From Ignavibacteria bacterium (GTDB taxonomy: Bacteria; Bacteroidota; Ignavibacteria; Tepidaquicellales; Tepidaquicellaceae): a stretch of 64,000 bases of DNA. Each line of letters opens with the position of its first letter. Position 1 is the stretch's first letter. Positions 1 through 64,000 of this stretch are shown here, piece by piece. The stretch is taken from positions 62,001-126,000 of the forward strand of contig DATAJP010000003.1 of assembly GCA_036262055.1 (NCBI GenBank), given 5' to 3'. The notes beneath the pieces were generated by a model. It did not search any database. It saw only the letters and a program-made list of their open reading frames with translations, and was not told where the DNA came from. Made by a program: the position numbers and the translations under genes.

Positions 1-21
1 TAAAAAAATTAATCAAACATA

Positions 22-1422
22 ATGCAATACCGGATAGAACATGATATAATGGGCGAAGTTCAGGTGCCCGAAGATAAATATTGGGGAGCACAAACCCAGC
101 GCTCTATAGAAAATTTTAAAATCGGCGGTAACAAAATGCCTCTTGAAGTCATTGATGCTTTTGCAATTCTGAAAAAATCTGCAGCAATGGCAAACTTTGA
201 TTGCGGGGTTCTGCCGAAAGAAAAAATGGAATTGATTGTAAAAGTCTGCGATGAAATTTTGGAAGGCAAGCTTGATGACCAGTTTCCGTTGGTTGTCTGG
301 CAGACCGGCTCGGGAACACAAAGCAACATGAACGTGAACGAAGTAATTGCAAACCGTGCGCATGTATTAAGCGGCGGAAAGTTAACCGATGATAAAAAAG
401 TTTTGCATCCGAATGATGACGTGAATAAATCGCAATCTTCAAACGATACTTTTCCGACCGCGATGAATATCGCGGCTTATAAAATTCTTGTCGAACATTT
501 AATTCCTAATGTTGAAACATTAAGAGCAACATTTCATAAAAAATCAACTGAGTTCATGCAGGTTGTGAAAATCGGCAGAACTCATTTGATGGATGCAACA
601 CCGTTGACGCTTGGACAGGAATTTTCCGGATATGTTTCACAGCTTGACCATGGTGTTCGAGCAATTAAAAATACATTGCATCATTTATCCGAGCTTGCAA
701 TAGGCGGTTCTGCAGTCGGAACGGGAATTAATGTTCCCAAAGGTTATGCAGAGCTTGTTGCAAAATACGTTTCGCAGTTTACAGGCTTGCCATTTAGGTC
801 AGCAGAAAATAAATTTGAAGCGCTAGCATCTAACGATGCAATTGTAGAAGCATCAGGTGCATTGAAAACTCTTGCAGCAGCACTAATGAAAATTGCAAAC
901 GACATTCGCCTGCTTGGTTCAGGTCCTCGAAGCGGAATAGGGGAGATATTGCTTCCTGAAAACGAGCCAGGCTCATCTATTATGCCGGGAAAAGTAAATC
1001 CTACTCAATGCGAGGCAATGACAATGGTTTGTGCACAGGTGTTCGGCAATGATGTTGCGATTAACATTGGTGGAATGACAGGACATTTCGAACTTAACGT
1101 TTTCAAACCGATGATGATTTTTAATTTTCTTAACTCGGCTCGTTTGCTTGGTGATGCTTCTGCATCATTCAATAAAAACTGTGTCGAAGGCATCGAGCCG
1201 AATTACAGCATCATTAACCGTCATCTTGAAAATTCTTTAATGCTTGTAACCGCTCTTAACCCTCATATTGGATATGAAAACGCTGCAAAGATTGCAAAGA
1301 AAGCTCATAAAGAAAACAAAACCTTGCGTGAAGTTGCGTTGGAGCTTGGGTTACTTACTCACGAAAAATTTACCGAAGTAGTTGACCCTAAAAAAATGGT
1401 TGGTGACGTGAATTTCGATTAA
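22..1422 (+). CDS. fumC: Class II fumarate hydratase
   Basis: Reversible hydration of fumarate to L-malate in the TCA cycle, cytoplasmic homotetramer. The 466-residue length is normal for class II fumarases. Visible signatures are [13 protein letters not shown] from about residue 95, [10 protein letters not shown] with His188, and the superfamily signature [11 protein letters not shown] at 317-327 with Ser318; His188 and Ser318 match the catalytic numbering of E. coli FumC. The start is the first ATG, giving the usual N-terminus [22 protein letters not shown]; no Shine-Dalgarno sequence is visible. A secreted unknown begins 2 nt after the stop, so the two are probably co-transcribed. The window starts only 21 nt upstream, so its promoter is not seen. 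Confidence 0.97.
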
Positions 1423-1424
1423 GT

Positions 1425-2216
1425 ATGAAATATTTTTTAACCGTAATTTTATTTTTATATTCAGGAATGTGTTTATCACAAGATTCCGGTTATAAAGATA
1501 AAGGCTATGAAGCAGATGCGATGAATTATGTAATGAGCGAAGTTAAAAGAACAAGCTCTACTTTTGACGACTGCCTGAACTACACCAAGCCCTTTTCAAA
1601 ATGGGATCTTCAATCATTAAATTCTCCCAAAATCTGGTTATTTGGTAATCTTCAGAATTCAGGTACCTTTCCTAATTTATTATTCGGGGCACTTGCTAAG
1701 CGGTTTAACGTTTCCCTTGATGACGTAAGCGATATGCCTGATAAATTCCTGCGGAATGCTGTCAATAATTTTGGCATTTATGAAAAAGACGCCATCAATA
1801 ATGCGGCAGGATATTTTGACTTAATTGAATTGTTGAAGAAATCTCAATCTAAAATTTTTTTAAATCAGGATAACTTGCAAAGAGTCGATAATATGTTTTA
1901 TGAAAACGGCATCTATTGGAAATATATAATTCCGGAAGATTCTCCTTTTCCCGTTTCCGATTCAATATCAACTAACATAACAGAAAGTTTTTCACAGGGA
2001 GATTTTTTTATTCTGGACAAAATGAAAAGCTTGGGAATTTATGCAGCGTATAACGACAAAGAAATTATATATCTGTTAAAAGACGGGATGCTTGATAATT
2101 CTTTCGGGTATTATTTTAAGGACAATGATATTGATTACAGGAAGAAAAATCATTTGTTTAATATTATGAGCGAGGAGTTGATTATGCCGAGATTTTATTA
2201 CTACGTAACAAATTAA
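1425..2216 (+). CDS. Secreted protein of unknown function
   Basis: A 263-residue protein that I do not recognise. It begins with a hydrophobic signal peptide (MKYFLTVILFLYSGMCLSQ), so it is probably exported to the periplasm or beyond. The rest is a soluble, mixed-charge sequence rich in Asp, Asn, Tyr and Phe, without repeats or an obvious catalytic motif; it has no T9SS sorting domain. It starts 2 nt after fumC, which suggests translational coupling, although a functional link to fumarase is unlikely. Its last 4 bases overlap the 3' end of the convergent thioredoxin gene. Confidence 0.7.
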   Translation: MKYFLTVILFLYSGMCLSQDSGYKDKGYEADAMNYVMSEVKRTSSTFDDCLNYTKPFSKWDLQSLNSPKIWLFGNLQNSGTFPNLLFGALAKRFNVSLDDVSDMPDKFLRNAVNNFGIYEKDAINNAAGYFDLIELLKKSQSKIFLNQDNLQRVDNMFYENGIYWKYIIPEDSPFPVSDSISTNITESFSQGDFFILDKMKSLGIYAAYNDKEIIYLLKDGMLDNSFGYYFKDNDIDYRKKNHLFNIMSEELIMPRFYYYVTN

Positions 2217-2716
2217 TTATCCAGATGCTTTAACACTTCCTGCTCAAAAACTTCATAAGTTTTCTTTCCAACTAACTCTTTAACTTTATTTCCTGATTTA
2301 TCGTAAATAAACGTAGCGGGTATTGCGCCATCCCATTCTTTGCTGAAAAAATTTATCATGTCCTCATCCTTCTTGAACTTATTGTAATAAGTAACCCAAT
2401 CGACATTTTGTGATTTCAAGTACGGTTCCGTTTTTGTTGCAAGCGCATCATCGAAGTCAAGACTTATGAAAATTAATTTGAAGTTTTTATCTTTGTAATT
2501 GTTATAAAGCTTAACAAGTTCCGGGAATTCTTCCTTACACGGTTGACACCAGTAAGCCCATAAGTTTACTAACACAACATTGCCTTCATTGGCTTTCAAA
2601 ACCGAATCCAGAGATTGCTCATTAATCGGTTTCAAAAGCGAAGCAGATTCCTGCGCAGCTAAATTGCCATAAAAACCAATTATAATTGCAACTGCTATTA
2701 AAAGTATTGTTTTCAT
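2213..2716 (-). CDS. TlpA-like periplasmic thioredoxin
   Basis: Thiol-disulfide oxidoreductase of the TlpA/ResA type, expected to act outside the cytoplasmic membrane. The 167 residues begin with a signal peptide or anchor (MKTILLIAVAIIIGFYGNLAAQ). The thioredoxin fold carries the active site WAYWCQPCKEEFPEL near residues 53-67 (CxxC) and the cis-Pro segment GAIPATFIYD near residue 130. Such proteins reduce apocytochromes or other exported thiols; the DsbD gene at 33.4-35.2 kb could supply electrons, but that is inference. Monocistronic, convergent with the upstream plus-strand gene. Confidence 0.9.
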   Translation of the reverse strand: MKTILLIAVAIIIGFYGNLAAQESASLLKPINEQSLDSVLKANEGNVVLVNLWAYWCQPCKEEFPELVKLYNNYKDKNFKLIFISLDFDDALATKTEPYLKSQNVDWVTYYNKFKKDEDMINFFSKEWDGAIPATFIYDKSGNKVKELVGKKTYEVFEQEVLKHLDN

Positions 2717-2782
2717 ATGGATTTAATACAGCTTATTTCAATACAAAGTTCCTTATGTATCTAATATTTAAAATACTTTTTT

Positions 2783-2790
2783 TATTTTTG
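2783..2790 (+). promoter_or_regulatory. Bacteroidota-type -7 element
   Basis: TATTTTTG matches the TAnnTTTG -7 consensus of the Bacteroidota primary sigma factor. It lies 20 nt before the ATG of the DUF3052 gene, leaving a very short leader. No clear -33 TTTG is visible, so this is a weak call. Confidence 0.35.
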
Positions 2791-2809
2791 TAAATCTATT
2801 ATCATTAAA

Positions 2810-3214
2810 ATGAAAGCATCAGGTTATTCAGGAACTCCTCTTGCAAAAAAGTTCGGCATTAAACCCGGTTTTAATATTGAAATTATAAACGCTCCGGAGC
2901 ATTATTTTGAGTTGTTTACCGATATGCCTGAAACAATCTCCGATTCAAAATCCAAAAAAGATTTTATTCACTTCTTTACAAAAGAAATTAAAGAGCTCGA
3001 GAAAAATATTCCAAAGCTCAGAAAACAAATTGTTCCAAACGGCATAATCTGGATTTCATGGCCTAAAAAATCTTCCAAAGTTCCAACCGATGTTACAGAA
3101 GACATCATAAGAAACATCGCTCTCAAAAACGGACTCGTCGACATCAAAGTCTGCGCAGTCGATGACATCTGGTCAGGTCTCAAACTTGTCATTCCGGTGA
3201 AAGACCGAAACTGA
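2810..3214 (+). CDS. DUF3052 family protein
   Basis: A 134-residue cytoplasmic protein of the DUF3052 family, function unknown. The family's N-terminal signature is clear: GYSGTPLAKKFGIKPGF, followed by INAPEHYFELFTDMPE. The middle contains INAP-to-IWISWPKKSSKVPTDVTEDIIR, the usual tail of the family (WP[KR] then a T-D-[VL]-x(4)-[VI]R segment), and it ends in a region ending LKLVIPVKDR. No signal peptide or membrane segment. It is divergent from the thioredoxin gene and has its own likely promoter. Confidence 0.85.
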   Translation: MKASGYSGTPLAKKFGIKPGFNIEIINAPEHYFELFTDMPETISDSKSKKDFIHFFTKEIKELEKNIPKLRKQIVPNGIIWISWPKKSSKVPTDVTEDIIRNIALKNGLVDIKVCAVDDIWSGLKLVIPVKDRN

Positions 3215-3293
3215 CAAATATCATATTTTTTTCTGACTTAAATCATTCCGCAATTAAATAACATTTTTTAAATTATATATAAATAAGTTTATT

Positions 3294-3413
3294 ATGAAAA
3301 CTAAAAAATGTAAAAAAGCTTTTTTCAAAATCGGTTTGCCGGTTGCTGTCATTGCGCTAATACTCACCGGTATAAGGATGTTTATAGATAAAAAGAAATG
3401 CTGCAGCAATTGA
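3294..3413 (+). CDS. Small single-pass membrane peptide, 39 aa
   Basis: A short open frame from ATG at 3294 to TGA at 3411-3413. It encodes a basic start (MKTKKCKKAFFK), one hydrophobic helix (IGLPVAVIALILTGIRMF) and a basic, Cys-rich tail (IDKKKCCSN). The pattern is that of a real small membrane protein, but I know of no family. It overlaps the start of the next gene by 16 bases in another frame, so the two may be translationally coupled. Coding status rests on composition only. Confidence 0.45.
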   Translation: MKTKKCKKAFFKIGLPVAVIALILTGIRMFIDKKKCCSN

Positions 3414-4210
3414 AGCAAGGGAAAGTCATTCTTGCGCTTTCAATTCCGCTTGCGTTATGTGTTGTTATCGCAAGCTATTATGGAATTTTTACCAATCTGT
3501 ACAAACTCGAAACCACTAACTGGAATGCTCAGGCAATAGGGCAGGACATCATCGACCTCTTTGTCGTAACCCCGGTCCTGCTCATTGCTGCATTCCTTTC
3601 TTATAACAATCATAAAACCGCAATGCTCATCTGGGGCGGAACGGTTATCTATCTTCTTTATACATTTTTGATTTATACTTTTTCGGTGCATTTCAATTCA
3701 ATGTTCATAGTTTATTGCTTTGCATTGGGTTTATCGTTTTATTCATTTTTATATTTTATTCTCTGCATCGGAAAGGAGGAATTGAATGAATGGTTTTCCG
3801 AGAATGCTCCCGTAAAGTTCACTGCAGTTTATTTCATAATTATTTTTGTGATGTTTTATTTTCTCTGGCTCTCACAAATCATTCCTGCAATATCAGGCGG
3901 AACTGTTCCGGCGGACTTGCGCGAAAGCGGACTTTTCACAAATCCCGTTCACGTAATCGACCTTTCAATATTTCTTCCTGCAATTTTACTGACTGCAATA
4001 TTTTTGTTAAGGAAAAATCCTCTCGGATTTCTTCTTGCACCCGCAATACTTATGTTTTTTATTCTGATGGATATCACCCTCGCATTTCTTATCGTCGTTA
4101 TGAACTCCCGCGGCATTGAATCATCTTACACCGTAGCAATCATAATGAGCATCCTCGCGGTATTCAGCTTGTTTGTTCTGATGTGGTGGGTGAGATGGAA
4201 AAAGAAATGA
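3398..4210 (+). CDS. Polytopic membrane protein, unknown
   Basis: A 270-residue integral membrane protein with about seven hydrophobic segments (for example residues 9-31, 50-66, 72-92, 95-121, 141-161, 188-205 and 210-265), separated by short loops, and ending in WWVRWKKK. I do not recognise the family; no transporter signature or catalytic motif is evident. The ATG at 3398 lies inside the preceding 39-residue reading frame. No gene with an obvious related role is adjacent. Confidence 0.7.
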   Translation: MLQQLKQGKVILALSIPLALCVVIASYYGIFTNLYKLETTNWNAQAIGQDIIDLFVVTPVLLIAAFLSYNNHKTAMLIWGGTVIYLLYTFLIYTFSVHFNSMFIVYCFALGLSFYSFLYFILCIGKEELNEWFSENAPVKFTAVYFIIIFVMFYFLWLSQIIPAISGGTVPADLRESGLFTNPVHVIDLSIFLPAILLTAIFLLRKNPLGFLLAPAILMFFILMDITLAFLIVVMNSRGIESSYTVAIIMSILAVFSLFVLMWWVRWKKK

Positions 4211-4421
4211 TGTGAGCGTTGCTTTAAAACTCACTATAATTCTCCGGCACCAGTCACATTCCTCATATCCAATCCCTCCCCGCATTCCAAAATGCAGTAT
4301 TAGGATTTTTGGGTCAGTGAAAAATCGTTTTAGGTAAAGGTAATAGGTATTGAAAATTAAATTTGTTTTTAGTTAATTTGAACGCGTCAATCTTATCAAC
4401 TTTTTATATAAATATAATACC

Positions 4422-5138
4422 ATGCCACAAATTTATCCTTTAGATTTGTTAACAAATGTAGTTGTAAATTTAAGACAAACATCTACTGCAGGTCAAGTAA
4501 TTACTGGAACTGGTTTTTTAATTAGTCATAACAGTAAATTATATTTAGTGACAGCAGAGCATGTAGCAAAGGAAATGAAAATAGATTGTGAATTTGTTGT
4601 TAAAGGGACTAATGACTTACCAGTTTTGTTAAGTCTTGAGGATCTAACCCAACAAAAGAACTCTTTAGATTGGAAGTTTCATACTATTGCTGACATAGCA
4701 GTTTTAGAATTAAGTCCTAAACGTGAGGTTTTAGTTACAAAATTATTGAATAGGTTTCTTCCATCTGAAAACATTTCCCAAAATACATCTGTTGTCGATA
4801 GAAATACTCAGTTAACAATTATAGGCTTTCCATTAGGATTAGGTGCTACAGGGCATTTCTCTCCACTTACATTTCGAACTTATGCTTCAAGTGGATTAAT
4901 TACTTTAAATAGATTTGACAATTCTATTCCTTGTACATTTTTTATCTTAGAGAATCCTGGAGTTAGTGGATATAGTGGAGGACCTATCATCGATGTGGCG
5001 ATTTATATAAATATGGGAATGGAAATAACAGGGAATGCAACTATGGTCTACGGTATAATGCATGGAACAATACCTGATGCAACTGGTGGAAAATTAGCTG
5101 CGGTTACTCCTAGCTATTATTTATTTGACATTATATAA
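4422..5138 (+). CDS. Trypsin-like serine protease, cytoplasmic
   Basis: A 238-residue chymotrypsin-fold protease domain. The likely catalytic triad is visible in order: His47 in LVTAEHVAK, Asp91 in IADIAVLEL, and Ser185 in the motif GYSGGP. There is no signal peptide, PDZ domain or membrane segment, so it is not a DegP-type protease and probably acts in the cytoplasm. The coding sequence is noticeably more AT-rich than its neighbours. It is followed 9 nt later by a helical protein of similar composition, so the two form a cassette. Stand-alone trypsin-like domains of this kind occur in bacterial conflict systems, which is a suggestion and not shown here. Confidence 0.8.
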   Translation: MPQIYPLDLLTNVVVNLRQTSTAGQVITGTGFLISHNSKLYLVTAEHVAKEMKIDCEFVVKGTNDLPVLLSLEDLTQQKNSLDWKFHTIADIAVLELSPKREVLVTKLLNRFLPSENISQNTSVVDRNTQLTIIGFPLGLGATGHFSPLTFRTYASSGLITLNRFDNSIPCTFFILENPGVSGYSGGPIIDVAIYINMGMEITGNATMVYGIMHGTIPDATGGKLAAVTPSYYLFDII

Positions 5139-5147
5139 AGTATTAAA

Positions 5148-5828
5148 ATGAAAAATGGAATTCAAAATAATTTAATGCGAGCGAGCAAGGTTTATGAAGA
5201 ACAAGTATTTTTACGTACTCTGATACTTGAAATTCCCTTTATAGGAAATTATATAGATATTTTATTCACAGCTAAAGCAAATAAATATGCCTCAAAACGC
5301 ATTGAATTTTTTTTAAAAGATTTACAGAAGCAAATCTACAATATTGATGAAAAAAAGATTAATTATGAATTTTTAAATTCTGAAGAAGGGTTTGATTTAA
5401 TAATCAAAACATTCAATTATGCATCTAGAGCTCGTCAAAAAGAAAAGTTAAAGTTATATGCTAGAATTATTAAGGAGACATTAAGTATTAAGAAAAAATT
5501 TGAAAATGAAGAACCAGAGCTTTATTTAAAAATTGTAGAAGAACTTTCTTTGAAAGAACTAACTGTAGCAAAATATTTATATGAACTTTTAGAGAACCGA
5601 AAAAGTGAGAATTTACGAGAAAGCCATTATGATGACACAGATTTAATATCAAAACATTATTCGGAATTTGAGAAAGAAGATTTAAGCTATATACTAATAA
5701 GATTAGAAAGGACAGGATTAATTAAAGAAATAACAGGTATGTATATAGGTAATCCTGGTGGACAGTATCAAATAACTAAACTGTTCAAAGATTTTATGAA
5801 TTTTATTAGTAACTTAGATACTGAATAG
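5148..5828 (+). CDS. Helical protein with winged-helix-like C-terminus
   Basis: A 226-residue, strongly helical, charged protein of unknown function. It starts with a hydrophobic segment (LRTLILEIPFIGNYIDILFTA, about residues 23-43), followed by amphipathic helices around residues 50-130 (KYASKRIEFFLKDLQKQ, then RARQKEKLKLYARIIKETL). The C-terminal segment, about 180-226, has the rhythm of a winged helix (LIRLERTGLIKE, then GGQYQITKLFKDFM). It starts 9 nt after the protease gene, so the pair is presumably an operon. Composition is as AT-rich as the protease gene and unlike the surrounding chromosome, a sign of recent transfer. Confidence 0.7.
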   Translation: MKNGIQNNLMRASKVYEEQVFLRTLILEIPFIGNYIDILFTAKANKYASKRIEFFLKDLQKQIYNIDEKKINYEFLNSEEGFDLIIKTFNYASRARQKEKLKLYARIIKETLSIKKKFENEEPELYLKIVEELSLKELTVAKYLYELLENRKSENLRESHYDDTDLISKHYSEFEKEDLSYILIRLERTGLIKEITGMYIGNPGGQYQITKLFKDFMNFISNLDTE

Positions 5829-5955
5829 CCCCTAACATTCTTCCCTTCCTGCCTTGTCCTTATCTTAAACTGAGAACATTATATGCATGATGTGAAAGAA
5901 AACGAAGAATCTGTTTCTTCCTTTTTCTTAAAAAACTCCCTTTCTATTTTAAAGA

Positions 5956-6483
5956 ATGCCACAAGATACTTTCTTAGAAACCGAACGCCTTATATTCACT
6001 AAATGGACTGAAGATGATTTAGTGGATGCGAGACGGCTATGGGGAAATCCGAATATCATGAGATATATTACAAAAGCTCCATATACCGATGAGCAGATAT
6101 TGGACGTTCTTAACAAACAAGTAACGAGAGATAAAGAAACGGGATTGCAGTACTGGAAGCTTCATCAAAAATCCGATAATGATTTTGCAGGATGCTGTGG
6201 ATTCAGGATGTATGACGAAGAGAAAAAAATTCTTGAGCTCGGATATCATATTGCCGAGGAGCATTGGGGCAAAGGGTTTGCAACTGAAGCAGGCAGAAGA
6301 GCAGTTGAGTATGCTTTTACACTGCCGATAAATAAAATTTTTGCCGCGCATCATCCTGAAAATCTTGCCTCGCAGAATGTCCTCGAAAAACTCGGTTTCA
6401 AATTTTCTCACATGGAATATTACGAACCGACTGAAGTTTATGATCGGGCGTATTTCCTCACAAGTAGTGAAGTGGTAAAGTAG
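5956..6483 (+). CDS. GNAT acetyltransferase, RimJ/RimL type
   Basis: A 175-residue N-acetyltransferase of the RimJ/RimL-like subgroup. The N-terminus has the typical LETERLIFTKWTEDDL, and the acetyl-CoA-binding motif A region reads LGYHIAEEHWGKGFATEAGRRAVEYAF (residues 95-121), followed by AAHHPENLASQNVLEKLGFKF. The substrate (ribosomal protein, amino acid or small amine) cannot be predicted. It is cytoplasmic and stands alone between intergenic stretches of about 130 and 145 nt. Confidence 0.9.
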   Translation: MPQDTFLETERLIFTKWTEDDLVDARRLWGNPNIMRYITKAPYTDEQILDVLNKQVTRDKETGLQYWKLHQKSDNDFAGCCGFRMYDEEKKILELGYHIAEEHWGKGFATEAGRRAVEYAFTLPINKIFAAHHPENLASQNVLEKLGFKFSHMEYYEPTEVYDRAYFLTSSEVVK

Positions 6484-6530
6484 TGAATTTGTGAAATGGC
6501 GATTTCATTACTTCACATTTACCTTTCCTT

Positions 6531-6557
6531 TTTGACCTTTGACCTTTGACCTTTGAC
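6531..6557. repeat. Tandem 7-bp repeat CTTTGAC
   Basis: Four near-perfect tandem copies of CTTTGAC (the first lacks its leading C) sit in the spacer after the acetyltransferase gene. The flanking bases 6484-6530 consist of similar short words (TTCATTACTTCACATTTACC). Comparable word-like spacers occur at 9357-9402 and 25520-25558. Confidence 0.7.
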
Positions 6558-6629
6558 TGTTTCTGCAATATCAAATCTCTTGAATATCCATAAGGAATTT
6601 AAGATTTTATAATAATTAATTGACAAGCA

Positions 6630-7061
6630 ATGGCAAAAGTCGAATCAAAAACAAAACCAACCAAAGCAAGTGTCGATGCATTCATAAAATCTTTTGTGCC
6701 CGATGAAAAGAAGCGCAAAGATGCTTATGAAGTTCTTGACATGATGAAAAAAGCTACCAAGCTTGAACCTAAAATGTGGGGACCAAGCATCATAGGATTT
6801 GGCAGTGTTGAATATGAATCAACAAGCTGTAAGGGGATAATGCCCATGATAGGGTTCTCGCCAAGAAAAGCGGCAATCTCTCTTTACCTCCCGGGCGGTG
6901 CAAGGGGCAACAGAGCAATGCTTGAAAAACTCGGCAAGCACAAAACCGGTGCGGCATGTATTTATGTTAATAAGCTCGATGATATCGATAGAAAAGTTTT
7001 GAAGGATATGATAAGTGAATCATACAAACGCGCTGTAAAGAGCGGCAAATGGGAATGTTAG
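6630..7061 (+). CDS. DUF1801 domain protein
   Basis: A 143-residue protein with the DUF1801 (YdhG-like) fold. The hallmarks are KASVDAFIKSFVPDEKKRKDAYEVLDMMKKATKLEPKMWG at the N-terminus, then IIGFGSVEYE, and the strand IGFSPRKAAISLYL. Members are small cytoplasmic proteins of uncertain function related to the frataxin-like/YdhG group. No signal peptide or membrane segment. The next gene begins 83 nt downstream with its own ribosome binding site. Confidence 0.88.
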   Translation: MAKVESKTKPTKASVDAFIKSFVPDEKKRKDAYEVLDMMKKATKLEPKMWGPSIIGFGSVEYESTSCKGIMPMIGFSPRKAAISLYLPGGARGNRAMLEKLGKHKTGAACIYVNKLDDIDRKVLKDMISESYKRAVKSGKWEC

Positions 7062-7096
7062 TAATTTAGATAAAACATAATCTCCTCATTTACCCG

Positions 7097-7114
7097 CGAA
7101 CCCTAAAGGGTTCG
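7097..7114. repeat. Small intergenic hairpin
   Basis: CGAACCC and GGGTTCG form a perfect 7-bp stem around TAAA. It lies between the DUF1801 and flavodoxin-like genes. It lacks a T-tract, so it looks more like a dispersed palindrome than an intrinsic terminator. Confidence 0.5.
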
Positions 7115-7144
7115 GCTACGTTAGTAATATCAAAAGGAGGAGAT

Positions 7145-7819
7145 ATGGAACTGAAAGCTCTTATACTAAACTGCACGCTAAAAAAAATGTCTGAGGTTTC
7201 AAACACTCAGGCATTAATTAACAAAGCAGTTGCGCTCTTTGAAAAAGAAAAAGTAAAAACCGAAGTCATTCGATTTGTCGAGTGGGACGTAAAACCCGGG
7301 ACTTCATCAGATGAAGGTGATGGAGACGAGTGGCCAAAGATTCTTGAGAAAATTAAAGCGTGTGATATATTCATAATCGGGACTCCTGTCTGGGTCGGAC
7401 GATTGGCTTCGACTGCTCAAAGAGTTATCGAGCGTCTTGATGCGGTTTTTCACGAGGAAGAGCTTTGGGATAAAAAGACAGGACAGTTTTTTACTTATAA
7501 CAAAGTTGCAGGATGTCTTGTAACAGGCAATGAAGACGGAGCGCATGAATGCGCCGCGCATGTCTTGTGGGCGATGCATGAGTTTGGGTTTACAATTCCG
7601 CCTAATGTAAATTCATACTGGGTTGGTCCTGCAGGACCGGGACCAAGCTACATAGAAGCAGGCGGCGAAAGATATTTATACACAAATAAAACTTTAAGAT
7701 ATACGGTTTATAATTTGATTTACTTTGCAAAACTTTTGAAAGAAAATCCAATTCCGACAAGCTTAAAAAAACTCGCTGAAGATGCAGCAAAAGAAAGCGA
7801 TAAGGAAAAAAGCTCCTGA
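7145..7819 (+). CDS. Flavodoxin-like/NADPH-dependent FMN reductase family protein
   Basis: A 224-residue flavodoxin-fold protein. It has the N-terminal strand LKALILNCTLKK with a Ser/Thr-rich phosphate-binding loop, then CDIFIIGTPVWVGRLASTAQRVIERLD (about residues 76-102), and the third flavin-contact strand VAGCLVTGNEDGAHECAAHVLWAM. This matches FMN-binding NAD(P)H reductase or flavodoxin-family proteins of unknown substrate. Translation should be efficient: an AAAGGAGGAG Shine-Dalgarno (7133-7142) lies just before the ATG, one of the few strong ones in this window. The membrane protein gene starts 23 nt after the stop, so the two may be co-transcribed. Confidence 0.88.
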   Translation: MELKALILNCTLKKMSEVSNTQALINKAVALFEKEKVKTEVIRFVEWDVKPGTSSDEGDGDEWPKILEKIKACDIFIIGTPVWVGRLASTAQRVIERLDAVFHEEELWDKKTGQFFTYNKVAGCLVTGNEDGAHECAAHVLWAMHEFGFTIPPNVNSYWVGPAGPGPSYIEAGGERYLYTNKTLRYTVYNLIYFAKLLKENPIPTSLKKLAEDAAKESDKEKSS

Positions 7820-7842
7820 GATAAAAAATATAAGGAAATAAA

Positions 7843-8784
7843 ATGAAACGAGCTTTACTCGTTAAATTCATAAGTATTTTAGTTAATGTAACCGCAGGGT
7901 CAATCTTTCTTATTCCATTTTTAATTTACAGGCAATCGTTTGGCTTTAGCGATATAATGTCATTTGCTTTTTCTACTATTCCTTTAGCGTTATCCGTTTC
8001 CATTACAGGTGATAAATTCTTATCCTTTTCCCAAAAATTATTATCGGGTTTAAGATTTTTTATTGCAATTTTCATTGGTCTAATCCTTGGATTTGTCTGG
8101 ACATACATCGTCTATTTTATTTTAGGATATTTATTTGCTGCCATAAGTATCCCTATTCTGTATCTCTGGATAATAGGCAGTGCAGCTCAATTAGTGTTCT
8201 TGCAAAAATTTTCCGATTTCAGCAGAATAAAAAATAAAAAACGAAGCCTTGTCTTGGGAGCTATATTTTTTCCTGTAATACCTACGTTTATTTTTTCATT
8301 GCTTTATGGTATAAGCTTTTTATTAATGTATCTTAATAAGCCTGAAGCCGAAATATATTTAATACCGAAAGGATATACCGGACATATTTATCTTGTTCAT
8401 GATTTGCAGAATGGTGACCCCGAGGAATATGAAAATGGAAAACGAATATACCGCATTCCTTCATCAGGAGTCTTATTTACCAAGTTTATAGATGAGCCGG
8501 GAATAATAACAAATGATTTCTATTATATTGATAGTACAGGCAATAGAACTGAAATTAAAAAGAAACTTACTTTTGCTGATGAATCTGAAAATGATACCAT
8601 TCCTGCTATTATTGCTTCAACTATTGGAAGCAAGAGCGGAGCGCCAAATTATATCGAGTACAAATATTCATATAATTTTCTTGGAACCTCTGAGCAGCGC
8701 CGGGAGATTGATGAGATTAAAATCACATATTTGGATAGTTTGCGTAATCAGCAAATTTTAAAAAATAGCATCAATAATGAGTGA
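7843..8784 (+). CDS. Membrane protein with DUF6843-like domain
   Basis: A 313-residue protein. Its N-terminal half has about five hydrophobic helices (roughly residues 8-30, 36-50, 68-90, 92-125 and 143-167). The C-terminal half is a soluble domain starting at YLIPKGYTGHIYLVHD, with GKRIYRIPSSGVLFTKF, which resembles the DUF6843 domain (IP-x-G-Y-x-G-x-[IV]-Y followed by a Y-x-IP-x-G-[VI] segment). The function of that domain is unknown; it probably faces the periplasm. The end overlaps the start of the acetyltransferase gene by 8 bases, indicating coupled translation. Confidence 0.75.
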   Translation: MKRALLVKFISILVNVTAGSIFLIPFLIYRQSFGFSDIMSFAFSTIPLALSVSITGDKFLSFSQKLLSGLRFFIAIFIGLILGFVWTYIVYFILGYLFAAISIPILYLWIIGSAAQLVFLQKFSDFSRIKNKKRSLVLGAIFFPVIPTFIFSLLYGISFLLMYLNKPEAEIYLIPKGYTGHIYLVHDLQNGDPEEYENGKRIYRIPSSGVLFTKFIDEPGIITNDFYYIDSTGNRTEIKKKLTFADESENDTIPAIIASTIGSKSGAPNYIEYKYSYNFLGTSEQRREIDEIKITYLDSLRNQQILKNSINNE

Positions 8785-9310
8785 TGCGGGAATTTTATCC
8801 CAAGTTGTAATCCGTCCTTTGAGAGAAACAGACGGCCTTAAAGAACTTACTCTCCTTTTAAACCGCGCATATAAACAGCTTGCAGATTTGGGTTTCAGGT
8901 ATCTCGCAACGCATCAGGATTCAGAAACAACAAAAGAACGAATCGAAAAGGCAAAATGTCTCGTTGCTGTTATTGACAAAAACGGAACAGATAAAATTAT
9001 AGGAACGATTTGTTATTATTCACCAGAAAATGCATCAGGTTGCGAATGGTATGACAGGAATGATGTTGCTACTTACGGTCAGTTTGGTGTCGAACCTGAA
9101 TATCAAAAATACGGCATCGGCGGAATGCTTATTGATGAAATAGAAAAATGTGCAATTCAAGACGGTGCAAAGGAACTTGCCATTGATACAGCCGAAGGAG
9201 CGACTCACCTCATAAATTTTTATTCCAAAAGGGGCTACCGTCATGTCGGATATATTAAATGGGGCGTTACAAACTACAGAAGTGTTTTAATGAGTAAAAA
9301 ATTAAAATAA
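8777..9310 (+). CDS. GNAT acetyltransferase
   Basis: A 177-residue GNAT-family N-acetyltransferase. The acetyl-CoA-binding motif is QFGVEPEYQKYGIGGMLIDEIEKCA (about residues 98-122), followed by ELAIDTAEGATHLINFYSKRGYRHVGYIKW, the classic second half of the fold. The N-terminal strand is VIRPLRETDGLKELTLLLNRAYKQL. The substrate is unknown. The ATG lies within the last codons of the DUF6843 membrane protein gene, so the two are probably made together. An intrinsic terminator follows directly. Confidence 0.9.
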   Translation: MSDAGILSQVVIRPLRETDGLKELTLLLNRAYKQLADLGFRYLATHQDSETTKERIEKAKCLVAVIDKNGTDKIIGTICYYSPENASGCEWYDRNDVATYGQFGVEPEYQKYGIGGMLIDEIEKCAIQDGAKELAIDTAEGATHLINFYSKRGYRHVGYIKWGVTNYRSVLMSKKLK

Positions 9311-9350
9311 AAAATCCCGCCTGATTTTCTCAAACGGGATTTTAAATTTT
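9311..9350 (+). terminator. Rho-independent terminator
   Basis: AAAATCCCG (9311-9319) pairs with CGGGATTTT (9335-9343) around a 15-nt loop, followed by T-rich sequence. It begins right after the acetyltransferase stop and ends that transcription unit. Confidence 0.8.
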
Positions 9351-9407
9351 ATAAAGTAGTATTTCACAACTTCACCACTTCATCATTTCACAACTTCACG
9401 ATTTGAA

Positions 9408-10010
9408 TTAGCTTCCTCTTTTAATACCGCATCCAAAAGATTTAGTTTCTTTCTTAGAAATGTCTTTTCCTGCAAGATATTCATCAAGTGCATTTTTCAG
9501 ATATTGCGCAGTGACTGCTGATGCATCTTTGTTATCGTCAATACTTCCATGATATAAAATAGTCATTGTAGCATTGTCGATTACGAATACTTCAGGAGTT
9601 CTTTGTGCTCCGAACGTATTTGCTACTGAACTCTTTTCATCTTTCAGCATTGTAAAAGAGTAAGCTTTTTCTTTCCAGTGCGATGCAACTGTTCCTGCAT
9701 CTTCAGTCTGGTTTGAATTGATTCCCCAAAATACAATTCCCTGAGGTGCATAAGTTGAAGCAAGAGCATTGATTCTTTCGGTGTATGGCTGAACGAAGGG
9801 GCATTCGGTTGACCAGAACATAACAACTGTTGCCTTACCGCCTGATGTACTTAAAGTATAACTGTTGCCGTCAAAATTTGTGATTGTAAAGTCCTCGACC
9901 TTATCGCCGACTTTATAATCACCTCGTGAGGTATTATCGGCAGTTAAAAAATTCATTGAGAATACAAGCATTGCAAAAAGGGCAATTCCGGGAAAAATGA
10001 GTTTTTTCAT
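9408..10010 (-). CDS. Exported redoxin (thioredoxin-like) protein
   Basis: A 200-residue thioredoxin-fold protein of the AhpC/TSA-redoxin type. It has a signal peptide or anchor (MKKLIFPGIALFAMLVFSMNFLTA), then GDKVEDFTITNFDGNSYTLS. The active-site segment is FWSTECPFVQPYTERI: a single cysteine (CPFV) and not CxxC, as in peroxiredoxin-like members. The C-terminal FGCGIKRGS contains a second cysteine typical of this subgroup (GCxIK). The cis-Pro region is TPEVFVID. Probably handles peroxides or thiols in the envelope. Monocistronic, convergent with the acetyltransferase unit. Confidence 0.85.
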   Translation of the reverse strand: MKKLIFPGIALFAMLVFSMNFLTADNTSRGDYKVGDKVEDFTITNFDGNSYTLSTSGGKATVVMFWSTECPFVQPYTERINALASTYAPQGIVFWGINSNQTEDAGTVASHWKEKAYSFTMLKDEKSSVANTFGAQRTPEVFVIDNATMTILYHGSIDDNKDASAVTAQYLKNALDEYLAGKDISKKETKSFGCGIKRGS

Positions 10011-10185
10011 TTTAGAGTTTCCTTTGATTTTATGTTATTAGAATTTTGTTTAAGATTCTTGTCCTGAGAAAATATAACACTTATATATTTAAAAAAATTT
10101 CATAATTAATCCATAAAAATAGATTTCTGCGAAAATTTAATATATTTGACTTAACATTTCTCTAATTAATCTTTAAATTCATTGA

Positions 10186-10875
10186 ATGTCAGATTTAGCA
10201 GTCGTTTTAGTTAGCGGTGGAATGGATAGCGCATTAACTGCAGCTATTACAAATCTGAAGTATAATATGGCTTTTTTGCACGTAAATTATGGGCAAAGGA
10301 CTGAAAAGCGAGAGCTTAAAGCATTTAATGACATTGCAAGATATTACGGTGTTAAGAAAAAGCTTATCGTTGGCATTAGCTATTTGAAACAAATCGGTGG
10401 TTCTGCTTTGACTGATACAAGGATATTAGTAAAAAAAGCGAATTTAAAGAAAAAACAAACAAGCATTCCCCAAACTTATGTTCCTTTCAGGAATGCCAAC
10501 ATTTTGAGCATTGCCGTAAGCTGGGCAGAGATTATAAAGGCGCATAAGATTTTTATCGGAGCCGTAGAGGAAGATTCAAGCGGATATCCAGATTGCAGAA
10601 AAAGTTTTTTTTCTGCTTTCAATAAAATGATTGAAAAGGGGACTAAACCCGGTTCTAAAATTAAGATTGAAACTCCTTTAATCAATCTTTCTAAGAAAGA
10701 AATTGTGAAACGTTCTGTAAATCTGAAAAGTCCTTTACATCTAACGTGGTCTTGTTATAAAAATGATAAAATTGCATGCGGCGAATGTGAAAGTTGCGCT
10801 TTAAGACTGCGAGGTTTTCAACAAGCAGGCATTGAAGACCCTATTCCTTACAAAAAAGTCATCAATTATGTTTAA
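10186..10875 (+). CDS. queC: 7-cyano-7-deazaguanine synthase QueC
   Basis: Converts 7-carboxy-7-deazaguanine to preQ0 with ATP and ammonia in the queuosine pathway. The 229 residues show the PP-loop VSGGMDSAL at residues 9-17, HVNYGQRTEKRE, YVPFRNANILSIA, and the zinc site near the C-terminus, SCYKNDKIACGECESC (about residues 187-202; four Cys). Length is normal. No other queuosine gene is adjacent. I looked for a preQ1 riboswitch in the 175-nt upstream spacer and saw none. An AI-2E-type transporter follows 15 nt after the stop. Confidence 0.95.
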   Translation: MSDLAVVLVSGGMDSALTAAITNLKYNMAFLHVNYGQRTEKRELKAFNDIARYYGVKKKLIVGISYLKQIGGSALTDTRILVKKANLKKKQTSIPQTYVPFRNANILSIAVSWAEIIKAHKIFIGAVEEDSSGYPDCRKSFFSAFNKMIEKGTKPGSKIKIETPLINLSKKEIVKRSVNLKSPLHLTWSCYKNDKIACGECESCALRLRGFQQAGIEDPIPYKKVINYV

Positions 10876-10890
10876 TCTTCAGAATAAATA

Positions 10891-11991
10891 ATGGAAAAAT
10901 ATACCAATAATAAATTTATTACCATTGTTGCATCAATTTTCCTTATTGCGCTTGCATTTTTTATTCTTAAAACACTCCAGGATATTTTACTTCCATTCTT
11001 TATTGCAGTTATAATTGCCTTTATGTTTGAGCCGCTTTATGCATGGCTTAAAACCAAAAAAATACCCGGTTGGGGAGCTATTGTTATTGTAATTCTAATC
11101 ATTATTTTAGTTTCAAACATTTCGAGTGTTTTTATTCTTACAAGCATAGGTTCGTTTCAGGATGCACTTCCAAGATATGAAGATAAGTTTAATGAACTTT
11201 TTAATAATTTTTTCTATACGCTTGCAGGGTGGGGAATTGATGTTGAAGGATTAAAATCCTCCATGGACCCGAATAAATTCATTCAGGATGGAACAATAAC
11301 AGGAATTGTAACAAGTCTTTTCTCCAGTATAATTGGGATATTCGGAGATTTTGTTTTAATATTGATTTATGTAATATTTCTTTTATCGGAAATTGGAAGC
11401 ATTAAACGCAGAATTATGGTTGCGTTTTCACCTGAAAGAGCGGGTAAAATTGCATCTTTAATTACCGATGTTTTTCATGATGTCAGAAAATATATAGTTG
11501 GAAAGACATTAATAAACCTTGTTCATGCAAGTGTCATAACTTTTATCTTATGGTGTTTTGGAATTGATTTTTACTTCGTGTGGGGCTTCCTGACTTTCTT
11601 AATGAATTATATTCCAAATATCGGTTCAATTATTGCAACTGTAATGCCTTTCTTAACTGCATTATTAAAGTATGATGATTTTGTAATGCCGATAATTATT
11701 CTTGTTATACTTATCATAATAGGAAATGCATTCGGAAATTTCTTGGAACCGAAAATCTTTGGCGATAATCTTGATTTAAGCCCGATACTTATTTTATTCT
11801 CGTTGATATTTTGGGGATATGTCTGGGGAATCATGGGAATGATATTATCCGTACCGATTATGAGTATGATTAAAATAGTATTGATGAAGTTTGATACGAC
11901 GCGGCCTATTGCAATACTGATGAGTTATAATCTCGGCTCTGTGAGAGAGATTAAGAAAAAAAGAGGAAAAAATATTACTGAACCCGATTAA
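10891..11991 (+). CDS. AI-2E family transporter, copy 1
   Basis: A 366-residue protein of the AI-2E/UPF0118 transporter family (Pfam PF01594 type), about eight transmembrane helices. Typical elements are FILKTLQDILLPFFIAVIIAFMFEPLYAWLK near the N-terminus, the central FGDFVLILIYVIFLLSE, and the signature FLMNYIPNIGSIIATVMPFLTALL followed by GNAFGNFLEPKIFGDNLDLSPILILFSLIFWGYVWGIMGMILSVPIM. Members export varied small molecules or act as Na+/H+ antiporters; the name does not prove AI-2 transport. A close paralogue lies 31 nt downstream. Confidence 0.93.
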   Translation: MEKYTNNKFITIVASIFLIALAFFILKTLQDILLPFFIAVIIAFMFEPLYAWLKTKKIPGWGAIVIVILIIILVSNISSVFILTSIGSFQDALPRYEDKFNELFNNFFYTLAGWGIDVEGLKSSMDPNKFIQDGTITGIVTSLFSSIIGIFGDFVLILIYVIFLLSEIGSIKRRIMVAFSPERAGKIASLITDVFHDVRKYIVGKTLINLVHASVITFILWCFGIDFYFVWGFLTFLMNYIPNIGSIIATVMPFLTALLKYDDFVMPIIILVILIIIGNAFGNFLEPKIFGDNLDLSPILILFSLIFWGYVWGIMGMILSVPIMSMIKIVLMKFDTTRPIAILMSYNLGSVREIKKKRGKNITEPD

Positions 11992-12022
11992 TAAAAGCAA
12001 CGGACATCTGATTCGTCTTATA

Positions 12023-13126
12023 TTGGAAAAAAAATATAATAATAGTAAACTTCTGACGGTAGTTGCATCTGTTTTTCTCATTACGTTTTCAGTGTTCATT
12101 CTGAAAACTCTTCAGGATATTTTACTCCCTTTTATCATCGCAGTCATAATTGCATTTATGTTTGAGCCGTTTTATACATGGCTTAAAAGCAAAAAAATTC
12201 CGGGGTGGACTTCTATCGTCATTATTGTGTTGATAATAATTTTGATAGTTAATATTGCAAGTGTATTTATAATAGCAACTGTTGGTCCTTTTCAGGCAGC
12301 ACTTCCAAGTTATGAACAAAAATTTAATGAGCTTTTCAATAATATATTTTTTATGATTGGAAGCTGGGGGATTGATGTTGAAGGATTAAAAGCTTCTTTA
12401 GATCCCGAAAAATACATACAGGATGGAACTGTAACCGGAATTGTTACAGGTTTTTTCTCAGGAATTTTTGGAATATTCGGAGATTTTGTTTTAATTTTAA
12501 TTTATGTTGTTTTTCTTTTATCTGAAATCGGAAGTATAAAGCGCAGAATAATGATCGCTTTTACTCCGGAAAAAGCAAAAAATATTTCTTCAATTATCGG
12601 TGATGTTTTTCGTGATGTCCGCAAGTATCTCATAGGACTAACGTTAATAAATTTAGCTCATTCAATATGCGTAACAATTATTCTTTGGGCTTTCGGAGTT
12701 GATTTCTTTCTTATATGGGGACTTATGACTTTTCTTTTGGATTATATTCCTAATATTGGTGCAATAATTTCCACTATACTTCCATTTTTGACGGCATTAT
12801 TCATATATGATAATTTTGTAACACCCTTAATAATTCTTGCAATTTTAATTGTGATTGGAAATGTATTCGGCAATTTTCTCGAGCCGAAAATATTCGGAGA
12901 CAGTCTTGATTTAAGTCCAGTACTTATTCTGGTAACATTGATATTCTGGGGTTATGTTTGGGGTATTATGGGCATGATATTAGCCCTTCCTATTATGAGC
13001 ATGATAAAAATTGTTCTGATGAAGTTTGATGCCACACGATCAATTGCAGTGCTTATGACTTATAACATGGGCTCAGTGCGAAAAATAACAAAAAAGAGAA
13101 GCACAAGAATTACAGAATCTGCTTGA
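12023..13126 (+). CDS. AI-2E family transporter, copy 2
   Basis: A 367-residue tandem paralogue of the preceding transporter, matching it along nearly the whole length. The N-terminus MEKKYNNSKLLTVVASVFLITF aligns with MEKYTNNKFITIVASIFLIAL of copy 1, which fixes the start at a TTG codon (12023), the position of the ATG in copy 1. It shares the FLLDYIPNIGAIISTILPFLTALF and GNVFGNFLEPKIFGDSLDLSPV signatures. This looks like a local gene duplication with divergence. Confidence 0.93.
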   Translation: MEKKYNNSKLLTVVASVFLITFSVFILKTLQDILLPFIIAVIIAFMFEPFYTWLKSKKIPGWTSIVIIVLIIILIVNIASVFIIATVGPFQAALPSYEQKFNELFNNIFFMIGSWGIDVEGLKASLDPEKYIQDGTVTGIVTGFFSGIFGIFGDFVLILIYVVFLLSEIGSIKRRIMIAFTPEKAKNISSIIGDVFRDVRKYLIGLTLINLAHSICVTIILWAFGVDFFLIWGLMTFLLDYIPNIGAIISTILPFLTALFIYDNFVTPLIILAILIVIGNVFGNFLEPKIFGDSLDLSPVLILVTLIFWGYVWGIMGMILALPIMSMIKIVLMKFDATRSIAVLMTYNMGSVRKITKKRSTRITESA

Positions 13127-13135
13127 TTTAAAAAA

Positions 13136-13170
13136 ATAACAGACATTTAGTCTGATAAACGGTCTGTTAT
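13136..13170. other. Inverted repeat upstream of pckG
   Basis: ATAACAGAC (13136-13144) and GTCTGTTAT (13162-13170) form a 9-bp stem around a 17-nt loop. It has no long T-tract. It could be a weak terminator after the transporter pair or a regulatory element in the pckG leader; the sequence alone does not decide. Confidence 0.45.
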
Positions 13171-13231
13171 ATTGCAGACTGTAGCTTTCAACAATAAAAT
13201 TTAAAATAATAAAAAATAAACAGGAGAGAAA

Positions 13232-14977
13232 ATGCATTTTAGTAAAAAACTGAAAGATTGGGTGAAAGAATGCGAGGAGCTCTGCAAGCCGGATAAGGTT
13301 TATTGGTGCAACGGCTCGCAGGAAGAGTATGACATGATTATAAAAGAGATGCTTGCCGATAAAACTTTAATGGAGTTAAATAAAGAAACTTACCCGAATT
13401 GTTATTTACATTATTCTAACCCTAATGACGTTGCAAGAGTTGAGCACCTTACTTTCATTTGCACAAAAGATAAAGATAATGCGGGACCAACAAACCAGTG
13501 GAAATCACCGGAAGAAATGAAAAAAATTATGAGTCCGATTTTTGACAAAGCAATGAAAGGAAGAACTATGTATGTAATTCCTTACATTATGGGACCAACC
13601 GATGCAGAAGCTTCGAAAGTCGGAGTTGAAATTACTGATTCGCCTTATGTGGTTGCAAATATGAGAATCATGACAAGAATGGGGCAGGCTGCTCTTGATA
13701 AAATGAAAGATGAATATGATTTCGTTGCAGGTCTGCACTCTGTTGCCGATTGCAATCCTGAAAGAAGATACATTGCGCATTTTCCCGAAGAATATTTAAT
13801 TTGGTCAGTGGGTTCAGGTTATGGCGGTAATGCCTTGCTTGGTAAAAAATGTTTTGCGCTTCGCATTGCAAGCTGGCTCGCAAAAGAACAGGGCTGGATG
13901 GCAGAGCATATGCTCATTCTCGGACTTGAAACTCCTGATGGCAATACAACATACATTACTGCGGCTCTTCCTTCTGCCTGTGGAAAAACAAATCTTGCCA
14001 TGATGGTTTCAGCTCTTGAGAATGAAGGTTATAAAGTAACAACGGTAGGGGATGATATTGCCTGGATGTATATCGGTGATGATGGAAGATTATATGCAAT
14101 AAACCCTGAAGCAGGATTTTTCGGAGTTGCACCGGGCACAAATGAAAAAACAAATCCAAATGCAATTGCATCGTTACATAAAAATTCTATTTTTACAAAT
14201 ACGGCAAGAACAGGAAATGATGAGCCATGGTGGGAAGGAATGACAAAGGAAGTTCCAAGTCCGTTATGGGACTGGCAAGGGAAGCCATATAACGGTGAAG
14301 GCAAAGCTGCACATCCGAATTCAAGGTTCACAGCTCCTGCATCCCAATGTCCAAGTATTTCTCCTCATTGGCAGGACGGTAAAGGTGTTCCTATCTCAGC
14401 AATTCTTTTCGGAGGCAGAAGGGCAACAACTGTTCCGCTTGTATATGAGTCATTTGATTGGCAGCATGGAGTTTTTGTAGGTGCCACAATGTCATCGGAA
14501 ACTACTGCCGCTGCAACAGGAGCTGTTGGCGTAGTTCGACGTGACCCTTTTGCAATGCTTCCTTTTTGCGGATACAATATGGGGGATTATTTCGAACACT
14601 GGCTTGATATGGGTAAGAAACTGGGTGATAAAGCTCCTAAGATTTTCAATATTAACTGGTTCAGAACCGATGAGAAGGGGAATTTCCTCTGGCCCGGATT
14701 CGGCAATAATGCCCGGGTATTAAAATGGATTTATGAAAGAATAAATGGAAAAGCAGATGCTAAAAAAACTGCTATCGGTTATGTGCCGACTTCTGATTCG
14801 CTTGACTTAAAAGGACTCAATATCAAAAAAGAAGATGTTGAAAAAGTTCTTGAAGTGAAAAATGACGATTGGAAAAAAGAACTTCCTTCGCAAAAAGAAT
14901 TCTTCGATAAATTCGGCAATCGGCTTCCTAAAGAAATGACAGAAGAGTTAAATGAATTTGAAAAAAGATTAAACTAA
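13232..14977 (+). CDS. pckG: Phosphoenolpyruvate carboxykinase (GTP)
   Basis: Interconverts oxaloacetate and phosphoenolpyruvate with GTP/GDP, the entry step of gluconeogenesis. The 581 residues show the family features: YIAHFPEEYLIWSVGSGYGGNALLGKKCFALRIAS (about 173-207), the P-loop LPSACGKTNLAMM (about 245-257), the metal-binding VGDDIAWM, and FGGRRATTVPLVYE in the nucleotide region. This is the GTP type and not the ATP type. A GGAGAG Shine-Dalgarno precedes the ATG. It stands alone and is closed by a strong terminator. Confidence 0.97.
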   Translation: MHFSKKLKDWVKECEELCKPDKVYWCNGSQEEYDMIIKEMLADKTLMELNKETYPNCYLHYSNPNDVARVEHLTFICTKDKDNAGPTNQWKSPEEMKKIMSPIFDKAMKGRTMYVIPYIMGPTDAEASKVGVEITDSPYVVANMRIMTRMGQAALDKMKDEYDFVAGLHSVADCNPERRYIAHFPEEYLIWSVGSGYGGNALLGKKCFALRIASWLAKEQGWMAEHMLILGLETPDGNTTYITAALPSACGKTNLAMMVSALENEGYKVTTVGDDIAWMYIGDDGRLYAINPEAGFFGVAPGTNEKTNPNAIASLHKNSIFTNTARTGNDEPWWEGMTKEVPSPLWDWQGKPYNGEGKAAHPNSRFTAPASQCPSISPHWQDGKGVPISAILFGGRRATTVPLVYESFDWQHGVFVGATMSSETTAAATGAVGVVRRDPFAMLPFCGYNMGDYFEHWLDMGKKLGDKAPKIFNINWFRTDEKGNFLWPGFGNNARVLKWIYERINGKADAKKTAIGYVPTSDSLDLKGLNIKKEDVEKVLEVKNDDWKKELPSQKEFFDKFGNRLPKEMTEELNEFEKRLN

Positions 14978-14988
14978 AAAATAAAAAA

Positions 14989-15015
14989 AGCCCTGCTGTA
15001 TCAGCAGGGCTTTTA
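14989..15015 (+). terminator. Rho-independent terminator after pckG
   Basis: AGCCCTGCTG (14989-14998) pairs perfectly with CAGCAGGGCT (15002-15011) around the loop TAT, then TTT. An A-tract precedes the stem, so it can also terminate the small minus-strand gene that ends at 15032. Confidence 0.9.
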
Positions 15016-15031
15016 ATTTAAGGTAAAAAAT

Positions 15032-15205
15032 TTAGAAAAATTTTACATAAGCAATTACACCGAAAATAATTACTACAGCTATTAACAGGTATAAGATTTT
15101 ATTTGAATTTGTTTTTCGGCTTTCAGTTTTATGGATATAATCCCCTTTTGAAGGATCCCAATCATATTGCTTCTTTACCTTGTCGACATCTATATGTGTC
15201 ATCAT
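15032..15205 (-). CDS. Small tail-anchored membrane protein, 57 aa
   Basis: An open frame of 57 codons plus stop, from the first of two ATGs at 15205. The N-terminal 36 residues are hydrophilic and charged (MMTHIDVDKVKKQYDWDPSK, then GDYIHKTESRK), followed by one hydrophobic helix (ILYLLIAVVIIFGVIAYV) and a short KFF tail. This has the layout of a tail-anchored inner-membrane protein with a cytoplasmic domain. No family is recognised. It ends at a bidirectional terminator, which supports it as a gene. Confidence 0.55.
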   Translation of the reverse strand: MMTHIDVDKVKKQYDWDPSKGDYIHKTESRKTNSNKILYLLIAVVIIFGVIAYVKFF

Positions 15206-15289
15206 AAATGAGTTAACTTAATAATCTGACCGGATTAACCCCGCTATTTCAAAGACCTTCATCCTTTAACAAAACCCATACAACATTTG

Positions 15290-15314
15290 CCAAATAATAC
15301 TTTTAATTATTTGG
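15290..15314. other. AT-rich inverted repeat downstream of pdxH
   Basis: CCAAATAAT and ATTATTTGG form a perfect 9-bp stem around ACTTTTA. It lies 51 nt past the pdxH stop and might end that minus-strand operon, though no T-tract follows on the minus strand. Confidence 0.35.
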
Positions 15315-15364
15315 TAATTCTATGATTAAAAATACTGAAATTAGAGTTTAATTGCTATGTAATA

Positions 15365-16000
15365 TTAAGGTGCTAAACGGTTTATCTTCCAACCATTTGA
15401 AGCAATTTTATATATGATTCTGTCGTGGAGACGACTTTTTCTTCCCTGCCAAAATTCAAAATAATCAGGAATTAATATATATCCTCCCCAGAATTTTGGT
15501 AAAACAGGGTCTTCATTTAAATATTTTTTTTCGAGCTCACTATATCTTTTTTCGAGATATAGCCTGTCAGGAATTTCGCAGCTTTGCTCTGAAGCAAGTG
15601 AACCTATTCGGCTTTCTTTAGGACGCGCATCAAAAATTTTCTTTGATTCTTCGTAAGATGTTTTAGAAACTGTTCCTTCAATTCTTATTTGTCTTTCCAA
15701 CTCCGGCCAGAAAAATAATATTGAAGCATTAGGATTTTCTTTCAGCTCTTTACCTTTTCTGCTTTCGTAGTTCGTGCAGAAAATAAATCCCTCATCACTA
15801 AACGATTTCAATAATACAACCCTGTTAGATGGTTTACAATCTTTTGTTGAGGTTGCGAGGACCATTGCCGTAGGTTCTTTAATTCCTGAACCAAGAGCAA
15901 TCTCAAACCATTTGCCGAACTGAATAAACGGATTTTTATCAGCATCTTTTTCTTCAAATGCTCCGGTTAAATACTCATTACTAATTTTTGTTAAATCCAT
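15365..16000 (-). CDS. pdxH: Pyridoxamine 5'-phosphate oxidase
   Basis: FMN-dependent oxidation of pyridoxine or pyridoxamine phosphate to pyridoxal phosphate. The 211 residues match the normal length. Visible features are NPFIQFGKWFEIAL, the FMN-contact segments SNRVVLLKSF and NYESRKGKEL, the segment RPKESRIGSLASEQS, and the C-terminal signature WGGYILIPDYFEFWQGRKSRLHDR with NGWKINRLAP at the end. The start abuts the stop of the FG-GAP protein gene with no spacer, so it is the last gene of a minus-strand operon. Confidence 0.96.
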   Translation of the reverse strand: MDLTKISNEYLTGAFEEKDADKNPFIQFGKWFEIALGSGIKEPTAMVLATSTKDCKPSNRVVLLKSFSDEGFIFCTNYESRKGKELKENPNASILFFWPELERQIRIEGTVSKTSYEESKKIFDARPKESRIGSLASEQSCEIPDRLYLEKRYSELEKKYLNEDPVLPKFWGGYILIPDYFEFWQGRKSRLHDRIIYKIASNGWKINRLAP

Positions 16001-18121
16001 CTATTTTATTAAGACCATTTTTTTAGTCTGAGAAAAATTTTCTGTCCTCAATGAATAAAGATAAATTCCGCTCGGCAAATCACCTGAGTCCCACTGATAT
16101 TTGTAAACTCCAGCATTTAATTTTCCTGAATGAAGTAAAGATATTTCTTTCCCGCTAATATCATAAATAATTAATGTTACATGCGAAAGACTTGGGATAG
16201 CAAATTCTATGTTTGAAACTCCATTAAAAGGGTTAGGGTAGTTTTGCGAAAGCTTAAACTCAGCGGGAACTTCCGTAGAAATGTTACTTATTCCGATTAT
16301 ATCTCTGTTCTCAAAGTAATAAATACCGCCTTTGATATTGGCAATAAACATATCGATATCACCGTCGGTGTCTATGTCGGTAAATTCAGGACATGCATTT
16401 GAATAAACTTTTACATTGGCGTAATTATTTGTTTCTAAAACAAAATTCGGAGACGTTGATGTTCCGGTGTTTTTGTAATAAACTACATTTCCGCCAAGTG
16501 TTCCAATCAATAAATCTTTATCGCCGTCACTATCAACATCGGTAAATCTCGGAACGCTTTCATTTCCAACATCGATATTAAAATAAAAATTACTTCTTAA
16601 TACAAAATTAAAACTAACCGGTGTTCCCGTATTTTCGTAATAATTTATTCTGCCTGCAGAATTCCCGGTTAACAAATCAAAGTCGCCGTCATTATCTATG
16701 TCAACAATAGTGGGGGCACTGCTTTGTCCTACACCGGTTATACCGATTGTGTTGCCAACTGCAATTTTTGTAAAAATAAAATTCGATGAGCTCCCCGTAT
16801 TTCTATAATACCAGATTGAATCCGTTATGTAACTTCCTAAAATCATATCCATGTCGCCATCATTATCCAAATCGGCAAGCGAAGGAGCCATATAATAATT
16901 ATCGGGAGAAATATTCATCGGTAATGAATCCGTCATTAAAGTAAAAGCAGGTGAGACTGCAGTGCCTGCATTTTTGAAATAAACAATTCTTTGCTCGGCA
17001 CTTCCTGAAAATAAGTCCTTCTTGCCGTCATTATCAATATCTGCAAAAACAATATTGCTGTTGCTGCCGACGTCAACATTACTTAAGAAATTATTTGATA
17101 CGAATTGAAATGAAGGGTTAAACTGAGTCCCGACATTTTTATAATACACCATGTTCTTCCATGTCTGAGCGGAATATAAGCCGAGTACAAACAAATCATT
17201 ATCTCCGTCTCCATCATAGTCACAAAATCTTACTGAGTTAAATCCAAAAGAATAATAAGGGTTTGGTCTTGGATAAGCCGAATCTGCAACTGCCATCACA
17301 GGATTCGATGGTGTCCCATAATTTTTTATAAAATAAATGCTCTTAGAATAAAGGTCGCCAAAAAATAAATCATTATCATTATCGCCATCCAAATCAGTGA
17401 ATTGAATCGAGTTTGCACCGTGTCTTGTGCCGCCATCATTTTCATTAATTAATTTAAACGGTTTTGCTACCGGTGAAATAATTTCAAGCTCCTGCCAAAA
17501 ATCCGTTATGTATTTAAAATTAAAATTTGTTGGTGTGCCGATATTTTCATAAAATGTTATCCTTCCAAGAGCCGTTCCGGTAAAAAAATCTTTGTCACCG
17601 TCATTATCGATATCGCAGAATGTCGGAACGGAATTTGATTCACTGAAAATCGTAGAGTCAGAATTTGTGCGAAGCTCGGAAATTATCAAAGTATATACAG
17701 GATTTGTATTGGTACCTGTATTACGGTAGTATTTTATTATGGATGGTTCAGCACCGGCAAATAAATCAAAATCACCGTCATTATCCATATCGGCGAAAGC
17801 AAACCAGTATTTAATCGAAAGGTTCTGATATCGCGTCGTTACCAAATCAAACTTCGGAACTGAAGTAGTTCCGTTGTTCTGATAAAAATTTAAAGTTGTA
17901 TCAACGTCATAGGTAAATAAATCAGGTTTGCCGTCATTGTTTATATCAACAAACTGCGTGCGTGCGTTGTCAACACCTCCATTAAACGGAGCCATTGAAG
18001 TCTGACCATTAACAGTAAAAGGAATGCCTGAAAATTTTTGTAAATAATCCTGTGCCGGAGAATTTTCTGCGTAAAATGTACAAATAAGAAATAAGATGAG
18101 AATTAATATATGCTTTGGCAT
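16001..18121 (-). CDS. FG-GAP/VCBS repeat protein with T9SS sorting domain
   Basis: A 706-residue secreted protein built of many repeats with the Ca-binding pattern DxDNDGDxDLF/DLL (FG-GAP/VCBS type), predicted to form beta-propellers. It ends in a type IX sorting domain: LSQNYPNPFNGVSNIEFAIP, then LPSGIYLYSLRTENFSQTKKMVLIK. I place the start at the ATG at 18121 and not at the further upstream 18202: it begins the signal peptide MPKHILILILFLICTFYA and avoids overlap with the upstream GH3 gene, which ends at 18126. Expected at the cell surface or released through the T9SS (SprA at 56.7 kb). The role may be adhesion or polymer binding; unknown. Confidence 0.9.
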   Translation of the reverse strand: MPKHILILILFLICTFYAENSPAQDYLQKFSGIPFTVNGQTSMAPFNGGVDNARTQFVDINNDGKPDLFTYDVDTTLNFYQNNGTTSVPKFDLVTTRYQNLSIKYWFAFADMDNDGDFDLFAGAEPSIIKYYRNTGTNTNPVYTLIISELRTNSDSTIFSESNSVPTFCDIDNDGDKDFFTGTALGRITFYENIGTPTNFNFKYITDFWQELEIISPVAKPFKLINENDGGTRHGANSIQFTDLDGDNDNDLFFGDLYSKSIYFIKNYGTPSNPVMAVADSAYPRPNPYYSFGFNSVRFCDYDGDGDNDLFVLGLYSAQTWKNMVYYKNVGTQFNPSFQFVSNNFLSNVDVGSNSNIVFADIDNDGKKDLFSGSAEQRIVYFKNAGTAVSPAFTLMTDSLPMNISPDNYYMAPSLADLDNDGDMDMILGSYITDSIWYYRNTGSSSNFIFTKIAVGNTIGITGVGQSSAPTIVDIDNDGDFDLLTGNSAGRINYYENTGTPVSFNFVLRSNFYFNIDVGNESVPRFTDVDSDGDKDLLIGTLGGNVVYYKNTGTSTSPNFVLETNNYANVKVYSNACPEFTDIDTDGDIDMFIANIKGGIYYFENRDIIGISNISTEVPAEFKLSQNYPNPFNGVSNIEFAIPSLSHVTLIIYDISGKEISLLHSGKLNAGVYKYQWDSGDLPSGIYLYSLRTENFSQTKKMVLIK

Positions 18122-18125
18122 CAGG

Positions 18126-19874
18126 TTATTTTTGTATTCCCGTTCCGTAAGTGAAAACGGAAGAAATTGATACGGGTAATTTCCCTTTGAAAGGGATTTC
18201 ACCGAATAAAGTTTTTAAAGTTGCATTGATTGACGCTTCGGAATCTCCATATGCGCAAACATAAGCGTTTACATTTTCAAAACCCTGAATCAGATAAGGA
18301 TTTCCCATTGAAAGCACAATTACTTTATTGCCGTTTGCAAGTAATGAATTAATTAAATTAAGCTGTGATGCAGGTATTCCCACTGTGCCTGTTTTTATTT
18401 TTACTTTTGCATAAATCGGAACAATAACGTAATCATAAGAATTCGCAGTATTTAAAATCTCACTGTTATTATTTAAATCGCCGGTCAGGTCATAAGTTTC
18501 ATAACTTGCAAATTTGTTATAAGCAACAAAATTATTGAAAAAATATTGTGTATTTGCGGTTTCGTTCCCGTTATTTAGTGAAATAACCAATGCTTTTTTA
18601 TCCGAAACATTTTTAAACGGAAGCAAATTATCATTATCGGTTACAAGCGTAATTGATTCATCTGCAATTTTTTGCGCAATGCTTTTTGCTTCAGTTGAGT
18701 TGACAACCGAAGGAATTAATGATTCGTCAACCAGTTTATTGTTAAAAAGCCCTAACCATTCCTTTGCTTCAAGAATTTTTGTAACAGAAGTATTTATTCT
18801 GTGTTCTGAAATACTTCCATTTTTCACTGCTGCTTCGATAGCGTTAATTGTTTCTGTTTCTCCCTGGGGCATAAGAATCAAATCTATTCCTGCATCAACA
18901 CATAAAGTTGCAACTTTCTTTGTTGAAAAATGTTTTGTTACACCAGCCATGTTCAATGCATCAGTTACAACAAGTCCTTTGAAACCAAGTTCGTTAATTA
19001 GAAGTTCATTAACAAGCTTTTCTGACAATGAAGAGGGAAGGTATGGAGTATTATCAACTGCCGGGAAAGACAAATGAGCAATCATAACCGACTTTACTCC
19101 TGTATTTATTGCGCTTTTAAATGGAATAAGCTCGACTGAATTCAACCTTGTCATATCAAAATTCAATACGGGCAAGTCGCTATGTGAATCTATATCCGTA
19201 TCACCATGTCCCGGAAAATGTTTTGCTGTTGCAATTACATTTCCTGCCTGCAAGCCCTTTATCATTGCATCGCCCATTTGTGAAACAAGTTCGGGATTTT
19301 CACCGAATGAACGAACGTTAATAATCGGATTGTTCGGATTGTTATTCACATCCATAACAGGTGCATAATTTTGATGTACTCCTATTGCGCGGCATTCCTT
19401 TGCAATCTGTAATCCCATTTGATATGCAAGCGCTGAATTTCTGGTTGCGCCTAAACCCATATTGCTCGGGAATAAACTGCCGTCATTCAAGCGCATTGCT
19501 GTTCCGCGCTCAAAATCTGCCGATATGAGAAGAGGAGTTTCCGATAATGTCTGGAATTGATTTATTAACGATGCTTCCTGTAAAGAATTTCCTTTGAAAA
19601 AAATTAACCCTCCGATTTTTTCATTCTGAATTAATTTTTTTACTCTCTTGAATTCTCCTGAGTTTTCGGAAATTTCAAAGCCGTCAGAATAAGATACAAT
19701 CATCTGCGCAATCTTTTCACGCAAAGTCATTTCGGATAATTTTCTCTGAACGGTTACAGAAGGAACATAAGTTTTTAACGTTGCAGATGTATAAGTGTCT
19801 TCAGGTTTGAAAGCGCTAAATACAAATATAAATCCAACAGCAATTACAACTAACGGTAATAATATTTTTTTCAT
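18126..19874 (-). CDS. Glycoside hydrolase family 3, NagZ-like
   Basis: A 582-residue exported family 3 glycosidase, probably a beta-N-acetylhexosaminidase acting on cell wall or polymeric amino sugars. It has a signal peptide (MKKILLPLVVIAVGFIFVFSAF). The TIM-barrel motifs are PLLISADFERGTAMRL, the signature KHFPGHGDTDIDSHSDLPVL with the catalytic His-Asp dyad of NagZ-type enzymes, and VVTDALNMAGV holding the nucleophile Asp. A second alpha/beta domain follows from about residue 400. It is 4 nt upstream of the FG-GAP protein gene and in the same operon. Confidence 0.92.
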   Translation of the reverse strand: MKKILLPLVVIAVGFIFVFSAFKPEDTYTSATLKTYVPSVTVQRKLSEMTLREKIAQMIVSYSDGFEISENSGEFKRVKKLIQNEKIGGLIFFKGNSLQEASLINQFQTLSETPLLISADFERGTAMRLNDGSLFPSNMGLGATRNSALAYQMGLQIAKECRAIGVHQNYAPVMDVNNNPNNPIINVRSFGENPELVSQMGDAMIKGLQAGNVIATAKHFPGHGDTDIDSHSDLPVLNFDMTRLNSVELIPFKSAINTGVKSVMIAHLSFPAVDNTPYLPSSLSEKLVNELLINELGFKGLVVTDALNMAGVTKHFSTKKVATLCVDAGIDLILMPQGETETINAIEAAVKNGSISEHRINTSVTKILEAKEWLGLFNNKLVDESLIPSVVNSTEAKSIAQKIADESITLVTDNDNLLPFKNVSDKKALVISLNNGNETANTQYFFNNFVAYNKFASYETYDLTGDLNNNSEILNTANSYDYVIVPIYAKVKIKTGTVGIPASQLNLINSLLANGNKVIVLSMGNPYLIQGFENVNAYVCAYGDSEASINATLKTLFGEIPFKGKLPVSISSVFTYGTGIQK

Positions 19875-19891
19875 CTATATAATTTTTTGAA

Positions 19892-19921
19892 GCCATTCCC
19901 ACAAAAGCGGGAATCCCATTC
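19892..19921. repeat. Palindromic CATTCCC-GGGAATC repeat
   Basis: One copy of the dispersed ATTCCC...GGGAATCCC palindrome in the spacer between dusB and the GH3 gene. Related copies are listed at 24255, 29910, 29942, 37238 and 41179. Confidence 0.7.
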
Positions 19922-19935
19922 TTTTCAAATTTAAA

Positions 19936-20931
19936 CTATTCTTCACTTACAGCTAAAACAGAATTTTTATATTCCTGTTTCAGCCAGGTTAACCTTTCTT
20001 TAATCGGAGCAAATGTATCATATCCCATAAGTTCAATTCTGAAAGCATTTATGTTTCTTAAGTTTCTTAAATACCCTGAATAATATTTTCTGAACTCGCG
20101 GACACCTAAGTTTTCACCCTTGAGCTTAACACACAATCTTAAATGTTCTATGCACTTATTAACCTTCTCATCAAGCGGAGGTTCTTCTTCGTGATAGCCG
20201 TGTTCAAGATAAAATTTTGATTGCCTGAATATAAACGGATTCAACATCGCGGCCTGACCAATCATAACTGCGTCAGGTTTGAAATTTTCAAAAACAAATT
20301 TTACATCTTCAGGAGTTTTAATATTGCCATTAAGTATAATCGGCATTTCAACTCCGCTGTCTTTGATTCGTTTCACCCAGCTCCAGTCAGCATTACCTTT
20401 ATTTCCTTGTCCGCGCAATCTGCAATGAACAGTCAATGCTTGTATTCCTATGTCTTCAAGCATTTTTGCAACATCAACAATGACAATTGAATTCTCATCC
20501 CAGCCTAATCGTGTTTTTAGCGTAACCGGAAGTTTCACATTCTTCACAATTGATTCGGCAATCTTTTTCATCTTAGGCAAGTCTTTCAATAATCCCGCGC
20601 CGGCGCCCCGCAGCGCAACATCCTTCACCCAGCATCCGCAGTTAATATCTATGAAATCAGGTTTTGCGGACTCCGAAATTCTTGCCGCTTCAATCATAAC
20701 ATCATCATTGCCGCCGAATATCTGGATTGCAACAGGTCGCTCTTCTTCATAAATGAAAAGCTTTTCACGGCACTTTCTTGCATCACGTATTAAACCTTCA
20801 GAGGATATGAATTCTGTGTAGACAATGTCAGCTCCAAGGCGATGACAAATTAACCTGAAAGGAGGTTCTGTTACATCCTCCATAGGTGCCAAAAGCAGCT
20901 TATTTTTAAATATTTCCTGAAAAGAATTCAT
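19936..20931 (-). CDS. dusB: tRNA-dihydrouridine synthase, DusB type
   Basis: FMN- and NADPH-dependent reduction of uridine to dihydrouridine in tRNA D-loops. The 331 residues fit the family. Visible: LAPMEDVTEPPFRLICHRLGADIVYTE at the N-terminus, the active-site block DINCGCWVKDVALRGAGAGLL (about residues 94-114) with the catalytic Cys, KTRLGWDEN, and the phosphate-binding ILNGNIKTPED. The active-site loop has GCW where most Dus enzymes have GCP; the Cys itself is kept. First gene of the minus-strand operon that continues with GH3, FG-GAP and pdxH. Confidence 0.93.
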   Translation of the reverse strand: MNSFQEIFKNKLLLAPMEDVTEPPFRLICHRLGADIVYTEFISSEGLIRDARKCREKLFIYEEERPVAIQIFGGNDDVMIEAARISESAKPDFIDINCGCWVKDVALRGAGAGLLKDLPKMKKIAESIVKNVKLPVTLKTRLGWDENSIVIVDVAKMLEDIGIQALTVHCRLRGQGNKGNADWSWVKRIKDSGVEMPIILNGNIKTPEDVKFVFENFKPDAVMIGQAAMLNPFIFRQSKFYLEHGYHEEEPPLDEKVNKCIEHLRLCVKLKGENLGVREFRKYYSGYLRNLRNINAFRIELMGYDTFAPIKERLTWLKQEYKNSVLAVSEE

Positions 20932-21098
20932 AATTAAAAATACTCAATTTTTACCAATATAGTAATTTATTTAACTTGGTATGGTAATTTGAAAAACACT
21001 ACAAGTTGTTAATATTACATAATATACGCTTGTTTATCGTATATAAAATTAATATTATTACTCAAATATTTTTTTCACAACCTAACTAAAACATACAA

Positions 21099-24000
21099 AT
21101 GAGAAAGCTCTTCTTCCTAACTCTCATTGCTGGTATTGGCTTTATTATTTTTACAGGGCAAAAAACCAACGATGATAAAAAATGGAATGCAGATCCTCGA
21201 ATGACGCAAGTCTATCCTAACGGGGAATATTCCGTTTTACCAACAGTTCAAGATATAATATCTTTTACGAATACACCAAGAGTTGTCGGACCATATGTCG
21301 TAGGTCCAAACTTTCGTCCACACCCTACAACTAATACAAATCAGAGTGAAGTTATAATTGTAAAGCATCCTACTAATCCAAATATTATGTGGGCATCTTG
21401 CAATATGACAACAACCGGAACATTGTTCATCAGTGAAGGAACTTATGTTACTACAAACGGCGGAACTACCTGGTTTGGAAGTGATACACTTACCGGCGCA
21501 CCCATTGGAAATCATGGTGGTGACCCGGGTCCTGCAATCGATAAAAATGGCGTTTTGCATATGACACATCTGGGTTATACTACTTCAGGTATGTATGCAA
21601 ATTACTCAACCAATAATGGTTTAACATGGTCTAACACTGCTACACTCGGAACAGGTTCACAAGATAAAAATTTTGCTAATTCTGATGATGCACCTTCTTC
21701 ACCATATTATGGAAGAACATATTGTGCTTGGAGCTGGTTTGCAGTTTCTAATCCTTATGTTGCAGTTTCATTCACGTCAAATGGGGGTGTAAGCTGGTCA
21801 ACTCATACACAGGTAAACACTCCTCCTGCCGGTCACTATTCACAAGGTACTGACGTTGGTATAGGTCCGAACGGACAAGTTTATGTTTGCTGGGCTGCTC
21901 CAATTTCCGGTTCACCTTTCACAGAAGATTTTGCCGGGTTTGGTATTTCAACAAACGGTGGTGTTAACTGGTCTGTTAATGAGAATATCTATGATATGAA
22001 TGGTATCAGAGGAACATTCTCTACAAAATCGGGTATCCGTGTCAGCGGTTTTCCAAGAATTGCAGTTGACAGAACCGGTGGTCCGAGAAACGGATGGATA
22101 TATATTGTAGCTGCAGAAAGAAATTTATCACCTGCAGGAACAGACCCTGACATTGTTTTACACAGGTCAACAAACGGCGGAGTTAACTGGTCTGCAGGCG
22201 TTAGAGTCAATCAAGACCCATTGAATAATGGAAAATATCAATATATGCCGGCTGTTTGTGTTGATAACCTCGGCGGCGTAAGCGTTGTTTATTATGATGA
22301 CAGAGAGTGTTTTGCAACTCCTAGTGATTCTACCGATGTTTATATTTCACGTTCAATAGATGGCGGAAGCACATTTACAGATTTCAAAGTTAGTGACCAT
22401 AGATTTAAACCAATGCCGATTTCAGGATTAGCAGGCGGTTATCAAGGTGACTATATCGGTATTACCTCAACTAATTCAAAATTATTCCCTGTATGGGCAG
22501 ACAGAAGCACAGGTTTATACCAATTATGGAGTGCTCCTGTTACTATAGCTAACAATCCTCTAAATCCATTTAACTTGCAAAGTCCTGCGGCAGGAACTAC
22601 TTACTCGTCACTTCCGGGTTCATCAACCGTATTCAATTTTGGCTGGGATACTTCCGCAACAGGAACATCATACAAATGGATTTTTGGTTCACCAACCACA
22701 TCACCAAGATTGATTACACAGCAATCAGGAAGCAATTCGCTTTCACTTACATCAGGTCAGCTGGATGTTATTCTTGCAGGACTTGGCGTTGCTCAGGGTG
22801 GCCAATTAGTTGGACAGTGGGATGTATGGGGATTCAGACCTAATCCTCCTGCAAATGATTCATTAAAAGCCGCTAACGGACCACGCGCAATTACATTGAG
22901 AAGAGCTGTTCCGAATAATACACCGGTTAATCTTGCAGTTCCGGCAAATAATACTACTATAGTTACATCGGTATTTAATAGTTCAACAATTAATTTTAAC
23001 TGGTCAAAATCCGGTGAAGGTGTTACTTATAAAGTTCTCTTTGATGCACCAACGTTTACAGGTCCTCCAATATTGAGCTTTATGTCGAACAATGGCGGAT
23101 TTGATACTGCTTATTCGATAGTCAATTCAACTTTAGACGGACTTCTCGCATCAATTGCACCGGGTGATTCTATCGTTGGACAATATAGAGTTTATGCTTT
23201 CAGAAATCCGGGTGATTCCGTGGCATCAAACCAGACATATAATTTAACTCTTAAGAGACAGGCAAAAGGCGATGTAGTGGTTCTTTATGATTCAACAGTC
23301 GCGAACTGCAGAACTTCAAGAGACTCAATCATAGCAGGTCTTAACTCAAGAGGCGTTACATATGATTTATTTAACAGAGGCGGAAACACTGCTACAACCG
23401 GAATTTCTTTCAGAGGTTACAAAAAAGTGATTCTTCTTGGTGAAGGAACTTCAGTTGCTTCGAACAGAGTAAAAGATTCTTTAAAAACATATCTTGCTTC
23501 AGGCGGAACTTCAATTCCTACAAAATCAAAGTTGATTATTTTTGCTGAAGATGTTGGTTATCACTGGGGAAGAACCGGCTCAACATATATTGATGTTGAT
23601 TTCGTTTCAAACACACTTGGATGGACATTTGTTTCTGACAGACCTACAGGAAGCACAGGTCCTGAAGGATTAATGGGTGATAGAGTAAACTCAGGATTAA
23701 AAGACAGTACTTCAGGTCCATGGCCTGACGTTCTTGCAAAATCAACTGTTCCAAGCTTATCATATTTATATGCATTTACAAGAGTAGCGGGCAACTACAA
23801 TGGTGTAGGAAGAATGGCAAATAATTTCAATGTCGCAACTTTCGGAGTTGACTTTGAATCTCTTAAAAATGCAGTCGGTGGAGCAAGCGGTTCACCTCAA
23901 AGGAGATGGATACTTGGCGCATTGGATTATGTTGACCAAATTACACCGACTAATATCGAAGACCCGAATGGAATTCCGACAGTTTATGAATTGAAACAGA

Positions 24001-24242
24001 ACTTCCCGAATCCATTCAATCCTGTAACGAAGATAAACTTTGCAATTCCTAAACAAGGATTTGTATCGTTGAAGATTTATGATATTACAGGAAGACTTGT
24101 TTCTAATTTGGTAAATGAAATGAAGGCTCCGGGATTCTATGAAGTTGATTTCAACGGACTGAACATGGCTTCAGGCGTTTATTTCTATAAGCTTGAATCT
24201 AACGAATTCTCTGACATTAAAAAGATGATGCTGATAAAATGA
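21099..24242 (+). CDS. Large secreted BNR-type protein with T9SS sorting domain
   Basis: A 1047-residue extracellular protein. It has a signal peptide (MRKLFFLTLIAGIGFIIFTG) and an N-terminal beta-propeller of sialidase/BNR-like repeats, with recurring STNGGVNWS and TNGGTTW motifs between about residues 110 and 480. A central region follows with repeated fibronectin-like strands (NPFNLQSPAAGTTYSSLPG and NLAVPANNT). A Ser/Gly-rich section resembles a class I glutamine amidotransferase-like fold, with VVLYDSTVANCRTSRDSI (about 727-744). The end is the type IX sorting domain, ELKQNFPNPFNPVTKINFAIP to IKKMMLIK. Enzyme activity cannot be claimed. The upstream spacer of about 165 nt has its own promoter by position. 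Confidence 0.85.
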   Translation: MRKLFFLTLIAGIGFIIFTGQKTNDDKKWNADPRMTQVYPNGEYSVLPTVQDIISFTNTPRVVGPYVVGPNFRPHPTTNTNQSEVIIVKHPTNPNIMWASCNMTTTGTLFISEGTYVTTNGGTTWFGSDTLTGAPIGNHGGDPGPAIDKNGVLHMTHLGYTTSGMYANYSTNNGLTWSNTATLGTGSQDKNFANSDDAPSSPYYGRTYCAWSWFAVSNPYVAVSFTSNGGVSWSTHTQVNTPPAGHYSQGTDVGIGPNGQVYVCWAAPISGSPFTEDFAGFGISTNGGVNWSVNENIYDMNGIRGTFSTKSGIRVSGFPRIAVDRTGGPRNGWIYIVAAERNLSPAGTDPDIVLHRSTNGGVNWSAGVRVNQDPLNNGKYQYMPAVCVDNLGGVSVVYYDDRECFATPSDSTDVYISRSIDGGSTFTDFKVSDHRFKPMPISGLAGGYQGDYIGITSTNSKLFPVWADRSTGLYQLWSAPVTIANNPLNPFNLQSPAAGTTYSSLPGSSTVFNFGWDTSATGTSYKWIFGSPTTSPRLITQQSGSNSLSLTSGQLDVILAGLGVAQGGQLVGQWDVWGFRPNPPANDSLKAANGPRAITLRRAVPNNTPVNLAVPANNTTIVTSVFNSSTINFNWSKSGEGVTYKVLFDAPTFTGPPILSFMSNNGGFDTAYSIVNSTLDGLLASIAPGDSIVGQYRVYAFRNPGDSVASNQTYNLTLKRQAKGDVVVLYDSTVANCRTSRDSIIAGLNSRGVTYDLFNRGGNTATTGISFRGYKKVILLGEGTSVASNRVKDSLKTYLASGGTSIPTKSKLIIFAEDVGYHWGRTGSTYIDVDFVSNTLGWTFVSDRPTGSTGPEGLMGDRVNSGLKDSTSGPWPDVLAKSTVPSLSYLYAFTRVAGNYNGVGRMANNFNVATFGVDFESLKNAVGGASGSPQRRWILGALDYVDQITPTNIEDPNGIPTVYELKQNFPNPFNPVTKINFAIPKQGFVSLKIYDITGRLVSNLVNEMKAPGFYEVDFNGLNMASGVYFYKLESNEFSDIKKMMLIK

Positions 24243-24254
24243 TATAATCATTTT

Positions 24255-24280
24255 GTCAGTCCCGCTCTGCGGGAATGTTG
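24255..24280. repeat. Short palindrome CCCGC-GCGGG
   Basis: GTCAGTCCCGC TCT GCGGGAATG, a half-degenerate member of the dispersed CATTCCCGC palindrome family, just after the secreted protein gene. Confidence 0.5.
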
Positions 24281-24315
24281 ATAAAATAATAGTTAGTATA
24301 TATTTATTTGTGAAG

Positions 24316-24346
24316 AAAATGCCTGCTTTTCGCGGGCATTTTTTTT
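24316..24346 (+). terminator. Rho-independent terminator
   Basis: AAAATGCCTGC pairs with GCGGGCATTTT (one G-T pair) around TTTTC, then a run of T. It terminates the 1047-residue T9SS cargo gene. Confidence 0.85.
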
Positions 24347-24405
24347 ATCTGAAATAAGACTAAATTAGTCGTATTTAAAGTTTAAAAAATTTCTTATTTT
24401 TACAT

Positions 24406-24633
24406 ATGAAATATTTAACAGGACAGCCCGAAAAAGGGAAAAAATACAGAGTTGAATACAACGGCGAGCAGATTTATGATGCAAGTATAGTTGAGCATGA
24501 CGGCGGTTGCTGGGCAAAAGTAAAAGTCGAAAACACGCTTCCTTCTAAAATGGAAAAGCATTATCATTATAAAGAGGGAATGGAATTCGACATAAAGCTC
24601 GGCTATTATAATTTATTGATTATCGAAGAATAA
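24406..24633 (+). CDS. Small hypothetical protein, 75 aa
   Basis: A 75-residue soluble protein, not recognised. The sequence has a beta-rich look, with GKKYRVEYNGEQIYDASIVEHDGGCWAKVKVE and a C-terminal GYYNLLIIEE. It has no signal peptide. A palindrome GACTAAATTAGTC (24358-24370) lies 35 nt before the ATG and could be an operator. The alpha/beta hydrolase gene starts 12 nt after its stop, so it is probably the first gene of a two-gene unit. Confidence 0.6.
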   Translation: MKYLTGQPEKGKKYRVEYNGEQIYDASIVEHDGGCWAKVKVENTLPSKMEKHYHYKEGMEFDIKLGYYNLLIIEE

Positions 24634-24645
24634 GGAAGTTATTGA

Positions 24646-25479
24646 TTGTCTAAAGTAGATTCTGATATTATATCTTCTCGAAAAGTAATTGACTTACCCG
24701 AGAAAAATCGAAATATGATTCGAAGCGGATGGGGAGATGAAATTATTGATAACACAATTGTCGAAAAAATTGTATATGATAATGATGGTGAAAAGATTGA
24801 TGGTTATTTAGCTTACCCAAAGGATTTATCAAAAAAATACCCGCTCGTAATCTGGAATCGCGGCGGAAGCAGAAAATCAGGATATATAGATGAGTTCCTT
24901 GCGCGAGGAATGTTTGGAGAAATTGCAAGCTGGGGTTATGTAGTGCTTGCTTCAATGTATCGGGATAAAGATGAGTTCGGCGGCAAAGATGTTACCGATG
25001 TGATAAAGCTCTTTGATATTGCAGATGATTTGGAAGCATGCGACAGTTCTAAAATAGGAATGGAGGGCTGGAGCCGCGGGGGAATGATGACCTTTAAAGT
25101 TCTTACGATGACTGACCGAGTAAAAGCTTGTGTGATTATTTCCGGATTAACCGATTTGGTCGATCATGCAATGATGCAGGATACATACAGAAGAATTTTT
25201 GGGACAGAAAGTGAAGAAATTTTTAATCAAAGGAAGAAAGAAAAATCACCGCTTTACTTTGCTGATGAAATAAATACTGATGCAGCGATTCTGATGATTC
25301 ACGGAACTGAAGATGATGACGTTGAGGTCAGAAACTCAACTGAAATGTATGAAAAGCTGAAAGGCAAAGTAAAAAACATTGAGATTGTCTTACTGGACGG
25401 CGGCGACCATTATTTGAAAAAATTTAGAAAAGAAACTGTAAAGCTGAGAAAAGAATGGTTTAGGAAGTATCTTGGTTAG
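24646..25479 (+). CDS. Alpha/beta hydrolase, S9 peptidase-like
   Basis: A 277-residue serine hydrolase of the prolyl-oligopeptidase/dienelactone hydrolase type. The nucleophile lies in GMEGWSRGGMMTF (about residues 139-151, motif GxSxG as GWSRG), the Asp in HGTEDDDVEVRNS (about 219-231), and the His in LDGGDHYLKK (about 248-257). It lacks the N-terminal propeller of full S9 peptidases. The start is TTG at 24646, with a TAAGGAAG Shine-Dalgarno 7 nt upstream; MSKVD follows. Substrate unknown, cytoplasmic. Confidence 0.88.
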   Translation: MSKVDSDIISSRKVIDLPEKNRNMIRSGWGDEIIDNTIVEKIVYDNDGEKIDGYLAYPKDLSKKYPLVIWNRGGSRKSGYIDEFLARGMFGEIASWGYVVLASMYRDKDEFGGKDVTDVIKLFDIADDLEACDSSKIGMEGWSRGGMMTFKVLTMTDRVKACVIISGLTDLVDHAMMQDTYRRIFGTESEEIFNQRKKEKSPLYFADEINTDAAILMIHGTEDDDVEVRNSTEMYEKLKGKVKNIEIVLLDGGDHYLKKFRKETVKLRKEWFRKYLG

Positions 25480-25650
25480 AGGGGAAAGGTTAAAGATTAG
25501 AAGTGTTGAAAAGTTCTTTACTTCTCACCTTTAACCCCTTACCTTTCACCTTTAAAACAACTTTAATAAAATAAATTTTGTTAAATAAATAGAATGTTCA
25601 AAATAGTAAATCAAAATATTAATAATACTAATAACGAAAGGAGTAAGGGA

Positions 25651-26094
25651 ATGTACGACCCTATAATGGTGCAGCCGATGAGAGATGAAGCTGTTAGCAT
25701 TGGCTTTAAAGAATTGTATTCTGCAAACGAGGTGCGCGAAGAATTAAACAAAAAAGGCACTGCATTTGTATTTGTAAATTCAGTTTGCGGGTGCGCAGCA
25801 GGAAAGGCAAGACCGGGTCTTGCGCTTGCAATGGACTGGGCAAAACAAAACAATATAATGCCTGACAGGTTAGTAACCGTATTTGCAGGAATGGAAAAAG
25901 ATGCTGTAAGTGAAGCAAGAAACTTCTTTGAGGGCTATCCGCCGTCATCACCTCAAATGGCATTAATTGAAGATGGAAAGCTAAAGGCAATGATTCAAAG
26001 AATGGAGATTGAAAACAACGATGCTTATGCTGTTGCCGATAAAATTAAGAATATTTTGCAGGAAAATATAAAAAAGGAACCTGCAGAGGGATAA
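25651..26094 (+). CDS. BrxA/BrxB-type bacilliredoxin
   Basis: A 147-residue bacilliredoxin that reduces bacillithiol-mixed disulfides or related thiols. The sequence MYDPIMVQPMRDE at the N-terminus and the active site NSVCGCAAGKARPG (CGC motif) are diagnostic of the BrxA/BrxB (DUF1094/YphP) family. I use the ATG at 25651 and not the one at 25594: it gives the canonical MYDPIM start and has an AAAGGAG Shine-Dalgarno at about 25637. The C-terminal tail GYPPSSPQMALIEDGKL is also typical. It has its own terminator. Confidence 0.92.
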   Translation: MYDPIMVQPMRDEAVSIGFKELYSANEVREELNKKGTAFVFVNSVCGCAAGKARPGLALAMDWAKQNNIMPDRLVTVFAGMEKDAVSEARNFFEGYPPSSPQMALIEDGKLKAMIQRMEIENNDAYAVADKIKNILQENIKKEPAEG

Positions 26095-26128
26095 CGATAG
26101 TTAAATAAATAGAAAATTTGATGTCCGG

Positions 26129-26158
26129 TGCCCCTCATATGCAAGGGGCATTTTTATT
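26129..26158 (+). terminator. Rho-independent terminator
   Basis: TGCCCCT (26129-26135) pairs with AGGGGCA (26144-26150) around an 8-nt loop, then TTTTTATTT. It closes the bacilliredoxin gene. Confidence 0.85.
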
Positions 26159-26246
26159 TAGGATAAAAATGTAGTAAAATAGTAGTTAATAATTAAATAC
26201 TTTTTAAAAAGTTAGTTTTTTGATAAATTAAACAAATTATAACAAT

Positions 26247-28775
26247 ATGGATAGTAATTTCTCAAATAGGGTTCAGGACGTTATCAGATTAAGCAGGGAA
26301 GAGGCTATCAGGTTAGGACACGATTATATAGGAACGGAACATTTGCTACTCGGAATTATCCGGGAAGGAGAGGGAATTGCTGTTAAAATATTCAAAAATC
26401 TTGGTATTGAAGCAAGTAAAATTAAGAAAGCTGTTGAAGAGACTGTCAGACAATCAGGCGGTACTTTGACAGTCGGTAATATACCTTTAACTAAACAAGC
26501 TGAAAAAGTTTTAAAAATAACTTATTTAGAAGCTAAATTATTTAAATCGGATGTTATCGGAACAGAACATCTTCTTCTTTCCATTTTAAGAGAAGATGAT
26601 AATCTTGCAGCCCAGATTTTACATCAGTTCAATATAAATTATGATGTCGTGAAAAACGAATTGATGAATATTTTAAGCGGTAAGCCTTCTTCTGCAACAC
26701 CTCCTGCAGGTGGCAAAGGTACAACAGGTGAGCGCGGAGGTAAACAGGAAAAAACAAAAACTCCTGTTCTTGATAATTTCGGACGTGACCTTACAAAGCT
26801 CGCAACTGAAAACAAGCTTGACCCGATAGTCGGCAGAGAAAAAGAAATCGAAAGAGTCGCACAGGTTCTCAGCCGCAGAAAAAAGAATAATCCTGTGTTG
26901 ATTGGCGAGCCGGGTGTTGGTAAAACGGCAATCGCTGAAGGGTTAGCTCTAAGGATTGTGAATAAACAGGTATCGAGAGTCCTTCACGGAAAGCGTGTCG
27001 TTACTCTTGACCTTGCAGCTTTAGTAGCCGGAACTAAATACCGCGGACAGTTTGAAGAAAGAATGAAAGCTGTGATGAACGAGCTTGAAAAAGCTAAAGA
27101 TGTAATTTTATTCATAGATGAATTGCATACAATTGTAGGTGCAGGAGGTGCAAGCGGTTCGCTTGATGCTTCAAATATCTTTAAGCCTGCTCTTGCAAGA
27201 GGTGACCTGCAGTGCATTGGCGCAACTACATTGAATGAATACAGACAATATATTGAAAAAGATGGTGCTTTGGAAAGAAGATTCCAGAAAATTATGGTTG
27301 ACCCTCCTACTGTAGATGAGACAATTCAGATTCTTACGAACATCAAATCTAAGTACGAAGAGCATCATAATGTTAAATTTACTGATAAAGCGATAGTTGA
27401 AGCCGTTAAGTTAAGTGATAGGTATATAACAGATAGATTCCTTCCTGATAAAGCTATAGATGTAATGGACGAAGCCGGCGCAAGAGTTCATCTTGCAAAT
27501 ATAGTAGTTCCTGATGATGTCTTAAAGCTCGAAGCGGATGTTGAAAAAGTCCGTCAGGAAAAAAATCAGGTTGTTAAAAATCAGAACTATGAAGAAGCTG
27601 CAAGATTGCGTGATAAGGAAAAAAATCTGCTTTCACAGCTCGACCAGGTGAAGCTTGACCTTGAAATTCAGTCACAGACAAAATTTTTCGAAGTAAACGA
27701 ACAGCATATAGCCGACGTTGTCGCAATGATGACCGGAGTCCCTGTAAATAAGATAGCTCAAAGTGAATCATCCAAGCTTGTTAATATGGAAGATTACTTA
27801 AAGAAAGTTATTATCGGACAGGATGAACCTATTGAAAAAATTTCAAAAGCAATCAGAAGAGCACGCGCAGGAATAAAAGACCCGAAAAGACCTATCGGTT
27901 CATTTGTATTTTTAGGCCCTACAGGTGTCGGTAAAACCGAACTTGCAAAACAGCTTGCAAAATTCTTGTTTGAATCGGAAGATGCGTTAATCAGAATAGA
28001 TATGAGTGAATATATGGAGAAGTTCAATGTCTCGCGTCTTGTCGGAGCTCCTCCGGGATATGTTGGTTACGAAGAAGGCGGTCAATTGACTGAGAAAGTC
28101 AGAAGAAAACCTTATTCGGTTGTCTTGCTTGATGAAATAGAAAAAGCGCATCCTGATACCTTCAATATTTTATTACAGGTTCTTGATGATGGTATCTTGA
28201 CAGATGGTCTTGGAAGAAGAGTGGACTTTAAAAACACAATTCTGATAATGACCTCCAATGTCGGAACAAGGGATATTAAGCTTGATAAGGTCTTTGGTTT
28301 TGGTGAGCAGAAAGACTTGGCAAAGTATGATAAAATGAAAAGTTCGGTTGACGAAGCTGTAAGAAGAGTTTTCTCTCCTGAGTTTTTAAACCGTATAGAT
28401 GATTTGATTACGTTCAAGCAGCTTGAGAAACAAGATATTATCAAAATCGTTGATGTTGAAACCGATAAATTGCTTTCAAGATTGAAAGAGCAGTTTATTA
28501 CAGTTGAGCTAACGAACGAGGCAAAAGAATTCCTGGCAGAAAAAGGATTTGACCCGAATTTCGGTGCCAGACCTTTGAGAAGAGCGGTTCAGAAGTATCT
28601 TGAAGACCCGCTTAGCGAGGAAATTCTGAAAGGACTTGTGAAAGAGGGAAGCCATGTTAAAGTTCAGTATCCGCAAGGAACCGATGAGCTTATATTTATT
28701 ACGAATGGAAATGATATTAAACCGGTAGAACCGATAACTGAAGAAACAGGAACTAAGGAGTCAGATGGCAAGTAA
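26247..28775 (+). CDS. clpC: ATP-dependent Clp protease ATPase ClpC
   Basis: Hsp100 unfoldase that feeds substrates to ClpP. The 842 residues hold two N-terminal Clp repeats (from about 4 and 81), a D1 AAA+ module with GEPGVGKT (about 222) and LFIDELHT, and a UVR-like coiled coil (about 435-465, EEAARLRDKEKNLLSQL), the mark of ClpC rather than ClpA or ClpB. The D2 module has GPTGVGKTEL (about 555) and LLDEIEKAHPD. VFGFGEQKD lies where the ClpP-docking loop is expected. The end overlaps the start of the FabH gene by 11 bases, an unusual coupling. Confidence 0.96.
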   Translation: MDSNFSNRVQDVIRLSREEAIRLGHDYIGTEHLLLGIIREGEGIAVKIFKNLGIEASKIKKAVEETVRQSGGTLTVGNIPLTKQAEKVLKITYLEAKLFKSDVIGTEHLLLSILREDDNLAAQILHQFNINYDVVKNELMNILSGKPSSATPPAGGKGTTGERGGKQEKTKTPVLDNFGRDLTKLATENKLDPIVGREKEIERVAQVLSRRKKNNPVLIGEPGVGKTAIAEGLALRIVNKQVSRVLHGKRVVTLDLAALVAGTKYRGQFEERMKAVMNELEKAKDVILFIDELHTIVGAGGASGSLDASNIFKPALARGDLQCIGATTLNEYRQYIEKDGALERRFQKIMVDPPTVDETIQILTNIKSKYEEHHNVKFTDKAIVEAVKLSDRYITDRFLPDKAIDVMDEAGARVHLANIVVPDDVLKLEADVEKVRQEKNQVVKNQNYEEAARLRDKEKNLLSQLDQVKLDLEIQSQTKFFEVNEQHIADVVAMMTGVPVNKIAQSESSKLVNMEDYLKKVIIGQDEPIEKISKAIRRARAGIKDPKRPIGSFVFLGPTGVGKTELAKQLAKFLFESEDALIRIDMSEYMEKFNVSRLVGAPPGYVGYEEGGQLTEKVRRKPYSVVLLDEIEKAHPDTFNILLQVLDDGILTDGLGRRVDFKNTILIMTSNVGTRDIKLDKVFGFGEQKDLAKYDKMKSSVDEAVRRVFSPEFLNRIDDLITFKQLEKQDIIKIVDVETDKLLSRLKEQFITVELTNEAKEFLAEKGFDPNFGARPLRRAVQKYLEDPLSEEILKGLVKEGSHVKVQYPQGTDELIFITNGNDIKPVEPITEETGTKESDGK

Positions 28776-29769
28776 AGCTCCATTCAACGCGAGAATTTCT
28801 GCTGTTGGATATTATGTGCCTCCGAAGGTAGTTGATAATAAATATTTTGAATCTTTTCTCGATACCAATGATAAATGGATAAGAGAAAGAACAGGAATTA
28901 CAGAAAGACGTTGGCTGGAGAAAGACCAGCCAACATCTTACATGGCTATCCGCGCAATTGAAGACGCTCTCAAAGGAAAAAATATCTCTCCCGAAGAAAT
29001 AGACCTCATTGTTGTTGCAACCGTAACCCCGGATATGATGTACCCGTCTACTGCCTGTATCATTCAGGAGCAAATGGGTTTTAAGAATGCATGGGGCTTC
29101 GATGTTCTTGCGGCATGCTCGGGTTTTATTTTTGCATTAAATACCGCGGCTCAGTTTGTTATGAACGGAACTCATAAAAAAGTTCTTGTTGTCGGTGCAG
29201 ATAAAATGACTGCCATAGCGAACATGAAGGACAGGAATACTTGTATTTTATTCGGAGATGCTGCAGGCGCTGTTCTGCTTGAGCCGACTGAAGATAAATC
29301 TGTAGGCATAATCGATTCAATCATGCACGTTGATGGAACAGGCGGAAAGTATTTATATCAGCTTGGTGGCGGAAGTCTTCATCCTGCAAGCCATGAAACT
29401 GTTGATAACGACTGGCATTATGTGTATCAGGACGGCAAGACGGTTTTCAAAGCTGCAGTTGTAGGAATGGCTGAAGTTTCATATGAAATTATGGAGCGTA
29501 ATGGTCTTAAAGGTGAAGATGTTGCATATCTCGTTCCTCATCAGGCAAATATGAGAATAATCACAGCTACTGCCGATAGAATGGGTGTTGGAATGGACAA
29601 AGTTATGGTGAATATTAATAAATACGGCAACACGACTTCAGGAACCATCCCGACATGCATCGCTGAGTATTACCAAAACGGCAAACTAAAAAAAGGCGAC
29701 AACATCGTGCTTTCAAGCTTCGGCGCAGGATACACTTGGGGTTCGATTTTGATTAAATGGGACATCTAA
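28765..29769 (+). CDS. fabH: 3-oxoacyl-ACP synthase III (FabH)
   Basis: Initiates type II fatty acid synthesis by condensing acyl-CoA with malonyl-ACP. The 334 residues show the catalytic triad regions: Cys in DVLAACSGFIFALN (about residues 110-123), His in VPHQANMRI (about 256) and Asn in NKYGNTTSGTIP (about 290). Starts inside the last codons of clpC in another frame. Length and motifs are normal. Followed by a terminator and a repeat-filled spacer. Confidence 0.94.
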   Translation: MASKAPFNARISAVGYYVPPKVVDNKYFESFLDTNDKWIRERTGITERRWLEKDQPTSYMAIRAIEDALKGKNISPEEIDLIVVATVTPDMMYPSTACIIQEQMGFKNAWGFDVLAACSGFIFALNTAAQFVMNGTHKKVLVVGADKMTAIANMKDRNTCILFGDAAGAVLLEPTEDKSVGIIDSIMHVDGTGGKYLYQLGGGSLHPASHETVDNDWHYVYQDGKTVFKAAVVGMAEVSYEIMERNGLKGEDVAYLVPHQANMRIITATADRMGVGMDKVMVNINKYGNTTSGTIPTCIAEYYQNGKLKKGDNIVLSSFGAGYTWGSILIKWDI

Positions 29770-29809
29770 TTCAATGTGCAATTAGCAATTTGCAATGACC
29801 AATTAGTAG

Positions 29810-29845
29810 TGAATAATGAGTAATGAGTAATGAATAATGAGTAAT
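29810..29845. repeat. Tandem TGAGTAA/TGAATAA words
   Basis: About five imperfect tandem copies of the 7-bp word TGA(G/A)TAA follow fabH (preceded by GCAATTAGCAATTTGCAA-type words from 29777). The stretch is non-coding low-complexity sequence. Confidence 0.65.
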
Positions 29846-29871
29846 TTTAAAAATAAATTGTTCTTAAAACG

Positions 29872-29898
29872 AAAGGCAGAGTTATTCTGCCTTTTTTG
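29872..29898 (+). terminator. Rho-independent terminator after fabH
   Basis: AAAGGCAGA (29872-29880) pairs with TCTGCCTTT (29886-29894) around GTTAT, with a T-tract continuing. It ends the clpC-fabH unit. Confidence 0.85.
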
Positions 29899-29909
29899 TA
29901 TGTACCTCT

Positions 29910-29967
29910 GTCATTCTGCGATAGCAGGAATCCCACAGGATGTCATTCCTGCGTAGGCGGGAATCCA
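29910..29967. repeat. Two adjacent GTCATTCC-GGAATCC palindromes
   Basis: Two tandem, diverged copies of the dispersed palindrome: GTCATTCTGC..GCAGGAATCC (29910-29934) and GTCATTCCTGC..GCGGGAATCC (29942-29967). Both sit between the fabH terminator and ispE. Confidence 0.75.
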
Positions 29968-30025
29968 AGCAAGAATCATTTTTAATGTGAAAATTTTTAT
30001 AAACTAAAATGATTTGAAGTGTAAA

Positions 30026-30901
30026 ATGAACTTCACAGAACTTAAATCTCCGGCGAAAATAAACGTCGGTTTGAAAATCATCAACAAACGAAAAGACGGT
30101 TTTCATGACCTTGAGACTATTTTCTACCCGGTAGATTTATGTGATAACATAAAAATCAGCATAGAAAAAACAGACACACCGAGGAATTCCGTATTCATAA
30201 GCTCAAACAAGCCGTATGTCCCAACCGATAAAAAAAATTTTTGTTATCGAATCATCGAGGCATTTTTTATTGAATATAAAATCCGCGATTGTTATGAAAT
30301 TCACATTAACATAGAAAAAAATATTCCCGTCGGAGGTGGTCTTGGCGGTGGAAGCTCAAATGCAGGAACTGTTCTGAGATTTTTAATTGAATATTTCGCT
30401 GTTGATTTGGAAAATGATTATGAAAGAATAATAAAAATAGCTCTTCAGGCGGGGAGTGATGTTCCGTTTTTTGTTTTTGCTTTGCCTTGTTATGCTGAAG
30501 GTCGTGGAGAGAAAATAAAGCTTCTTGAAAACTTTAAATTGCCATATCAAATAGTCCTTATAAATCCCGGCATTCACGTTTCAACAAAATGGGCTTTTGA
30601 GGAACTTAATTATCAGATGGGAGAAATTCACGATTCACTTCTTTCAAAAGTTCAAAAGTTTTATCCTGAAAACCATGAGTATTTTGAGAATGATTTTGAA
30701 AAAATTGTCTTCAAACGCTATCCTGAAATAAAAAAGATAAAAGATGAATTGTTAAAGGCAGGAGCGGTATTTGCTTCATTAAGCGGAACCGGCGGAACGG
30801 TATATGGATTGTTTGAAAACTTATCAAACGTTCCGGAAGAGAAAATTAATGAAACGTTTGATAAGTTTAGAAAATTGAAATATGATGTGATTAAAACGTA
30901 A
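30026..30901 (+). CDS. ispE: 4-(cytidine 5'-diphospho)-2-C-methyl-D-erythritol kinase
   Basis: GHMP-family kinase of the MEP isoprenoid pathway, phosphorylating CDP-ME with ATP. The 291 residues show PAKINVGLKIINKRKDGFHDLETIF at the N-terminus with the catalytic-region Lys and His, the ATP-binding glycine loop PVGGGLGGGSSNAG (about residues 96-109), the GSDVPFF motif with Asp, and the C-terminal SLSGTGGTVYG. I use the ATG at 30026; a TTG at 30014 would add four residues. Its last 11 bases overlap the convergent DUF5683-like gene. Confidence 0.95.
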   Translation: MNFTELKSPAKINVGLKIINKRKDGFHDLETIFYPVDLCDNIKISIEKTDTPRNSVFISSNKPYVPTDKKNFCYRIIEAFFIEYKIRDCYEIHINIEKNIPVGGGLGGGSSNAGTVLRFLIEYFAVDLENDYERIIKIALQAGSDVPFFVFALPCYAEGRGEKIKLLENFKLPYQIVLINPGIHVSTKWAFEELNYQMGEIHDSLLSKVQKFYPENHEYFENDFEKIVFKRYPEIKKIKDELLKAGAVFASLSGTGGTVYGLFENLSNVPEEKINETFDKFRKLKYDVIKT

Positions 30902-31916
30902 TGCTCAGATTACCGAACGGAACGAGCATTCTTCTGTTGTGGTTGTTAGAGTAAAGACTTTTGAACTCCATTCCTGTCTTAACTTTTATATCATTATTAA
31001 ACATCGAAACTGTCCACGCAGCATCTGCAGCACTCAATAAGTGATTTATTATAACACCCGTTACAGCCAGAGAAGCGTTGTCATAATAATTATTTGCCTG
31101 CTGACGTTCACTCATATAATTATCTACGTCAACTGATTCATAGTCAAACCAGTTATTCCGTGTTATTGAATTACTTGGAATAAAACTCCATCCTGCAAAA
31201 AAACTGTTATACTTCCCAATTACCTCATAATATTGCTGAGCGCCGAACTCCGGAAGTGTATGTGAAAAATTTACTCTTTCTACTTCATTTACTTGTTGTC
31301 TTAAAATTTCTCTATCAGGTTCTGTTTCATTTATATTTTGAGCGCCGGGAAAATTTTCAGCTTTCAGCCATGCAGCATATTTATATATGTCCCAATGGGC
31401 ATCGGCATAATTTTGAAATTTTATCGTCTGGTCGTCGCCTTTTTTGTCAAAATTAATTTTTAAGAGCCATAATCCAACTTCAGCAACGGCAAAAATTGCG
31501 CCTTTTATATAGCTCTGCGCATAAATTTCACCTGAACCCGGAATTATACCTGACATGATTGCGCCGAGAACGGGGGATTTTTCTTTTCCTGTATTTAAAA
31601 TTTTGTTATGAAATGAATTATGTAGAAACTCAGCTTTATGTTCATTGATTGTTTCTTCATTTCCAAAGTCTTCATCATTCCAATTCAGGATATGTAGTTT
31701 TTTGAAATTATGTTCATCATAAATAGCTTTGTCGACTTTGAATGTAAATTGGTTATCATCTACTATTGCAACAATTCCGGGTTGAAAAGAAGATCTTTCA
31801 TCCATAACCCTGTGTGAAACTTCAATGGGTTTAAGCGGATTAGTGTTTTCCGTTTCTTGAGAGAAAGAATTGTTTGTAAAAAGGAAGATAAATATTAATA
31901 AAATTGCTGATTTCAT
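30891..31916 (-). CDS. DUF5683-like exported membrane protein, copy B
   Basis: A 341-residue protein of unknown role with a signal peptide (MKSAILLIFIFLFTNNSFSQ). The mid-region SPVLGAIMSGIIPGSGEIYAQSYIKGAIFAVAEVGLWL (about residues 115-153) resembles the DUF5683 core (P-G-x-G-[QE]-x-Y plus helix), and the C-terminal VTGVIINHLLSAADAAWTVSMF has the family's second helix. Its N-terminal region contains VAIVDDNQFTFKV. Related to the protein at 32659. Last gene of the dsbD-DUF5683-truA operon: the start is 2 nt after the truA stop. Confidence 0.7.
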   Translation of the reverse strand: MKSAILLIFIFLFTNNSFSQETENTNPLKPIEVSHRVMDERSSFQPGIVAIVDDNQFTFKVDKAIYDEHNFKKLHILNWNDEDFGNEETINEHKAEFLHNSFHNKILNTGKEKSPVLGAIMSGIIPGSGEIYAQSYIKGAIFAVAEVGLWLLKINFDKKGDDQTIKFQNYADAHWDIYKYAAWLKAENFPGAQNINETEPDREILRQQVNEVERVNFSHTLPEFGAQQYYEVIGKYNSFFAGWSFIPSNSITRNNWFDYESVDVDNYMSERQQANNYYDNASLAVTGVIINHLLSAADAAWTVSMFNNDIKVKTGMEFKSLYSNNHNRRMLVPFGNLSITF

Positions 31917-31918
31917 TT

Positions 31919-32656
31919 TTAGTAGTATATTTTTTTCAGAAATAAGCCATTAGGCGGTAGATAAGTTGTGCTTATTTTTTCTCCCTTTTTAAATTTTCTT
32001 TTAAATTCATTTATTGAGATTTTGTTTCGTCCTATATCAATTAATATGCCTGCAATTGCACGCACCATTGAGTGTAAAAACCTGCTTCCTGTAATATTAA
32101 ATATGATTTCCTGACGGGATTTGTATTCTTTCATTGAAACTTTGAATATCTCACATTTGAAATCATATTTATCGGAAGCATTTCTGCACAAAGAACGAAA
32201 ACTTTTATATCCTAATAGCTCAGGTAAAACTTGGTTTATTTTATTAACATCAATGTCATAAATCAATCTGTGATAATATCTGCTTTGCAATCCTCTTTTT
32301 CTTGTCGAGATTCTGTACTCATATTCTCTCTTCTTTGCATCATGCCGTGAATGAAAACTTTCCTTTGCTTCTTCAAGCGATTTCACCGAAATGTCAGGAG
32401 GAATCACTGAGTTAAGAGAATATAGAATCTTGTCTAAATTATTTAGCTTCGCATCGATTTTAAAATTCGCAACCTGATTTAAGGCATGAACGCCTGTATC
32501 TGTGCGTCCTGAACCTGTTAAAGTTACATCTTTTTTAAAAATCTTTTTTAAAGAACTTTCGAGAATCTCCTGTATTGTCTTGTTTGTGTTTTTTTGTCTT
32601 TGCCAGCCAAAATAGTCAGTGCCGTCATATTCAATAACAAGCTTATAATTATGCAA
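31919..32656 (-). CDS. truA: tRNA pseudouridine(38-40) synthase TruA
   Basis: Isomerises U38-U40 of the tRNA anticodon arm. The 245 residues begin YKLVIEYDGTDYFGWQRQKN, carry the catalytic Asp in SGRTDTGVHALNQVANF (about residues 48-64), and end with GSRFLHSMVRAIAGILIDIGRNKIS. Length and motifs are normal. It sits, with 2-nt spacers on both sides, between two paralogous DUF5683-like genes. Confidence 0.96.
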   Translation of the reverse strand: MHNYKLVIEYDGTDYFGWQRQKNTNKTIQEILESSLKKIFKKDVTLTGSGRTDTGVHALNQVANFKIDAKLNNLDKILYSLNSVIPPDISVKSLEEAKESFHSRHDAKKREYEYRISTRKRGLQSRYYHRLIYDIDVNKINQVLPELLGYKSFRSLCRNASDKYDFKCEIFKVSMKEYKSRQEIIFNITGSRFLHSMVRAIAGILIDIGRNKISINEFKRKFKKGEKISTTYLPPNGLFLKKIYY

Positions 32657-32658
32657 GC

Positions 32659-33402
32659 TTAAAAGTTTTTAATAAAGTTTAAGCTAAGTCCGTCTATTCT
32701 GTTATCTGCGCCTTTTATTAACTCTGATTTTAACTGTGTATTTTTCAGCAGTGAATTTTGCTGATTTGCAAGAATCAATGCGCTGATAGCGCTTGTTATG
32801 CGGTTAACAATCATTGCAGTAGTGAAAATTACGCGTTTGTTATACATACGTTCGCTTTTCTTTCTCTGAGTTTCAAAATTTCCTTGTTCTTCAGCAGTGT
32901 TCCAGTACCAATAAAATTTATTTACATCATATAACTGGTCATATTCTCCTCTTGCAAGCTTATCATTATTATAATCGTAAATGTTCATATAAAATCCGAT
33001 GTTTGTGTAATATTCATCGTCAGTGATATTTTTATTTGCACCTGCAATTTGATGAGCATAGGTGCGGGAATCACTTCTAATTGCATCCCCAAAAATATTG
33101 AACCCTGCAAAGCCAATCCATGATGCAGCTTCACCTGCCACAAAATATTTTCCAACATCCATTCTGTCGATGTAAAAATGACCGGCACCCGGTAGCACAA
33201 GAGACATTATCATTGCAAGACCGGAAGATTTTTCTGAAGTTGCCTGAAGGTCGGTTAAGTTATCCTGAAAATTTTGGTTTGAAGTTTGGTTCTGATTTAA
33301 AAACTTGTAAGTTAATTCTGCTTTTTTATCGGCAGAATTTTGAGCGGATGCGCTATTCAAAAGAAGAATGAGCGATGCTAAAACATAAGAAATAAATTTC
33401 AT
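32659..33402 (-). CDS. DUF5683-like exported membrane protein, copy A
   Basis: A 247-residue protein of unknown function with a signal peptide (MKFISYVLASLILLLNSASA). The core SGLAMIMSLVLPGAGHFYIDRMDVGKYFVAGEAASWIGF (about residues 56-93) matches the PG-x-G-x-x-Y plus helix of the DUF5683-type family, and VNRITSAISALIL near the C-terminus parallels INHLLSAADAAW in copy B. A Tyr/Trp-rich stretch (DVNKFYWYWNTAEE) lies between. The start is 3 nt after dsbD, so it belongs to the same operon. Confidence 0.7.
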   Translation of the reverse strand: MKFISYVLASLILLLNSASAQNSADKKAELTYKFLNQNQTSNQNFQDNLTDLQATSEKSSGLAMIMSLVLPGAGHFYIDRMDVGKYFVAGEAASWIGFAGFNIFGDAIRSDSRTYAHQIAGANKNITDDEYYTNIGFYMNIYDYNNDKLARGEYDQLYDVNKFYWYWNTAEEQGNFETQRKKSERMYNKRVIFTTAMIVNRITSAISALILANQQNSLLKNTQLKSELIKGADNRIDGLSLNFIKNF

Positions 33403-33405
33403 TAA

Positions 33406-35232
33406 TTATTTGTTCCTTTCCAGAGCTGAATTCATTTTCTTAATGAACTCCTCCGGTTTTAAAAATCCTGTAATTCTGAGGTCTCTAAGCTCTTCTCCTT
33501 TTGAATTCATAAAAATTACTACCGGTAAACCTTTAATCCCAAACTTTTCGGTAATCTCGGGGTTCTCTGTAGTTAAATCAATTTTAATATTATTAAAAGA
33601 ATTAGACAAGTCAATAACCTCTTTATCAGTATAAGTATATTCATCAAGTTCTTTACATTGCGCACACCAATCCGCATAAAAATCAATCATAACAGGTTTC
33701 TGTTCAGTTTGGATGGAACTTTCAATCGCAGAATATGAATTCAGAACCTGCCAATTTAAATGCTCTGTTGCACCGGCAGGTTTCAATTGCCAGGTTCCCC
33801 AAATTATAGCAACAATTGCAATGATATATTTAATATTTGTATATACTTTTGATGATAAACCATTTCTGTCGATTAAGATTAAATAAGCTCCTGCTGCGAT
33901 AATATAACCCGGATATAACCAAGCATAAATATCTTTTGGTATAATAGGAGACATTGTATTAATTGCCATTCCGAATAAAATTAAACCAAAGATAATTTTT
34001 ACTCCAATCATCCACTCACCTGAACGAGGTAATTTATTAAGAGCACTGGAGAATGCAGCGAGAAAAATATATGGAAATCCGAGTCCCATTGATAGTACAA
34101 AGAAAAGTAAAAATCCTATGAAAGGGCTTCCCGTTTTTCCTACATATAAAAGTAGACTTAATACTATTGGTCCTATACACGGAGCAGCTATAAATCCGAC
34201 CAATAAACCCATAATTAACGAACCGAATAATCCGGAACGGTTCTTATTTCCTGCAAGGGCTAATTTTTGAGGAACACGAATTTCAAATAATCCAAACATA
34301 CTTGTTCCAAGTGCAATAAATACTACTGCGATACCTATAATCACAATCGGACTCTGTAAAGCCGTTCCAAGCAATCCACCTGTCAGAGCTGCAAAAACTC
34401 CGAGTGCGGTATATGTGATGGACATTCCCAAAGCATAGAATAAACCCATTAAAATACTCTGCGCCTTGCTTCCGCTTGATTGAGCTCCGAAATAACTGAT
34501 TGTTACAGGTATTAATGGATAAACACAAGGTGTTAGATTTAATAAAAGCCCGAATCCGAAAATAAAAAATAATGCAACAAACATTCCCTGTTCTTCAATT
34601 AAATCGGAAATCTGATCTTCTTCTGCAGGAGCATTGCCCGTTCTTTCATTTTCAGTTAACTGTGTCTGTTGAGTTTGGTTAGTATTGCCTGATGCAACTG
34701 TTGGCTTTGTAAAATCTACATTTTTGAAAACATCAGCATTCGATAAAGTTGCTGATGAAGTTGCTTCAATCTTAACAGGAACATTAAAATTAATTGTCTT
34801 GGGGGCATAACATTGCTTATCATCACATGCCTGATAATTTATTTTTATCGGAATCTCGTAACTTCCCGGTTTTAAATCCGAACCTGTAAATTTTAAACCA
34901 ATATAAACTGTGCCTTCATAAACCTTAATTTTATTATCACTGAATTCAAACTTATATTCTTTATCAGGCGGAAAGTAAGTCCCGATTAATTTAAATTCAT
35001 TTGAGCCGGAGGAAATTGCGGTTTTAATAAGAGTCGGGTCGGCGACTTGATAAGAATTTATATGGTATTTTTCCTTTATAACCATCTTCAGAGCCATTGA
35101 AACGGTGTCATTGGTTGAATAGACTGCCTTATTCAGGAATGCTTCTGTATTAACGTATTCTGAATTTTGTGCAAACAATAAAATGGGGGAGAAAAGGAAA
35201 TAAAATAATAATTTTACGGAAGTTAATTTCAT
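33406..35232 (-). CDS. dsbD: Thiol:disulfide interchange protein DsbD
   Basis: Transfers electrons from cytoplasmic thioredoxin across the membrane to periplasmic thiols. The 608 residues show the three-part build: a signal peptide (MKLTSVKLLFYFLFSPILLFA), an N-terminal immunoglobulin-like domain with the paired cysteines in YQACDDKQCYAP, an eight-helix membrane domain (about residues 210-470, with TPCVYPLIPVT and GFIAAPCIGP holding the redox Cys), and a C-terminal thioredoxin domain with FYADWCAQCKELDE at about 520. I start at the ATG at 35232; the upstream ATG at 35292 would add 20 residues before the signal peptide. First gene of the operon that continues with DUF5683-like and truA. Confidence 0.93.
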   Translation of the reverse strand: MKLTSVKLLFYFLFSPILLFAQNSEYVNTEAFLNKAVYSTNDTVSMALKMVIKEKYHINSYQVADPTLIKTAISSGSNEFKLIGTYFPPDKEYKFEFSDNKIKVYEGTVYIGLKFTGSDLKPGSYEIPIKINYQACDDKQCYAPKTINFNVPVKIEATSSATLSNADVFKNVDFTKPTVASGNTNQTQQTQLTENERTGNAPAEEDQISDLIEEQGMFVALFFIFGFGLLLNLTPCVYPLIPVTISYFGAQSSGSKAQSILMGLFYALGMSITYTALGVFAALTGGLLGTALQSPIVIIGIAVVFIALGTSMFGLFEIRVPQKLALAGNKNRSGLFGSLIMGLLVGFIAAPCIGPIVLSLLLYVGKTGSPFIGFLLFFVLSMGLGFPYIFLAAFSSALNKLPRSGEWMIGVKIIFGLILFGMAINTMSPIIPKDIYAWLYPGYIIAAGAYLILIDRNGLSSKVYTNIKYIIAIVAIIWGTWQLKPAGATEHLNWQVLNSYSAIESSIQTEQKPVMIDFYADWCAQCKELDEYTYTDKEVIDLSNSFNNIKIDLTTENPEITEKFGIKGLPVVIFMNSKGEELRDLRITGFLKPEEFIKKMNSALERNK

Positions 35233-35347
35233 CAAAATTAATTGGAATACCAAAATAAATTCAGAATATTGCAATTTCAATATAAAAACCAATCAATTTT
35301 TAATAAATAGTTTTATTAAAATAAAAAATTTAGGAAACTAAAAGTTA

Positions 35348-35377
35348 CTTAACTTCGTTTAAAATAACGAAGTTAAG
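35348..35377. other. Perfect 12-bp inverted repeat
   Basis: CTTAACTTCGTT and AACGAAGTTAAG are fully complementary, separated by TAAAAT. They lie between dsbD (minus) and the small plus-strand gene at 35551, in the only stretch over 300 bases without a gene (35233-35550). A regulatory operator or RNA stem is possible; no T-tract follows. Confidence 0.6.
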
Positions 35378-35422
35378 GAGTTATAGAATTACTTTAACCT
35401 AAGCCCCTAAGTATTATAACCG

Positions 35423-35455
35423 CTTGACTTTTGTATTGTTTTTGAGTTATTTTTG
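35423..35455 (+). promoter_or_regulatory. Bacteroidota-type promoter
   Basis: TATTTTTG at 35448-35455 is a perfect TAnnTTTG -7 element, with CTTG at 35423-35426 as a weak -33 at 21-nt spacing. Transcription would start near 35462 and give a leader of about 90 nt before the TTG at 35551. Confidence 0.45.
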
Positions 35456-35487
35456 TATATAGAGTTTTCTATACAAGGAACAAACTG

Positions 35488-35524
35488 TCCATAATAACCC
35501 TGCAAATTAACGGAATATTATGGA
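35488..35524. other. Inverted repeat in the leader
   Basis: TCCATAATA (35488-35496) and TATTATGGA (35516-35524) are a perfect 9-bp inverted repeat separated by 19 nt, inside the predicted leader, ending just before the ribosome binding site of the 84-residue gene (AAAGGAGAGG). Pairing could affect translation. Confidence 0.5.
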
Positions 35525-35550
35525 TAATAAACTAAAAGGAGAGGTAAAAC

Positions 35551-35805
35551 TTGAAGCCAACAACGAAATCAAAATCAAAGAGCGAAAATCCGTTGTCAGA
35601 ATTAATAGATGATGATGTATTTAATACTTTAAAGAAATATAAATTACTTGATGAAAAGGCAATCAGAGATTATAAAATCAGACAAATGTACAAAGACATG
35701 AGAAGAGAAATGAGCGCAGGTGAAGCAATAGATAAAATTCAGGAATTATTCCCTTATTTACAATTCGATACTATAAGAAAAATAGTATATCAGGTTTCAA
35801 AATAA
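35551..35805 (+). CDS. Small charged helical protein, 84 aa
   Basis: An 84-residue, highly basic and acidic, helical protein, not recognised. It starts at TTG (35551) after an AAAGGAGAGG Shine-Dalgarno. The N-terminus is Lys/Ser-rich (MKPTTKSKSKSENPLSELIDDD), followed by predicted helices and a C-terminal region (SAGEAIDKIQELFPYLQFDTIRKIVYQ) with a helix-turn-helix rhythm reminiscent of small DNA-binding proteins. Preceded by a promoter and inverted repeats, followed by a terminator, so it is a monocistronic gene. A DNA-binding role is a guess. Confidence 0.65.
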   Translation: MKPTTKSKSKSENPLSELIDDDVFNTLKKYKLLDEKAIRDYKIRQMYKDMRREMSAGEAIDKIQELFPYLQFDTIRKIVYQVSK

Positions 35806-35829
35806 GTAAATACTGATTTCCATTTTGAT

Positions 35830-35858
35830 TTAAAAAGCCGGCTCATAGTCGGCTTTTT
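35830..35858 (+). terminator. Rho-independent terminator
   Basis: AAAAAGCCG (with CGGCTTTTTT) forms the stem around GCTCATAGT-type loop bases at about 35832-35857, followed by T-rich sequence. It ends the 84-residue gene. Confidence 0.8.
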
Positions 35859-35909
35859 TATTTGTACGAATTTAATATTATTTTACTTTTTTAAATTCTA
35901 TATTTATTT

Positions 35910-36116
35910 ATGAACGAAATAATCTTTTTAATTGAAGACGATCCTGAACAAGGATATACTGCAAAAGCTTTAGGTCATTCTATTTTTACAGAAGGCGATA
36001 ATTTAGACGAGCTTAAAAAAAATATTAAAGACGCTATAAATTGTCATTTTGAAAAACAAGATGCACCTAAAATTATAAGACTCCATTATGTAAAAGAGGA
36101 ATTCCTGGCAATATGA
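35910..36116 (+). CDS. hicB: HicB-like antitoxin
   Basis: A 68-residue protein with the partial RNase-H fold of HicB antitoxins: FLIEDDPEQGYTAKALGHSIFTEGDNLDELKKNIKDAINCHF. Unlike long HicBs it has no C-terminal ribbon-helix-helix, so it probably neutralises the toxin by direct binding. It overlaps hicA by the 4-base ATGA junction. The order antitoxin-toxin is the reverse of the classic hicAB order. Some database entries of this family are mislabelled as dehydrogenase subunits. Confidence 0.85.
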   Translation: MNEIIFLIEDDPEQGYTAKALGHSIFTEGDNLDELKKNIKDAINCHFEKQDAPKIIRLHYVKEEFLAI

Positions 36117-36355
36117 AAATTCCCCGCGACGTTTCGGCAAAGGAATTAATAAAAAGTCTGGAACATATCGGGTATTCTATTGAACGCCAAAAGGGGAGCC
36201 ACATTACCCTGAGATATGAAAAAGATTCTAAAATTCACAACATAACAATCCCGAACCATAATCCAATCAAATTAGGCACACTAAATAATATTTTGAAAGA
36301 TATTTCTATATTTTTTGAAATTTCAAAAGAAAAACTTATGGAAATGTTGTTTTAA
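36113..36355 (+). CDS. hicA: HicA-type mRNA interferase toxin
   Basis: An 80-residue HicA (YcfA-like) toxin with the double-stranded RNA-binding fold. The family signature VSAKELIKSLEHIGYSIERQKGSHITLRY (residues 5-33) contains the active-site His of GSHI; the rest, NITIPNHNPIKLGTLNNILKDI, is standard. It should cleave mRNA when free of HicB. The NAD synthase gene starts 4 nt after its stop, so the TA module is transcribed into a housekeeping gene. Confidence 0.9.
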   Translation: MKIPRDVSAKELIKSLEHIGYSIERQKGSHITLRYEKDSKIHNITIPNHNPIKLGTLNNILKDISIFFEISKEKLMEMLF

Positions 36356-36359
36356 TTTT

Positions 36360-37178
36360 ATGAAATACAACAACGAAATTCTTGAAAAATTATTGGTAAA
36401 TTTCATTAAAGATGAGGTTCACCGCACGGGATTTAAAAAAGGAGTCATCGGTTTATCAGGTGGTCTTGATTCAGCCATATCTTTATATCTCAGCGTAAAA
36501 GCCCTTGGCGCGGAAAATGTTCTTGCAGTATTAATGCCTTATAAAACAAGCAGTCAATCTAGTTTAGATGACGCAATGCTTTGTGTGAAAGACTTGAATG
36601 TTCCGCATCGTACAATCGAAATTACAGGAATGGTCGACGGGTATCTGAATACTATTAAGGACTCGGATATATCCAACATACGCAAAGGCAACATAATGGC
36701 GCGCTCACGAATGATTGTTTTATATGACATGTCCGCAAAAGAAAACGCACTTGTTATCGGAACAAGCAATAAAACAGAAATTTTGCTCGGTTATTCGACT
36801 CATTGGGGTGATTCTGCACATGCAATTAACCCGCTTGGTGATTTATATAAAACACAACTGTTTGATTTGGCAAAGTATCTTCATATCCCTCAGCCGATTA
36901 TTGATAAAAAACCTTCAGCAGACTTATGGGAAGGACAAACTGATGAGGGTGAGTTTGGTTTTTCTTATGATAAAGTTGATAAATATTTATTTCTGAAAGT
37001 TGATGAACGAAAATCCGAAGAGGAAATAAAAAAACTTGGATTCGATAATGCATTTATTAAGAAAGTAAATAAAATGGTGATCAGAAATCAGTTCAAGCGC
37101 GTTCCTCCTGTTATTGCAAAAGTTTCCAACCGCACAATGAACATCGATTTCAGATACAATAGAGATTGGAATACATAA
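36360..37178 (+). CDS. nadE: NAD+ synthase
   Basis: ATP-dependent amidation of nicotinic acid adenine dinucleotide to NAD+. The 272 residues contain the PP-loop GVIGLSGGLDSAISLYL (about residues 25-41), GTSNKTEILLGYSTHWGDSAHAINPLGDLYKTQLFDLAKYL (about 136-176) and PSADLWEGQTDEGEFGFSY. There is no glutaminase domain, so ammonia is the nitrogen source unless a partner exists. I use the ATG at 36360, which gives the normal MKYNNEILEKLL N-terminus; a longer start at 36315 lies within hicA. Confidence 0.95.
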   Translation: MKYNNEILEKLLVNFIKDEVHRTGFKKGVIGLSGGLDSAISLYLSVKALGAENVLAVLMPYKTSSQSSLDDAMLCVKDLNVPHRTIEITGMVDGYLNTIKDSDISNIRKGNIMARSRMIVLYDMSAKENALVIGTSNKTEILLGYSTHWGDSAHAINPLGDLYKTQLFDLAKYLHIPQPIIDKKPSADLWEGQTDEGEFGFSYDKVDKYLFLKVDERKSEEEIKKLGFDNAFIKKVNKMVIRNQFKRVPPVIAKVSNRTMNIDFRYNRDWNT

Positions 37179-37237
37179 TTAGTTTGTAAAGTTAAAAGTT
37201 ATAAGGTTCATGAAGTTTATATAATAAGATAAAAATT

Positions 37238-37264
37238 GTCATTCCAGCGAAAGCTGGAATCCAG
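37238..37264. repeat. Palindromic GTCATTCCAGC repeat
   Basis: GTCATTCCAGC and GCTGGAATCCAG flank GAAA in a near-perfect hairpin; a member of the dispersed CATTCC palindrome family, 18 nt before the ggt start. Confidence 0.75.
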
Positions 37265-37281
37265 TCTAAAATGATTTTAAA

Positions 37282-38985
37282 TTGATATTCCGGCAATCAA
37301 ATATATTCAAGAGAATTTCTTTTTTTATCATTGTCTTTTTTCTTTCTTGCAAAACTAATGTTCCCGCGCAGGATTGGTATTCAAACGGCGTCGTCAGTTC
37401 TGCTGATGAGCTTGCTTCACAAGTTGGAATAGACATTCTCAAAAATGGGGGCAATGCAGTTGATGCTGCCGTCGGTGTCGGTTTTGCTCTTGCAGTAGTT
37501 TACCCGCAGGCAGGCAATATAGGCGGCGGGGGATTTATGGTTATACATTTGGCTCCAACTAATGCCGCGGCGAATAACACCTCAATTGATTACAGGGAGA
37601 AGGCTCCTGCAAATGCGTTTCGCGATATGTATCTCGATGCAAATGGTAATATCGTGAATGGTCTCAGTACAAAAGGGCATCTTGCAGGAGGAGTACCCGG
37701 CTCTGTTGCAGGAATGCTGATGGCTCTTGAAAAATACGGCACAATGGGTCGTCAGAATGTTATGAAATATGCAATCGAACTTGCAGAAAACGGTTTTCAT
37801 ATAAGCAAAAGATTCGCGGATTTATTAAATGAATATCAAAATGAGTTCAGGACTTTTCCATCAACGATGAAAATTTTTGGCGGAAAGTTTAAAGAAGGTG
37901 ATTTGCTGGTTCAAAAAGATTTAGCAAATACTTTACGATTGATTTCAGAACAGGGAAATGATGGTTTTTATAAAGGTTCCGTTGCAGACTGCATCGTGAA
38001 CGAAATGAAAAAAGAAAAAGGCATCATAACGCATCAGGATTTGATTAATTACCAAGCCGTCGAGCGTAATGTCCTCACCGGAACATATCGCGGTTATGAA
38101 ATTATTTCTATGGCACCGCCGAGCAGCGGGGGAATGAGCTTGATATATCTTCTCAACATTCTTGAAAATTATGATTTAAAAAGTATGGGTTATGGTAATA
38201 CGGAATCAATTGCTTTAATGACCGAAGCCATGCGCAGAGTTTATGCAGACAGAAGCAAACACATGGGGGATATGGATTTTTATCCCGTGCCTATGAGGAT
38301 ACTAATTTCAAAAGATTATGCAAAAGAAAGATTTAAAGATTTTGATAATACGAATGCTTCACAAAGTGTAAATGTTTCGCACGGCGAGATTAAAATAATA
38401 GAAAAAGAAAATACGACTCACTACTCGGTTGCAGATCAATGGGGAAATTGTGTGTCTGTAACGACAACAATAAATGATAACTTCGGAAGCAAGCTTGTCA
38501 TCGAAGGCGCGGGGTTTTTCCTGAATAATGAAATGGATGACTTTGTATCTAAGCCCGGAGTTCCTAATATGTACGGCTTGCTTGGAAGCGACGCTAATGC
38601 AATCGAGCCCAACAAACGTATGCTTAGTTCAATGACACCGACGATTATTCTGAAAGACGGAAAACCGTTTATGATAACCGGTTCGCCCGGCGGCGGAAGG
38701 ATTATTACATCGGTTCTTACTAATATCGTCAACGTGATTGATTTTGGAATGTCGCTGCAAGATGCGATTGATAAGCCGCGTTTTCATCATCAGTGGTATC
38801 CCGATGAAATTCAGGTTGAAAACGGTGTACTTACAAATGAAGAAAGAAAAAAACTTGAAGCACGCGGATATAAAATAAATGATTTCAGAAATTACGGAAG
38901 CATTGATGCGATAATTTTCAATGAGCAGGGACAAATGTCAGGACACTCTGACCGCCGCGGCTACGGAAAAGCAATAGGGTATTAG
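37282..38985 (+). CDS. ggt: Gamma-glutamyltransferase
   Basis: Periplasmic Ntn-hydrolase that transfers or hydrolyses gamma-glutamyl groups, for example of glutathione. The 567-residue precursor has an export signal (IFKRISFFIIVFFLSCKTNVPA), then NGVVSSADELASQVGIDILKNGGNAVDAAVG. The autoprocessing site and nucleophile are seen in NTTHYSVADQWGN with Thr378, followed by GSPGGGRIIT in the small subunit. The start is TTG at 37282, the only start giving the complete signal peptide; an ATG at 37271 leads to a 4-codon frame. The segment FLSC could be a lipobox. Confidence 0.93.
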   Translation: MIFRQSNIFKRISFFIIVFFLSCKTNVPAQDWYSNGVVSSADELASQVGIDILKNGGNAVDAAVGVGFALAVVYPQAGNIGGGGFMVIHLAPTNAAANNTSIDYREKAPANAFRDMYLDANGNIVNGLSTKGHLAGGVPGSVAGMLMALEKYGTMGRQNVMKYAIELAENGFHISKRFADLLNEYQNEFRTFPSTMKIFGGKFKEGDLLVQKDLANTLRLISEQGNDGFYKGSVADCIVNEMKKEKGIITHQDLINYQAVERNVLTGTYRGYEIISMAPPSSGGMSLIYLLNILENYDLKSMGYGNTESIALMTEAMRRVYADRSKHMGDMDFYPVPMRILISKDYAKERFKDFDNTNASQSVNVSHGEIKIIEKENTTHYSVADQWGNCVSVTTTINDNFGSKLVIEGAGFFLNNEMDDFVSKPGVPNMYGLLGSDANAIEPNKRMLSSMTPTIILKDGKPFMITGSPGGGRIITSVLTNIVNVIDFGMSLQDAIDKPRFHHQWYPDEIQVENGVLTNEERKKLEARGYKINDFRNYGSIDAIIFNEQGQMSGHSDRRGYGKAIGY

Positions 38986-38996
38986 ATTATAAAAAA

Positions 38997-39038
38997 CCCC
39001 CTCTTGAGAGGGGTGTCGCGAAGCGACGGGGTGTGTTA
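38997..39038. repeat. 41-bp double-hairpin repeat, copy 1
   Basis: CCCCTC-TTGA-GAGGGG followed by GTCGC-GAA-GCGAC and GGGGTGTGTTA. The first stem is 6 bp, the second 5 bp. The 41-base unit at 38998-39038 is identical to the copy at 52694-52734; a diverged copy lies at 41135. It separates two convergent genes and could act as a terminator. Confidence 0.85.
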
Positions 39039-39791
39039 TATAAATATCAAAACCGCGGAATAAACCAACGCACCAATCAAAAAACCTGCATAGTTGCTTT
39101 TTTTATCTTCGGGCAATTCCTCTTTAATGACATTCAGAATCATTCCGCCTCCCAGGAATGCAAACAAAATTAAAAATACAGATTCACTAACATCGAAAAT
39201 TACTGCAGTAAATAATCCTGCTAAATTCGCGCATATATAAATCCATCTGCCGTATCTTTGGTATAATTCTTTGTTGTAATCATAAGAATCATAATCCATA
39301 ATCATCAGGTGGGTAAGCATTGCGATAAAAAATAAAATTAAGCCCAATGAAGAAGGAAACTCGTCATCAAAAATCAGATAGCTTATCATAAAGTTGAAAG
39401 AAACATTTATCAGGGAATGCACCCAGAATATGTGATCTTCAACAGTGGCGGATTTTTTTTCTCTGATGTTATCACGGTATGATTTTCTCGCGTAATATTC
39501 CATTCCATAAAACAGCAAAAATCCCGAAAGTGAAATTAAATAAGCGTGATAATCAAGCAGATGAATGAAACTGTACTGCATATTATAAATATACTCTTGC
39601 GCTTTTCCGAGTTCCGGAAAAATATGAACAAAAACGTATGCGACCGATATACCGCTAAAGAATGAAAGCCAGAATTTTCTATGAAGCGTTTTAAAATAGG
39701 TAATCTTGCTTATTTTAATATGGGCGAAAATGATAATCGCATTAAGCCCTAAGTGCAGAAGTATTTTGGAAAAATCGAATTCTTGGTTCAA
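39036..39791 (-). CDS. ZIP-like membrane protein
   Basis: A 251-residue polytopic protein with about seven to eight transmembrane segments. The segments SFFSGISVAYVFVHIFPELGKAQEY (about residues 43-67) and FLGGGMILNVIKEELPEDKKSNYAGFLIGALVYSAVLIFI (C-terminus) resemble ZIP-family metal transporters (GISVAYVF-H-x-PEL, then GGG-x-x-NVIKEELP). The His residues expected in the metal path are partly present (H57). I call it ZIP-like and not a proven zinc transporter. Monocistronic; its 3' end runs into the repeat at 38997. Confidence 0.65.
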   Translation of the reverse strand: MNQEFDFSKILLHLGLNAIIIFAHIKISKITYFKTLHRKFWLSFFSGISVAYVFVHIFPELGKAQEYIYNMQYSFIHLLDYHAYLISLSGFLLFYGMEYYARKSYRDNIREKKSATVEDHIFWVHSLINVSFNFMISYLIFDDEFPSSLGLILFFIAMLTHLMIMDYDSYDYNKELYQRYGRWIYICANLAGLFTAVIFDVSESVFLILFAFLGGGMILNVIKEELPEDKKSNYAGFLIGALVYSAVLIFI

Positions 39792-39890
39792 ATTCGGTTT
39801 TTTTTAAGATTAAGATGACTAAACGAATGCGTTTATAATATGAATAAAAAACAATATTTTTTATTCAATTATAAACACACAAACCAAAGT

Positions 39891-39960
39891 GTCACTCTGA
39901 GCGAAGCGAAGAGTCCCATTCTTTTTGTCAGGGGATCCTTCACTGCGTTCAGGATGACAA
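39891..39960. repeat. Two-part repeat before dinB
   Basis: GTCACTCTGAGCGAAGCGAAGAGTCCC (39891-39917) and GGGGATCCTTCACTGCGTTC (39931-39950, continuing to AGGATGACAA at 39960) are each hairpin-forming and belong to a widespread class of intergenic repeats containing GCGAAGCGAAGAG/GATCCTTC. It ends 7 nt before the dinB start. Confidence 0.75.
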
Positions 39961-39967
39961 ACTAGAA

Positions 39968-41134
39968 TTGAACCGCGTAATTTTTCATATCGATATGGAT
40001 GCTTTTTTTGCTTCGTGTGAAGAGGCAATAAATCCGTCTTTGCGTGATAAGCCACTTATTGTCGGCGGAACAAAGCAGGATGTCAGAAGCATCGTTGCTT
40101 GTCCTAACTATCTTGCCCGACAGCGTGGTGTGAAAACTGCAATGGCGATTACTAAGGCAATTCAGCTTGTGCCTGATGCAAATTTTATCCGTGGAACACG
40201 TGGATTGTATTCAACTTATTCAAAAAAAGTTCGGGAGATTTTTTATAAATTTACTCCGATGATTCAGCCAATCAGCATCGATGAAGCATATCTTGATGTA
40301 ACGAATGTTTTGCACTCGCACAACAACGACCCCGTTGCTCTTGCTGATAAAATTAAAGATGAAATTAAAGATACTCTCGATATAACCTGCTCAATCGGAA
40401 TTTCTTCGGGCAAAGTTTTCTCAAAAATTGCATCGAAAGTAAATAAACCGAACGGAGTAACTTACATCGAACCCGGAATGGAAAAACAATTTCTTGCAAA
40501 TCTTCCCGTCGAAAGAATCCCCGGCGTCGGAAAAGCAATGCTTGCTAAGCTTCATAAATATGACATTAAAAAAATAGGTGATGTTTTAAAATACGACAGG
40601 GAGTTTTTTGAAAACGAAATAGGAGATTATGCAGCTTTTTTGATTAACATTGCTAACGGTGTTGACCACCGCGAAGTGCATGTTGATGATGATGACAGAA
40701 AATCACTTTCAAAAGAGACTACATTCGATTTCGACACGAATGATTTAACTTTTTTGCGAAAAGAATTAAACATCTTGATGGAGCGTGCATGTTTTCTGCT
40801 TCGCAAAGAAAAAACTCTTGCTAAAACAGTAACGGTTAAGATTAAATATACTGATTTCAAGGTTAACCAGAAAAGCTATACCCGTCCTGTTTACTCAAAC
40901 CTCGAGAATGATTTTTATGAAGATGCAATGAGACTGCTTGAAATGGCAATGGCATCGGCAAGAAAAATCCGTCTGCTTGGAATAAAATTTTCAGAGTTAA
41001 TCGAAGAACGTGATTATGTTCAGGAAGATTTATTCATCGATATCGAACGCGAAAAAAAACTCTTCTCAAAACTTGACCAGCTTCGCTCAAAATACAGCTT
41101 CGACATCGTAAAATTCGGAAAAAGTATGGAGTAA
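39968..41134 (+). CDS. dinB: DNA polymerase IV
   Basis: Error-prone Y-family DNA polymerase for translesion synthesis. The 388 residues start with VIFHIDMDAFFASCEEAINP (metal-binding Asp in HIDMD), contain the second metal site SIDEAYLDV (about residues 104-112), ISSGKVFSKIASKVNKPNG and the HhH motif ERIPGVGKAMLAKL. Normal size. The start is TTG at 39968; no ATG lies upstream in frame. No LexA box is seen in the leader. It begins 7 nt after a repeat element. Confidence 0.93.
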   Translation: MNRVIFHIDMDAFFASCEEAINPSLRDKPLIVGGTKQDVRSIVACPNYLARQRGVKTAMAITKAIQLVPDANFIRGTRGLYSTYSKKVREIFYKFTPMIQPISIDEAYLDVTNVLHSHNNDPVALADKIKDEIKDTLDITCSIGISSGKVFSKIASKVNKPNGVTYIEPGMEKQFLANLPVERIPGVGKAMLAKLHKYDIKKIGDVLKYDREFFENEIGDYAAFLINIANGVDHREVHVDDDDRKSLSKETTFDFDTNDLTFLRKELNILMERACFLLRKEKTLAKTVTVKIKYTDFKVNQKSYTRPVYSNLENDFYEDAMRLLEMAMASARKIRLLGIKFSELIEERDYVQEDLFIDIEREKKLFSKLDQLRSKYSFDIVKFGKSME

Positions 41135-41176
41135 CTCTCCTTTTGGAGGGGTATTGCGAAGCGACGAGGAGTGTTG
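41135..41176. repeat. Diverged copy of the double-hairpin repeat
   Basis: CTCTCC-TTTT-GGAGGGG then TTGCGAAGCGA and CGAGGAGTGTTG, related to the 41-bp repeat at 38998 and 52694. It starts directly after the dinB stop. Confidence 0.7.
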
Positions 41177-41178
41177 AA

Positions 41179-41204
41179 GTCATTCCCGCCCAGGCGGGAA
41201 TCCC
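41179..41204. repeat. Palindromic GTCATTCCCGC repeat
   Basis: GTCATTCCCGCC-CA-GGCGGGAATCCC: a near-perfect palindrome of the dispersed CATTCC family, 2 nt after the preceding double hairpin. Confidence 0.8.
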
Positions 41205-41262
41205 AATACCAAGGGATTGACTTTTCAATATAAAATCAGGAAGTTTTATAAAAATTAAATAT

Positions 41263-42144
41263 ATGAAAACCTCCGCCAAAACCGTTTTTATTTTAATTCT
41301 TTTACTTACTTCTTCCGAATCTTTTTCTCTTGATACTGCTTCTGCAAGATATTTCCCGTTAGCCGTTGGAAATACGTGGACATATTATGTTGATATGTCT
41401 CCGTGGCCTTCATATAAATTTAAAAAAACTATAACCAGAGATTCTGTAATAAACGGAAAAAAATATTTTTTTCTTAATTATGTTTACGACTGGATTAGAT
41501 ACGATAGTTTAACAAGTAATTTTTTGGTTTTCAGACAAGGAACCAATTGTTCAGGGTATCAAAACGAGGGGATAATTGATAGTTTAGCTTCATCCATTAA
41601 TGACAAAGTAAATTGTCCTTTTGGAGTATTTGTTCATAAAGAATGTATTGCAAATGGTAGTAATGAAGTTTTTGGTCTTTCTAAGGAATATAAAGAATTT
41701 CAGCATGACGGACTTATATTTGAAAAGGTAACTTACTCAAAAGATTTCGGCATAACAAAATATTGTTCAGGTGAGGCAGGTCCGTGCTATTATGGATATT
41801 TAACGGGCTGCATTGTAAATGGTATTTTATATGGTGATACTTCACTGACGATTATTAAACAAATAGGAAATGCCATTCCTGATAAATTTGAGCTCAAACA
41901 AAACTATCCAAATCCATTTAATCCCGCGACGAACATTAAATTCAGCATTCCAAAATCTGGATTTGTAAATCTGAAAGTTTATGATATAAACGGAAAAGAA
42001 ATTGCAGCTCTCGTAAATGAAAATTTGCAAGCTGGAGAGTATCAAACATCATTCAACGCCTCAAATTTATCAAGCGGAATATATTTTTACACACTTACAA
42101 CAGGAGAGTTTATAGAAACGAGAAGAATGGTGTTGGTAAAGTGA
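41263..42144 (+). CDS. Secreted protein with T9SS sorting domain
   Basis: A 293-residue exported protein with a signal peptide (MKTSAKTVFILILLLTSSESFS). The mid-part is a single domain with aromatic-rich strands (RYFPLAVGNTWTYYVDMS is typical of these cargo proteins) and several cysteines (CSGYQN, CPFG, CSGEAGPCYYGY). It ends with a type IX sorting domain, FELKQNYPNPFNPATNIKFSIP to RRMVLVK. No enzymatic function is evident. Expected to be exported by the SprA translocon. Confidence 0.85.
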   Translation: MKTSAKTVFILILLLTSSESFSLDTASARYFPLAVGNTWTYYVDMSPWPSYKFKKTITRDSVINGKKYFFLNYVYDWIRYDSLTSNFLVFRQGTNCSGYQNEGIIDSLASSINDKVNCPFGVFVHKECIANGSNEVFGLSKEYKEFQHDGLIFEKVTYSKDFGITKYCSGEAGPCYYGYLTGCIVNGILYGDTSLTIIKQIGNAIPDKFELKQNYPNPFNPATNIKFSIPKSGFVNLKVYDINGKEIAALVNENLQAGEYQTSFNASNLSSGIYFYTLTTGEFIETRRMVLVK

Positions 42145-42195
42145 TACTATATAAATAGTATTGAAAAACTATATGTGCATTCTTAAATTTAACTT

Positions 42196-42444
42196 ATGAG
42201 CATCACAGAATTAAAATCAAAATTTAAAGAAATTATTGATGACTCCAATGATAAGGAATCGTTAGAACAATTTTATTGGGCTTTTAAGACCTCAAAAGAA
42301 GTCGATTTATGGGATACCCTTTCGGTAAGTCAGAAAAAATATGTTCTTAATTCTTATGAAGAAAGTTTTTCAGAGGAAAATTTAATTGGAGATGAAACGG
42401 TCAAAGAACGGTTAAAGAAATACTTTGGAAATAAAATGGACTAA
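42196..42444 (+). CDS. Antitoxin of a RelE/ParE-type module
   Basis: An 82-residue acidic, helical protein, not assigned to a named family. It has the layout of addiction-module components: helix MSITELKSKFKEIIDDSNDKESLEQF, DLWDTLSVSQKKYVLNSYEES, and a C-terminal toxin-wrapping tail. Its last 20 bases overlap the downstream toxin gene in another frame, the classic TA organisation. The assignment as antitoxin follows mainly from that position. Confidence 0.7.
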   Translation: MSITELKSKFKEIIDDSNDKESLEQFYWAFKTSKEVDLWDTLSVSQKKYVLNSYEESFSEENLIGDETVKERLKKYFGNKMD

Positions 42445-42718
42445 ACGATCCGAATATACTCTCACCTATATTTGCGACTTTATATTAGAAAGCTGGAATG
42501 ATAAAATACTCCAAAAGTTCATTGAGAGTTTAAATAAATCTTTGGAATTATTAAAAGTATTTCCTAAAATTGGAAAATCGATAGATAAAAATTCTGATAT
42601 AAGGTCATTGCTTATTTTACCTTACACAAAAATTTTCTACCGAATTAATAAAAATCAAATAATTATTTTGGCATTATTCGATACACGTCAAGATTCCGAA
42701 AAATTTACTTTAAAATAA
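42425..42718 (+). CDS. RelE/ParE-family toxin
   Basis: A 97-residue toxin of the RelE/ParE superfamily. It begins MEIKWTKRSEYTLTYICDFI, continues KFIESLNKSLELLKVFPKIGKSIDKNSDIRSLLI, and ends with strands YTKIFYRINKNQIIILALFDTRQDSEKF, the family's IxxFRxR/ILxIxHxRQ-like tail (here LALFDTRQD). The start is TTG at 42425, inside the end of the antitoxin gene; no other in-frame start gives the complete first strand. Whether it inhibits gyrase (ParE) or cleaves mRNA (RelE) cannot be told. Confidence 0.85.
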   Translation: MEIKWTKRSEYTLTYICDFILESWNDKILQKFIESLNKSLELLKVFPKIGKSIDKNSDIRSLLILPYTKIFYRINKNQIIILALFDTRQDSEKFTLK

Positions 42719-42720
42719 GA

Positions 42721-44427
42721 TCACTTCTTCACAGTATATTTCAAATTCATAATGTTCAAACCGCTTACATAAAAACCCTCAATGTCTTTTTGCAAAAGAT
42801 AAACCTGTTCGTTGTAATATAAAAACAGCCATGGGGCATCTTCCACGATTATTTTCTGCATTTCGTTATAAATTTTAATTCGCTCATTCATATCAGTCAG
42901 TTTCAAAGCTCTTTCATATAGCTCATCTGTAACAGGGTTGCTGTAGCCGACACGGTTCGGACCGTTAGGTGTTATATTTTTAGTATAAAACAACGCCATG
43001 AAGTTCTCCGGGTCGTAATAATCCGCGCCCCAGCTTGCACGCCAGAAAGGAAACTTGCCCTGTTCCTGGTCTGAAAGTAACGATGCCTGAAGCATCTGCT
43101 CGAGCTTTATCTCCACACCGACATCTTTCAACTGTTCCTGAATCGCAATAGCAATTGATTTTTGAATTTCATCATTGCCTGTTACCAAAGTTAAATCAAG
43201 CCCTTTGCCATTTGGATAACCTGCTTCACTCAAAAGCTGAGATGCTTTTTGCTTGTCGTATTTATATGCCACAAGAGAAGTATCATATCCAGGCATTCCG
43301 CGCGGAATCGCTCCATGAATTGCATGATACCCGCGGTTCTTCAAAACAAATCTTATGATTTTTTCTTTATCAACCGCATAGTTCATTGCCTGACGAAGTT
43401 TTTTATTGTTTGCAAAGGGCCCCATTTTCCCTCCGGGCAAATTCGGGTCTATCATCATTCCGAGAAAAACAGTCTGAAGCCACGGTTGTTTTATCATTAT
43501 AAAATTTCTGCTTTTCGGGTCAAGAAGATTTCCCGTGTCATCAGTAAGCTGGTCATAAGTTTCACTTGAAGGTTCGTGATAATCATATTTACCGTTCACA
43601 AAATCCAGAAACTCAGTTTCGGATGACTGTGTGAAAGTAATTTTCACGCCGTCAAGATAAGGAAGCATTTTTCCTGTTCTGTCGGTTTCCCAGTAATTTG
43701 TATTTCTTTCGACGTTCAATTCTTTATCGATTTCCCAGCTCACAAAAGTAAATGCGCCTGTTCCCACAGGATGCTGCCCGAATCTTTCGCCATAAAATTC
43801 AACTGCTTCTTTTGGATAAACATAAGCATAGGACATTGTGAGCAAACTTAAGAATGGCGCAAAAGGAGATACAAGTTCAATTGAAAGTGTGGAATCGTTA
43901 ATGGCTTTGATGCCCGTAATTTCATTCACAGGCACGGGAGATTGGGTCTTTCCTGATTGGTAGTCAACATATTCAGCCGCGCCTTTTATCTTGTCCCTGA
44001 ATACCCATATTCCTCGAGATTTATTTTTCGGATTATTAACTCGTTCGAGGCAGTATTTAAAATCCTGCGCAATGACTTTTCTTCCTTCACCTGCGCTTGC
44101 AGTGAAGCATTCATTATCCTGAAAATTAACATCGTCTCTTAATATAAACGTATAAGTCAGTCCGTCTTCTGAAATTGTCCAGCTTTTTGCGATGCAAGGA
44201 GCAATGTGGTTGTTCCTGTCAAATTGCACAAGACCTTCCATCATCAGTGACAGTGCAAAAATTGATTGATTTGAATTCGATTGCACAGGTTCCAGCGTTT
44301 CGATTCCGAGATGCAGATTCATATTAAAAATCTTTTTCCCGTCATCGGTTTTTTGTCCGCAGGAAAAAAACGCCGAGGGAAGAATAAATACGATGAGTAA
44401 TAAAATTAACCGGGTAGAATTATTCAT
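42721..44427 (-). CDS. ABC transporter oligopeptide-binding lipoprotein
   Basis: A 568-residue family 5 extracellular solute-binding protein (DppA/OppA-like). It has a lipoprotein signal with FFSCGQ (MNNSTRLILLLIVFILPSA), then IETLEPVQSNSNQSIFALSLMMEGLVQFDRN, and the conserved KSWTISEDGLTYTFILRDDVNF, then LRQAMNYAVDKEKIIRFVL. No ABC permease or ATPase gene is adjacent. I use the ATG at 44427; the longer frame from 44454 would run through an inverted repeat. The convergent toxin gene ends 2 nt away. Confidence 0.88.
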   Translation of the reverse strand: MNNSTRLILLLIVFILPSAFFSCGQKTDDGKKIFNMNLHLGIETLEPVQSNSNQSIFALSLMMEGLVQFDRNNHIAPCIAKSWTISEDGLTYTFILRDDVNFQDNECFTASAGEGRKVIAQDFKYCLERVNNPKNKSRGIWVFRDKIKGAAEYVDYQSGKTQSPVPVNEITGIKAINDSTLSIELVSPFAPFLSLLTMSYAYVYPKEAVEFYGERFGQHPVGTGAFTFVSWEIDKELNVERNTNYWETDRTGKMLPYLDGVKITFTQSSETEFLDFVNGKYDYHEPSSETYDQLTDDTGNLLDPKSRNFIMIKQPWLQTVFLGMMIDPNLPGGKMGPFANNKKLRQAMNYAVDKEKIIRFVLKNRGYHAIHGAIPRGMPGYDTSLVAYKYDKQKASQLLSEAGYPNGKGLDLTLVTGNDEIQKSIAIAIQEQLKDVGVEIKLEQMLQASLLSDQEQGKFPFWRASWGADYYDPENFMALFYTKNITPNGPNRVGYSNPVTDELYERALKLTDMNERIKIYNEMQKIIVEDAPWLFLYYNEQVYLLQKDIEGFYVSGLNIMNLKYTVKK

Positions 44428-44444
44428 TAACATTAATTTTAGTA

Positions 44445-44466
44445 AGACAGACATTCCTGTCTGTCT
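44445..44466. repeat. Perfect palindrome AGACAGACA-TGTCTGTCT
   Basis: A 9-bp perfect stem (AGACAGACA, loop TTCC, TGTCTGTCT) in the divergent spacer between the oligopeptide-binding protein and the acyl-CoA ligase genes. It could be an operator or a dispersed repeat. Confidence 0.75.
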
Positions 44467-44541
44467 ATTTTTAAAATGTATTTGTATTTTTACAAAATTA
44501 ACTAATTTAATCTAAACTTTAAGTTTATTTTCTGAACAACA

Positions 44542-46227
44542 ATGGATGATAAGACAAAGCTGGATATTTTAAAAGCACATTATTTTATAAATCGAGATCG
44601 AACGCGCGAATACGCCGCGACTGATTATCTGGTTCAATATGAAAATATATGCCAGCTTTTAAAAGAGCGTTTAACAGAACAAGCAAGCGATGAACATCTT
44701 GTTTTTTATGATGACAAAGGAAACAAAACTTCATTCACTTATGGAGAATTTATTTCAAGAGCATTTCAGATTGCAAATTATTTGCTGGAAAATGGAATTG
44801 GCAGAGAAGACAGAATTGCAACTTTTTCGCACAATCATTCCGATACGGTTATTTTATATTTTGCGTGCTGTAGCATAGGCGCAGTTATCGTTCCTGTAAA
44901 TGTAAGTGAAGAGTCCGAACGTGTTCAATATATTTTTGACAACTCAAACACGAAAATTGTATTTACACGCGATGAATATTTACCGAAACTTTCATTGCTT
45001 GACCATTCAAAGTTTGATACGGTTTGTTTTAACCTTTTTGATTATTCTAAATTTTCAAAAACACTTGAGCTTGATTATAAATTCGATAAAGAAACCGAAT
45101 CAATGATTGTTTATACATCAGGAACGACAGGTAACCCCAAAGGCGTGGTGCTTACGCAATACAATTTGATGGTTGATGCAAAGTACATTGCCGAATGGCA
45201 CGGAATTTCTAAAAACGACACAATGATGTGTGTGCTTCCGATTCATCATGTTAATGGAACTGTTGTAACCATAATGACCTCAATGTATGCAGGTGCAAGA
45301 TTGATTTTGAATCAGAAATTTCAGACCGACACATTCTTGAAACGCATTGCAGATGAAAAAGTAAAAGTTGTCAGTGTTGTTCCGACATTGCTGGCTTTTA
45401 TGCTAAACTCAGATGAAGACTCAAAAAAATATGATTTAAAAAATTTCTCACATATTATCTGTGGAGCAGGTCCATTGACATGCGAGCTTGCAAAAAAATT
45501 TGAAGATAAATTTGGTTTGCGTATTGTTCACGGATATGGCTTATCTGAGACGACTTGTTATTCCTGTTTTATTCCCGCAAATCTTGAACAAGACCAGCAT
45601 TTGAAGTGGCAGAATGATTTTGGTTTTCCGTCAATTGGTCTGGCAATCGATTGCAATGAAATGGATATCCAGGATGACAAGGGAAATTCGCTTGGAGAAA
45701 ATGAAAAAGGTGAAATCGTAATCCGCGGACATAATGTTATGAAATATTATTTCGATAACGATGAAGTTAATAGAAAAACTTTTGAATTCGAATGGTTCAG
45801 AAGCGGTGATGAGGGATTTTATAAATATGATGACCTTGGAGAGAAATATTTTTTCATAACGGGTAGAATCAAGGAGCTTATCATAAGAGGTGGAGTGAAT
45901 ATTTCACCGCTTGAAATCGACGAAGTGCTTTCATCGATAGATTGCGTTCAGTCAGGAATTGCAGTGGGGTTTGAAAATGACTGGTACGGTGAAGAAGTCG
46001 GTGCGCTTGTGTTGTTAAAAGAAGAGTTCAAGAACATGAATGACACCGATATAAAAAATAAAATCATGTCTGAATGCCATTCAAAACTTCCTTATTATAA
46101 AGCTCCGAAAGTAGTTGTGTTTTCAGAATCCATTCCCGTAACATCAACAGGGAAATACCAAAGAAACAAAGTAAAACATTTATTTTCGGATTTTAAAGCT
46201 CAGCAATTTTCAAATAAAAAAGGTTAG
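44542..46227 (+). CDS. AMP-dependent acyl-CoA synthetase/ligase
   Basis: A 561-residue class I adenylate-forming enzyme that activates a carboxylic acid with ATP and usually forms a CoA thioester. Motifs in order: IVYTSGTTGNPKGVVLT (A3, about residues 189-205), HHVNGTVVTIM (A4), GYGLSETT (A5, about 332), RSGDEGF (A7), and RIKELIIRGGVNISP (A8). The catalytic A10 Lys is in STGKYQRNKV near the end. The substrate is unknown; the sequence resembles long-chain or aryl-CoA ligases. Its stop overlaps the convergent PPK1-like gene by 4 bases. Confidence 0.9.
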   Translation: MDDKTKLDILKAHYFINRDRTREYAATDYLVQYENICQLLKERLTEQASDEHLVFYDDKGNKTSFTYGEFISRAFQIANYLLENGIGREDRIATFSHNHSDTVILYFACCSIGAVIVPVNVSEESERVQYIFDNSNTKIVFTRDEYLPKLSLLDHSKFDTVCFNLFDYSKFSKTLELDYKFDKETESMIVYTSGTTGNPKGVVLTQYNLMVDAKYIAEWHGISKNDTMMCVLPIHHVNGTVVTIMTSMYAGARLILNQKFQTDTFLKRIADEKVKVVSVVPTLLAFMLNSDEDSKKYDLKNFSHIICGAGPLTCELAKKFEDKFGLRIVHGYGLSETTCYSCFIPANLEQDQHLKWQNDFGFPSIGLAIDCNEMDIQDDKGNSLGENEKGEIVIRGHNVMKYYFDNDEVNRKTFEFEWFRSGDEGFYKYDDLGEKYFFITGRIKELIIRGGVNISPLEIDEVLSSIDCVQSGIAVGFENDWYGEEVGALVLLKEEFKNMNDTDIKNKIMSECHSKLPYYKAPKVVVFSESIPVTSTGKYQRNKVKHLFSDFKAQQFSNKKG

Positions 46228-48101
46228 CTTTCTAAAGTTTTCAAATAATTAAAAACTGCCGTTTGAGTGCTTTTGCTGTAAAGATTAATAATTTCAACAA
46301 GAGCCGTTCTCAAGTTTGTTTGCTTCACAGGAAAAGCCAATCCGTTTTTTCCCGATAAATCTTCTTTAGTCCAATCAATAGAAGAAATATAAATTACCGG
46401 TTCTCCGTCATTGTAAAAAACAAAAATCCTTGAATGCTCATGGACAGTATTAATTAAATATTTAATCTGAATATTTTGATTTAACCAGTGTTCGTTTTCC
46501 AATAAACAGCTTTCGGAAATCAGTAATTTTATTTTAACGCCTGCTGCGCTTGCATCTGAAATCAAACCGATTAATTTTTTATCCTCTAACTTGTTCAATT
46601 TCAACATGATAAAAGCATCTTTTCCATTCTCGGCATTCATGATTTCGTTTTCAATTAAGCTTGATAAACGTTTTTTTATATTTAACTTTGAAACTAACAG
46701 CTCATCAAATTCAAATCCTTTTGTTCCAAGCTCAAGAAAATTGAAAAAATAATTTAAATCGATTGAAAGAACTTCATCAGAAGTTAGTAACCCCATATCA
46801 GTTGCGTAATTATTTTTTTCTGAGAAATTTTTTGTTGAAAAATATATATAATTTTTTTCACCCTCGTTCTCGCGTCGTTTTATCAGAACAGCTTCGGTAT
46901 CAATTTTTAAATCCGATGCGTTTATAATTATGGTTATTCCGGATTCTCTGAAATCATTCAAAAAATCTCCATCACTACCATCATCTGCAAAAATAATTAC
47001 ACGTTTCCCTTTCTTTACGGCATTTATTAACGAAACGATTATATTTGGATTTTGAGTAAGCGGTGATTGAGTCAATTTAATTTCAGTAACAAACGGGTCG
47101 TTTGAAATTTGTTTAAATAGATTTATAATATTCTCATTTGAATGATATGGAAAATAAAAAAGAATATCATGTTTGGATACTGTCTTAAAAATATTTGAAG
47201 ATTCAAGCAATGTATTATGAGTTAAAGCTTTAACTTCATCTTCCGGTGAAGAAAATCTATTCCCTAAAAACGAAATTAACTCGATCACTTTCGGATAAAA
47301 CAACTCTGGAAATACATTACTCTTTTTTATTGTGAACAATTTACGGATTTCTTTTGGCAGTTTATTATTACCGGAGAATAATATCCATTCGTTATTGATT
47401 TCACTATTTAAACGCAAAGTAAATGAATAAATTTCATTTATTTTTCTATCAGGCAGAATTTTTTGAATGTTTGATTCAATTATTTCATCGGTAGATATAA
47501 TTTCTGTAGCTTCAATAGACAAATTAATAAATTTTGGAATAGAAGAAGGGATTTCTATCAAAACATAATCATACTTTACTTTTTCATCTTTCTCAATTGC
47601 CTCATTTATAATCTCTGATTCCGGATTTTCATAATTACTAATTGAATTTTCATTAGTATTTTCAATTTTTAATACAAAATATTTCTGACCGTCTTTGAAA
47701 AAGGATTGAATGCTGTCTTCATTTATAGCAAATGGCATTAAGGCAGATTTAATATTTTTATCAAAAAATTCATTACTTAGCTTGAGTTGATTTTCACTTA
47801 GCGGATTTAAACCTTCAACAAAAATATTCTGCTTTTTGAAATTAGGAACAATAACATCGTTATAAATACTTAAAAATTCTTCATCTAATTTTGTTAATTT
47901 TTTATAAAGTTTTCTGAAATTTTTTAATTTATTATTGCCTGATGTTCTATCAAATACAAATTCATCAAATTCTTCCGAAAACATTTTTATAAACTTCAAT
48001 TTTTTCTCTAAGGAAGTGTTCTCGTCCTTAATGTGAAACAAAATCTCTGTGAAAAAAATAAACTTGCCTTCGGTTTTTGATATGTATCGTTTCTTACTCA
48101 C
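46224..48101 (-). CDS. Degenerate PPK1-like protein (pseudo-polyphosphate kinase)
   Basis: A 625-residue protein with the full polyphosphate kinase 1 layout: helical N-domain (KFIFFTEILFHIKDENTSLEKKLKFIKMFSEEFDEFVF), PHP-like middle and phospholipase-D-like C1/C2 domains. The block FYFPYHSNENIINLFKQISNDPFVTEIKLTQ is recognisable. The autophosphorylated His region, KTH in active PPK1, reads LKIDTEA here (Asp401), the next TGN motif is replaced by STKNFSEKNN, and the Arg-containing ITLYR equivalent reads KLTQSP. The second catalytic-region His (HEHSRIF, His556) is kept. So polyphosphate synthesis by the normal route is unlikely. It follows sixA by 9 nt in the same operon. Confidence 0.82.
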   Translation of the reverse strand: MSKKRYISKTEGKFIFFTEILFHIKDENTSLEKKLKFIKMFSEEFDEFVFDRTSGNNKLKNFRKLYKKLTKLDEEFLSIYNDVIVPNFKKQNIFVEGLNPLSENQLKLSNEFFDKNIKSALMPFAINEDSIQSFFKDGQKYFVLKIENTNENSISNYENPESEIINEAIEKDEKVKYDYVLIEIPSSIPKFINLSIEATEIISTDEIIESNIQKILPDRKINEIYSFTLRLNSEINNEWILFSGNNKLPKEIRKLFTIKKSNVFPELFYPKVIELISFLGNRFSSPEDEVKALTHNTLLESSNIFKTVSKHDILFYFPYHSNENIINLFKQISNDPFVTEIKLTQSPLTQNPNIIVSLINAVKKGKRVIIFADDGSDGDFLNDFRESGITIIINASDLKIDTEAVLIKRRENEGEKNYIYFSTKNFSEKNNYATDMGLLTSDEVLSIDLNYFFNFLELGTKGFEFDELLVSKLNIKKRLSSLIENEIMNAENGKDAFIMLKLNKLEDKKLIGLISDASAAGVKIKLLISESCLLENEHWLNQNIQIKYLINTVHEHSRIFVFYNDGEPVIYISSIDWTKEDLSGKNGLAFPVKQTNLRTALVEIINLYSKSTQTAVFNYLKTLES

Positions 48102-48110
48102 AATTATTTA

Positions 48111-48605
48111 TTATAAATGTTTTTTAGGGTACTCGAAAAATCCAAATTTTCCTTTTCCAAAATCAATTTCGTTCCAACTGTTTGTCTCGAATTTAATTCC
48201 ATACATTGCGCAAGTTGGCATGTTATCTATGGAATGGTTATTAATTTTATTGCAGAACGAAGTTAGCTCCGGATTATGCCCGAATAAAAGAACCGTGTTT
48301 AAATTATTATTCAAGCTTTTTAATAAATCAAGAATCGTCTGAGGTGAGCACATATAAAGCTGTTCTTCAATCTGAATTTCATCCTTGCTGTAGTTAAATT
48401 CTTCAGCAAAAAATTCAGCAGTAGTTAAAGCTCTTTTAGCATAGCTTGAAATTATTAAGTCCGGTTTGGAAATAAGTTTTGAAAGAACTTTTGCCATAAC
48501 AGGCGCGGACTTCAAACCGCGCTTGTTTAAAGGACGTTCGTAATCATCAAGCTGGGAATTATCCCAGCTTGATTTTGCGTGTCTTATGATTACTAAAGTT
48601 TTAAT
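48111..48605 (-). CDS. sixA: SixA-type phosphohistidine phosphatase, ATT start
   Basis: A 164-residue histidine phosphatase of the SixA type. Read in frame from 48605 the protein starts (M)KTLVIIRHAKSSWDNSQLDD with the catalytic RHxK motif, then LNKRG, SSYAKRALTTAEF and the second His in FGHNPELTSF. Only an ATT codon (48603-48605) is available in the right place, as a stop lies four codons upstream and no ATG, GTG or TTG lies before RHAK. A TTG at 48515 would cut off the active site. The natural length (SixA about 161) fits the ATT start. It sits between carbonic anhydrase and PPK1-like genes with short spacers. Confidence 0.8.
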   Translation of the reverse strand: MKTLVIIRHAKSSWDNSQLDDYERPLNKRGLKSAPVMAKVLSKLISKPDLIISSYAKRALTTAEFFAEEFNYSKDEIQIEEQLYMCSPQTILDLLKSLNNNLNTVLLFGHNPELTSFCNKINNHSIDNMPTCAMYGIKFETNSWNEIDFGKGKFGFFEYPKKHL

Positions 48606-48617
48606 TGAAGTAAGTTA

Positions 48618-49217
48618 TTAATCGATGAATGTTACTATACCGGATTCCACATTATACATTGCTCCTGCAATTTTTATTTCACCGGCTTTTTCTAAATCTG
48701 AAATTATTCTGCTGGAGTTTCTCAGATGCTCAATGCTGTTTTTTATGTTAAGCTCTGTAATGCTTGTTAAATCATTTTTATTTTTCGAAGCATCAACCGC
48801 CGGGGAAATTTTTTCAAGGATCCCGGTTACTTTCCCCATCTCCACCTTGTTCATGGCAGATTCAACAGCTATGCATTTTGTATGTCCCAATATTAAAATT
48901 AATTTTACTCCCGTAACCTCGCAGGCAAATTCCATGCTTCCGGTTATGTCATCATTGATAATATTGCCGGCAACGCCTGTAACAAACACTTCGCCGACGC
49001 CTATATCAAAGATAACTTCCGGCAAAACACGCGAATCCATGCACCTGTGGATTATTGCCCATGGAGCCGGATTTTGAGCAGTCGCGATAATCTCATTATG
49101 ATATTCGCGTCCGGAATTTGTTTTGGTTATGAATCTTTGATTGCCTTCTTTCAGCATCTCAATCACTTTATCAGGAGTTAATGATTTTTGGAATTCTTTT
49201 GTCTTTGGATAAAACAT
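48618..49217 (-). CDS. Beta-carbonic anhydrase, cytoplasmic
   Basis: A 199-residue beta-class carbonic anhydrase interconverting CO2 and bicarbonate. The zinc-site and catalytic motifs are seen: CMDSR (HRCMDSRVLPE) and HTKC (LILGHTKCIAVES), with GVGEVFVTGVAGNIINDDITGSMEFA between. It has no signal peptide, so it is cytoplasmic. HTKCIA differs from the common HTxCGA. Paralogue of the next gene, 27 nt apart. Operon with the following sixA and PPK1-like genes (12-nt spacer to sixA). Confidence 0.92.
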   Translation of the reverse strand: MFYPKTKEFQKSLTPDKVIEMLKEGNQRFITKTNSGREYHNEIIATAQNPAPWAIIHRCMDSRVLPEVIFDIGVGEVFVTGVAGNIINDDITGSMEFACEVTGVKLILILGHTKCIAVESAMNKVEMGKVTGILEKISPAVDASKNKNDLTSITELNIKNSIEHLRNSSRIISDLEKAGEIKIAGAMYNVESGIVTFID

Positions 49218-49244
49218 TTACAGTAGTTTCAGTTAGTTTATAAA

Positions 49245-49946
49245 TTAATTATCTAAGAATTTTACCTCACCTGTATGAACGTCATACATTGCTCCGACAA
49301 TTTTTATTTGTCCGCTTGCTTCTAAATCGGTAAGTATCTGGCTACCGTTTTTTATGCTTTGAATCACGTCTTTTACGTTTTGAACTGCTACGTCATCTAC
49401 AAACTTTTTATTTTTCGAGGTTAAATCACCGGTTTTTGTCACCGCTTTAACGGTATTAACAGCCGGGTCAATTTTTTGAACGACATTGGTTATGTTTCCC
49501 AATACGACATTATCAATTGCTCCTTTTACCGCTCCGCATTCAGTGTGTCCCATTACCACAATCAGTTTAGTTCCAACAACTGCGCATCCATATTCCATAC
49601 TCCCGATTACGTCCACATCCAATATGTTTCCTGCAATACCTGTTGTAAAAATATCACCAATATTCAAATCAAAAAGTATTTCAGGAGCAACACGGGAGTC
49701 CATACATCTGTGAACTACAGCCCAGGGATATTGGCCTTGCGAAGTTTCTTGAACGGCAGTGTGATATTCGCGGTTCGAACTAAGATTATTTATAAAAAGC
49801 TGATTGCCATATTTAAGCATTTCAATAGCCATATCCGGAGTTATTGACTGTTGAAATTCTTTTGTGTTAGGATAAATTTTATCTTCCTGTGCATTGGCGA
49901 AAGAAAAAAAACCAAAAAATAAAATTAGGATAATAATAGTTTTCAT
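49245..49946 (-). CDS. Beta-carbonic anhydrase, exported
   Basis: A 233-residue beta-carbonic anhydrase. The core is the same as its neighbour: HRCMDSRVAPEILFDLNIGDIFTTGIAGNILDVDVIGSMEYGCAVVG, and GHTECGAVKGAID with the typical zinc-binding His-Cys pair. It has an added signal peptide (MKTIIILILFFGFFSFANAQ), so it should act in the periplasm. The pair of a cytoplasmic and a periplasmic enzyme in one operon suggests CO2/bicarbonate exchange across the membrane. First gene of the operon, with about 170 nt of upstream spacer. Confidence 0.92.
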   Translation of the reverse strand: MKTIIILILFFGFFSFANAQEDKIYPNTKEFQQSITPDMAIEMLKYGNQLFINNLSSNREYHTAVQETSQGQYPWAVVHRCMDSRVAPEILFDLNIGDIFTTGIAGNILDVDVIGSMEYGCAVVGTKLIVVMGHTECGAVKGAIDNVVLGNITNVVQKIDPAVNTVKAVTKTGDLTSKNKKFVDDVAVQNVKDVIQSIKNGSQILTDLEASGQIKIVGAMYDVHTGEVKFLDN

Positions 49947-50117
49947 ACTGTTGTTTGTTTAATTTAATAAAAAAAAGGTCGGATTAACTTTAAGGTAGTA
50001 ATTTCAACGGTTAAAAAACATTACTTTGAGAATCAATAAATAAGTTTTTTTCTATTGAAATTGGTGTATTAAAAAATCTTTTTATGATATAAATTATAGC
50101 ACAATATAACCTAACAA

Positions 50118-52679
50118 ATGAAGAAATTAATTTTCCTGGTTTTCCCCATTTTATTAATTGCAGCATTAATTACAGTTTCAACAAATAAGAGCAACATAAA
50201 AATTAAGCAGTCCGGTGCGCTTCAAGCGCTCGATATATGGGCTATGCAGCGGGCATATCCTGACAAGTTAATACCTGAACAGGGATATTATGATGCCTTT
50301 GAATATTCCAAAATAATGAACGCCGACTTAGATAATACCGGGCTTGATGACTGGAGAGAAATCGGTCCTCATAATATCGGTGGAAGAACGCTTGCACTTG
50401 CAATCAATCCTCTTCGTCCAAACACAATTTATGCCGGTTCTGCAAGCGGTGGTTTGTGGGTATCATATACCGGCGGTGTTGGTGTTGTTGCATGGAAAAG
50501 AATAGCAACCGGGCATCCTGTTTTGGGTGTCGGCGCAATTGCAATGCATTCTTCAGATACAAATACAATGTATATAGGAACAGGTGAGGTTTATGGATAC
50601 CAAAACTCAATCGGCGGACTAACTATAAGGACAACGCGGGGAAGCTATGGCATCGGAATTTTGAAAACTACAAATAATGGTGTAACTTGGACTAAATCTT
50701 TAGACTGGAGTTATAACCAGCGAAGAGGTGTGCAGGTTGTCAGAATCAATCCCCTTCGTCCAAATACAGTTTATGCAGGAACGAGCGAAGGTACATACAG
50801 AACTTATAACGGAGGAACTAACTGGACTTTAATAGATACTACAAAGATGGTAACTGACATAGTAATAAATCATAGCGATACAAATTATGTTTATCTTGCA
50901 TGCGGAAATTTGAACAGTCCCGGAGTTGGTTTATACCGTTCAACAAATGCAGGAGGCTCGTTTCAGAAAATGACGAGCGGTCTGCCGACAACATGGGGAG
51001 GAAAAGCTATTTTTTCAATTTTTAAAGCTAACCCTGCAATAATTTACGTTAGTATTGGAAATGGCTCAGCAACAGGTGCAGGAACCTGGCTTTGTAAAAC
51101 CACAAACCGTGGTGATACATGGACAATAGTTAACACCGGTGATTATGCAACATATCAGGGATGGTATTCGCATTTTGTAGGAGTTCATCCTACTGACCAA
51201 AACTTAGTTCTTGCCGCGGGAATAGATATTTATAAATCAACAAATGGCGGAAGCACGATTCAGATTCGCTCCGATTGGGCTTCATGGGACTTCGGAAGAA
51301 CTCCAATCGGCGGACCGGAAGGACCTCCTCAGTATTCACATGCCGATCATCACTGCATTGAGTATCATCCTTCAAATCCGAATATAATTTATTTTGGCAA
51401 TGACGGCGGCGTGTTCAGATCAACTGATGGAGGAGAAACTTTTGAAGGATGCAACGGAAGCTACCAGACAACTCAGTTTTATAATGGCTTTTCTTCAGCA
51501 AATATGGATTCCTTATTCAGCATGGGCGGAATGCAGGATAATGCAACCGCAATTTATGACGGACAACTTGCATGGATAAGATGCATTGGCGGTGATGGAA
51601 CAATGACCGCAGTTAACTTTCAGAATAACAATATTGTTTATGGGGCTTCACAAAATCTGAATGTGCTTCGTTCCACAAATAAAGGGCAGTCTTTCAATGG
51701 AGTCAGCATTCCCGGTAGCGGAAATTCAACAGGATTTCTTGCGCCTTATATACTTGCTCCAAGCAACTCAAATGTCATGTATGCCGGAAGAAACATAATT
51801 TATAAATCAACAAACGGCGGAACATCAAGTTTGACTGCGACTAATGGTGGTGTTGCCCCAGATGGAAGTAATCCTTCCTTATCAATGGCAATTTCATTCA
51901 CTGACCCGAACGTTTTGTTTGTCGCAACAGCTCCGGTAAGCTCAAGAGCCAAAATTTTCAGAACCACAAACGGCGGAACAACTTTTGTTAATGTAACAGG
52001 AACTCTGCCCGACAGGTATCCGACAGATTTAGCAGTTGACCCTCAAAATGACCAGATTGTTTATGCTGTATTTTCGGGATTCGGTACGGGACATATTTTC
52101 AAATCAACCAATCGGGGAGACAGCTGGGCTGATATAACAAATAACTTACCCGACCTTCCAACCACTGCAATTATAGTTGACCATCAATATTCTAATATTT
52201 TGTATGCAGGAAATGATTTAGGGGTTTATTCTTCAACAAATGGCGGGACTACCTGGTCTCCTTTTATGACGGGTATGACTGAAAGCAGTGTCATTTATGA
52301 TTTAAGCATTGTCCGTCCTAACAGAAAATTAAGAGCGGTTACTCACGGAAACGGAAATTATGAAAGAAGTATGCTCGACGGAACTGTTTCAGTTGGAAAT
52401 GAAAATGAACTGGTGAAGTCATATGCACTTTATCAGAATTATCCTAATCCTTTCAATCCCGAGACAACTATAAAATTTGATATTCCAAAAAGCTCGTTTG
52501 TTAATATTTCTGTTTATGATGTAACGGGAAAATTGATTAAGCAATTGTTGAATGATAACAGAACTTCTGGAAGCTATGAAGTTAAGTTTAATGCTTTTAA
52601 TCTTGCAAGCGGAGTATATTATTACAAAATAACCGCAGGAGATTTCTCCGAAGTAAAAAAGATGATGTTGGTGAAATAA
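50118..52679 (+). CDS. Secreted BNR/sortilin-type beta-propeller protein with T9SS sorting domain
   Basis: An 853-residue extracellular protein. It has a signal peptide (MKKLIFLVFPILLIAALITVSTN), then WREIGPHNIGGRTLALAINPLRPNTIYAGSASGGLWVS, which opens a two-part propeller of sortilin/BNR repeats: STNGGxTW, TNRGDTW and similar motifs recur at least eight times between about residues 190 and 730. The C-terminus is the type IX sorting domain, LYQNYPNPFNPETTIKFDIP to KKMMLVK. Such proteins are exported by T9SS; their ligands or substrates are unknown. Confidence 0.88.
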   Translation: MKKLIFLVFPILLIAALITVSTNKSNIKIKQSGALQALDIWAMQRAYPDKLIPEQGYYDAFEYSKIMNADLDNTGLDDWREIGPHNIGGRTLALAINPLRPNTIYAGSASGGLWVSYTGGVGVVAWKRIATGHPVLGVGAIAMHSSDTNTMYIGTGEVYGYQNSIGGLTIRTTRGSYGIGILKTTNNGVTWTKSLDWSYNQRRGVQVVRINPLRPNTVYAGTSEGTYRTYNGGTNWTLIDTTKMVTDIVINHSDTNYVYLACGNLNSPGVGLYRSTNAGGSFQKMTSGLPTTWGGKAIFSIFKANPAIIYVSIGNGSATGAGTWLCKTTNRGDTWTIVNTGDYATYQGWYSHFVGVHPTDQNLVLAAGIDIYKSTNGGSTIQIRSDWASWDFGRTPIGGPEGPPQYSHADHHCIEYHPSNPNIIYFGNDGGVFRSTDGGETFEGCNGSYQTTQFYNGFSSANMDSLFSMGGMQDNATAIYDGQLAWIRCIGGDGTMTAVNFQNNNIVYGASQNLNVLRSTNKGQSFNGVSIPGSGNSTGFLAPYILAPSNSNVMYAGRNIIYKSTNGGTSSLTATNGGVAPDGSNPSLSMAISFTDPNVLFVATAPVSSRAKIFRTTNGGTTFVNVTGTLPDRYPTDLAVDPQNDQIVYAVFSGFGTGHIFKSTNRGDSWADITNNLPDLPTTAIIVDHQYSNILYAGNDLGVYSSTNGGTTWSPFMTGMTESSVIYDLSIVRPNRKLRAVTHGNGNYERSMLDGTVSVGNENELVKSYALYQNYPNPFNPETTIKFDIPKSSFVNISVYDVTGKLIKQLLNDNRTSGSYEVKFNAFNLASGVYYYKITAGDFSEVKKMMLVK

Positions 52680-52693
52680 GCATAATTAAAATT

Positions 52694-52734
52694 CCCCTCT
52701 TGAGAGGGGTGTCGCGAAGCGACGGGGTGTGTTA
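52694..52734. repeat. 41-bp double-hairpin repeat, copy 2
   Basis: Identical over 41 bases to the copy at 38998-39038: CCCCTC-TTGA-GAGGGG, GTCGC-GAA-GCGAC, GGGGTGTGTTA. It occupies most of the 63-nt spacer before the HD gene. Confidence 0.9.
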
Positions 52735-52742
52735 AAATAAAA

Positions 52743-53270
52743 ATGTCTTATACCAAATCCGAAATTGCTTTAATCGAAAAAGCAATTTCATTTCTTGTCA
52801 AGCAATATTCAATAACCGGCTTCAACAAGAAGCCGGTTATTTTCCACAGTCTTAAAGTCGCATATAGCTTAATCGAGCTAAACTTAGATGCTGAAATAAT
52901 TATTGCAGCAATTCTTCATGACTTACTCGAAGATTCAAAAGTAACTTCCAAACAAATCCAAAAAAATTTTAATAAAGATATAGCAAGGTTAGTCGAGGCA
53001 GTTTCTTTTAACCCTTATATAAAAGACAAAGAAGAACAGTATATTGAAATGTTTATAAGAACCAAGAAAGCAGGTTTTCCCGCTCTGGCAGTCAAATGTG
53101 CAGACTTGCTTGATAATAGCAACTATTATCAATTTGAAAGGAACAAGAAATCAAAGAAGTTGCTTTTGGACAAACTTTCATATTTCTTAAAAATATCTAA
53201 AGAAGAATTGAAAGATTTTTTATTGTATAAAGAGCTTAATTCAGTCTATAAAAAACAAAAGCATAACTAA
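52743..53270 (+). CDS. HD-domain hydrolase, SpoT/MESH1-like
   Basis: A 175-residue HD-domain protein resembling the (p)ppGpp hydrolase domain of RelA/SpoT or stand-alone MESH1-type proteins. Matches: PVIFHSLKVA (His of HPxxVA), HDLLEDSKV (HD motif), and VKCADLLDN (like KxADRLHN). There is no synthetase or TGS domain. Hydrolysis of (p)ppGpp is a reasonable guess; other nucleotides are possible. A 13-bp perfect inverted repeat lies inside the coding sequence at 52811-52841. Closed by a terminator hairpin overlapping the stop codon. Confidence 0.8.
   Translation: MSYTKSEIALIEKAISFLVKQYSITGFNKKPVIFHSLKVAYSLIELNLDAEIIIAAILHDLLEDSKVTSKQIQKNFNKDIARLVEAVSFNPYIKDKEEQYIEMFIRTKKAGFPALAVKCADLLDNSNYYQFERNKKSKKLLLDKLSYFLKISKEELKDFLLYKELNSVYKKQKHN
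52811..52841. other. Intragenic 13-bp perfect inverted repeat
   Basis: AATAACCGGCTTC (52811-52823) and GAAGCCGGTTATT (52829-52841) are perfectly complementary around AACAA, within the HD protein gene (residues encoding ITGFNKKPVI). Not explained by codon choice alone. Confidence 0.75.
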
Positions 53271-53284
53271 TTTTTTAGTTATGC
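53261..53284 (+). terminator. Terminator hairpin overlapping the HD gene stop
   Basis: GCATAACTA (53261-53269) and TAGTTATGC (53276-53284) form a perfect 9-bp stem around ATTTTT; T-rich bases follow. Confidence 0.6.
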
Positions 53285-53339
53285 TTTAATTGAGAATCAT
53301 AAGCAAATCATAATAATCTGCGTTGTTCAGCGTCAATAA

Positions 53340-56300
53340 TTAAATATCAAACCCAAACAATATTCCGAAGTAAAATCTCCATTCTTTTCCGTAAGTAACG
53401 GGTTTGTTTCTGAATTCTCTCGTAAATTCATCCAGTCCGTATGCGGCATCGAAAAATATCGAGGTCGGGAATACATAGAACGAAACTGCCTGCATTCTCA
53501 ATTGAGCTCCAATATCCTTCTTGAAATCTCTCAGCTTCGCATCATGACCGTTCCAGGCATAACCATAATCTCCATATATAGATAAAAACAGCTTATCAAA
53601 ATAAACAGGAGTAATTCTGGTATCGATATTTGTCAGGAGAGGGAATCTGTATGTAAGCGTTGCCGTTGCCATTCTGCTTCCTCCAAGAGAATAAAAAGGA
53701 TAACCGCGCATTCCGGGAAGTCCTGCAGCATAATAATTATAGAAATCATCAACAGGCGGACCGAATATATTTGCTCCGCGCAGTCTTAATGAAACAGAAT
53801 GAGTATTATTAAATAAACCGATGCTTTCTGTTATGTCGCCTTCGACTTTATGCAGTTTATTATGCTGGAAGCTTGATACAACGGTTCCATCATCTTCAAC
53901 TTCAAGTTGCGGATTTATGTCGCTGGTTTCATAATCATATCTCAGCATAACTTTCCTTCCGATTGGATTAATATCTGAGTGAGTTGTCGGTAAAGTAAAG
54001 TCATAATCATACTGCAGTCCGTAGCTCGTTGCCTTAAAATATTTTTCGGATGATGAACGGACGAATATTCCGCTTTGAGGAATTACAAACGGGTCAAGCG
54101 CAGATGAATACTGCGACAGCGATATGATAAATTTAAAATCATGATTTACATTAAACATCTTCCATGCCATCGAGAAATCGAAAGCATACAAGTTATATTC
54201 AACACCAACATCTATAGTATCGACGCTTGCAATAAGGTCTGCTGTGGTTTTTCGTGTAACGTTATATCCTTCGAGCGTAAATGTCGGCACAAAGTTAACC
54301 TGTTTGGTGAAGAAATCTCTAAAAATGGGGAAGCCGTTGTTATAAACAAATTGCAGGAATATATCTCGCTCAAGCTTTCTGTTAATTGCCGCGCCGCCAA
54401 AAATTGAAAAACGGCTGAGCATTTCATCGGAATAAAAATATAAACCCGGCTTAATCGCATCGAGCACATTATTATCTTTTGTATAATTATCATACCTGAG
54501 CACAGGAAAAAATGAAAGCTGTGTGAACTGGGCTTTATATGGTTTTGCGGTTATATTCGGAATATTCTTATCATCAAAGTTTCTTAGCTGAAGCCAGTTG
54601 AACTCAGAACTTGTTTGCAGCGAATCAATAGATGCATATCTTTCAATAAGCTTGGGAAATCTTTTATATGCAATAAACTCAATGGTATCTTTTTCAGTAA
54701 AGTTTTTTAATAATGCTATTTTGTAGCCGGTTGCCTCAAAAGAAGAATAAGCAAGGTTTCCCTTGTTGTCAATCGAAGGCATCAAAGCTCCGCCGAGAAC
54801 GTTTGTAATTTGTTTTTTCTGTTTTGTTGCAAAATCATATGAATAAACATTAAAAATACCTGTCTCGTTTGAAGAGTAATAAAACCTGCTTCCGTCTTGT
54901 GATAAAGCCGGATTTCTTGTATCAACTCCGGCATGGTCGAGAATGAACTCCATATCTCCAGACTCAATGTCGATTACAGCAAGCTTCCTTGCTTCGTTCA
55001 ATGCGAAATCAAAAATAATTTTCTTCCCGTCTTTGGTAAATATAGGATTATAAACCTGTTCCCCATTGTTGAACATTGTTAGCGGGTCATTGTCTTTCCC
55101 ATTGGCATCTGCGATTTGCAAATTCAATGTTCCGTCTCGGTTCACCACATAACAAATTTGCGTGCCGTCAGGTGAGTATGCCGGAGAATAAGCCCGCATA
55201 TTGGTTGTCAATCTTTTTTCATCTTTTGTGCTTAGGTTGTATTCATATAAATCAAAAATTGAAGCATGGTGAATTGTCGGAGGTGAGTTTCTCTTTGCGA
55301 AAATAATTTTTTTGCTGTCAGGCGACCAGCTGAATGAAGTAGAGACCGGTGAAGTTATCTCTTCTGATTTTTTTGTAGCAATATCGTAAATATATAATCC
55401 GGTTGTTCCATAATCAAAAGTCTGATTTGTCAGATACGCAATCTTTTTCCCGTCGGGAGAAAATTTTGGATAATAATTCGCAAAACCTGTTTTTTCGATT
55501 AAATCTCCTTTGACTTCGGTTTGTCGTATGCCTGCAACCCTGTTTTCATATTCGGTTGTCAGATAACTCTGCCATTCATTATATAAATCCTGTCCGTCTT
55601 TTCCGATTGCTTCTTTTGATGCTGCATCGAAACTCCAGTTAGAAAGTGATGAAAGTTTTTCTGAAATCATTCTTAATTTATCTTCACCATATTTGTCAGC
55701 AATATATCTTGTCAGTGCAAATCCGGAATTGTAAATCGATTCAGCTTTATATGAAGTAATTGAAGAAAATTGTCCCATCTCATTCCATGTAAGCATATTA
55801 GCTCCAAGCACCTGCATTCGCAAAATCATATCTCGATTTGCATCCCAGTAATCATAAGAAAACTGCTGACGCTGATATTGGGCAGTTCCTTCCGCAAACC
55901 ATGCTGGTACGGTCACCCCTGCAACGGGATAAGACACTATAACATTTGGATAGCCGTATAAAACATCGGGACGTCTTTCATTTTCATAGTTAAGCCATTG
56001 CAGATATATTGCAGGTATCTGCTTTGAAAATTTCATTGCAACCTGAATCTGAATAATATGTGTGAATTCGTGTGTAATTACATTTCGGAGCCAGTTATGA
56101 GTCCCTCTCAAGTCATAGTCAAGCGGTGAAGCAAAAATTGATATCCTGTTACTGTAGTAATCAGCCGCACCGTTTGCAATATCCGAAACATCTGTGATAA
56201 TAAAGGTTGTCTTTTCGGATGGTTTATGAGCATAAAAGGAAGTTATCGGTCCATATACTTCTTCAGCAATTTTAGCAATGGTTTTGGCAGTTCTGTCTGT

Positions 56301-56471
56301 TCCGCTATGAAAATTTATGACAAAATGCTCAGTTTCAATTGTGAACCAGTCAAGCTCAGGATGTGAATCAAATTGAGAATAAATATTTTTTACGGGAACA
56401 AAAATAAAAATAGCGAATAGAATAAAATATTTGGTTTTTGCCATTAAACTGGATAGATAATTGGTCATCAT
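53340..56471 (-). CDS. HEFTH metalloprotease-like, propeller and outer-membrane barrel protein
   Basis: A 1043-residue envelope protein of three parts. After an N-terminal signal (MAKTKYFILFAIFIFVPVKNIYS) there is a gluzincin-like zinc domain: HEFTHIIQIQ (about residue 140) and WFAEGTAQY, which fits HExxH plus a downstream Glu (peptidase MA type). Next is a PD40/TolB-like propeller (about 330-580, repeats such as PKFSPDGKKIAYL, SWSPDSKKIIFA and PAYSPDGTQICYV). The rest, about 640-1043, is beta-rich and ends FYFGILFGFDI, like an outer-membrane barrel with a C-terminal aromatic. The start may also be the ATG at 56444. Divergent from sprA; a role in T9SS or surface proteolysis is inference. Confidence 0.82.
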   Translation of the reverse strand: MMTNYLSSLMAKTKYFILFAIFIFVPVKNIYSQFDSHPELDWFTIETEHFVINFHSGTDRTAKTIAKIAEEVYGPITSFYAHKPSEKTTFIITDVSDIANGAADYYSNRISIFASPLDYDLRGTHNWLRNVITHEFTHIIQIQVAMKFSKQIPAIYLQWLNYENERRPDVLYGYPNVIVSYPVAGVTVPAWFAEGTAQYQRQQFSYDYWDANRDMILRMQVLGANMLTWNEMGQFSSITSYKAESIYNSGFALTRYIADKYGEDKLRMISEKLSSLSNWSFDAASKEAIGKDGQDLYNEWQSYLTTEYENRVAGIRQTEVKGDLIEKTGFANYYPKFSPDGKKIAYLTNQTFDYGTTGLYIYDIATKKSEEITSPVSTSFSWSPDSKKIIFAKRNSPPTIHHASIFDLYEYNLSTKDEKRLTTNMRAYSPAYSPDGTQICYVVNRDGTLNLQIADANGKDNDPLTMFNNGEQVYNPIFTKDGKKIIFDFALNEARKLAVIDIESGDMEFILDHAGVDTRNPALSQDGSRFYYSSNETGIFNVYSYDFATKQKKQITNVLGGALMPSIDNKGNLAYSSFEATGYKIALLKNFTEKDTIEFIAYKRFPKLIERYASIDSLQTSSEFNWLQLRNFDDKNIPNITAKPYKAQFTQLSFFPVLRYDNYTKDNNVLDAIKPGLYFYSDEMLSRFSIFGGAAINRKLERDIFLQFVYNNGFPIFRDFFTKQVNFVPTFTLEGYNVTRKTTADLIASVDTIDVGVEYNLYAFDFSMAWKMFNVNHDFKFIISLSQYSSALDPFVIPQSGIFVRSSSEKYFKATSYGLQYDYDFTLPTTHSDINPIGRKVMLRYDYETSDINPQLEVEDDGTVVSSFQHNKLHKVEGDITESIGLFNNTHSVSLRLRGANIFGPPVDDFYNYYAAGLPGMRGYPFYSLGGSRMATATLTYRFPLLTNIDTRITPVYFDKLFLSIYGDYGYAWNGHDAKLRDFKKDIGAQLRMQAVSFYVFPTSIFFDAAYGLDEFTREFRNKPVTYGKEWRFYFGILFGFDI

Positions 56472-56662
56472 TAAGTTAAGGGTAAATTGAAAATTCTTAA
56501 TTTTTGATATTGAATTGATGAATAAATGATTATAAGTTTGTATATATCTAATTTGTAAGGATTATTAGAGGGTAGAATTTGAACTATAGCGCGATATGGA
56601 TTTAAATTTTAACAATTAAAATTGCCTATGATATAAAACTTACTGCTTAAAATTGAAAATTT

Positions 56663-59600
56663 TTGACAACTCTTCAAGGTAAAAAACTTAAAAACTGCTC
56701 AGGTAAAATATTTTTATCTGTATTATTTGTTTTTATAGCAAATTTTATCATACTAAGTTCCATATCAGCCCAAGGTCGAAGAGACTGGGATAAAGGAACC
56801 GGTCCCGGTTATAGATACGGTGACTCTCTTTATACTCAGGAACAGGATTCCATTCAGGCTGTTCTTGATTCACTCAGGCGTCTGCCTGTTGATTCCACAG
56901 CAAGAATAAAATATTTTACATATTCCCCGGAATACTCTCCCATTGGTAATATTAAAGATTACGAACATCCTTTATTAATCGGACAATCGGAAAAAATTAC
57001 TTACTCTGTAACGTTTGATTCCAATAATGCAATCATTACCCGTAAGTTTTTGGAGTATGATATAACTATTCCGCTTGTTGTTCCATTGGATGAGTATATT
57101 CAGGAACTGACAAATCTAAATCAGGCTCGGATATTCTCCGATATATTCGGTGAAAAATATCAGGGACTTGTAGTTGATGACCTTTCCCAATTATTTGAAA
57201 AATTTACCGACATAAAAATTCCGCTGCCGTTTAAATCAGAAACAATTTTTGGTCCTCCAACAGTGAGCTTAAGAATAAACGGAAGCATAGACATCACTGC
57301 GTCATATCAAAACATAAAAAGTGATTTACAGGTAACAAGCACAACAACATCAAATCAGAATAATTTTAATTTTAAGCAGGAAGTATATGTAACGGCAAAA
57401 GGAACTATCGGAGATAAATTGAATATTGATGCCGACTGGAACACTCAGCGTTTATTTGATTTTGAAAACCAGTTGAAAATCCGCTATGACGGATATGCTG
57501 ATGAAGTTATAAAAAGAATCGAAGCAGGTAACGTATCGCTTGTTACTAATTCCGGAATTATACAGTCAACTCAGGCGCTTTTTGGTGTCAAAGGCGATTT
57601 TCAATTAGGTCCTCTTTCGCTTTCCGCAGTGTTGTCTCAGAAGAAGAGCAAACAGGAGGTAAAAGATTTTGTAGGAGGTGCGCAGGAGCAGAACTTCAAT
57701 TTGAAAGCGTATGAATATTCAGATGCTCATTATTTCCTTGATACCATATATAAAAAGAGCTTTCTCGATGTATTTAATAATACATCCGGTATTCTTGACG
57801 CACAAACTATGCAGAACAGAGTTTTGACTGAAGAAACTTCATTTGAGGTATGGGTTCAGACAGACGTAACGACAATTAATAAACGGTATGGTGTTGCACA
57901 TATTCAGCTTATAGAGCAGCCAACCGCAGGTTATGATACTTCTTATAAGAAAGCAGTTGCTGAGGATGGTAAAGTTTTTGCCGGATATTTTATGAAGCTT
58001 GATCCATCTGATTATTATATTAATTCGTATGCGGGATTCATTTCATTTATTGTTAATGTCCCTGAAAATTTTGCCGTCGGTGTAACTTACAGAACTCAGA
58101 GTAATTCACTTTATGGAACTCCAAGCACAACAGTTGACGGTAACGATACGCTTGTTCTCAAGATGATTAAGTCAGGAGTTCTGAATCCGGCTACCACACC
58201 GGTTGCATGGGAATTAAAGCTGAAAAATATTTACAGGCTGCCTGTCTCAAAAGTTCTTGAGGAAGGTTTTGAGCTTCAAGCAGTGTATTATCAGGACGGA
58301 AACAACCAGCCAAATCTGCCGGGTCAGCAAAAGTCATTATCAAACATGCTTGACATTGACAGATATACAGGAACAACAAGAGAACCGCCCCCGGATTCAA
58401 GATTCGATTTTCTTTCAGGATTTACCATAAACAAAGTAACCGGCGATATTATTTTCCCGACTTTACGCCCGTTCTGGGATAACCTTGTCAGGGAAGGGGT
58501 AGATTCAAGTTTTTATTACAAGCAAATATATACCGATGTTAAATTAAATGCCCAAAATAGTTCGACTGCTCCGAATGCTATAAGATACTCCTTAATTGGA
58601 AAAGCAAAAGGTGAATCAGGTTATTCTGACGTAATCAATCTTGGTTTAAACGTAGTTCAGGGAAGCGTTAAGGTAATGGTCGGGGCTCAGGAGCTTATAA
58701 AAGATATTGATTACAGTGTTGATTATTTAACTGGAACAGTTGTGATAAGAAATGCAGCAGCAAAACTTTCCAAAGACCTCAAGGTAAGTTATGAAACTAA
58801 CGACCTTTTCGGACTTGATAAAAAAACACTTATTGGATTAAGAGGTGATTATAAAATTGATGAGTTTAATTCGCTTGGTTTTACGTTTTTAAATCTTGAG
58901 CAAACGACATTAAATACTAAGGTAAGAATCGGTGAGGAACCGACAAATAATTCTATTTTTGGAGTGGATTTTACAACTCAGATAAATTCAAAACTGCTTA
59001 CCAGACTTGTTAATATGCTGCCGGGATATAATACTAAGGAACAATCTGCATTTACTTTAAAAGGTGAGTTTGCATATTTAACACCTGACCCTAATACGCT
59101 TAAAAGTAAAATCCCGACTGACAATAACGAGTCAATTGCATATGTTGATGATATGGAAGGCTCAAAGAAAATCGTTTCACTGGGAACGAATTACAGCACC
59201 TGGACAATATCATCTGTTCCTTTTGATCCTGAACTTGGCAATATTCCAGATTCCATTTATAATAAACGCGGAAGAATGAAATGGTATAATATTCCAAATG
59301 ATGCAAAACTGACAGATATTTATCCTGAAAAAAGCGTACAGGCAGGACAGGATGTTATAACGCCTTTTTATATCCAATTTGACCCAACAAAGAGGGGAAT
59401 ATATAACTATTCTAATAATTATAATACTTCAAACGGTCTGTTTAACAAAAATGTAACTACTGCAACAAACTGGAATGGTATTATGAAATATCTTAATACC
59501 ACTTCTACGGATTTGTTAAATGAAAACATCAACTTCATTGAGTTTAATATGAGGATTGACAGTGTAGGGCTAAGCACAATACAGAACGGTAAATTAGTCA

Positions 59601-62600
59601 TCGACTTAGGAAGAGTATCTGAAGATGCAATTCTTAACGGATTTCCTGACAGTGAGGACAAAAACAATAATGGTATTCTTGAAATATCTGAAGACATAGG
59701 TCTTGACTATAAACAAAATTTTGAGGAGTTAGCATTTTATAATACTAAATACGGTACATCTTTAACACTTGATGATTTTGAGAATCGAGATCCGGGACTT
59801 GATAATAATGATTCCACGGGAGCAATAAACTATGATATAATTGACGGAACACAGAATAACCGTTTCTTTGAAGGAGGAAATAAACCTGATACTGAAGATT
59901 TGAATAAAGATGGAGCATTAAATACAAGCAATGTTTATTTCAGTTATGAAATCCCGCTTGATACAACGAACAATCAGTTTATTTCAGGAAGAGGAAGAGT
60001 CGGCTGGTTCCAATATCGTATTCCTTTATCGGAATTCAGACGGATGGTCGGCAATCCGAGTCTCAATAATATTGAATATGCGAGATTGTATGTAAAAGGT
60101 GTTAATGGTGCTATAAGAGTTGCTCTTGTGGATTTCAATCTTGTAGGAAATCAATGGTATAAACCGAACAAGAATGATACAACATATAACATTTCAATTG
60201 TCAGCATAGAGGAAAATCCTCAGATTTATGACAGTCCCGTTCCCGGTGATGTTCTTAGACAGAGAATACAGAATACTACAGGCGGAACAACGTTATCAAA
60301 TGAAGCTTCGTTATCCATTGATGTAAATAATCTTGTTGACGGAGAGAGAAAACTTGCAGTGAAAGATTACACATCCGTTCCTCTTGATTTATTTAATTAT
60401 AAGAGATTAAAATTATTTGTAAACGGTGACCCTTCTTTTAATTATACCAGTGAAAAAATATTTGATGCATGGATGATTGTGCGGCTTGGCTCGGATACTT
60501 CAAATTATTATGAATACCGCGCTCCTATTCATCCTGACGTAAGACCAAGTACGCCATGGAATGCACAGAATGAAGTAACGATTAATTTTGCCGACCTGAC
60601 TGCAATTAAAATTTTGCTCGATTCTATTAATACCGGCACGGAATTTCCTGTTCCGAACGGTCCGCCGGGCGCATTATATGTGGTCAGAGGAAATCCGTTG
60701 ATTAATGCTATACGGCAGATTTCAGTTGGTATCGAAAAAAGCCGGACCGGATATAACGCAAGTGTAACCGGAAGCGTTTGGTTTAATGAAATAAGAGTGC
60801 TTGATATAGATGATGATAATGGTTTCAAATATGTATTAAATGCTGGCGTTAAGCTGGCTGATTTACTGACTGTTAATGCAACATTGACAAACGAAAGTCC
60901 TAATTTTTATTCTCTCGACGGAAGACCGGGACCATATACAAGACAAACCACTCAGAACTTTGACATAAGCGGAACTCTGAATGTTCATAAATTTCTTAAT
61001 AATGCAATCGCATCCATATTTTCAGATGAATGGAAAGACTTTTTGGTACTTCCTCTGACTTTCAGGCACAGCGAGTATATGGTAAAGCATAAAAACTACC
61101 CTAACACGGACATTGACCTTGAAGAAGCTCGTGAGAGAAGATATGAACAGATTTTACTTCAAACGGGAGATGCTGAACTTGCTGAAAGATTAAGTAATAA
61201 TATATACATTGAGGCGCAGACGCTTGATGTAACAAATGAATTTGGAATTCAGGGAATGCGTTTGCAGTTTCCGAGCAATAATTACATAGTTCAGAATATT
61301 ATTAACAAGCTTTCATATAATTTCAGAGCTGTATATAATTATAAACGCGACCTTACGCTTGAAAGAAAAGACCAGGTGGTTTATAACGGCGCAGTTGACT
61401 TTGCTACAGATTTTGGATTGTCGGATAATTTTAATCTTAATATCGGAAGAATAATAAACTTAGGTGATGAATATAAAGATGCAAAATTATATTTTGCATT
61501 GCCATTTATACCTCTGGCGCCTCTTTTTTCTAACAACTTTACCGCTAAAACAGATTTCAACCGGGATAAAGACGAGAAAAAATTCAGAACTTCACTCGGT
61601 GATGCACCTCCAACACTAGTCTTCAGAGCAAACCGTGGGTTTAATCTTGATTGGAAATTGTTAGAAAACTGGATTGTGGATTTAACAGGAACATACAGTT
61701 ATGGAACCGGAAGTGATTTGCGTGACCTTGAGACTTTAAATGACAGTCTGAGGACACCAATAACGGGAAATGTGCTTGATCGTATTTTCTTTAACGGTGG
61801 TCTTATTAATTTTGGTAAGGATATTGATTATTTGCAGACAACTACATTTAATCCTAAATTCAACATTCCTTTCATCAAGAAATTTGTCGAGCTTACCGGA
61901 AATTATAATGTTACTTATGCATGGTCAAACCCTCAGACAAATGATAACATAGGTTATAATGTCAGAACTTTCAATAATATTAATACTTCAGCAACAATAA
62001 AGCTTTCCGAGATTGCAAATATATTTAAATCTTCAGATAATCCTCAAAGATTTAGACTAAGAAGCGGTGGAATTACAGATACAACTGATGGTAAGGGTAA
62101 ACAAAGCATTCTTGATGTATTTAAAGTATTTGGCACATTTTTCCCTGAGAATATTACGGTTAACTTTACGCAGAGCAATACATTAACTAATAATAACGTA
62201 GCAGGAAGTCCCGGCTTTGGAAATTTCTGGTTATATCCGACTACCAAAGAAGACCTTGGACCATCAAGAATGTACCAGCTCGGGTTCACTCAGTATCCCG
62301 GGAAAAGGGTTGATTCTCTTTCAGGAGTAAGAGATTATTATAATGTGTTAAACGATTTATCATTGACAACATCAATCTCGCCAATATTTCCGGAACATAT
62401 AAGAATGAGTCTCACATTCAAAAAGAAATGGGGCAGGGATAATGATAAAACTTACTCCACTAATGCATTTGGTGAAATGGCATCACTGTCAAACCAGGCG
62501 CATTCGAATGCTAATTCCAATTCCATTTTCTTCGGAGGTGATGTTAAAGATTTTAAATTTATTCCGTCAGGAACGTCTTCAGAAAATCTTGCTAATGTAA

Positions 62601-63277
62601 CTGAACAATTTAAAAGCCAGTTGTCATCGTTTCCTTTCCCGAATTGGAATATAACAATTTCAGGAGTCGAAAAATTTCCATTGTTCGGACAATTTGCTTC
62701 GGCAGTTACAATAGAAAACGCATTTACATCAGAGTTTTCGGAAAGATATACTACGGATATAAATAACAACCCTGTTCCTAACTTAATGGCTGTCACTCAA
62801 GGTTTTACTCCCTTGATCGGTATGAATATTACTTTCAAGGAAGCATTTGGCGGAAGCTTATCGGCAGTTTTCAGATATAACACAACTGTTCTGAATTCGC
62901 TTACTCCATCAAGCTATCAGATTCAGACAACAAATACGCGTGACTGGAGCATTAACGCAAACTTTACGAAGGCTGGATTTGAAATTCCAATGTTCGGACT
63001 TTCATTGCAAAATGATATAGCATTTTCTCTCACGCTTTCAAAAACAATTAATGACCCGATTAGTTATACATTCCAATTGGCAGGAAGAAATGAAGCACCC
63101 GGAAACGGCTCTTCAGTAATGACTTTGAATCCTTCAATACAATATTCGTTAAGTCAGCGCGTGCAGATGCAGCTATTTTACAAATACATAAGAACAGAAC
63201 CGACTCAGCAAACAGCTAATATTGCTCCAAGAACTTCCAATGAGGGAGGGCTAAACATTCGAATTAGTATTCAATAA
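56663..63277 (+). CDS. sprA: T9SS outer-membrane translocon protein SprA
   Basis: The giant pore-forming protein of the type IX secretion system, through which sorting-domain proteins leave the cell. The 2204 residues are in the usual size range of SprA. It has a signal segment (KIFLSVLFVFIANFIILSSISAQ), and the SprA signatures DYEHPLLIGQSEKITYSVTFD, YDITIPLVVPLDEY, GDKLNIDADWNTQRLFDFENQLKIRYDG and RIEAGNVSL. A very long beta-barrel region follows to the end. The start is TTG at 56663, with no in-frame ATG nearby. It is divergent from the metalloprotease-barrel gene; other T9SS genes are not in this window. Confidence 0.93.
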   Translation: MTTLQGKKLKNCSGKIFLSVLFVFIANFIILSSISAQGRRDWDKGTGPGYRYGDSLYTQEQDSIQAVLDSLRRLPVDSTARIKYFTYSPEYSPIGNIKDYEHPLLIGQSEKITYSVTFDSNNAIITRKFLEYDITIPLVVPLDEYIQELTNLNQARIFSDIFGEKYQGLVVDDLSQLFEKFTDIKIPLPFKSETIFGPPTVSLRINGSIDITASYQNIKSDLQVTSTTTSNQNNFNFKQEVYVTAKGTIGDKLNIDADWNTQRLFDFENQLKIRYDGYADEVIKRIEAGNVSLVTNSGIIQSTQALFGVKGDFQLGPLSLSAVLSQKKSKQEVKDFVGGAQEQNFNLKAYEYSDAHYFLDTIYKKSFLDVFNNTSGILDAQTMQNRVLTEETSFEVWVQTDVTTINKRYGVAHIQLIEQPTAGYDTSYKKAVAEDGKVFAGYFMKLDPSDYYINSYAGFISFIVNVPENFAVGVTYRTQSNSLYGTPSTTVDGNDTLVLKMIKSGVLNPATTPVAWELKLKNIYRLPVSKVLEEGFELQAVYYQDGNNQPNLPGQQKSLSNMLDIDRYTGTTREPPPDSRFDFLSGFTINKVTGDIIFPTLRPFWDNLVREGVDSSFYYKQIYTDVKLNAQNSSTAPNAIRYSLIGKAKGESGYSDVINLGLNVVQGSVKVMVGAQELIKDIDYSVDYLTGTVVIRNAAAKLSKDLKVSYETNDLFGLDKKTLIGLRGDYKIDEFNSLGFTFLNLEQTTLNTKVRIGEEPTNNSIFGVDFTTQINSKLLTRLVNMLPGYNTKEQSAFTLKGEFAYLTPDPNTLKSKIPTDNNESIAYVDDMEGSKKIVSLGTNYSTWTISSVPFDPELGNIPDSIYNKRGRMKWYNIPNDAKLTDIYPEKSVQAGQDVITPFYIQFDPTKRGIYNYSNNYNTSNGLFNKNVTTATNWNGIMKYLNTTSTDLLNENINFIEFNMRIDSVGLSTIQNGKLVIDLGRVSEDAILNGFPDSEDKNNNGILEISEDIGLDYKQNFEELAFYNTKYGTSLTLDDFENRDPGLDNNDSTGAINYDIIDGTQNNRFFEGGNKPDTEDLNKDGALNTSNVYFSYEIPLDTTNNQFISGRGRVGWFQYRIPLSEFRRMVGNPSLNNIEYARLYVKGVNGAIRVALVDFNLVGNQWYKPNKNDTTYNISIVSIEENPQIYDSPVPGDVLRQRIQNTTGGTTLSNEASLSIDVNNLVDGERKLAVKDYTSVPLDLFNYKRLKLFVNGDPSFNYTSEKIFDAWMIVRLGSDTSNYYEYRAPIHPDVRPSTPWNAQNEVTINFADLTAIKILLDSINTGTEFPVPNGPPGALYVVRGNPLINAIRQISVGIEKSRTGYNASVTGSVWFNEIRVLDIDDDNGFKYVLNAGVKLADLLTVNATLTNESPNFYSLDGRPGPYTRQTTQNFDISGTLNVHKFLNNAIASIFSDEWKDFLVLPLTFRHSEYMVKHKNYPNTDIDLEEARERRYEQILLQTGDAELAERLSNNIYIEAQTLDVTNEFGIQGMRLQFPSNNYIVQNIINKLSYNFRAVYNYKRDLTLERKDQVVYNGAVDFATDFGLSDNFNLNIGRIINLGDEYKDAKLYFALPFIPLAPLFSNNFTAKTDFNRDKDEKKFRTSLGDAPPTLVFRANRGFNLDWKLLENWIVDLTGTYSYGTGSDLRDLETLNDSLRTPITGNVLDRIFFNGGLINFGKDIDYLQTTTFNPKFNIPFIKKFVELTGNYNVTYAWSNPQTNDNIGYNVRTFNNINTSATIKLSEIANIFKSSDNPQRFRLRSGGITDTTDGKGKQSILDVFKVFGTFFPENITVNFTQSNTLTNNNVAGSPGFGNFWLYPTTKEDLGPSRMYQLGFTQYPGKRVDSLSGVRDYYNVLNDLSLTTSISPIFPEHIRMSLTFKKKWGRDNDKTYSTNAFGEMASLSNQAHSNANSNSIFFGGDVKDFKFIPSGTSSENLANVTEQFKSQLSSFPFPNWNITISGVEKFPLFGQFASAVTIENAFTSEFSERYTTDINNNPVPNLMAVTQGFTPLIGMNITFKEAFGGSLSAVFRYNTTVLNSLTPSSYQIQTTNTRDWSINANFTKAGFEIPMFGLSLQNDIAFSLTLSKTINDPISYTFQLAGRNEAPGNGSSVMTLNPSIQYSLSQRVQMQLFYKYIRTEPTQQTANIAPRTSNEGGLNIRISIQ

Positions 63278-63310
63278 AAAAAAAATATTAATAAATTCTT
63301 TTTTAGAATT

Positions 63311-64000
63311 CTATTTTATTGTAATCTCGCCTTTTTTAATTTTTTCCTTCATTGCTTCGACTTTATCGATAATATCTTTTGAAAGCAAGCTCTTATTATT
63401 GTCATCATAAACATAGCCAATTCCGTTGTCCGATAAACCGAATACTTTTATACCGCCTTTGAATTGACCTTCCTTTAAAAGTTTTATTGTTCCATAAATT
63501 GCTTCCGAAACCTGCTTAATCATGCTTGTAATAACTTGTCCCGGAGCTTCATTCCATTGGTCCATATCAACACCTATAGCAAATTTCTTTTGTTCTTTTG
63601 CAGCTTCAAATAAACCAAGTCCCGATAAACCTGATGCGTGATAAATTATATCTGCCCCTTTGGTGTATTGACTTAATGCAATTTCCTGAGCTTTACCGGG
63701 ATTTTTAAATCCGTCAGGAGTTACACTTATGTAACTTGTAAAAACTTCAATATTAGGGTTTGAATATTTCGCTCCCTGAACGTAACCTGTCTCAAATTTT
63801 TTTATTAAAGGGCTTTCAACACCTCCTATGAAACCGATTTTATTAGTTGAGGTTTTTAATCCTGCAATTGCGCCAACAAGAAATGAGCCTTCTTCTTCTT
63901 TGAATTCAACTGCAAGAACATTAGGTGGTATGGTATTAGGATCTGTAATTGAGTAGTCTATGCATGCAAACTTTTTATTTGGAAATTCTTTTGCGACGTT
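63311..64000 (-). CDS. BMP-family ABC substrate-binding protein (partial)
   Basis: The C-terminal 229 residues of a BMP/Med-family periplasmic binding protein (PnrA-like nucleoside binding), cut by the window end at its 5' side. The frame is open from 64000 down to the stop at 63311. Visible: a Gly-rich strand GFIGGVESPLIKKFETGYVQGAK, then KGADIIYHASGLSGLGLFEAAKEQ, AIGVDMDQWNEAPGQVITSMIKQV and YGTIKLLKEGQFKGG, all standard for the family. Such proteins bind nucleosides or related ligands for an ABC importer; the partner genes would lie beyond the window. Confidence 0.9.
   Translation of the reverse strand, partial: NVAKEFPNKKFACIDYSITDPNTIPPNVLAVEFKEEEGSFLVGAIAGLKTSTNKIGFIGGVESPLIKKFETGYVQGAKYSNPNIEVFTSYISVTPDGFKNPGKAQEIALSQYTKGADIIYHASGLSGLGLFEAAKEQKKFAIGVDMDQWNEAPGQVITSMIKQVSEAIYGTIKLLKEGQFKGGIKVFGLSDNGIGYVYDDNNKSLLSKDIIDKVEAMKEKIKKGEITIK

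What the first reader, a model, noticed from the sequence alone, without database searches (positions are those of the whole stretch)
46224..48605. PPK1-fold protein without its catalytic His, in an operon with a phosphohistidine phosphatase
The protein keeps the PPK1 domain layout and the HEHSRIF block, but the autophosphorylated His (KTH in active PPK1) is Asp401 and the surrounding TGN and Arg motifs are changed. A gene for SixA, which removes phosphate from histidines, lies directly upstream. The pair may form a regulatory or polyphosphate-sensing unit in place of a kinase, possibly a scaffold or binding protein.
Basis: partly seen in the sequence, partly recalled or inferred. Interest (0 to 1): 0.6.

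Follow-up and report, generated by a model that had tools for sequence, protein, structure and literature searches.

The report
PPK1-like protein lacking its active site
One bacterial genome keeps a full-length but almost certainly dead copy of a polyphosphate-making enzyme next to a phosphatase gene, while its relatives keep the same gene pair with a working enzyme, so this looks like a former enzyme reused as a non-catalytic protein or on its way out.

Summary
46224-48101(-) encodes a 625-aa PPK1 homologue whose autophosphorylation His (E. coli His435) is Asp401. Arg375, Arg405, Tyr468, Arg564 and Arg621 are lost too; His592/Arg594 remain. A SixA-like gene lies 9 bases upstream. In 107 homologous sequences (about 96 distinct loci) all nine marker residues are kept; only the window copy departs. 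The sixA-ppk1 pair is common and normally carries an intact PPK1, so the pair is not a unit replacing a kinase. This genome also has an intact canonical PPK1, a PPK2 and two PPX/GppA proteins. The window branch is about ten times the median length while SixA evolves normally; the frame stays open where neutral drift would give 20-28 stops. Two usual neighbours, an HD-PycTM protein and a class III cyclase, are missing from this genome but present in all five other family genomes with the sixA-type PPK1. Best reading: a PPK1 pseudoenzyme kept for its fold; a partner role with SixA is inferred. PolyP sensing is disfavoured. Known from one genome only.

The parts
46224..48101 (-). PPK1 homologue without the active site (pseudo-PPK1), 625 aa, GTG start
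   Evidence: Pfam PF13090, PF17941, PF02503 over cut-off; residue alignment; AlphaFold2 model pLDDT 74.5, Z 44.7 to 1xdo over 526 aligned residues
46899..46901 (-). Codon of Asp401, at the place of the autophosphorylated His435 of E. coli PPK1
   Evidence: alignment; codon GAT in AAA ATT GAT ACC; His in 107 of 107 homologous sequences
46428..46442 (-). Retained HEHSR block (His556 = E. coli His592, Arg558 = Arg594)
48111..48605 (-). SixA-like histidine phosphatase (branch 1), catalytic motifs intact, probable ATT start
   Evidence: PF00300 37.7 bits; below the NCBIfam sixA cut-off, 46.9 vs 74.5; start-codon comparison
48618..49217 (-). Beta-carbonic anhydrase, co-directional neighbour; one copy in close relatives, two here
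   Evidence: PF00484; synteny
49245..49946 (-). Second beta-carbonic anhydrase
   Evidence: PF00484

Best explanation
The gene is the vertical descendant, by synteny and tree, of a second, SixA-linked polyphosphate kinase 1 that relatives still carry in active form. In this lineage it lost the nucleotide-, phosphate- and polyP-handling residues of both C-terminal domains and the N-terminal block, so it should neither autophosphorylate nor make polyphosphate (strong inference from sequence). The reading frame stayed intact and the scaffold segments stayed conserved through a long accelerated branch, so it is most likely still made as a folded, non-catalytic protein (a pseudoenzyme) translated with SixA (inferred). 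Most likely mechanism (inference, about 0.3 on its own): in the ancestral pair SixA removed the phosphate from the PPK1 phosphohistidine intermediate, as E. coli SixA does for NPr and Ndk. Here the ex-substrate serves as a binding partner that places or restrains SixA, or joins the intact PPK1 in mixed oligomers.
For: Loss of six of nine marker residues, including the nucleophile, unique among 108 sequences covering these columns. Flanking genes shared with G003 and G017, whose copies are intact. End branch 3.4 vs median 0.34 for PPK1 but SixA 0.62 vs median 0.49. Neutral drift to the same loss at invariant sites gives 20-28 stops, minimum 9; observed 0. Divergence is uneven: identity to family homologues collapsed in catalytic segments (0.33 vs 0.62 among themselves; 0.37 vs 0.74) but not at 301-345 (0.42 vs 0.45) and 446-525 (0.47 vs 0.53). 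Hydrophobic core columns kept 88%, basic columns 52%. SixA acts on pHis of phosphotransfer proteins (PMC7948535, PMC12934123; abstracts, passages).
Against: Single genome: no second pseudo-copy was found, so selection could not be measured by dN/dS. GC content of the gene (27.9%) is close to intergenic DNA (27.1%), and the HD-PycTM and cyclase neighbours are gone, which also fits a decaying module. The 230-289 region is low-confidence in the model. Nothing shows binding to SixA or to PPK1. The start of SixA is a weak codon.
Confidence: 0.6

Rival explanations
1. A relic: the whole HD-PycTM / sixA / ppk1 / cyclase module is being lost in this lineage and the ppk1 copy is a relaxed gene with no present function, still open by accident or under only weak constraint.
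For: HD-PycTM, cyclase and the Omp85 neighbour absent from the genome; 23 of the 29 family genomes lack this second PPK1; GC of the gene equals intergenic GC; several in-frame deletions.
Against: No stop or frameshift although neutral drift of this extent predicts 20-28 stops; scaffold segments keep near-normal identity; SixA evolves normally.
Confidence: 0.25
2. A polyP- or phosphate-binding sensor or scaffold.
For: PPK1 fold predicted; half of the C2 site (HEHSR, Ser574, Asp576) kept.
Against: Conserved basic columns lost or turned acidic, the block with Arg405 deleted, net charge -12; a positively charged tunnel is the proposed hallmark of polyP binding (PMC4400040).
Confidence: 0.08
3. A neofunctionalised enzyme that uses the kept C2 half-site (His556, Arg558) or Asp401 as nucleophile, like a phospholipase-D-fold hydrolase.
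For: Kept His556, Arg558, Asn425, Asp435, Lys501, Asn503, Asp576 are invariant in homologues; the C-terminal half has the PLD fold.
Against: Phosphate-binding arginines on the C1 side are gone; the kept residues may be structural.
Confidence: 0.06
4. An active polyphosphate kinase with an altered site.
For: Pfam PPK domains over cut-off.
Against: Nucleophile, R375, R405, R564 and R621 all lost; score far under the PPK1 equivalog cut-off, 272 vs 466.
Confidence: 0.01

Closest known systems
Polyphosphate kinase 1 (PPK1; TIGR03705, E. coli 1xdo, P. gingivalis 2o8r)
   Same: Domain order, predicted fold, HEHSR block, 27-31% identity in the structural alignment
   Different: Autophosphorylation His, R375, R405, Y468, R564, R621 and the N-terminal block lost; about 70 residues shorter
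SixA-linked PPK1 of Ignavibacteria (e.g. UBA6667, L055)
   Same: Same gene pair, shared flanking genes, orthologous by synteny
   Different: Relatives keep all catalytic residues; the closest have HD-PycTM upstream and a class III cyclase downstream
SixA phosphohistidine phosphatase acting on NPr and Ndk in E. coli (PMC7948535, PMC12934123)
   Same: Histidine phosphatase branch 1; possible action on a pHis intermediate of the partner
   Different: Here the partner has no phosphorylatable catalytic His; the SixA-like protein is under the curated SixA cut-off
PPK1 and MutT1 (Nudix plus histidine phosphatase domain) as gene neighbours in mycobacteria (from memory, not tested here)
   Same: PPK1 gene beside a histidine phosphatase domain
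   Different: Separate SixA-like protein without Nudix; the PPK1 here is inactive

Membership tests
PPK1 enzyme (polyphosphate kinase 1) | Pfam PPK domains | tested here: met
   PF13090, PF17941, PF02503 over cut-off; PF13089 just under (21.4 vs 23.8)
PPK1 enzyme (polyphosphate kinase 1) | Equivalog score TIGR03705 | tested here: not met
   272.3 vs 465.85 bits; family homologue L055 702.6, own canonical PPK1 908
PPK1 enzyme (polyphosphate kinase 1) | Autophosphorylated His (E. coli His435) | tested here: not met
   Asp401; His in 107 of 107 homologous sequences covering the column
PPK1 enzyme (polyphosphate kinase 1) | Second His (E. coli His592) | tested here: met
   His556 in HEHSR
PPK1 enzyme (polyphosphate kinase 1) | Arg375, Arg405, Arg564, Arg621 of the phosphate site | tested here: not met
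   Pro347, deleted, Ser529, Lys585
PPK1 enzyme (polyphosphate kinase 1) | PPK1 fold | tested here: met
   Predicted model only: Z 44.7 to 1xdo over 526 residues, rmsd 15.9 over the whole chain (domain placement differs or is unsure); the alignment given to the predictor consists of PPK1s
PPK1 enzyme (polyphosphate kinase 1) | PolyP synthesis from ATP | not testable with these tools
   needs an assay
SixA phosphohistidine phosphatase | Histidine phosphatase domain with RHx and GHNPE motifs | tested here: met
   PF00300 37.7 bits; motifs seen
SixA phosphohistidine phosphatase | Equivalog score TIGR00249 | tested here: not met
   46.9 vs 74.5 bits; family homologue 40.1; therefore called SixA-like
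SixA phosphohistidine phosphatase | Phosphohistidine phosphatase activity | not testable with these tools
   needs an assay
Pseudogene | Stops or frameshifts in the frame | tested here: not met
   625 open codons

The most novel reading that the evidence does not exclude
A bona fide PPK1 pseudoenzyme that works as a SixA-bound regulatory or docking subunit, controlling phosphohistidine levels or the activity of the intact PPK1 in trans.
Probability: 0.25. Interest if true: 0.55.

Novelty: new variant of a known kind. Interest (0 to 1): 0.35.

Why it matters
In the held library of open papers I found no description of a catalytically dead PPK1, although that library lacks most subscription journals. 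If it is made and binds SixA or the active PPK1, it would be a non-catalytic regulator in polyphosphate metabolism. The wider sixA-ppk1 pair, with active PPK1, suggests that SixA may act on the PPK1 phosphohistidine, which is directly testable.

Tried and rejected
Single-protein scan of genome contigs for a second pseudo-copy: nothing. Sequencing or assembly error rejected: the gene differs at hundreds of positions in frame. Wrong alignment at His435 rejected: the flanking LKI and NF blocks align without gaps. Literature searches for inactive PPK1 paralogues and for PPK1 with HD-PycTM gave no paper; the search for SixA with polyphosphate kinase gave one paper, on a eukaryotic PPIP5K phosphatase. 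Charge loss alone is not decisive: basic retention (0.52) is near the neutral expectation (0.57), and a test of basic against other invariant residues gave p = 0.06.

Full report
Observation. The reading frame 46224-48101 (-) is a 625-residue PPK1 homologue (Pfam PPK domains). Against E. coli PPK1 the nucleophile His435 is Asp401. Arg375 is Pro347, the block carrying Arg405 is deleted, Tyr468 is Ala433, Arg564 is Ser529 and Arg621 is Lys585, while His592 and Arg594 are kept as His556 and Arg558. The N-terminal NRELSWLSFN block and the YHNFxDFF stretch of the middle domain are also lost. A SixA-like gene ends 9 bases upstream. The roles of the E. coli residues are established knowledge of PPK1 (Zhu et al. 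2005, from memory); His435 and His592 are named as active-site histidines in PMC6416319.

Is it unusual? In 107 homologous sequences covering the marker columns (about 96 distinct loci, because some were fetched twice), all nine marker positions are intact; the window copy is the only exception. Of 78 columns that are at least 98% invariant, the window keeps 36, has 5 gaps and 37 changes; all but one of the 106 full-length sequences keep at least 74, and the exception keeps 62 and lies at a contig edge. The NCBIfam PPK1 model scores the window protein 272 bits against a cut-off of 466, while the family homologue scores 703 and the genome's own canonical PPK1 908.

Genome context. The genome has an intact canonical PPK1, a PPK2 and two PPX/GppA proteins, so polyP metabolism does not depend on this gene. 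Named relatives place the organism among Ignavibacteria; this is an inference, since the genome itself is unnamed.

The gene pair. sixA directly upstream of ppk1 is common in Ignavibacteria and is also seen in Calditrichota and some Bacteroidota, with an intact PPK1. In the closest genomes, G003 (same contig as UBA6667, L055) and G017, the order is sorting-domain protein, carbonic anhydrase, HD-PycTM, sixA, ppk1, followed by a convergent class III cyclase (in G017 the two halves lie on two contigs). The window keeps the sorting-domain protein, two carbonic anhydrases, sixA and ppk1, but HD-PycTM, the cyclase and the Omp85 gene are not found anywhere in its genome (genome about 95% complete). 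Both HD-PycTM and a cyclase are found in all five other family genomes that have the sixA-type PPK1, which serve as positive controls for those searches. Loss of catalysis therefore goes with loss of these neighbours; with one genome this is only an association.

Evolution. The PPK1 tree gives the window an end branch of 3.4 against a median of 0.34; its exact placement is unsure because of that length. The SixA branch is ordinary, 0.62 against a median of 0.49, and groups with the same family. Simulated neutral drift from the relative's gene to the same loss at invariant sites yields 20-28 stop codons on average and never fewer than 9; the real frame has none. Identity to family homologues has collapsed in catalytic segments but is near normal at 301-345 and 446-525 (the segments were chosen after seeing the alignment). 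Hydrophobic columns are kept at 88%, at the top of the neutral range (mean about 0.79, maximum 0.87-0.88). These facts favour a gene kept for a folded product over a freely decaying one. The gene's low GC, equal to intergenic DNA, and the eroded locus leave the relic reading open.

Structure. An AlphaFold2 model built with 35 homologues has mean pLDDT 74.5, poor at 151-173 and 230-289. It matches PPK1 crystal structures best (Z 44.7 to 1xdo, 526 residues aligned; the rmsd of about 16 shows that domain placement differs or is unsure), and its C-terminal half also matches the phospholipase D fold. The alignment consists of PPK1s, so the fold is partly built in.

Function. E. coli SixA removes phosphate from the histidines of NPr and Ndk (PMC7948535, PMC12934123). 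By analogy the ancestral SixA may reset the PPK1 phosphohistidine; this has not been shown. In the window the histidine is gone, so the protein can no longer be that substrate. A non-catalytic partner of SixA or of the intact PPK1 is the mechanism I judge most likely (about 0.3 on its own). PolyP sensing is disfavoured by loss of conserved basic positions, six of which became acidic, given that a positive tunnel is the proposed mark of polyP-binding proteins (PMC4400040). That argument is limited, because basic retention is near the neutral expectation.

Verdict. A real, single-lineage PPK1 pseudoenzyme, already paired with SixA before it lost catalysis; function unproven.

Noticed in passing
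window 48603-48605 (-); L037, L055, L057, L043: sixA has no ATG/GTG/TTG start before its RHAK motif. The usual start position is ATT here, and ATT or ATC in the four other genomes of the family examined, but ATG, GTG or TTG in nearly all others: a conserved AUU/AUC start, as known (from memory) for infC and pcnB.
   Followed up: partly
L035:4837-9797 and similar loci: In Ignavibacteria the sixA-ppk1 pair often lies beside an HD-domain PycTM (Pycsar effector-type) membrane protein and a class III nucleotide cyclase: a possible cyclic nucleotide and polyP signalling module, with no paper found.
   Followed up: partly
window 48618-49946 (-): Two adjacent beta-carbonic anhydrase genes, about 50% identical, where close relatives have one; the second stands in the place of HD-PycTM.
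   Followed up: no
L138:1213-1719 (-), G000:C2: A second small SixA-like histidine phosphatase in the same genome, beside an ABC transporter ATPase and a MiaB-like gene.
   Followed up: no
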